Positions 1 through 20,917 of a DNA stretch of 20,917 nt are shown here, piece by piece. The DNA is from a virus: the IMG/VR virus record IMGVR_UViG_3300009177_000132, positions 1 through 20,917 of that record; one strand, 5' to 3'. Position 1 is the first letter of the stretch; each line of letters starts with the position of its first letter. Under the pieces are notes generated by a model. The model had not been told where the DNA came from. It did not search any database and saw only the letters and a program-made list of their open reading frames with translations. The translations under genes and the position numbers were made by a program.

Positions 1-21
1 GGACGGCTTTGCAACGGAAAC

Positions 22-1107
22 TTATACTGAGCTAGCCTTGCGAGCGTCTACCAGATCCTTAAGCTCGCCTAGAAGTGCCTGCCATGCATCTCCAGAGAGC
101 GCCAGTGCATCCTCGATGGTTTCTGCTCCGTGAATGCCTAGGCAATTGGCGAACGCCCTAGCGCCGATTACTTCGCTGGCGGCTTCGAGCACCTTGATAT
201 TCTCATCGCGCAGTTTCAGACGATTGCGCTCCGCCCCGAGCACTGCCCATATGGAACGTGCGTGCGCTTCGGTCTGTATTTCGTTCGCATGGGCATAGCC
301 CTTGCTTTGCAGCACGGACTTATAGATATCATCCGTGCCGGTATATGAGCGGATCTCGTCTTTCAGCGCCTTCCAGTCCTTCAGCTTCTCCAGCCGGATG
401 ATGCCGTGAGCGCCCGACTTGCCCTTGTTTCCATCGATGGGCTTGATCGCATCTCTCGCCTCGGCATCCTTCACGGCCTGCCGTCGCTCAATATCGGATA
501 TCTGCGGCGGCTTATCCAACTCGTCGGCAAGCTCGCGTATCGTGGCATCGGGCACGGTGGATACAGGGGGGAGCTTCTTATCTGAGACGTAGGGCTCCAG
601 ATTCTTCGATGCGAGATATTGGGCCTGCGCTTCCTTGCTCCCGATGGTTTCCAGTTCCGTCTCGTCTAGCATCCCAAGGCCGCAGATGGACAGCGTTACT
701 CGGCGCTTCGCTTTCGTCTCACACTTCATAATGGCGTTTGCGCGCTCTACGGGCGATCCGGGGAGGGGCAAGGCCCCCAAGCTTTCATCCTGCCTGCCTT
801 TGGCATCCGTGGCTCGCGCAGTGACCACGTAGACACCATCTATAGTCTCGCGGCTGACGATGTTGATACTGACGCCGTGGATCTTGCGAAGCTGGTCGGT
901 CGCATCCTTTTTGGCGTAGAGCAGCGTCTTGCCCTGAAGCGTCAGGTACTCGAAGGGGCGAGTCATGGGATTCAGCCCGAGACTGGCGCACATATTGCGG
1001 TAGTAGTCCATGCGCTGATCTGGCGTCAGTTTGCCGATATCGCCCTGAACGAGCACGCGCTCGATTTCTTCAGCGAGAGGCTGCGGGGCAGTTAGGGACG
1101 TGCTCAT
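22..1107 (-). CDS. Putative RecT-like single-strand annealing protein (phage recombinase)
   Basis: 361 residues from the ATG at 1107, whose ATGA overlaps the stop of the upstream gene. A longer reading frame reaches 1170 but would run deep into that gene. Residues about 27-75 (LTPDQRMDYYRNMCASLGLN, then PFEYL...LLYAKKDATDQLRK) resemble the N-terminal core of phage RecT/Bet-type annealing proteins, which handle single-stranded DNA in recombination and replication. The segment at 121-151 (ERANAIMKCETKAKRRVTLS, then GLGMLDETE) fits the conserved helix that follows in such proteins. The C-terminal third is charged and helical with no motif I recognise. It is the last gene of the leftward early operon, a usual place for phage recombination genes. 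Family assignment comes from pattern memory only; an uncharacterised DNA-binding protein is the alternative. Confidence 0.55.
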   Translation of the reverse strand: MSTSLTAPQPLAEEIERVLVQGDIGKLTPDQRMDYYRNMCASLGLNPMTRPFEYLTLQGKTLLYAKKDATDQLRKIHGVSINIVSRETIDGVYVVTARATDAKGRQDESLGALPLPGSPVERANAIMKCETKAKRRVTLSICGLGMLDETELETIGSKEAQAQYLASKNLEPYVSDKKLPPVSTVPDATIRELADELDKPPQISDIERRQAVKDAEARDAIKPIDGNKGKSGAHGIIRLEKLKDWKALKDEIRSYTGTDDIYKSVLQSKGYAHANEIQTEAHARSIWAVLGAERNRLKLRDENIKVLEAASEVIGARAFANCLGIHGAETIEDALALSGDAWQALLGELKDLVDARKASSV

Positions 1108-1301
1108 GCACACCACCGCTCGAAATCGATATCTTTCGTCTTTAGGGCCGCTGCGGCAAGCGCGCTGCATTCATGGTTGGCCCACGCCACGTGCTTAAGA
1201 ACGTCCTCGTATAGATCGTCCTCTTTGGAATGTGCCGCCTCTGGATCTCCAGCGAGGCGAGAGATTTGGTTCACGCGATCAATCACTTCATCTAGCGTCA
1301 T
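1104..1301 (-). CDS. Small acidic hypothetical protein
   Basis: 65 residues, starting MTLDEVIDRVNQISRL. The ATG at 1301 is preceded by GGAGGAACGA, an excellent ribosome binding site, so the longer frame to 1367 is rejected. The protein looks all-helical and acidic, with no recognisable catalytic motif and one Cys near each end of the second half. It overlaps the annealing-protein gene by ATGA and the upstream 55-residue gene by 14 bases, so it belongs to the leftward early operon. Function unknown. Confidence 0.7.
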   Translation of the reverse strand: MTLDEVIDRVNQISRLAGDPEAAHSKEDDLYEDVLKHVAWANHECSALAAAALKTKDIDFERWCA

Positions 1302-1455
1302 TCGTTCCTCCAAAAGAAGGCCCCGGAATGGCAGTACCGGAGCCCTTAGCGGTATCCTCGGCCACATAAGCCACGAGTTCCAGCAAATCGTTGGGATACA
1401 AGATCAGCACATCCAGCATCGCTTCCGTCTCGCGCTCGTAATCGTCGTTGGTCAT
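1288..1455 (-). CDS. Small hypothetical protein, 55 residues
   Basis: The frame begins MTNDDYERETEAMLDVLILY and ends at the TGA at 1288-1290. Its ATG (1455-1453) forms an ATGA overlap with the stop of the preceding membrane-protein gene. Its 3' end overlaps the next gene by 14 bases and carries that gene's GGAGG. The sequence is an acidic helix followed by a Gly/Pro-rich tail (GSGTAIPGPSFGG). No family is recognised. It is supported by exact filling of the gap and by coupling on both sides. Confidence 0.6.
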   Translation of the reverse strand: MTNDDYERETEAMLDVLILYPNDLLELVAYVAEDTAKGSGTAIPGPSFGGTNDAR

Positions 1456-1733
1456 CGTAGCCCCAATTGCGCGAATGTATGCAACCGCGCGGCCATCTTC
1501 TCGGAGTTCGCCGCTAGCTCGTTGCAGACAGAACGAAGCTCCAAGTCTGAGTCTTGTAGGGTTTTGGTGGCCTTCATCAGCCGATCATTTGCCGATTTAA
1601 GCTCGGCATCGGCAGCCAGTAGATCATTTTCGCCTTTGAGAAGATTCCTAATTGTATGGGTCTGGTCATTGATGATATAGGTCTGCCCAGCCAAGGCCGC
1701 GATCATTAACACGCCCGGAAAAATGAGACGCAT
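1452..1733 (-). CDS. Membrane-anchored coiled-coil protein (spanin- or Rz-like shape)
   Basis: 93 residues from the ATG at 1733, which has AGGAGGGG five bases upstream and forms ATGA with the preceding stop. A GTG at 1739 is too close to that site. The N-terminus (MRLIFPGVLMIAALAGQTYI) is one hydrophobic segment like an uncleaved signal anchor, followed by about 70 residues of heptad-like helix (NDLLAADAELKSANDRLMKA). This shape is shared by phage i-spanins and by many unrelated phage membrane proteins. It is in the early operon, not next to a lysis cassette, so a spanin role is only a possibility. Confidence 0.65.
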   Translation of the reverse strand: MRLIFPGVLMIAALAGQTYIINDQTHTIRNLLKGENDLLAADAELKSANDRLMKATKTLQDSDLELRSVCNELAANSEKMAARLHTFAQLGLR

Positions 1734-1942
1734 CAGCACCCCTCCTGCATATCCATAGCCATATCAGCCGCGTCGAAGCGCCCTTCGTCCTCTAAACAAG
1801 CGGCACAGACAACCTCATCGTCGCAATAATCCGTATCGCGCTCGCGCTGGCCGCCTCCCTTGATGATGTAACCATCGCCACAGCCGCCGCCGCACTCTGA
1901 GCAGCGGAGCGGTCTATCTGAGAATTGAAGTTCGGTTGCCAT
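1733..1942 (-). CDS. Small Cys-rich zinc-knuckle protein, first gene of the leftward operon
   Basis: 69 residues starting MATELQFSDRPLRCSECGGG. Cysteines are arranged as CSECGGGCGDGY, then CDDE and CAAC, which could bind one or two zinc ions. The tail is acidic and Met-rich (AADMAMDMQEGC). An in-frame TTG lies at 1948, but the ATG at 1942 is preferred. No good Shine-Dalgarno precedes it, and the predicted transcription start from the TTGACA/TAGTCT promoter falls at about the ATG itself, so the message may be leaderless. Function unknown. Being the first product made leftward suggests a regulatory or host-takeover role (inference). Confidence 0.65.
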   Translation of the reverse strand: MATELQFSDRPLRCSECGGGCGDGYIIKGGGQRERDTDYCDDEVVCAACLEDEGRFDAADMAMDMQEGC

Positions 1943-1947
1943 ACCCA

Positions 1948-1976
1948 AGACTAAACCCTTTCCGGATTCATGTCAA
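1948..1976 (-). promoter_or_regulatory. Leftward early promoter
   Basis: On the minus strand there is a perfect TTGACA (1976-1971), a 17-base spacer and TAGTCT (1953-1948). The -10 box is poor (3 of 6) but the -35 box and spacing are ideal. The -10 ends five bases before the ATG at 1942, so transcription should begin at about the start codon. Confidence 0.5.
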
Positions 1977-1991
1977 CAATTATTCTTGACA
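1971..1991. promoter_or_regulatory. Palindromic operator between divergent early promoters
   Basis: A 21-base inverted repeat with arms TGTCAA and TTGACA and inner arms AAT/ATT, mismatched at one pair only. The right arm is the -35 box of the rightward promoter and the left arm, on the other strand, is the -35 box of the leftward promoter. A dimer bound here would block both. The XRE-type protein encoded at 3198-3410 is the obvious candidate, though this is inference. Confidence 0.6.
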
Positions 1992-2013
1992 ACAACGAAA
2001 AAAGGTTCATACT
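1986..2013 (+). promoter_or_regulatory. Rightward early promoter
   Basis: Perfect TTGACA at 1986-1991, a 16-base spacer and CATACT at 2008-2013 (4 of 6 matches to TATAAT). It drives the long rightward operon. The -10 box ends six bases before the ATG at 2020, again placing the transcription start at the start codon. Confidence 0.6.
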
Positions 2014-2019
2014 GAATCC

Positions 2020-2148
2020 ATGAGCAAACCAAAGCGCGGGAGACCGCCAGCCGTAACGTGTTGCCCGTACTGCAAGGTCAAGGTGAACGGATCCGCTAAA
2101 TTTCGGGAGCATTTGCCGCGATGCCCGAAGCGCAAGGTGGCCGCATGA
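2020..2148 (+). CDS. 42-residue AT-hook plus zinc-knuckle protein
   Basis: The reading frame begins MSKPKRGRPPAVTCCPYCKV and ends before the TGA at 2146. Residues 4-10 (PKRGRPP) match the AT-hook core, which binds the minor groove of AT-rich DNA. CPYC at 15-18, with a His at 31 and Cys at 35, can form a C2HC zinc site. The whole protein is strongly basic. It is the first gene of the rightward operon and is probably translated from a leaderless or near-leaderless message, since there is no good ribosome binding site. Its stop overlaps the next start (ATGA). Likely a small DNA-binding regulator; the target is unknown. Confidence 0.65.
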   Translation: MSKPKRGRPPAVTCCPYCKVKVNGSAKFREHLPRCPKRKVAA

Positions 2149-2306
2149 ATCCCAAATTTATCACCGCAATCCATTACGAAGGCCGCATCCTCATGATCGC
2201 CGAGACGGGCGACGTGTACGAGCTAGACATGCACGGCAGATCCGTGCCGACATGGAGCTTGCTGGCCTATTCGCCCTGGCCGGATAATTCCAGGGAGCCC
2301 GCATGA
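2145..2306 (+). CDS. Small hypothetical protein, beta-rich
   Basis: 53 residues from the ATG at 2145 that overlaps the previous stop. An upstream in-frame ATG at 2121 lies inside the previous gene and is less likely. The sequence MNPKFITAIHYEGRILMIAE alternates as beta strands would and ends in a Trp/Pro-rich segment. No family is recognised. ATGA overlaps on both sides support it as a translated operon member. Confidence 0.6.
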   Translation: MNPKFITAIHYEGRILMIAETGDVYELDMHGRSVPTWSLLAYSPWPDNSREPA

Positions 2307-2386
2307 TCGGCACCGTCATCGGCCTAGCGCTCATCGCCCTAGCACTCATTGTGGCCGTGCAGAGCCATCGGGATAAGCTGCGGTGA
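2303..2386 (+). CDS. 27-residue single-helix membrane peptide
   Basis: MIGTVIGLALIALALIVAVQ followed by SHRDKLR and a TGA. Residues 2-19 are a continuous hydrophobic helix, and the short basic tail predicts its C-terminus in the cytoplasm. It is coupled to the previous gene by ATGA and to the VRR-NUC gene by GTGA. Such peptides in phages act as holin-like, exclusion or membrane-targeting factors, but nothing here says which. Confidence 0.6.
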   Translation: MIGTVIGLALIALALIVAVQSHRDKLR

Positions 2387-2748
2387 AGCTCAAACTGACA
2401 GAGGCGCAGGTTACGCAAGCCTGCATTCAATGGCTTAGGCTGAAGGGCTATACCTGCATCCGCCTGCAATCCGGCCTCGTGAATCTGCCGGGTGATCGCA
2501 AGATGCGCGTAGGGACGCCGGGGCTCCCCGATTGGGTAGTCGTGAATGGGCGAAATTGCTTCTTTCTGGAGCTTAAGGCTACCGGCAAGCAGCCCAACAC
2601 GAATCAGGATCTATGGATGTTCTTAGCTGGAGAGCGAGGCATTCTTTGCCTATGGGCTGACTCGCTTGAGATGCTGCAAGCCAAGATGAAGGAGATGCAT
2701 GGTGACGCCGCAGCGCCTTACGCCTGCCGAATTATTGCAAATCGCTGA
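2383..2748 (+). CDS. VRR-NUC domain nuclease
   Basis: 121 residues with a GTG start overlapping the previous stop (GTGA). The PD-(D/E)xK nuclease core of the VRR-NUC family is visible. GTPGLPDWVVV puts the catalytic Asp at about residue 50, FFLELKATG gives the E-x-K pair at 63 and 65, and the following Gln-rich part (QPNTNQ) carries the conserved Gln near 75. An N-terminal helix (TEAQVTQACIQWLRLKG) is typical. Stand-alone phage VRR-NUC proteins act on branched DNA such as Holliday junctions, so a role in resolving replication or recombination intermediates before packaging is likely. All metal-binding residues appear intact. Confidence 0.88.
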   Translation: MKLKLTEAQVTQACIQWLRLKGYTCIRLQSGLVNLPGDRKMRVGTPGLPDWVVVNGRNCFFLELKATGKQPNTNQDLWMFLAGERGILCLWADSLEMLQAKMKEMHGDAAAPYACRIIANR

Positions 2749-2890
2749 GTCGATAGAGTATCGAGCGGCATGCTCACGGGAGGCCGACGAGTTACGCGCT
2801 CACGCGGCTTATCTTGAGTGGGTCCACGTTCACCGTCTATGCGTAGACGCAGGATGCGAATCCAGTATCCTCCGCGAAAGGAAAGCCTGA
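2699..2890 (+). CDS. Small hypothetical helical protein
   Basis: 63 residues, starting MVTPQRLTPAELLQIAESIE. The ATG at 2699 is preceded by AAGGAG at five bases, although the gene overlaps the VRR-NUC gene by 50 bases. It is mostly helical with His, Glu and Arg in the middle (READELRAHAAYLEWVHVHR) and two late Cys. The stop shares a base with the next ATG. Function unknown. Confidence 0.6.
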   Translation: MVTPQRLTPAELLQIAESIEYRAACSREADELRAHAAYLEWVHVHRLCVDAGCESSILRERKA

Positions 2891-3201
2891 TGAAAAACTG
2901 GACAGGTGAAGAAATACCATCGCAGGCAACCGTTCTGGGCTATCTGTGCGGCGCGTGCCGTCAGTACACCACGGCAATAGCTGGCGACAAATGCGTGGGG
3001 TGTTCCAAGGCCGATGCAGCACTGGCTCAGATCACCGCACTACGGGAGGCGCTGCGTTTATCTAAAGCGGCGAACGAATCGGCCTTGGGCGCATTCGAGC
3101 ATGCATGGGCTATCGATTGGAACGATCTATCGAGGGCTATAGAAACGGCTGACCGCGCCCTCGCCGCTGCGCCCGCTACGAAACAGGAGCCCGAAAAATG
3201 A
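2890..3201 (+). CDS. Hypothetical protein with zinc-ribbon-like Cys pairs
   Basis: 103 residues, starting MKNWTGEEIPSQATVLGYLC. AAAGGAAAG lies upstream of the ATG at 2890, which overlaps the previous stop (TGATG). Two Cys pairs (LCGAC and KCVGC, about 12 residues apart) form a plausible zinc ribbon near residues 19-37. The rest is an Ala-rich helical segment. The frame opens earlier at 2818 but would overlap the preceding gene. No family is recognised. Confidence 0.65.
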   Translation: MKNWTGEEIPSQATVLGYLCGACRQYTTAIAGDKCVGCSKADAALAQITALREALRLSKAANESALGAFEHAWAIDWNDLSRAIETADRALAAAPATKQEPEK

Positions 3202-3410
3202 GGCTTGGTCAAATCCTGAAGCGTTGGCGAGTGATGAGCGAATTGAATCTCAGGACCGCCGCGAAGATGATGGGCACCAGCACGGCAACGCTGTCCCGCA
3301 TCGAGCGTGGCGAGAATCCAGATGGCAAGACGCTGGCTGCAATCCTTCGCTGGATACTGTCCGACTGGAAGCCACCCAAGGACGCTGCGAAACAGGAGGT
3401 AGGGGAATGA
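3198..3410 (+). CDS. XRE/Cro-type helix-turn-helix regulator
   Basis: 70 residues. The HTH occupies roughly residues 18-37 (LRTAAKMMGTSTATLSRIER) and ends in the RIERGENP signature of Cro/CI-like proteins. It is one DNA-binding domain without a C-terminal oligomerisation or cleavage domain, so it is closer to Cro than to a full-length CI repressor. ATGA overlaps on both sides place it inside the rightward operon. It is the best candidate in this window to bind the palindrome at 1971-1991; that link is inference. Confidence 0.85.
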   Translation: MRLGQILKRWRVMSELNLRTAAKMMGTSTATLSRIERGENPDGKTLAAILRWILSDWKPPKDAAKQEVGE

Positions 3411-3946
3411 GCCAAGCATATGACGATGTAGAACCATCCGCAGATAGGCTGCTATTGGTGTGCCGCAACCAACGGGCGGAACTGGGGCAGATGGTGCGGA
3501 AACTCCAGGCCGAGGTAGAGCAGCTACGGCGCGAAAATATCTGCGATGCTTGCTGTGGCAAAGGCAACCCTGGGACGGGCAAGCCTTGCGTGTGCGGCGG
3601 CACTGGCATGGCATCGCGGCAGGCTGCTGGATTCCGCGAGTCTATCAACGAACTGCATGGGCTGCGGGAACAGGCAGAGCGTGATGCTGCGAACCTACGC
3701 CAGCGATGCGAGGCGCTGGAGGCGGACAAGGTTCGGCTGGATTTTATCGAGCACTCAAAGGATGAGGTAGCGTGGCGCAACAAGTCGTGGGCTGTGTTGG
3801 CCGGTGAGCCGAGCCTGCAATGCCTGCCTGTCGATCCAAAGGGTAAACCCTACGGCACATTCGCCACGCTCCGCGAAGCCCTAGACGCCGCAATCTCCGC
3901 ACAACCGCACGCTGGATGCAACGGCGGGGAGGCAAGCAAAGATTGA
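3407..3946 (+). CDS. Coiled-coil protein with a DnaJ-like zinc motif
   Basis: 179 residues from the ATG at 3407, which has AGGAGGTAGGGG upstream and overlaps the previous stop. The much longer upstream frame lies over the XRE gene and is a shadow. A coiled coil (LGQMVRKLQAEVEQLRREN) is followed by CDACCGKGNPGTGKPCVCGG, a pair of CxxC/CxGxG units as in the DnaJ central domain, then a second coiled coil. The C-terminal 60 residues (RLDFIEHSKDEVAWRNKSWA, then a TFATLREALDAAI segment) resemble a short domain seen at the ends of many phage hypothetical proteins. Function unknown. Confidence 0.7.
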   Translation: MSQAYDDVEPSADRLLLVCRNQRAELGQMVRKLQAEVEQLRRENICDACCGKGNPGTGKPCVCGGTGMASRQAAGFRESINELHGLREQAERDAANLRQRCEALEADKVRLDFIEHSKDEVAWRNKSWAVLAGEPSLQCLPVDPKGKPYGTFATLREALDAAISAQPHAGCNGGEASKD

Positions 3947-3948
3947 CG

Positions 3949-4245
3949 ATGGACGCCCCATACCAATCGCATAGCGATACATCCAAGGAAGCTGCGGAAT
4001 GGATCGAGCCCAAAAAGCTAACCCTGCGCCGTAAGGTATTGGAATATATGCGTAAAGTAACGCGAGCCACCGATGAGCAAATCCAAGATGCGCTTGAAAT
4101 GAATCCATCGACTGAGCGGCCACGGCGCATTGAACTGGTTGATTCCGGACACGTTAAGGATTCTGGTGCTACTGCGCTAACCAAGAGCGGGCGGCGTGCA
4201 GTTCTGTGGGAAATAAACGAACCGAAGCAGGGAAATCTGTGGTGA
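3949..4245 (+). CDS. Winged-helix DNA-binding protein
   Basis: 98 residues from the ATG at 3949. An in-frame ATG at 3916 is possible but lies inside the preceding gene. Residues about 24-90 read as a winged helix: a helix (LTLRRKVLEYMRKV), the turn ATDEQIQDALEMNPSTERPR, a recognition helix (PRRIELVDSGHV), then the wing strands DSGATALTKSGRRAVLWEI. Domains of this type occur in phage replication initiators and small regulators. It precedes the structured region and the replication-O-like gene, which suggests a replication or control role. The GGGGAGG site is 16 bases away, so the start is less certain than the domain. Confidence 0.75.
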   Translation: MDAPYQSHSDTSKEAAEWIEPKKLTLRRKVLEYMRKVTRATDEQIQDALEMNPSTERPRRIELVDSGHVKDSGATALTKSGRRAVLWEINEPKQGNLW

Positions 4246-4297
4246 TGCAGAAAAAGTGCGGATGGATGGATTATTTTAGGCCGAGGCGTGATATTCT

Positions 4298-4477
4298 ATG
4301 GACGTAGCATACAAAGCTTTTGGGGCAGCGTGCGCGAACACCTGCCCCGGTCCTTCGCGGGGCGCATGCGCATATTTACTCATCGCCGCTGTAGCGGCAT
4401 CCAACCAAACCCGCAGAAGAACTCCGCTGTACTTCGCCTGGAGCCTAGAGCGATCCCGCGAGGCTGGCCCTTCCTGA
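4298..4477 (+). CDS. Possible 59-residue small protein in the structured region
   Basis: The frame runs from the ATG at 4298 to the TGA at 4475 and starts MDVAYKAFGAACANTCPGPS. It has a short hydrophobic stretch (ACAYLLIAAVAAS) and a basic tail (NQTRRR). Only a weak GAGG lies about 11 bases upstream. It overlaps by ten bases a 20-residue frame at 4245-4307 whose ATG shares a base with the stop of the winged-helix gene. The same DNA makes several of the hairpins listed for 4246-4748, so it may be RNA rather than protein, or both. Weak support. Confidence 0.25.
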   Translation: MDVAYKAFGAACANTCPGPSRGACAYLLIAAVAASNQTRRRTPLYFAWSLERSREAGPS

Positions 4478-4661
4478 TTACAGCGGTAGATATCCAATCG
4501 AGGGCTGACGAGTTGAGTTTTGAGGTAAGCAGGAAACCCAACCCCTGACGGGGAGCGCTGGGCCACCTGCTCTGGAAGTGCAGGTTAAAGAGCCTGAGGG
4601 ATGCGGCGGATATGGGGAGCCGTAGACCAGAACCTGCAAACCTTAGATTCTTTTGTGTATT

Positions 4662-4711
4662 CTGCTAAATGCAGCAGGGGTTTTTACAAGACCCCATGGA
4701 GAGATTTTTTT
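4662..4711 (+). terminator. Possible weak terminator or attenuator hairpins
   Basis: CTGCT-AAATGC-AGCAG (4662-4677) is followed after GGG by TTTTT. An overlapping GGGGT/ACCCC hairpin (4677-4695) is followed nine bases later by seven T. Stems are only five pairs and the T-runs are not adjacent, so this would be a leaky site at best, consistent with attenuation ahead of the replication gene. Confidence 0.3.
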
Positions 4712-4748
4712 GTACTGAAGTAGCCGCGCTCGGTGCTGGGAGGAAAGA

Positions 4749-5171
4749 ATGCCGCAAATAGACCCGCAATGGTTTGACGAATTTTGGCAGCTTTACCCTC
4801 GAAGGGTAGCCAAGCGCGCTGCGCTCAAGGCTTGGTTCAAGCTGGATTGGACTGAAGCCCTTCAGGAGCAGATCATGGCGGGGCTGAGGGCGCAATTGCC
4901 TGAATTGCTAAAAACTTACAAGCGCGACCGGTCGATGGTGCCGCATCCGGCAACGTGGCTGAATGGCCGCAGGTTCGAGGATGAAGCCAGCGTCCGTACA
5001 GCGTCCGTACAGCGCGTCATTGCCTGCGAGAAGTGCGCCGATACTGGCGTGGTGCTTGTTTCAGGGAATGTGGAATGGATCGGACAAGATGTGCTGATCG
5101 ACTTGGCCTGCTGCGACTGTGCCGCTGGTAATCTTCCCGGCGTTCTCGCTGGCGTGGAGGAAGGCGTATGA
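4749..5171 (+). CDS. Replication protein O-like / helicase-loader-interacting protein with zinc ribbon
   Basis: 140 residues with an excellent GGGAGGAAAGA site. Residues 9-78 show a pattern common in the C-terminal part of phage replication proteins: FDEFWQLYPRRVAKRAALKA, then a helical middle, then VPHPATWLNGRRFEDE. In phage O-type proteins this segment works with the host helicase or its loader at the origin. Unlike full-length O proteins there is no N-terminal origin-binding domain; the winged-helix protein at 3949-4245 could supply it as a separate subunit (inference). The C-terminus has CEKC and CCDC pairs that could bind zinc. A tandem 11-base repeat lies at 4989-5010, between the two parts. 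Confidence 0.65.
   Translation: MPQIDPQWFDEFWQLYPRRVAKRAALKAWFKLDWTEALQEQIMAGLRAQLPELLKTYKRDRSMVPHPATWLNGRRFEDEASVRTASVQRVIACEKCADTGVVLVSGNVEWIGQDVLIDLACCDCAAGNLPGVLAGVEEGV
4989..5010 (+). repeat. Tandem 11-base duplication inside the replication gene
   Basis: AGCGTCCGTAC occurs twice head to tail. Eleven is not a multiple of three, so gain or loss of one copy would shift the frame and remove the C-terminal Cys pairs. The present frame with two copies gives the sensible zinc-ribbon tail. Confidence 0.85.
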
Positions 5172-5452
5172 GCTACCTGGCCGCGCAAATCGTGATGGAG
5201 GTAGCCCAAATGCGCTATAACGCCTTCAGAAAGAAGCAGAAGCAGGCGCGCAAGGATTCCGAGCGCCACAAGCGAACGAACGCTCAAATCGCGCGGAAGG
5301 TGGCAAAGCGCAAGATCGAGCGTTACGCCGATAAGCCGTGGAACCGGCTGGTGCCTGAGAGCGAGATGAAGCTGTTCCTATGCGAGAGCGTGAGGAAGCG
5401 CCTATATGCGCTGGAAGATGCTGAATATGAAAGGAAATACGGCAATGGCTGA
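5168..5452 (+). CDS. Basic helical hypothetical protein
   Basis: 94 residues, ATGA overlap with the replication gene, GGAGGAAGG upstream. The middle is very rich in Lys and Arg (RKKQKQARKDSERHKRTNAQ) and predicted helical, so nucleic-acid binding is plausible. The tail (YALEDAEYERKYGNG) is acidic. No family is recognised. The position next to the replication gene suggests an accessory DNA role. Confidence 0.65.
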   Translation: MSYLAAQIVMEVAQMRYNAFRKKQKQARKDSERHKRTNAQIARKVAKRKIERYADKPWNRLVPESEMKLFLCESVRKRLYALEDAEYERKYGNG

Positions 5453-5693
5453 AAGATTCGATGTACCCACCAAGTATTGCAGCAAGGGCCATGTGATTCA
5501 GTTGAATGGCGGCTACGATGTCAACGGCGCGGAGATCAAGAATCCCCGGATTGCGTGCGAAGAATGCGCGATTGAGGCAGGCGGCGGGGAAACGCTCGAA
5601 GGCATGCGGCATCGCGCCGTGCGCGGCAAGAAGCTCGAAGAGCTGGGGCAGGAGAGCTTTCTGCAAAAAGTTCCTGCGAAATTCATCGACTAA
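5445..5693 (+). CDS. Small zinc-ribbon hypothetical protein
   Basis: 82 residues from the ATG at 5445, with AAAGGAAA about ten bases upstream and an eight-base overlap with the previous gene. CSKGH and CEEC, separated by about 25 residues, could bind zinc. A charged C-terminal helix follows (HRAVRGKKLEELGQESFLQK). An in-frame ATG at 5427 would add six residues. Function unknown. Confidence 0.65.
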   Translation: MAERFDVPTKYCSKGHVIQLNGGYDVNGAEIKNPRIACEECAIEAGGGETLEGMRHRAVRGKKLEELGQESFLQKVPAKFID

Positions 5694-5727
5694 TCAGTTA
5701 GACTGTGGAGGACAAAGGAGAATCAAC

Positions 5728-6024
5728 ATGGAAGATGTCCTGGGACGGTTTTATCTCGAAGCATCCGAGACAACGCGCGCTTGCGAGCTAAACCAGCAGC
5801 AGTATGATGGCTATACTCCGGATCAACTGCGGACAGAGCTTGAAGCGATTGCATCGAAGCAGGTTAAGGAATGGGATGCGTTCAGTTCGCCCTTCGTTCC
5901 GGATTCGCCCACGGTCGATGGAATCCGTAAGATTGTCGACAATTGCGTAACCTGCCTTGCGAAGTTCCGCGCCGCAGTCAACCCGGTTCTGCCGGACTGG
6001 CCGAGAGAAAGCGGCGGCAAGTGA
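5728..6024 (+). CDS. Hypothetical helical protein
   Basis: 98 residues, starting MEDVLGRFYLEASETTRACE. AAAGGAG sits seven bases before the ATG, so the longer upstream frame is rejected. The predicted fold is mostly helical with two Cys close together (VDNCVTCLAKF). No family is recognised. The stop overlaps the next GTG (GTGA). The 14-base stretch AAAGGAGAATCAAC before this gene recurs before the gene at 11264. Confidence 0.65.
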   Translation: MEDVLGRFYLEASETTRACELNQQQYDGYTPDQLRTELEAIASKQVKEWDAFSSPFVPDSPTVDGIRKIVDNCVTCLAKFRAAVNPVLPDWPRESGGK

Positions 6025-6410
6025 GCTTCCTCAGCGTTCTCAAGAAAATAGGTTCAGTCGCTATCGGCATCGAGCATATCGCGGTGCCCATCATCAGCGC
6101 GGCTGATCCTGCCGTTGCGCCATTCCTGGCCAAGCTCGACGGGTGGTTGGCGCGCACACAAACGGCGGTTCAATCGGCAGAGCTTACGTTCACCGATGCC
6201 AAGGCGGGTGGGCTGAAGCAATCCGCCGTGATTCAGGATTTCGAGAACGGCCTACAAACGGCGCAGGATGCGCTGGCGGTAATGGGAAAGACGATCCAGT
6301 ACGATAAAGCCTTGTACGAGAAGGTGATCGCGGATTTCGTTACGGCCTATTCGGATGCGGCGGCATTCAAGGCGGCATGGAAGATTGTGGATTTACCGCC
6401 CGCGCAATGA
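6021..6410 (+). CDS. Hypothetical protein with a hydrophobic N-terminus
   Basis: 129 residues starting at GTG 6021, overlapping the previous stop. The first 40 residues are amphipathic to hydrophobic (FLSVLKKIGSVAIGIEHIAV). The rest is helical and Ala-rich, with coiled-coil character (FENGLQTAQDALAVMGKTIQ). It directly precedes the lysozyme-like gene with an ATGA overlap, so a lysis-partner role was considered. It has no clear membrane helix beyond the N-terminus and is not a typical holin. Confidence 0.6.
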   Translation: MSFLSVLKKIGSVAIGIEHIAVPIISAADPAVAPFLAKLDGWLARTQTAVQSAELTFTDAKAGGLKQSAVIQDFENGLQTAQDALAVMGKTIQYDKALYEKVIADFVTAYSDAAAFKAAWKIVDLPPAQ

Positions 6411-6832
6411 GCGATCTTATCTCGCGGATAACAAACGCAATATTCCGGCAGGAAGGTGAATCGTCCACGATGCCAAATCCTGGGAATTTGCGCGATGCGC
6501 CATGGTTTCCAAAGGGGCTGCAAGGAAGGCGTTACTACCCGGTTGATCCAAATACGGCCAATATCGTCCCCGAGTTTCTGAAGTATTCCAGCAGTGGCGG
6601 ATTCTGGGTGCCCCGTAGCAGGGCCGAGGGCATCGCAGGCGCGGCTCACGTGGTGGCGCTGCATATTGCCAAGGGGGAGAGCTTGCGAGAGCTTATCTCC
6701 AGCTGGGCCCCACCGAGTGAGAATCAAACTGAAATTTACATCAAGAATGTTGCCGCATGGGCTGGTATTCCAAATACAAATCTACCCCTATGGTGTTACA
6801 TCGAAAACGATGGCCCTTCGCAAACTTCCTAA
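6407..6832 (+). CDS. Lysozyme-like peptidoglycan hydrolase (putative)
   Basis: 141 residues. The start IFRQEGESSTMPNPGNLR, with Glu near 16 and NPGNLR at 24-29, matches the E-G...N-PGN-R pattern of a family of phage virion or lysis proteins with a lysozyme-like fold. The second half carries SWAPPSENQTEIYIKNVAAW (99-118), also typical of that family. Glu 16 would be the catalytic acid. There is no signal peptide, so export would need a holin or the virion. It is coupled by ATGA to the preceding gene and overlapped for 23 bases by the HNH gene. Placement in the early operon, far from the head genes, is unusual for a lysis gene. Confidence 0.6.
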   Translation: MSDLISRITNAIFRQEGESSTMPNPGNLRDAPWFPKGLQGRRYYPVDPNTANIVPEFLKYSSSGGFWVPRSRAEGIAGAAHVVALHIAKGESLRELISSWAPPSENQTEIYIKNVAAWAGIPNTNLPLWCYIENDGPSQTS

Positions 6833-7319
6833 TCAAGCAGGCCGCAGATACGGACGGCTGACAGTTATCGCGCCCGCTCCTAAGCGCGGGTATGACTACA
6901 TGTGGAAATGCTTATGCGATTGCGGCGAAACTCGCATTGTCATTGAATCCAATCTAGTTAGGGGCCATACGCAATCCTGTGGATGCGCCACCAAGGAATC
7001 CATAATCTCAAGATCGACTACCCACGGTCTGTCCAAGCTTCCAGAATATCGCGTGTGGAAGCGCATGAAGCGGCGTTGTTTCGAAGCAAATCACATCGCC
7101 TATAAGCATTACGGAGGGCGTGGCATTACGATGCATCCCGAATGGGTTACATCGTTTCCGACGTTCTTCTATGAACTTGGCCCCAGACCCACGCCCAAAC
7201 ATGAGATTGAGCGTATCGACAACGAAGGCAATTATGGGCCGGGGAACTGCAAGTGGGCCACTCACCAAGAGCAGATGCTCAACACTCGCAGGAGTAAAAA
7301 GAATCGTATCCCGGTTTAG
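6810..7319 (+). CDS. HNH-type homing-like endonuclease
   Basis: 169 residues from the ATG at 6810; the much longer frame is a shadow over the lysozyme-like gene. An N-terminal GRRYGRLTVI strand leads to a zinc-binding CLCDCG (34-39) paired with SCGC (56-59). The C-terminal part has YGGRGI (101-106), GPRP, and the core RIDNEGNYGPGNCKWAT (135-151) seen in phage HNH endonucleases. Such genes are often selfish elements cutting sites in related phages. It ends the rightward operon, overlaps its neighbour and faces the minus-strand cluster. Confidence 0.8.
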   Translation: MALRKLPNQAGRRYGRLTVIAPAPKRGYDYMWKCLCDCGETRIVIESNLVRGHTQSCGCATKESIISRSTTHGLSKLPEYRVWKRMKRRCFEANHIAYKHYGGRGITMHPEWVTSFPTFFYELGPRPTPKHEIERIDNEGNYGPGNCKWATHQEQMLNTRRSKKNRIPV

Positions 7320-7349
7320 GATGCCCGCTTTGGTGCCTAGCGCGCGATT

Positions 7350-7514
7350 CTAGGGCTTGTAGGCCCACTGCCGATCCTCGCAGCAGGAAGGGCATTCGCA
7401 ATGGCGCGTACAGCGCATAAAGCGCAAGCAGATTAAGCCGTTGCATGTCTCATCATTCGGGCAATCCGAAGGCGAGAAGTTAACATCATCGATGAAATCT
7501 TCAAGATCGCTCAT
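7350..7514 (-). CDS. 54-residue Cys-rich protein
   Basis: The reading frame starts MSDLEDFIDDVNFSPSDCPN and ends with the TAG at 7350-7352. It carries nine Cys, mostly in the second half (CNGLICLRFMRCTRHCECPS, then CC), an arrangement suited to one or two zinc ions. The first third is acidic. It is the last gene of the leftward cluster, only four bases after the previous stop. No family is recognised. Confidence 0.55.
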   Translation of the reverse strand: MSDLEDFIDDVNFSPSDCPNDETCNGLICLRFMRCTRHCECPSCCEDRQWAYKP

Positions 7515-7518
7515 CGCG

Positions 7519-7596
7519 CTACCGCCACGCTCGTTTGAAGCAAGCCAGGATCAGGAGGAAGGCGGCGAGGATGAGGCAGCAAGCGGCGAAGGTCAT
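7519..7596 (-). CDS. 25-residue single-helix membrane peptide
   Basis: MTFAACCLILAAFLLILACF followed by KRAWR. Residues 3-20 are a hydrophobic helix with three Cys, then a basic tail that would stay in the cytoplasm. Its ATG overlaps the preceding stop (ATGA). Very short, but coupling and composition support translation. Function unknown. Confidence 0.5.
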   Translation of the reverse strand: MTFAACCLILAAFLLILACFKRAWR

Positions 7597-7799
7597 GCGC
7601 GAACCTCCCGCGAGGCTTCATATTCGGCCTGATCTTGTATTTCCTGGCCGTCTCCGGTGTCGCCACGCTCCCTACATACGCGTCCATGGAGTTCCTGCAA
7701 GACATCCTGCAGGTGGGCGCGTGTGGCCCCTATTGAGCGGTCGCTATGCACTGCGTGAAGTTCCGTAAGTAGGCGTAGATACAGCCAGTAGTCATTCAT
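7593..7799 (-). CDS. Small hypothetical helical protein
   Basis: 68 residues, starting MNDYWLYLRLLTELHAVHSD. It is helical with mixed charge. Both the start and the stop are ATGA overlaps with neighbours, so it is a member of the leftward cluster. No domain is recognised. Confidence 0.6.
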   Translation of the reverse strand: MNDYWLYLRLLTELHAVHSDRSIGATRAHLQDVLQELHGRVCRERGDTGDGQEIQDQAEYEASREVRA

Positions 7800-7930
7800 G
7801 CACTTTTCCCCTTCTCGCTCGTGGCGTATTTCTTGGGCAACTGCTTGCCTAGCCTACAGTTGCAAGCTGGACAGCACTTCGGGCATTCGACGCGCGGGAC
7901 CCAGGAGTAGGCGCAGCGGGGGCACTGCAT
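7796..7930 (-). CDS. 44-residue zinc-ribbon protein
   Basis: MQCPRCAYSWVPRVECPKCC followed by PACNCRLGKQLPKK and a charged tail. CPRC and CPKC about ten residues apart form a classic zinc ribbon, with more Cys directly after. The ATG at 7930 overlaps the TAA of the preceding gene and the stop overlaps the next ATG. Possibly a nucleic-acid or protein interaction module; function unknown. Confidence 0.6.
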   Translation of the reverse strand: MQCPRCAYSWVPRVECPKCCPACNCRLGKQLPKKYATSEKGKSA

Positions 7931-8172
7931 TACATCACGCTCCCTTGACTCGGCAGCACTTCTACTGCTTCCCACTTCGCATCGATCAGCGTGGGAGATT
8001 CACGATCCAGCAGCAGCGCTTGCGCCCATGCCTGCTCTTTACTGTCGGCAATCCATGCCTGAGTCTCGGGACCCGTGACCGGATTGGATGTTCCGGGCTC
8101 AAGCTTGCTCATCGTCAAGAATCTATCGGTGCCCTTGAGCCGAACTGCGAAGTAAGCCATTGTGTTTGCCAT
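7930..8172 (-). CDS. Small hypothetical protein
   Basis: 80 residues, starting MANTMAYFAVRLKGTDRFLT. GGGAGG lies seven bases before the ATG at 8172. It appears to be a compact alpha/beta protein: N-terminal strands (YFAVRLKGTDRFL), then a helix (SKEQAWAQALLLD), then a last strand (AKWEAVEVLP). No family is recognised. This is the best-supported gene of the leftward cluster. Confidence 0.7.
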   Translation of the reverse strand: MANTMAYFAVRLKGTDRFLTMSKLEPGTSNPVTGPETQAWIADSKEQAWAQALLLDRESPTLIDAKWEAVEVLPSQGSVM

Positions 8173-8190
8173 GTGTGCCTCCCTAAGCTG

Positions 8191-8298
8191 CTAGATCGAA
8201 GTTCCCGACATCGCCAACGTGGCCAGCGCCACAAGAACGCAAGCCCCGAAGATAATCAATATCGCCATTCCCGCTGCGTCTTTTTGTGTTTTGCTCAT
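8191..8298 (-). CDS. 35-residue single-helix membrane peptide, first gene of the leftward cluster
   Basis: MSKTQKDAAGMAILIIFGAC followed by VLVALATLAMSGTSI. Residues 10-29 are a hydrophobic helix after a short basic and polar start, so the N-terminus should be cytoplasmic. There is no good ribosome binding site. The predicted transcription start from the promoter at 8305-8333 coincides with the ATG. Holin-like or exclusion peptides have this shape, but no assignment is possible. Confidence 0.5.
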   Translation of the reverse strand: MSKTQKDAAGMAILIIFGACVLVALATLAMSGTSI

Positions 8299-8304
8299 AC
8301 ACTC

Positions 8305-8333
8305 ACTCTACATCATCATGATGATGAGTGCAA
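8305..8333 (-). promoter_or_regulatory. Leftward promoter with an operator as its spacer
   Basis: On the minus strand TTGCAC (8333-8328), a 17-base spacer and TAGAGT (8310-8305; 4 of 6 matches). The -10 ends six bases before the ATG at 8298. The spacer is almost exactly the 16-base palindrome at 8311-8326. The -35 match is poor, so the promoter is inferred mainly from spacing and context. Confidence 0.4.
8311..8326. promoter_or_regulatory. Perfect 16-base palindrome, probable operator
   Basis: CATCATCATGATGATG is its own reverse complement, flanked by CACT at 8304-8307 and AGTG at 8327-8330, which extend the symmetry with a three-base offset. It sits between divergent genes starting at 8298 (minus) and 8435 (plus), inside a putative promoter spacer. 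It is a likely repressor or activator site; no protein is assigned. Confidence 0.5.
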
Positions 8334-8434
8334 GAGAATAATGCTATTCCCGCAAAGATTTGTTGAACAGAAGGCGAAAGTCAAGGAAAAACGCTACAAA
8401 TGTTGATTTTCTGATAAAGTAGCCTCAAGTAGCT

Positions 8435-8896
8435 ATGAATCATCAACCGAAAGGTTTGCGCTTAGGGGGCCGTAAGAAAGGTGTGCCGAATCGCTCAACG
8501 GCTACCATCAAAGAGCGCTTAAGGCGCATGGGATGCGATTATATCGGGTACCTCGCAAGCACTGTAAACAACGAAGTTACTTGCGGAGTTTGCAGGGGTA
8601 AGGGGAAAACTCAGTTTCAGCCAGCTAACGGCGATACTAGCCCTAAAGAGCGTACATGCCAATCCTGCTGGGGATCAGGCTTAGAGCGCCTAGCGCCCAA
8701 AGAACGCGCCTGGGCTGCCGGAGAATTAATGCAGTATTGCGAGTCCAAGCTCAAGCAGGTCGATCACACCTCAAGCGACGGTAGCAACCGTCCTATCTGG
8801 GTGGTGAACGTCGCGCAAGAGGTGAAACAGCCGCAAGCGATAGATACGAAAGCACATCCGCGCGTGTTGGATGTGCCTAAGGATGAGATACAGTAA
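8435..8896 (+). CDS. Probable terminase small subunit with a DnaJ-like zinc motif
   Basis: 153 residues. The N-terminus LRLGGRKKGVPNRST is the basic G-R-K-G-x-P-N-x-T lead-in common in phage small terminases and related packaging proteins. A segment further on (ERAWAAGELMQYCESKLKQV, 90-109) matches the conserved helix of that group. Inserted between them are CGVCRGKGKT (50-59) and CQSCWGSG (75-82), a paired CxxCxGxG unit like a DnaJ zinc finger. The position upstream of the large terminase fits, although two rightward genes and one leftward gene intervene. Small terminases bind the packaging site and feed the large subunit. The assignment is moderate. Confidence 0.5.
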   Translation: MNHQPKGLRLGGRKKGVPNRSTATIKERLRRMGCDYIGYLASTVNNEVTCGVCRGKGKTQFQPANGDTSPKERTCQSCWGSGLERLAPKERAWAAGELMQYCESKLKQVDHTSSDGSNRPIWVVNVAQEVKQPQAIDTKAHPRVLDVPKDEIQ

Positions 8897-8983
8897 TTTC
8901 CTTGAAGAAATAGCCCCCCTACCCCCCAAGCAGGTTTGCGCCTGGAGCGTGTCCTTTCGGAGCACTCTTAGCCTCTCCCGCTC

Positions 8984-9007
8984 GCCTTGGGTCATTCACC
9001 CCAAGGC
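8984..9007. terminator. Convergent-gene hairpin
   Basis: GCCTTGGG and CCCAAGGC form a perfect eight-pair stem with an eight-base loop. It lies between the end of the rightward gene at 8896 and the end of the leftward gene at 9021. No T-run follows on either strand, so it may be a processing or pausing element rather than a classical terminator. Confidence 0.35.
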
Positions 9008-9020
9008 TCTCGCGGCGGCC

Positions 9021-9284
9021 TTAGGGATTTCGCTCGCGGCCTTCGTTGCGCGCTTGCGGCCTATCAGTAACATCGGCGTCCACGGGTGAACCTTCCGACG
9101 AGGTGAGTAGGGCTTGTATATCCGCGATTGGATCGGTTTTGGCAATCCAATGGCGCATATAGATCTTGACGATCTCAGCCTCATGCTTCTCCCAGACGTA
9201 GTTGAGTAGGTCGCTTGCGATGCCTACGCAGTCAGCGTCCTTAGGGTCGTTCGGTACGATCTTGAATGGTCTTGTGTTACGCAC
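9021..9284 (-). CDS. Hypothetical protein, single leftward gene
   Basis: 87 residues from a GTG at 9284 with CCAGGAG seven bases upstream. It begins MRNTRPFKIVPNDPKDADCV, continues with a helical middle (ASDLLNYVWEKHEAEIVKIY) and ends in a disordered, charged tail. No domain is recognised. It is alone on the minus strand between the probable small terminase and the large terminase, which marks it as an inserted accessory gene (moron-like). Confidence 0.6.
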   Translation of the reverse strand: MRNTRPFKIVPNDPKDADCVGIASDLLNYVWEKHEAEIVKIYMRHWIAKTDPIADIQALLTSSEGSPVDADVTDRPQARNEGRERNP

Positions 9285-9339
9285 TCAGTACTCCTGGCCC
9301 ACTCAGGCGGGGCAGGCCGCAGCCATGCCCCTGATGAGT

Positions 9340-9356
9340 GTGCACTACCAGTGTAC
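9340..9356. promoter_or_regulatory. Imperfect inverted repeat overlapping a promoter
   Basis: GTGCACT-ACC-AGTGTAC: arms of seven with six matches, centred between the leftward gene at 9284 and the rightward gene at 9387. The right arm overlaps the putative -35 box at 9352-9357. A plausible operator. Confidence 0.4.
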
Positions 9357-9380
9357 AACGCGCGTCAAGTGGCGTATGAT
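9352..9380 (+). promoter_or_regulatory. Rightward promoter ahead of a small membrane gene
   Basis: TGTACA at 9352-9357 (4 of 6), a 17-base spacer and TATGAT at 9375-9380 (5 of 6). The -10 ends six bases before the ATG at 9387, giving a leaderless message if used. It could also read on into the late genes. Confidence 0.5.
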
Positions 9381-9386
9381 TCCATC

Positions 9387-9500
9387 ATGCTATTCCACTC
9401 ACCACGTAGGCGCGCATGGTTAGGCGGCATAGAGTACATCCCTGTCGCGCTGGGCCTTACGATGATCGCAATCATGCTATGGATGGCATATAGGGGCTGA
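9387..9500 (+). CDS. 37-residue membrane peptide
   Basis: MLFHSPRRRAWLGGIEYIPV followed by ALGLTMIAIMLWMAYRG. A basic N-terminal patch (RRR) precedes a hydrophobic helix from about residue 18 to 35, predicting an N-in orientation. There is no ribosome binding site and the ATG coincides with the expected transcription start. Function unknown; the small size and helix fit a holin-like or membrane-modifying peptide. Confidence 0.45.
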   Translation: MLFHSPRRRAWLGGIEYIPVALGLTMIAIMLWMAYRG

Positions 9501-9652
9501 AAACGCTATTGACGCGATGCCAAACCAAAACCCAGATCGATCCGACCCCACCCGGGTGCGGCAGGGGGTCACTCCCCTCACATTCGCGCTCGATTTTCCA
9601 CGCCATACCAATAGAAAATTTCGATTTCAGGGAAAGGTGCTAAGTTTTTAGC

Positions 9653-9832
9653 ATGCGGATCAAGATATTCATCGAAATTGGGGAAGATCGGGTCGAATTT
9701 GAGTTTCGCGTCGGCGGAGTAGACCTCGGCTTGCTCAATTCCAACCCGGAGCGTTTCTATCACGATTACATTGAGCCGACTGGTGTTATGGCTACCAACG
9801 GCCTAGCGGAAAAGCGCCGCGCGAGAAATTAG
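9653..9832 (+). CDS. Small hypothetical protein upstream of the large terminase
   Basis: 59 residues, starting MRIKIFIEIGEDRVEFEFRV, with alternating beta-strand character and then FYHDYIEPTGVMATNGLAEK and a basic end. The TAG ends one base before the terminase ATG. GGGAAAGG is about 14 bases upstream, and a GCTAA/TTAGC hairpin (9639-9652) sits directly before the start. The opposite strand also has an open frame here (9578-9763). The plus strand is preferred because of continuity with the terminase. Confidence 0.5.
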   Translation: MRIKIFIEIGEDRVEFEFRVGGVDLGLLNSNPERFYHDYIEPTGVMATNGLAEKRRARN

Positions 9833-9833
9833 C

Positions 9834-11150
9834 ATGCCCCAGATCCCCGTGGATATTCATCCAAAATTCCTGCCTTTGCTACAAGTTAGACATAGCTTTG
9901 CGAATATCTACGGAGGTCGTGGCGGGATGAAATCGGAGCAGACGCATAAGGTAGCCCTGCTCGATGCGATCCAGCGGCCTATCCGCACCTGCTGCGCGCG
10001 GGAAACGATGGCATCCATTCGGGATAGCTCGCACAAGCTGCTGGCCGATTGCATTTATGAGCACGGGATGGCGATTTCGCAGAACGGGCCGTATGAGGTG
10101 CAGGAATCGCGCATTTTGCGCAAGGAAAAAGACATTGCCGTCTCTGAATTTATCTTCATCGGCATCCGGGAGAACGTCCGCGACAGTAAATCGTTAAAAG
10201 GAATTAATAGAACGATCATCGAGGAAGCGGCGAAAGTCAGCCAGGATTCGCTTGATGTATTCGTGCCTACAGTGATGCGTACCGAGGGGGCCCAGATGTG
10301 GTTTATCTGGAATCCTGAGTATACATCAGACCCGGTGTACAAGATGTTCATGCTCAAGCCGCCGTCGAATACGATTCACATCCACACGAACTATTTGGAA
10401 AATCCCTGGTTGCCGGAAACCATGCGCGTGCTCGCGGAGGATTGCCGCTTGTCAGACCCGGCCAAGTATGCCCATATCTGGATGGGCGAGCCTGGATCGA
10501 ATGTAGAGGGCGCGATCTTCGCGGCGGAGCTCCAGCAGGCTACAGACGAAGGAAGGATTTGTCAGGTGCCCTATGATCGATCAAAACCCGTGGATACGGC
10601 TTGGGATCTCGGATATGGAGATAAAACGGCTATCTGGTTCGTGCAGGCATATGGAGGATTTTATAACTTTATTGACTACCTGGAAGGCGAAGGAAGAACC
10701 ATCGCCGACTACCTCATCGACCTCCAGAACAAACAGTACCTCTACGGACTAGACTTCGTTCCACATGACGCTGTGGACGCCATTGTTCACCAGAAACTAG
10801 CCGCTACCAAGGAAAAGTCCATCGAGATGCTCATGCGTGCCGCAGGCCGAAAAGTGCGCGTCATCCCGAAGCTCCATAAGATCCACGGCATTAATGCCGC
10901 CCGTACGTTCTTTTCCCAATGCCGCTTCGATGAGCGTAAATGCGCCGATGGCATTCAGGCGCTCCGGCATTATCAGTGGGGGCCGCTCAACGAGCACGGC
11001 GTCACCAAGCGCGATCCCCTGCACAATTGGGCATCCCACGCCGCCGATGCGTTCCGAGGCGCGGCGCTGGCGATCAAGGAGCCCAAGCCCAAGAATCAGG
11101 ATAAGCCGCTCTACGAGCCCACCCGAAAGGTGTACGCGCCGTTTGCATAG
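9834..11150 (+). CDS. terL: Terminase large subunit (PBSX-like, Terminase_3 type)
   Basis: 438 residues. The ATPase domain has the Walker A-like GGRGGMKS at 27-34, Walker B TIIEEA at 127-132 with two acidic residues, and WFIWNP at 156-161 as the coupling motif. The RNase H-like nuclease domain has AWDLGYGDKT at 256-265 (first catalytic Asp about 258), PHDAVD at about 310-315, and HAADAFR at 402-408 (last catalytic Asp 405). All expected metal ligands are present. It cuts concatemeric DNA and pumps it into the procapsid through the portal. The large subunit opens the late module. Length fits the PBSX/SPP1 group rather than the P22 gp2 type, so the packaging enzyme and the head genes may have different origins. 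Confidence 0.93.
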   Translation: MPQIPVDIHPKFLPLLQVRHSFANIYGGRGGMKSEQTHKVALLDAIQRPIRTCCARETMASIRDSSHKLLADCIYEHGMAISQNGPYEVQESRILRKEKDIAVSEFIFIGIRENVRDSKSLKGINRTIIEEAAKVSQDSLDVFVPTVMRTEGAQMWFIWNPEYTSDPVYKMFMLKPPSNTIHIHTNYLENPWLPETMRVLAEDCRLSDPAKYAHIWMGEPGSNVEGAIFAAELQQATDEGRICQVPYDRSKPVDTAWDLGYGDKTAIWFVQAYGGFYNFIDYLEGEGRTIADYLIDLQNKQYLYGLDFVPHDAVDAIVHQKLAATKEKSIEMLMRAAGRKVRVIPKLHKIHGINAARTFFSQCRFDERKCADGIQALRHYQWGPLNEHGVTKRDPLHNWASHAADAFRGAALAIKEPKPKNQDKPLYEPTRKVYAPFA

Positions 11151-11192
11151 AATGAGTCATGCCCCTTATCGCCTCCACCTTCACAATAGTGG

Positions 11193-11223
11193 TTGCAATC
11201 CTGGTGGCAACTCGCTGTATAAT
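11193..11223 (+). promoter_or_regulatory. Possible late-module promoter
   Basis: TTGCAA at 11193-11198 and a perfect TATAAT at 11218-11223, but with a long 19-base spacer. It lies about 40 bases before the ATG at 11264, which has AAAGGAG upstream. If this ATG is the true start, the promoter would be correctly placed. Confidence 0.35.
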
Positions 11224-11263
11224 CAATCGACTCGACCGAATAGCAAAAGGAGAATCAACCCTT

Positions 11264-11476
11264 ATGGCTGGAGTATCCGACGTACAAAGCGCACAGACTA
11301 CCCTGCATGACGATCTGGTGGCCGAAAACGGCCTAATTAAGCAACTACTCACCGCCTTCGCCGCTGGCAACCTTACACCTGCGCAGGCGCAAGCGCTGGT
11401 CGATCAGATGAACGCCGATGACGCGGATGCGAAATCGAATGTAGCGGCGATCACTGCGGCATTGCCCGCCGCGTAA
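11264..11476 (+). CDS. Small coiled-coil protein
   Basis: 70 residues starting MAGVSDVQSAQTTLHDDLVA. AAAGGAG is 11 bases before the ATG. The body (LIKQLLTAFAAGNLTPAQAQ, then ALVDQMNADDADAK) matches a common type of small phage protein with an Ala-rich coiled coil. An in-frame ATG at 11159 would add 35 residues containing a hydrophobic segment (STFTIVVAILVATRCII), making a membrane-anchored form of 105 residues. Both starts are possible; the ribosome binding site favours the shorter one. Function unknown. Confidence 0.6.
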   Translation: MAGVSDVQSAQTTLHDDLVAENGLIKQLLTAFAAGNLTPAQAQALVDQMNADDADAKSNVAAITAALPAA

Positions 11477-11480
11477 TATT

Positions 11481-11711
11481 ATGATCGTTCTTTGGTCTGG
11501 CGATATCGTGCGGGTGGCCCCATTGGGGACGCAGCACGTCGTCACGAGCAACATGGAGTACTCGCCAGATAATTACATGGTGCCGATATTTCCGCTAACG
11601 CCCAAGGGCGAGAATCAAGTCGCGCTTTCTCGCCTCTATAATGATCCCCTGGATCTGGCGTTCCTTAACCAACCCGAGGAGCGCGAAAGAATGGAGATGC
11701 TGTTTCCATGA
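11481..11711 (+). CDS. Small hypothetical protein in the late module
   Basis: 76 residues, starting MIVLWSGDIVRVAPLGTQHV. The first half looks like a small beta barrel. The second half ends in a Glu/Arg helix (QPEERERMEMLFP). No clear ribosome binding site precedes the ATG, four bases after the previous stop, so translation may be coupled. The stop overlaps the next ATG. Function unknown. Confidence 0.6.
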   Translation: MIVLWSGDIVRVAPLGTQHVVTSNMEYSPDNYMVPIFPLTPKGENQVALSRLYNDPLDLAFLNQPEERERMEMLFP

Positions 11712-11854
11712 GCTACGCCATCATCGCTGGTGTGATTTTCGCGTGGATCGTCACGCTTCTGTGGGCCGGTAAGGAAATAGCGGATGCACGGCGCTCCAAG
11801 AGAGTGCTGAGCCTCAAAGACGCACATGATTCCTTCTGGGGGGCCTTCAAGTAA
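11708..11854 (+). CDS. 48-residue membrane-anchored protein
   Basis: MSYAIIAGVIFAWIVTLLWA followed by GKEIADARRSKRVLSLKDAH and a short tail. One N-terminal hydrophobic helix and a basic cytoplasmic part. ATGA overlap with the previous gene and TAATG with the next. Not recognised. Confidence 0.6.
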   Translation: MSYAIIAGVIFAWIVTLLWAGKEIADARRSKRVLSLKDAHDSFWGAFK

Positions 11855-12033
11855 TGCCTGCGTTTCTTGAAAAAAAGCTCAAAAGCGAGTATGGCCAGCA
11901 TTCCTCGATCCCCTACAAGGTCATGAACTCTATCGGCGCGATGCGAGGGAATAAAGAAACCGCGAAGGGCCGTGCGATGGAAGCCAAGCACAAAGCCAAG
12001 ATCAACATTTCGGATTTGATGAAACGCAAATAA
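11854..12033 (+). CDS. 59-residue basic protein
   Basis: Starts MPAFLEKKLKSEYGQHSSIP. Rich in Lys, with YKVMNSIGAMRGNKETAKGR and EAKHKAK in the middle. Short basic proteins of this kind are common between terminase and portal genes in podovirus-like phages. DNA or RNA binding is likely from charge alone. The start shares a base with the preceding TAA. Function unknown. Confidence 0.65.
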   Translation: MPAFLEKKLKSEYGQHSSIPYKVMNSIGAMRGNKETAKGRAMEAKHKAKINISDLMKRK

Positions 12034-12045
12034 AGGAGCAACTAG

Positions 12046-13044
12046 ATGCCTGGATTTGGAGTACAGACCTCGGGCGGCACACTTCAGCCGCAAACTCTCG
12101 CCGCATTGAATGCAGTAGGTTCAGGCGTCTATCCGACACAGGGGAATATTTTCTTCGTCAGCCCCGGAACGGGCTCCGACCAAGGGGGTAATGGTTCGGT
12201 CGGGTCTCCATTTGCATCTATCGGGATGGCCTATGCCCTAGCCACCTCCGGGCAGAACGACATCATTTACCTGATGGCGCACTCGAATACCGCCAGCGCG
12301 ACCACCAACTACCTTTCAAGCGTGCTCACGTGGTCAAAGGATCTAGTCCACCTGATCGGCGTGAACGGCGGGCCTGCCATCGGCCAGCGCTCACGCATCT
12401 CGAATCTCGCCGGAACCGCTGCGATGGCTCCCATGGTGAACGTGACCGGCAACGGGTGCTTGTTCGCCAATCTGGAGTTCTTCCAGGGCACGCCGGGATC
12501 GGGAACAACGAGCATTTGCGTCCAGGTTACCGGCCAGCGCAATCACTTCGTCAACTGCCAGATCGCGGGAATGGGCGACCTGACCGCCGTGGCCGATGTC
12601 GCCGGGTCGCGGTCACTCAAGATTTCCGGCTCAGAAAACACCTTCGACGGCTGCACCATCGGGCTCACCACCACGCTCCGCGCCACCATGACCACCGAAG
12701 TCGAAATCTCGGCGGGCGCACGCAACCTGTTCCGTGGATGCGATTTCGAGACGTATACATCGCTTTCGACGTTCAAAATGGTTTCGATTGCCACCGGCTG
12801 CGACCGCTACATGAAGTTCCTGGATTGCAACTTTCTGGCGATTCAGAATATCACCTCGGCCGTCGCGCCCACCGGCGTGATCGGGATCACGACCATGAAC
12901 GGGCAGGTAGTGATGAAAAACCCCTACGTGTACGGCTTTGCGCAGATCGTCACCGCCGACAATGCCTACGTGCAGGTATTGGGACTCGATGGCACGGCGA
13001 CCGGCCATCTCATCGGAATCGCACAGGGAGTGGATGCGGCCTAA
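12046..13044 (+). CDS. Parallel beta-helix-like protein between terminase and portal
   Basis: 332 residues with AAAGGAGCAACTAG before the ATG. The N-terminal part (NIFFVSPGTGSDQGGNGSVG, then SPFASIGMAYALA) is the lead-in seen in right-handed beta-helix proteins. The rest repeats strands with Asn, Cys, Gly and Phe turns (GCLFANLEFFQG, NHFVNCQIAGMG, NTFDGCTIGLTT, NLFRGCDFET, MKFLDCNFLA), consistent with stacked coils of a pectin-lyase-like fold. No catalytic residues of a lyase can be named. Such proteins usually act as tailspikes, fibres or capsid decorations. The location inside the head module favours a virion surface role (inference). Confidence 0.65.
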   Translation: MPGFGVQTSGGTLQPQTLAALNAVGSGVYPTQGNIFFVSPGTGSDQGGNGSVGSPFASIGMAYALATSGQNDIIYLMAHSNTASATTNYLSSVLTWSKDLVHLIGVNGGPAIGQRSRISNLAGTAAMAPMVNVTGNGCLFANLEFFQGTPGSGTTSICVQVTGQRNHFVNCQIAGMGDLTAVADVAGSRSLKISGSENTFDGCTIGLTTTLRATMTTEVEISAGARNLFRGCDFETYTSLSTFKMVSIATGCDRYMKFLDCNFLAIQNITSAVAPTGVIGITTMNGQVVMKNPYVYGFAQIVTADNAYVQVLGLDGTATGHLIGIAQGVDAA

Positions 13045-13213
13045 TTCGGGATCGAAGCTCTGTGAGGGCGGGTGCGGGGCTACCGTATCCGCCAACAAGC
13101 GGAAGTGTCTGAAGTGCATCGATAGAGAAATTGACTTCCACATGAAGGTGGCGGCATTCAAAGGAGAATCCATTGGAATCGACCAAGAACACGCATATTC
13201 TGGTGACGCATAA
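13034..13213 (+). CDS. 59-residue zinc-ribbon protein
   Basis: MRPNSGSKLCEGGCGATVSA followed by NKRKCLKCIDREIDFH. The pairs CEGGC and CLKC can bind zinc. It overlaps the end of the beta-helix gene by 11 bases, with GGGAG just upstream, and its 3' end overlaps the next gene by 41 bases and carries that gene's ribosome binding site. Function unknown. Confidence 0.55.
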   Translation: MRPNSGSKLCEGGCGATVSANKRKCLKCIDREIDFHMKVAAFKGESIGIDQEHAYSGDA

Positions 13214-13526
13214 ATCGCAGCGGGCCTGCCTGCTGTTCCGTGCCGATACGGGCATTCTAGTGTGTATGCAGCAGCGCGAGGTTTGCGTCTATGGCGACAA
13301 CCCCAAAGACAAGAACTCCTATACCTTCATCGATGACAAGGCGGCTGCGGCGTGGCTCAAAGCCTATCCCGTGCTCGACCTGAAGAAACAGGGACGGGAA
13401 ACCGAAGCGCCCATGCTTGAGGAACGGGATGGGGAGGCACATGGTCTCTATGTGCCCGACGACTCGCTAGAACTGCCTGGATTCGGGCCGCATATGAGCC
13501 CGGTGGGGAAGAAATTCAGCAACTAA
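13173..13526 (+). CDS. Hypothetical protein with a TTG start
   Basis: 117 residues starting at TTG 13173, with AAAGGAG six bases upstream. No ATG lies near the beginning of the frame. The first 60 residues look like a beta-rich fold (THILVTHKSQRACLLFRADT), followed by a helix (DDKAAAAWLKAYPVLDL) and an acidic, probably disordered tail. The stop abuts the portal ATG directly. No family is recognised; co-transcription with the portal suggests a head role. Confidence 0.65.
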   Translation: MESTKNTHILVTHKSQRACLLFRADTGILVCMQQREVCVYGDNPKDKNSYTFIDDKAAAAWLKAYPVLDLKKQGRETEAPMLEERDGEAHGLYVPDDSLELPGFGPHMSPVGKKFSN

Positions 13527-15731
13527 ATGGGGTCGATCCCTAAGAAAGACTTACCGCGCTTCGTTCGGGCCTGCTACGACGCCTCGCGCAAGTCGGGCGA
13601 GGATAACCGCAGGGCCGAAAAAGAACGCCTGGAGTTCTACATCGGGGAGCAATGGCGTGGAGAAGAAAAAAGCAAGCGCAAGTCTCAGGGACGGCCCTTC
13701 CTCGTCGTCAACAAGTGCAAGCCCGCCGTTGATCAGATCGAAGGGGACATACGTCTTAACCCTCCGGGACCCCAATGTCATCCGGTGGGATCGGGTGCTG
13801 ACACAGATACCGCAGATATCATCGAGGGGCTCATACGTGAGTGTGAGTACCGATCTGGCGCTAAGACTGCATACTCCACCGCAGGCAAATATGCCGCTGC
13901 GTCGGGTTACGGAGTGCTTGAACTTGCGACGGAGTATAGCGGGGAGCGCGATTTCGGCCAGCAGCTAGTCATTCAATCGGTCGAAGATCCCAACTGCGTC
14001 TTTTTCGATGCCACCTCCCGCATGGCGAACCGCCAGGACGCGGGCCATGCCGGGAAACTCAAGATGTACAACGAGGTGGATTACATTGCGGCGTTCGGGA
14101 AGAACCGCAAAGTGCTCCAGAAGCGCGGCCTGGGCAACGCTATCGGCTGGATGCAGGACGCCATCGGCACACCGGGCGAAATGGCGCAGATCAACGAATG
14201 GACAGGCTCAGGCAAAGGGCCGTTTTACGTCTGCGAGTTCTACATGGTCGAAATCGACCCGATCAAGCTCCAGATGTACCGTTCGGCCTCGGGCGCGGAA
14301 ATCGCGTTTTTCGAGGATGAGAAGATTCCTGCTGGATTCCGCCCGCTGACCGATCCGGACGATGAAAAGCGCTACACGCGCATGGTTCCCCGGCGCAAGA
14401 TCAAGAAATACGTGGTCGATGCGCTCGAAGTACTCGATGAAACCGAGTGGCTGGGCACGCTGATCCCGCTTTTCCCGGTCCTAGGCCCCGAGGTCTATAT
14501 CGATGGCAAGCTGCACCGGCTTTCGCTGATTGCGGGCGCAATTGACGGGCAGCGGGGACTCAATTACGCAGCGACCACGGCGGCGGAAACGATGGGCTCG
14601 ATGTCGCGTGCCCCTTGGATCGGGCCTACCGGCACGTTTGACGATCCCCGCTGGAAAGACGCGAATACCGAGATGTACGCCTATCTCGAATACAAGCCGG
14701 TTTTCGTCACCGATGAGGTCACTGGAGCCCAGCAGCTAGCGCCGCCGCCGACGAAAAACATGTTCGAGGCCGCGATTCAGTGGATGATCGGCCTGGGATC
14801 GTGGTTTTCTGACCACATCAAGGCCACGACCAACATCTACGATCCTTCGCTCGGCCAGCAAAAAGGCGATCAGTCAGGGAAAGCTATCGAACAGTTACGA
14901 TCTGAGTCTAACGTTGGCAACTTTAGCTATTCGGACAACCTGCATCGCGCCGTCGAGGTCCTGTATGGCGAGATGTGCTGCATTTTCCCCAAGATTCTCG
15001 ATGGGCAGAGAGTCGTTACCATCGTCAAGCCCGATACGCAGCATGAACTAGTCGAAATCAACCGGGATTTCCCCGGAGACGGCATCGACCCAAAAACCGG
15101 CAAAAAGGGCAAGGCCAACAATATCTGCATCGGGGAGTATTCGGTGCGCGTGACGGTCGGCCCGAGCTATGAAACCCGCAATGAGCAGGCTATTGCGCAA
15201 TTCACCGAGTTCATGAAGATTGACCCGCAGATCGTGCAGGCCCCCGGCGTAGCGGGTAAAGCCCTGCGCTGGATCGGGCAGGGGAATCCGCAGATCGAGG
15301 CGATTGCCGATATTCTGGACCCGAAACCGGGTGCCGATGTTACGCCGCAGCAGCAACAGCAGCAATTGATGCAGCTACAGCAGCAGAATCAGCAGTTGAT
15401 GCAGGCCGCGCAACGGCTGGCCAACGAACTGAAATCGAAACTGCCCGAAATCGAGTACAAAAAGTGGTCCGACATGCTCAAGGCCGCTACGCAGATCCGC
15501 GTGGCTGAGATTTCGGCCTCAAAGGATTTGGACAACGAAGCGGCGAACCGCGAGGCGGAACTGCTCGAAACCTTGCTAGGGATGGCTCACGAGCATGGGA
15601 TGCAGAAAGAAGAGCACGATCATGCGCAGGCCACACAGCAGGCCCAGCAGGAACACGAAGCCGCCAGCCAGGTAAGCGACCAAGCGGCACAAGCGCAGCA
15701 GGCCGAAGCATCACAGGGGGAAACGGAATGA
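13527..15731 (+). CDS. P22-type portal protein
   Basis: 734 residues, close to the 725 of P22 gp1. The N-terminal region (RAEKERLEFYIGEQWRGEEK, then RPFLVVNKCKPAVDQIEGDI) is the characteristic beginning of this portal family. It continues with VEDPNCVFFDATSR and the long alpha/beta body. Near residues 605-635 there is a Gln-rich coiled coil (PQQQQQQLMQLQQQNQQLMQ), and the C-terminus is again Gln/Ala/Glu-rich, like the P22 barrel helices. Twelve subunits form the channel for DNA entry and exit at one vertex. The ATG directly follows the previous stop and there is no strong ribosome site, so translation may be coupled. Confidence 0.92.
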   Translation: MGSIPKKDLPRFVRACYDASRKSGEDNRRAEKERLEFYIGEQWRGEEKSKRKSQGRPFLVVNKCKPAVDQIEGDIRLNPPGPQCHPVGSGADTDTADIIEGLIRECEYRSGAKTAYSTAGKYAAASGYGVLELATEYSGERDFGQQLVIQSVEDPNCVFFDATSRMANRQDAGHAGKLKMYNEVDYIAAFGKNRKVLQKRGLGNAIGWMQDAIGTPGEMAQINEWTGSGKGPFYVCEFYMVEIDPIKLQMYRSASGAEIAFFEDEKIPAGFRPLTDPDDEKRYTRMVPRRKIKKYVVDALEVLDETEWLGTLIPLFPVLGPEVYIDGKLHRLSLIAGAIDGQRGLNYAATTAAETMGSMSRAPWIGPTGTFDDPRWKDANTEMYAYLEYKPVFVTDEVTGAQQLAPPPTKNMFEAAIQWMIGLGSWFSDHIKATTNIYDPSLGQQKGDQSGKAIEQLRSESNVGNFSYSDNLHRAVEVLYGEMCCIFPKILDGQRVVTIVKPDTQHELVEINRDFPGDGIDPKTGKKGKANNICIGEYSVRVTVGPSYETRNEQAIAQFTEFMKIDPQIVQAPGVAGKALRWIGQGNPQIEAIADILDPKPGADVTPQQQQQQLMQLQQQNQQLMQAAQRLANELKSKLPEIEYKKWSDMLKAATQIRVAEISASKDLDNEAANREAELLETLLGMAHEHGMQKEEHDHAQATQQAQQEHEAASQVSDQAAQAQQAEASQGETE

Positions 15732-15994
15732 CGAAATCAGACACGGATTGCGAGACTGTACGACTAGCCTTCAATATGGCCGGTCTGACAAGGCCGGGAG
15801 AGGTGCCATCATCCGATGATTTTCTTATGGCGTTGAAAATACTGCACAGGTGTCCTGCTGAGGTAGACGGAGCAGCGTGGCTGGCCGCTCAGGTCATGCC
15901 CATGTATGGTATGGTCAGGCCGATAAACCAGATGCCTCCTATCGTGGCCCAATTTTATAATGGGCCAGTGGATCACATGGAGGGAATTTTCTAA
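15728..15994 (+). CDS. Small hypothetical protein between portal and scaffold
   Basis: 88 residues, starting MTKSDTDCETVRLAFNMAGL, ATGA overlap with the portal and AGGGGGAAA upstream. Mixed helix and loop with a Met- and Pro-rich end (PMYGMVRPINQMPPIVAQFY). No domain is recognised. TAATG overlap with the scaffold gene. Possibly a head-assembly accessory factor. Confidence 0.7.
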   Translation: MTKSDTDCETVRLAFNMAGLTRPGEVPSSDDFLMALKILHRCPAEVDGAAWLAAQVMPMYGMVRPINQMPPIVAQFYNGPVDHMEGIF

Positions 15995-16995
15995 TGGCTG
16001 ACACGCAAACCGAAACACCGAAATTCGATCCCATAGCCTATCAAAAGCAGGCGAACGAGCAGGAGCAGGCGCACCGTAATGGAAAACCGCTGGAGCCGCC
16101 CGTTGCCGAGAAGCCCAAAGAGCCGGAAAAGCCCAAGGAGGCCGCAGGCGAGGAAACGGACACCGAAAAGGAGCGCCGTATCTCGCGCTCTGACCGGCGC
16201 AGGCTCAAGGCATTTGAGGAAGCCGCCGAATGGAAGGGCAAGGCTGAAGCCCTCCAATCAATTGTTGATAGACTAGGGGGCAACAAATCCGAAGCCGCAC
16301 CTCCGAGCGGTCAGGACGATCCCGAGCCCTTGCGCACGGCGTACTCCTCGGACGCGGACTACAACCGTGCGCTGGGGCGCTGGGATGCCCGCCAGGAAGC
16401 CAAGAAAGAAGTAAGCGCTGTCCGTGAGGAAGCCACAGCCAAAGAGCAGCGCGAACAGTGGGAATCGCACCTGCGCGCCATGAGCGCCAAAGCGCAGGAA
16501 GACATTAAGCAGTTCAAGGATTGGGATGAGGTAGCCAAGGCAGCCGCCGAATCCGAGGATGCGATTGAGTGGTTTCCTGACCAGCACCCGACGCTCATGG
16601 GACTGATCGCTTCGAGCGATATTCAGGCGACCGTGACATATCATTTCGCCAAGCATCCCGAGGAGCTTCAGCGGATGCTGGAGATGTCGAAAGACCCCCA
16701 AGCGCAGATCCGTGCCTTCGCAAGACTTGAAGGACGCATTGAAAAGTTGTATAGTTCAGAAGAACCTAAAAAGGAAGTGGCCGCGCAAGCCGTAGAGGAA
16801 ACTCTTAAAGACCGCACGCACCCCGCAGAGGCGCAAGCCGGGCGGAACTCAGCCGTGAGAGATTCCGGCAAACCGAGGCCATCAACGGAAGTTGCTGCTC
16901 GGGGAGGTTCCGCACCACCCGGAGATATCCGCATAGGATCACCCGAGTGGCACAGGCGGGAGAACGAGCGCGAGCGCGAAATGCGCGGGCGCTGA
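15994..16995 (+). CDS. Capsid scaffolding protein (putative)
   Basis: 333 residues with GGAGGG upstream. It is highly charged, helical and low in hydrophobic residues. There is a Lys/Glu/Pro-rich start (AEKPKEPEKPKEAAGEETDT), long helices in the middle, then a disordered Pro/Ser stretch and a basic end (RRENEREREMRGR) like the coat-binding tail of P22 gp8. P22 gp8 is 303 residues. Position between portal and coat is exactly that of a scaffold, which drives procapsid assembly and then leaves. Assigned from composition and position rather than from strong motifs. Confidence 0.8.
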   Translation: MADTQTETPKFDPIAYQKQANEQEQAHRNGKPLEPPVAEKPKEPEKPKEAAGEETDTEKERRISRSDRRRLKAFEEAAEWKGKAEALQSIVDRLGGNKSEAAPPSGQDDPEPLRTAYSSDADYNRALGRWDARQEAKKEVSAVREEATAKEQREQWESHLRAMSAKAQEDIKQFKDWDEVAKAAAESEDAIEWFPDQHPTLMGLIASSDIQATVTYHFAKHPEELQRMLEMSKDPQAQIRAFARLEGRIEKLYSSEEPKKEVAAQAVEETLKDRTHPAEAQAGRNSAVRDSGKPRPSTEVAARGGSAPPGDIRIGSPEWHRRENEREREMRGR

Positions 16996-17041
16996 TCCCT
17001 AAAGCGCTGATTTCCCTAGAGCCCCGGTAATCCTTTAACCG
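16989..17041 (+). repeat. Direct repeats and hairpin before the coat gene
   Basis: GCGCTGATCCCT (16989-17000) is repeated as GCGCTGATTTCCCT (17004-17017), the first copy covering the scaffold stop. A CGGT/ACCG hairpin (17025-17041) follows just before the GAGGTGAGGGA site. It could tune coat expression over scaffold; no terminator T-run. Confidence 0.4.
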
Positions 17042-17051
17042 AGGTGAGGGA

Positions 17052-18290
17052 ATGCCCATCAATTCAGTTCCAGTAAGACTGGAAGTGACGGCTGAGGCTC
17101 TGCGCATGCTGTACAACAATCTAGCGATCATTCGCTCGATTGGGCGCGAGCACCAGACGTATTTCCAGCAGAGCACTCCCATTGGGACAACGCTCCAGAT
17201 TAAACGCCCGTGGCGTCCGCAGGGACGGCAAGGGCAAGCCTTCCAGCCCGAACCCATCGTTCAGACCACCGTGCCGCTGTCGATTTCCTACTGGCGCGGC
17301 GGGGACTTTATCTACAACGACACCGATGAAGCCTTGTTTCTGGACATGCCGAGGTTCAAGGAAGAATATATCCGCCCGATGGCGCTGATGATCGCTAATC
17401 AGATCGACGCGGATGCGGCGGCGTTCATTCAGGCGACGGCTCCGAACTTCGTCGGAACTCCCGGCGTGCTGCCGACATCGACGGCGACCTACAATCAGGC
17501 GCGCACCAGCTTGAACAAGCTGCTCGCTCCCGACCCGGACCGTTCCGTGATCTGGACCTCGGACTATGAGCAGAACATGGTCGGACAAAACCAAACTCTG
17601 TTCAACCCCGGTGACATTATCGGGAAAGAGTTCCTGACTGGCAAGGTAGGGCGCTACGCAGGCTTCGACATGATGCGGGATGAGCAGATTCCGGCCTTTA
17701 CGGTCGGAACCTACGCGGGTACTCCGCTGGTGAATGGCGCAAATCAAGCCGGTACCAGCCTGGTTACCGATGGCTGGACATCCTCCAGCTTGGCGCTGAA
17801 TCCCGGTGACCGCTTCACCATCGCGGGCGTCTACAAAGTCAACCCCTCGGGCCTCCATACCGCCTACACCGGGACGCAGAACCTCTTGCAGTTCGTCATC
17901 ACGCAATCGGTGACGGATTCGACCGGAGCGGCAACGCTTCAGTTTTATCCGCCGCTGATCCCCTCGGGCCAGTTCCAGAATGCCTCCAATTCGCCTGCTG
18001 ATAACGCGGCGATCACGGTAGTCGGATCGACCGGCCAGCAGGTCAATACGGCCTTCTACTTCCAGAAGGACGCCTACACCGCCGCATTCATCAAGTTGCA
18101 CCGGCCTTCAAACGTCGAATGCGAAGTGATGGGCGGCGCGGAAGATGGCGCACCGGGCATCTACATCCGTAGCATCCGGCAGTGGCAATCGAGCGGCCCC
18201 TACCAGGGCTATGAAACCGAAAGGATGGACGTGATCTACGGCTTTGCCGCGCAGTATGCGGACTACATGGCCGGTGTGATCTACGGCTAA
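17052..18290 (+). CDS. Major capsid protein, P22 coat type (HK97 fold)
   Basis: 412 residues; P22 gp5 has 430. It has the N-terminal helix and strands of that family (LEVTAEALRMLYNNLAIIRS, then IKRPWRP), the stretch IYNDTDEALFLDMPRFKEEY, the LNPGDRFTIAGVYKVNPSG segment of the inserted beta-barrel region, and the ending YGFAAQYADYMAGVIYG. GAGGTGAGGGA precedes the ATG. It should form the icosahedral shell around the scaffold. The neighbours portal, scaffold and gp4-like connector are in P22 order. Confidence 0.9.
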   Translation: MPINSVPVRLEVTAEALRMLYNNLAIIRSIGREHQTYFQQSTPIGTTLQIKRPWRPQGRQGQAFQPEPIVQTTVPLSISYWRGGDFIYNDTDEALFLDMPRFKEEYIRPMALMIANQIDADAAAFIQATAPNFVGTPGVLPTSTATYNQARTSLNKLLAPDPDRSVIWTSDYEQNMVGQNQTLFNPGDIIGKEFLTGKVGRYAGFDMMRDEQIPAFTVGTYAGTPLVNGANQAGTSLVTDGWTSSSLALNPGDRFTIAGVYKVNPSGLHTAYTGTQNLLQFVITQSVTDSTGAATLQFYPPLIPSGQFQNASNSPADNAAITVVGSTGQQVNTAFYFQKDAYTAAFIKLHRPSNVECEVMGGAEDGAPGIYIRSIRQWQSSGPYQGYETERMDVIYGFAAQYADYMAGVIYG

Positions 18291-18301
18291 AGGAGCCTAT
18301 T

Positions 18302-19000
18302 ATGAGCACAGCCTTAACTTCAACGACTCTTGCAGCCGCACTCTCGAATCAGTCCAGCCAGCTAACCGTTGCCTCGGGCTCGGGCATCTATGCCCCGTCC
18401 AACGGCGGCATCTCGCAGAAGCTCTATGTGATCAACCCCGAAACCGTGCGGGGCGAACTCATGGACGTAACCGCAATCAATGGGGTAGCCGTCAGCGTGT
18501 CCCGCTTGGCGCTGTTCCGTCAGGCGTTCATAAGCGGGGCTTACGTCATCATCGGCCAGTCTCCGGGGAACGAAGCGATTGGGCTCGGCCCGTCGTTCTT
18601 CGAGTACGATCCGGTGGGAGCGGTCACGGCAGTCAACGTGCCGATTACCCCCTGGATCAACGTCACCAACGGCAACCAGTGGCTGCGGTCGGTCGATGGC
18701 CTCTGGATTCCCGGATTCGGGAACAACACCCAGCCAGCGGGACTTAGCGCGACAGTGGCATCGGTAGCGGGCGCAACCCTGCCATCCGGCCCCCTGTTCC
18801 ACGTCACCGGCACCAACGCCATTACGGGCTGGACGCTCCCGGTGGGCTTTACGGGCGGATCGTTTACGGTCATCCCGGATGGCAATTTCACCTGGACTAC
18901 GGCGGGCAATATCGCGCTCGCTGGCACGGCGGTTACCGGACGGAATCTCACGTTTACGTGGGACTCGAACGCCGGTAAATTTACGCCTTCGTACGTTTAG
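18302..19000 (+). CDS. Putative head-surface (decoration) or fibre-like protein
   Basis: 232 residues with AAAGGAG seven bases upstream. The N-terminal half is a beta domain (LTSTTLAAALSNQSSQLTVA, then YVINPETVRGELMDV) as in small phage surface proteins. The second half is rich in Gly, Thr, Ala and aromatic residues (GLSATVASVAGATLPSG, GGSFTVIPDGNFTWTTAGNI), consistent with an immunoglobulin-like or jellyroll surface fold. It immediately follows the coat gene, the usual place for decoration proteins. No exact family is named. Confidence 0.6.
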   Translation: MSTALTSTTLAAALSNQSSQLTVASGSGIYAPSNGGISQKLYVINPETVRGELMDVTAINGVAVSVSRLALFRQAFISGAYVIIGQSPGNEAIGLGPSFFEYDPVGAVTAVNVPITPWINVTNGNQWLRSVDGLWIPGFGNNTQPAGLSATVASVAGATLPSGPLFHVTGTNAITGWTLPVGFTGGSFTVIPDGNFTWTTAGNIALAGTAVTGRNLTFTWDSNAGKFTPSYV

Positions 19001-19010
19001 AATCAACAAC

Positions 19011-19454
19011 TTAGCGATTCTTCCATGCGCGACCGTGCTTAATATGAAAGATCAAACCTTGGCTAACGCCGAACTCATCCGCCAAGGCTTGGCCGGTCGT
19101 GTATGGAAGGCGCTGACGTATCTGGGCAACCGCTTCCTGGGTCAACTTGCTCCATTTTCGGCCCTTGTTGCGCATGTCTTCGTTGTTGTCGGCAAGCGTT
19201 CCAAGGAAAAGATGGTCTATCCGCACGCACGCCGGGTTGTCGCAGCGATGAAGGACATTCAGTATGGGATACGATCCATGATGGAGTTTCCAAGCAACGC
19301 GATGGGCGCATTGGGTCCGCCCCTCTCCGTCGTTGATCTTTCCGTATCCCTTGGGGAGCTTGGCTCCGGTCCAAATCCAGCACTCTCCAGACTTATCGAC
19401 CTTGGGCCAAAATCTGACTTCCAGGGGGCCGTGAATGTGCTTGCTATGGGGCAT
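19011..19454 (-). CDS. HNH homing-like endonuclease on the opposite strand
   Basis: 147 residues from the ATG at 19454, starting MPHSKHIHGPLEVRFWPKVD; the frame itself opens back to 19544. CWIWTGA (25-31) and VLHRCDNPACVRIDHLF (67-83), followed by the GTLADNNEDMRNKGR segment, are the motifs of phage HNH_3-type homing endonucleases, with His and Cys ligands in place. The C-terminal 45 residues (LTQEAVAQIRQRLPYTT, then ADEFGVSQGLIFHIKHG) form a helix-turn-helix for target binding. It lies between two rightward head genes in antisense, ending ten bases from the stop of the upstream gene. A free-standing selfish gene inserted in an intergenic gap. Confidence 0.82.
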   Translation of the reverse strand: MPHSKHIHGPLEVRFWPKVDKSGECWIWTGAKLPKGYGKINDGEGRTQCAHRVAWKLHHGSYPILNVLHRCDNPACVRIDHLFLGTLADNNEDMRNKGRKWSKLTQEAVAQIRQRLPYTTGQALADEFGVSQGLIFHIKHGRAWKNR

Positions 19455-19494
19455 ACGTAACGATACCACATGCGCGTTATTCAAGTACCGAGAG

Positions 19495-19503
19495 AATATA
19501 GCA
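19495..19503 (-). promoter_or_regulatory. Extended -10 promoter for the antisense HNH gene
   Basis: On the minus strand TGCTATATT, a TGn-TATATT extended -10 with five of six matches, about 40 bases upstream of the HNH ATG. No good -35 is seen. It gives the gene transcription independent of the late operon. Confidence 0.4.
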
Positions 19504-19529
19504 GAAATCCGCAAAGGGAGGACGAAGAT

Positions 19530-20021
19530 ATGGCAGTGATTCAAGCCTACCGGGGAGATATGAAAACCGGGGGCATCAAGGAAAGCCTAGCGAAGTTCAA
19601 CCGCCACCATCAGGAGGAGGCAGGGCAGCTTCTAAACATCAGCGGCATCGACACGGTGGATGAAAGGGGGAACAAGAACGTGCCCGTAGACAAGGATGAT
19701 CCCCGGATGCCCTACGTGCATCAGAACTTCCCGGTCATGGTCTACCATGCCGAGAAAAAGCCTGCTATCGGCGTCTGTGAAGCGGGCGAAGCCGTGGCGA
19801 TTGATCAAGCAGAACTGGATGCGTTGCTCGCCAAGGGCTATCGTATGCAGCCATATCCCAAGCCTGCCGTGCATTTGGAAGATCCCCGGCAGGAGAAAGC
19901 CGCCTTGCAGCGCGAATTGCGCGAGAAGGACGGAGAACTAGCCACGCTGCGTGATCAGACCGCACGGCTGCTCGAACGCATGGAAGCGCTCGAATCCGCC
20001 GCGACCGATCCGAATAAATAA
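19530..20021 (+). CDS. Capsid-associated hypothetical protein with a C-terminal coiled coil
   Basis: 163 residues from the ATG at 19530, with GGGAGGACGAAGAT upstream. The earlier ATG at 19470 lacks a site and is in the HNH promoter region. The N-terminal part (MAVIQAYRGDMKTGGIKESL, then VDKDDPRMPYVHQNFPVMVY) is a compact domain. It is followed by a clear heptad helix (EKAALQRELREKDGELATLR, then ARLLERMEALES). Position between coat and gp4-like genes suggests a head-completion or minor head role. No family is assigned. Confidence 0.7.
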   Translation: MAVIQAYRGDMKTGGIKESLAKFNRHHQEEAGQLLNISGIDTVDERGNKNVPVDKDDPRMPYVHQNFPVMVYHAEKKPAIGVCEAGEAVAIDQAELDALLAKGYRMQPYPKPAVHLEDPRQEKAALQRELREKDGELATLRDQTARLLERMEALESAATDPNK

Positions 20022-20036
20022 TCCCAGGAGGGCGCA

Positions 20037-20768
20037 TTGCCTACTATCGCCGTAACCGGCCAGCAGATGGTCAATTCCGCCCTCACGATCCTCGGGATCT
20101 TGGAGCAGGGCGGAACACCATCGGCGTCTGAATCTCAAGATGGCCTCTATGAACTCAATGGCATGTGGAATGCCTGGGGAATCGATGAGGGCCTGATTTT
20201 TGGCGTTCAGTCGATTACCAAGGCGCTCACGGCGGCGGTTCCCAGCTACACGGTGGGGCCTGCCGGGGCGTTCGTCACGCCTGCGCCAAGCAAGATTTAT
20301 CAGGCATTCATCGTGGCTTCCGATGGGAGTCGCAACGAAATCGAGGTCGTAAACGCGGCGCGCTATTACGCGCACAACGACCTAGCGGCCTCTGCCGTGA
20401 CCCCTGACGAGGTTTACCCCGACTTCAACGTAATCTCATCCACCGGGCTCGTGACGATCTACCTATGGCCGGTTCCCAGCGGGACGCCTACGCTCCAATT
20501 GATCACCGGGGCCGAATTTACCACCTGGACGCTGAACGGCACCTACTATGTGCCGCAGGGCTTCCTCGATGCGATCCAATACGCCCTTGCGTGGCGTCTG
20601 ATCCCGCGCTTTGGCGTGGTCGTTCCGCAGCAGATTGCGCAGGAAGTGGCGATGCTGGGCGAGAAGTCGGAACTGCGCATCCGCGAAATGAACAAGGCCA
20701 ACAGGCTCTTGCAGCCCGGAACTGAGATGCTAGCTCCACCCGCGCAGCCGGGAGCGCCGAGGGTTTAA
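20037..20768 (+). CDS. P22 gp4-like head-to-tail connector (tail accessory factor)
   Basis: 243 residues from a TTG at 20037, with AGGAGG six bases upstream. The first 60 residues (QQMVNSALTILGILEQGG, then DGLYELNGMWNAWGIDEGLI) carry the helical pattern of P22 gp4-type adaptors. The middle (FIVASDGSRNEIEVVNAARY, then GLVTIYLWPVPSGTPTLQLI) and a helical C-terminal part follow. It is longer than P22 gp4 (166 residues) but the position after coat fits. It would plug the portal after packaging and bind the tail. The stop is followed at once by a second gene with the same pattern. Confidence 0.75.
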   Translation: MPTIAVTGQQMVNSALTILGILEQGGTPSASESQDGLYELNGMWNAWGIDEGLIFGVQSITKALTAAVPSYTVGPAGAFVTPAPSKIYQAFIVASDGSRNEIEVVNAARYYAHNDLAASAVTPDEVYPDFNVISSTGLVTIYLWPVPSGTPTLQLITGAEFTTWTLNGTYYVPQGFLDAIQYALAWRLIPRFGVVVPQQIAQEVAMLGEKSELRIREMNKANRLLQPGTEMLAPPAQPGAPRV

Positions 20769-20917
20769 GTGACAGCGCAAGATCGCATCTATACCGCGCT
20801 TCGATACTGCGGGCAGTTGAGGCCTGGGTATATGTCCAATCCCGAGCTTCTCTCGGACGCCCTGCGCGAATACCAGAGCATGTACGACAACTGGAACGCC
20901 GAGCGCACGCTGAACTA
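20769..20917 (+). CDS. Second gp4-like connector, truncated by the window end
   Basis: A GTG start right after the previous stop; about 49 residues are visible, starting MTAQDRIYTALRYCGQLRPG. The spacing of Ala, Leu, Gly, Ser, Glu, Met and Trp (SNPELLSDALREYQSMYDNW) parallels the first 55 residues of the preceding gene, so it looks like a tandem paralogue. The rest is outside the window. Confidence 0.6.
   Translation, partial: MTAQDRIYTALRYCGQLRPGYMSNPELLSDALREYQSMYDNWNAERTLN

Follow-up and report, generated by a model that had tools for sequence, protein, structure and literature searches.

What occupies the 503 bases that separate a winged-helix-like gene from a replication-initiation-like gene in the early operon of this phage? 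The window analyzed here is the whole 20,917-nucleotide stretch, a 20.9-kb virus fragment to which a second IMG/VR record (L002) is identical over 11.2 kb. The gap, at positions 4246 to 4748, is the largest in the window and, as the initial annotation held, the sole large gap of the early operon; the claim does not extend to the window at large, in which gaps of 368 bases (9285 to 9652) and 262 bases (8173 to 8434) are also present. A structured regulatory RNA had been proposed for this site on the basis of at least five strong hairpins, an eight-pair long-range stem, a GCAGGT pairing switch, and weak terminator-like hairpins. The proposal itself is upheld by homologs, which supply compensatory base pairs, a shared topology, a consensus fold, and no coding signal, but the specific case made for it is not. 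The features that carry our analysis, a promoter block and an H1/H2/H3 core at positions 4322 to 4423, had been overlooked (Table 1).

Table 1. Coordinates and basis of the features in and around the gap
Feature	Position	Strand	Basis or comment
Winged-helix-like gene, phrog_1123, function unknown	3916..4245	+	PHROGs, 1.8e-14
Promoter block (putative)	4243..4297	+	98% identical to L003 2940-2994 over 55 bases (blastn)
Extended −10 motif TGATATTCT (TGNTATNNT)	4289..4297	+	Motif scan; 33 nt before H1
Conserved core, covariance model R1	4322..4431	+	~110 nt
Hairpin H1: GGGGCAG-C-GUG [CGCGAA] CAC-CUGCCCC	4322..4348	+	Pairing probability 0.98-0.99
Long-range stem H2: GGU.CUUC.GCGGG (4349-4361) with CCCGC.A.GAAG.A.ACU (4410-4423)	4349..4423	+	Minimum free energy fold in three homologs folded separately
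Hairpin H3 inside H2: GCCGC [UGUA] GCGGC	4385..4398	+	Separate folds, pair table
Variable leader part, with GCAGGT pairings and weak terminator-like hairpin 4660-4679	4432..4708	+	Without DNA similarity to L003 or L004
Pre-start segment, ribosome site CTGAAGTAGCCGCGCTCGRTGCTGGGAGGAA at its end	4709..4745	+	92% identical to L003 3515-3551 (blastn)
Replication-initiation-like gene	4749..5171	+	PHROGs 270 and 9474, E 6e-18 and 7e-18

The common element became visible when the window was aligned with two distantly related phages, L003 and L004, each of which has the same element upstream of a related rep gene (best segment, 49% identical). In L004, a homolog of the winged-helix-like gene also lies directly 5′ of the element (64% identical aligned residues), and several genes intervene between the element and rep. 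When the L003/L022 stretches were compared with the L004/L012 stretches, the sole DNA similarity was 50 bases at 80% identity, located within the core of this leader. Between the window and L003, the promoter block and the 37-base pre-start segment frame a leader that otherwise differs, and no DNA similarity is found immediately on either side of the promoter block. The window has about 317 untranslated bases from core to gene, L003 has 430 to the next start, and L004 has about 300 to the next small gene. At the end of this stretch in the window, a strong ribosome site, as described by the initial annotation, is indeed present ahead of the ATG at 4749. The product of 4749 to 5171 covers just residues ~178 to 259 of the PHROGs replication initiation proteins and lacks their N-terminal part.

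Other segments of the window are also shared with L003. A noncoding block before the terminase genes (9494 to 9656) is 94% identical to L003 7446-7608, the terminase gene itself being 84% identical, and contains GCTAAGTTTTTAGC and GACCCC/GGGGTC inverted repeats; it is a possible packaging or promoter site. A mostly intergenic segment inside the gap at 8173 to 8434 (8296 to 8379) is 96% identical to L003 6312-6394, and 61 bases at 7511 to 7571, inside small overlapping minus-strand frames, are identical to L003 5047-5107.

A putative promoter lies at the 5′ end of the gap. The distance from TGNTATNNT to H1 is 33 nt in both the window and L003 (motif at 2986) and 31 nt in L004 (motif at 4476). 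No good −35 hexamer was found at the motif at 4289 to 4297, and the motif occurs three times on the plus strand of the window, three times in L004, and 3 to 6 times per 10 to 21 kb on that strand across the three phages. The L003 motif is not an independent observation, because it is part of the near-identical block, whereas L004 has kept the motif amid diverged sequence, which is informative. We predict a transcript start near position 4304 from the motif and the constancy of its spacing.

The core follows the predicted start. L003 and L004 both have H1, in which two pairs are strictly compensatory (A-U/G-C and G-C/C-G) and G-U variants also occur. H2 starts directly 3′ of H1 and encloses H3, the counterparts of which are GCGCC [UGUA] GGCGC in L004 and, with one mismatch, GGCUUC [AUUC] GAAUCC in L003. 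The same topology, H1 and then H2 around H3, was obtained for all three cores folded separately. All 11 H2 pairs are standard in each of the three sequences, and the pair table lists several as changed on both sides; that table overstates H2 compensation because the register of the window is shifted by one base relative to L003, and strict sequence columns give about two compensatory changes in H2. Consensus-fold energies of MAFFT alignments of the core and of H1 plus H2 were equaled by 0, 0, 6, and 0 of 300 column shuffles (z of −2.4 to −4.6), and H1 by itself did not reach significance against column shuffles (z of about −1.7). Because the antisense strand gives a consensus energy equal to that of the sense strand, we argue for the sense strand from the direction of the promoter, the direction of the genes, and the G-U pairs of L003. 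In a fold of the full 488-nt leader of the window, the probability of H2 was only 0.13 to 0.25 and that of H3 was 0.6; cotranscriptional folding would favor H1 and H2, which could form before the 3′ part is transcribed.

Coding capacity does not account for the conservation of the core. Its length differs among the homologs by indels of 1 to 2 bases, not multiples of three, and frames in the leaders scored −0.06 to −0.39 bits per codon on both strands, whereas real genes scored +0.05 to +0.39. Protein-like conservation of the 59-residue frame in the gap, which by the initial annotation would refute a structured RNA, was absent: the frame scored −0.18 per codon and the indels are nontriplet. 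The L003 leader is spanned by an open frame of 217 codons, which scored −0.14 per codon, and the leader frames had no match above cutoff in Pfam, PHROGs, or NCBIfam. We conclude that a noncoding, structured RNA family common to the three phages is well supported, although it has only three members.

Is the element a known RNA, and how widely does it occur? With respect to Rfam 15, the initial annotation was right to recognize no family: the window, L003, L004, L005, and L007 had no match at the gathering score, and scans at weak E values gave no credible matches. A full-length match to the Moco-II RNA motif (RF01713) at 4367 to 4414 reached 15.9 bits against a 35-bit cutoff (E of 1.1 to 5.7 over all families and 0.04 for RF01713 alone), was absent from L003 and L004, and was taken as chance. 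DNA searches in phages and Escherichia coli found no homologs, viral and genome contigs scanned by pattern yielded nothing beyond L003, L004, and chance matches, and a covariance search of 52 rep-gene loci added no further members. A covariance search of 369 plus 399 bacterial genomes was also empty, a result that shows little, as its filters were strict and had no positive control. On the minus strand of L083 (5309 to 5333), a hairpin, GGGGGCGGTGCCGCAAACACCCCC, shares its loop with H1 of L004 and is without H2; as the loop was fixed in the search pattern, the match may be due to chance. The leaders of the two homologs have features of their own. In L003, an 18-base inverted repeat (89%) with a 49-base loop lies at 3430 to 3514, just 5′ of the conserved ribosome-site segment; the window lacks an equivalent. 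The complete L004 leader gives a good fold (z of −3.4), and its 3′ part (4735 to 4887) weakly matches the full length of RT-3 RNA (RF03068) with 16.2 bits and an E of 0.09 to 0.2; no reverse transcriptase was found in the L004 record.

What might such an RNA do? In the reading we favor, at a probability of about 0.35, the element would represent a new family of phage leader RNAs with its own promoter that acts in cis on RNA polymerase, in the manner of put antitermination. The put RNAs of phage HK022 suppress termination in cis via the zinc-binding domain of the RNA polymerase beta-prime subunit. The element resembles putL and putR in its two adjacent stems, which would lie directly 3′ of an early phage promoter, and in the long stretch of operon after them. 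It differs in being about 110 nt rather than about 70 nt, in its nested hairpin, and in its putative extended −10 promoter before replication genes. The putL element is a stem-loop pair just 3′ of its promoter, and very few phages, HK022 and its relatives, are known to have protein-free antitermination RNAs (PMC9378689). Model R1 had no match in HK022 positions 26000 to 40000, a stretch that leaves out the left end with putL.

The favored mechanism would run as follows. Transcription would begin near 4304 at the putative extended −10 promoter, H1 would fold first, and H2/H3 would fold directly behind it, a structure that the three homologs back. The folded element might then act in cis, enabling RNA polymerase to traverse the next 300 to 430 nt of the leader, which are untranslated and little conserved, as far as the replication gene. 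Long untranslated leaders are natural targets of Rho, which a put-like element would counter. It counts against antitermination that intrinsic terminators downstream of the element were not in excess over shuffles. Direct masking of the ribosome site by the core is disfavored, since both the distance and the sequence between core and gene are free to vary. An element that acts on polymerase fits because the core lies just after the predicted promoter, as put does in HK022, and a variable untranslated stretch lies beyond it.

The main alternative to the leader reading is a trans-acting or antisense-switch small RNA, like P4 CI/P1 C4 or Gifsy IsrK, that controls the replication gene and perhaps immunity. 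A promoter and a compact structured RNA 5′ of replication genes are the layout of P4, whose leader 5′ of its replication gene matches both C4 and isrK, and IsrK sets a precedent as both a small RNA and a leader (PMC4825925). The C4 RNA (RF01695; targets RF03163) is likewise structured and also lies in the early leader of a phage, 5′ of a replication gene. However, C4 has a long outer stem around two hairpins, whereas H1 here stands outside the second stem, and C4 matched none of five records at an E of ≤10, although P4 itself scored 74.9 bits. Gifsy-1 IsrK (RF01394) resembles the element in that a structured RNA at the 5′ end shares its transcript with the genes downstream, but it has a terminator with a U-run, which is absent here, and the isrK family gave no match. 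A suggested resemblance of frames in L003 and L004 to Icd/Ash found no support from Pfam, NCBIfam, PHROGs, or tblastn in phages or plasmids; PF10554 was absent from the window, L003, and L004 records, NF033153 was absent from the window record, and an actual NF033153 member (L029) did not resemble the L003/L004 frames. Moreover, no conserved terminator was found 3′ of the core, and the H1 loop had no complementary target beyond chance. We consider a trans-acting RNA rather unlikely.

The initial annotation had favored an attenuator or riboswitch-like leader, in which mutually exclusive pairings control a terminator or the ribosome site. In keeping with such control, CCCC of H1 could pair instead with GGGG of H2, the ribosome site is partly paired in the fold model (mean unpaired, 0.32), and the pre-start segment is conserved with L003. 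The pairings that had been named fare poorly, however. Both strands of the eight-pair stem, CCGCTGTA (4424 to 4431) and TACAGCGG (4479 to 4486), are present, but their pairing probability is just 0.11. For GCAGGT (4580 to 4585), ACCTGC occurs at 4565 and 4632, and also at 4340, but the probability is about 0.24 for the upstream pairing and 0.00 for the downstream one. The region as a whole is not unusually stable (gap fold z of −0.33, with 39 of 100 dinucleotide shuffles equally stable), and the leader folded from its predicted start gave a z of −0.66. Terminator-like hairpins match the number expected from shuffles and are not shared, with one weak plus-strand site in the window and none on the plus strand of the L003 and L004 leaders. 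Because the GCAGGT switch and these hairpins sit in the 3′ two thirds of the leader, which is unconserved in L003 and L004, and because the alternative pairings are minor in the ensemble, an attenuator with an intrinsic terminator is unsupported. All three core sequences prefer the same fold, and we regard an attenuator or riboswitch-like leader as doubtful. The same variable part includes, on the minus strand at 4584 to 4593 and thus opposite the operon strand, an exact GCTCTTTAAC, the core of the ribosomal-operon boxA, as a single copy in the window and with no counterpart in L003 or L004.

A more skeptical explanation is that the gap is a mosaic intergenic region in which just the promoter and local similarity are common, the fold being a by-product of GC-rich sequence. 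The individual folds do lie within about 1.5 standard deviations of shuffles (z of −0.9 to −1.4 in each homolog), and the comparison has three sequences only, one pair of which is near-identical in the promoter block. The consensus-fold shuffle tests and the compensatory pairs of H1 argue otherwise, as does conservation of the core where nothing else is conserved at the DNA level, and they make a mosaic origin improbable. Weaker than the trans-acting RNA, and very doubtful in our estimate, is a DNA site (a replication origin or a primosome or DnaG single-strand priming site), which would suit the adjoining replication-initiation-like gene of the window and a complementary strand that folds equally well, as a DNA hairpin would, but which sits poorly with leaders of the window and L003 free of iterons or other direct repeats, with the genes that separate the element from rep in L004, and with a fixed promoter-motif spacing and L003 G-U pairs that fit RNA better.

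The element, which would match put in action but not in sequence, might represent a new family of factor-independent processive antitermination RNAs through which soil phages permit transcription of their replication operon, an extension that we put forward as speculative and on balance improbable. If the locus proves to hold just a promoter and chance hairpins, there is nothing new to learn from it. Otherwise, this short conserved leader RNA, with a promoter to itself, offers a candidate control element that is new, small, and open to direct testing, and covariance model R1 provides the means to look for more members.
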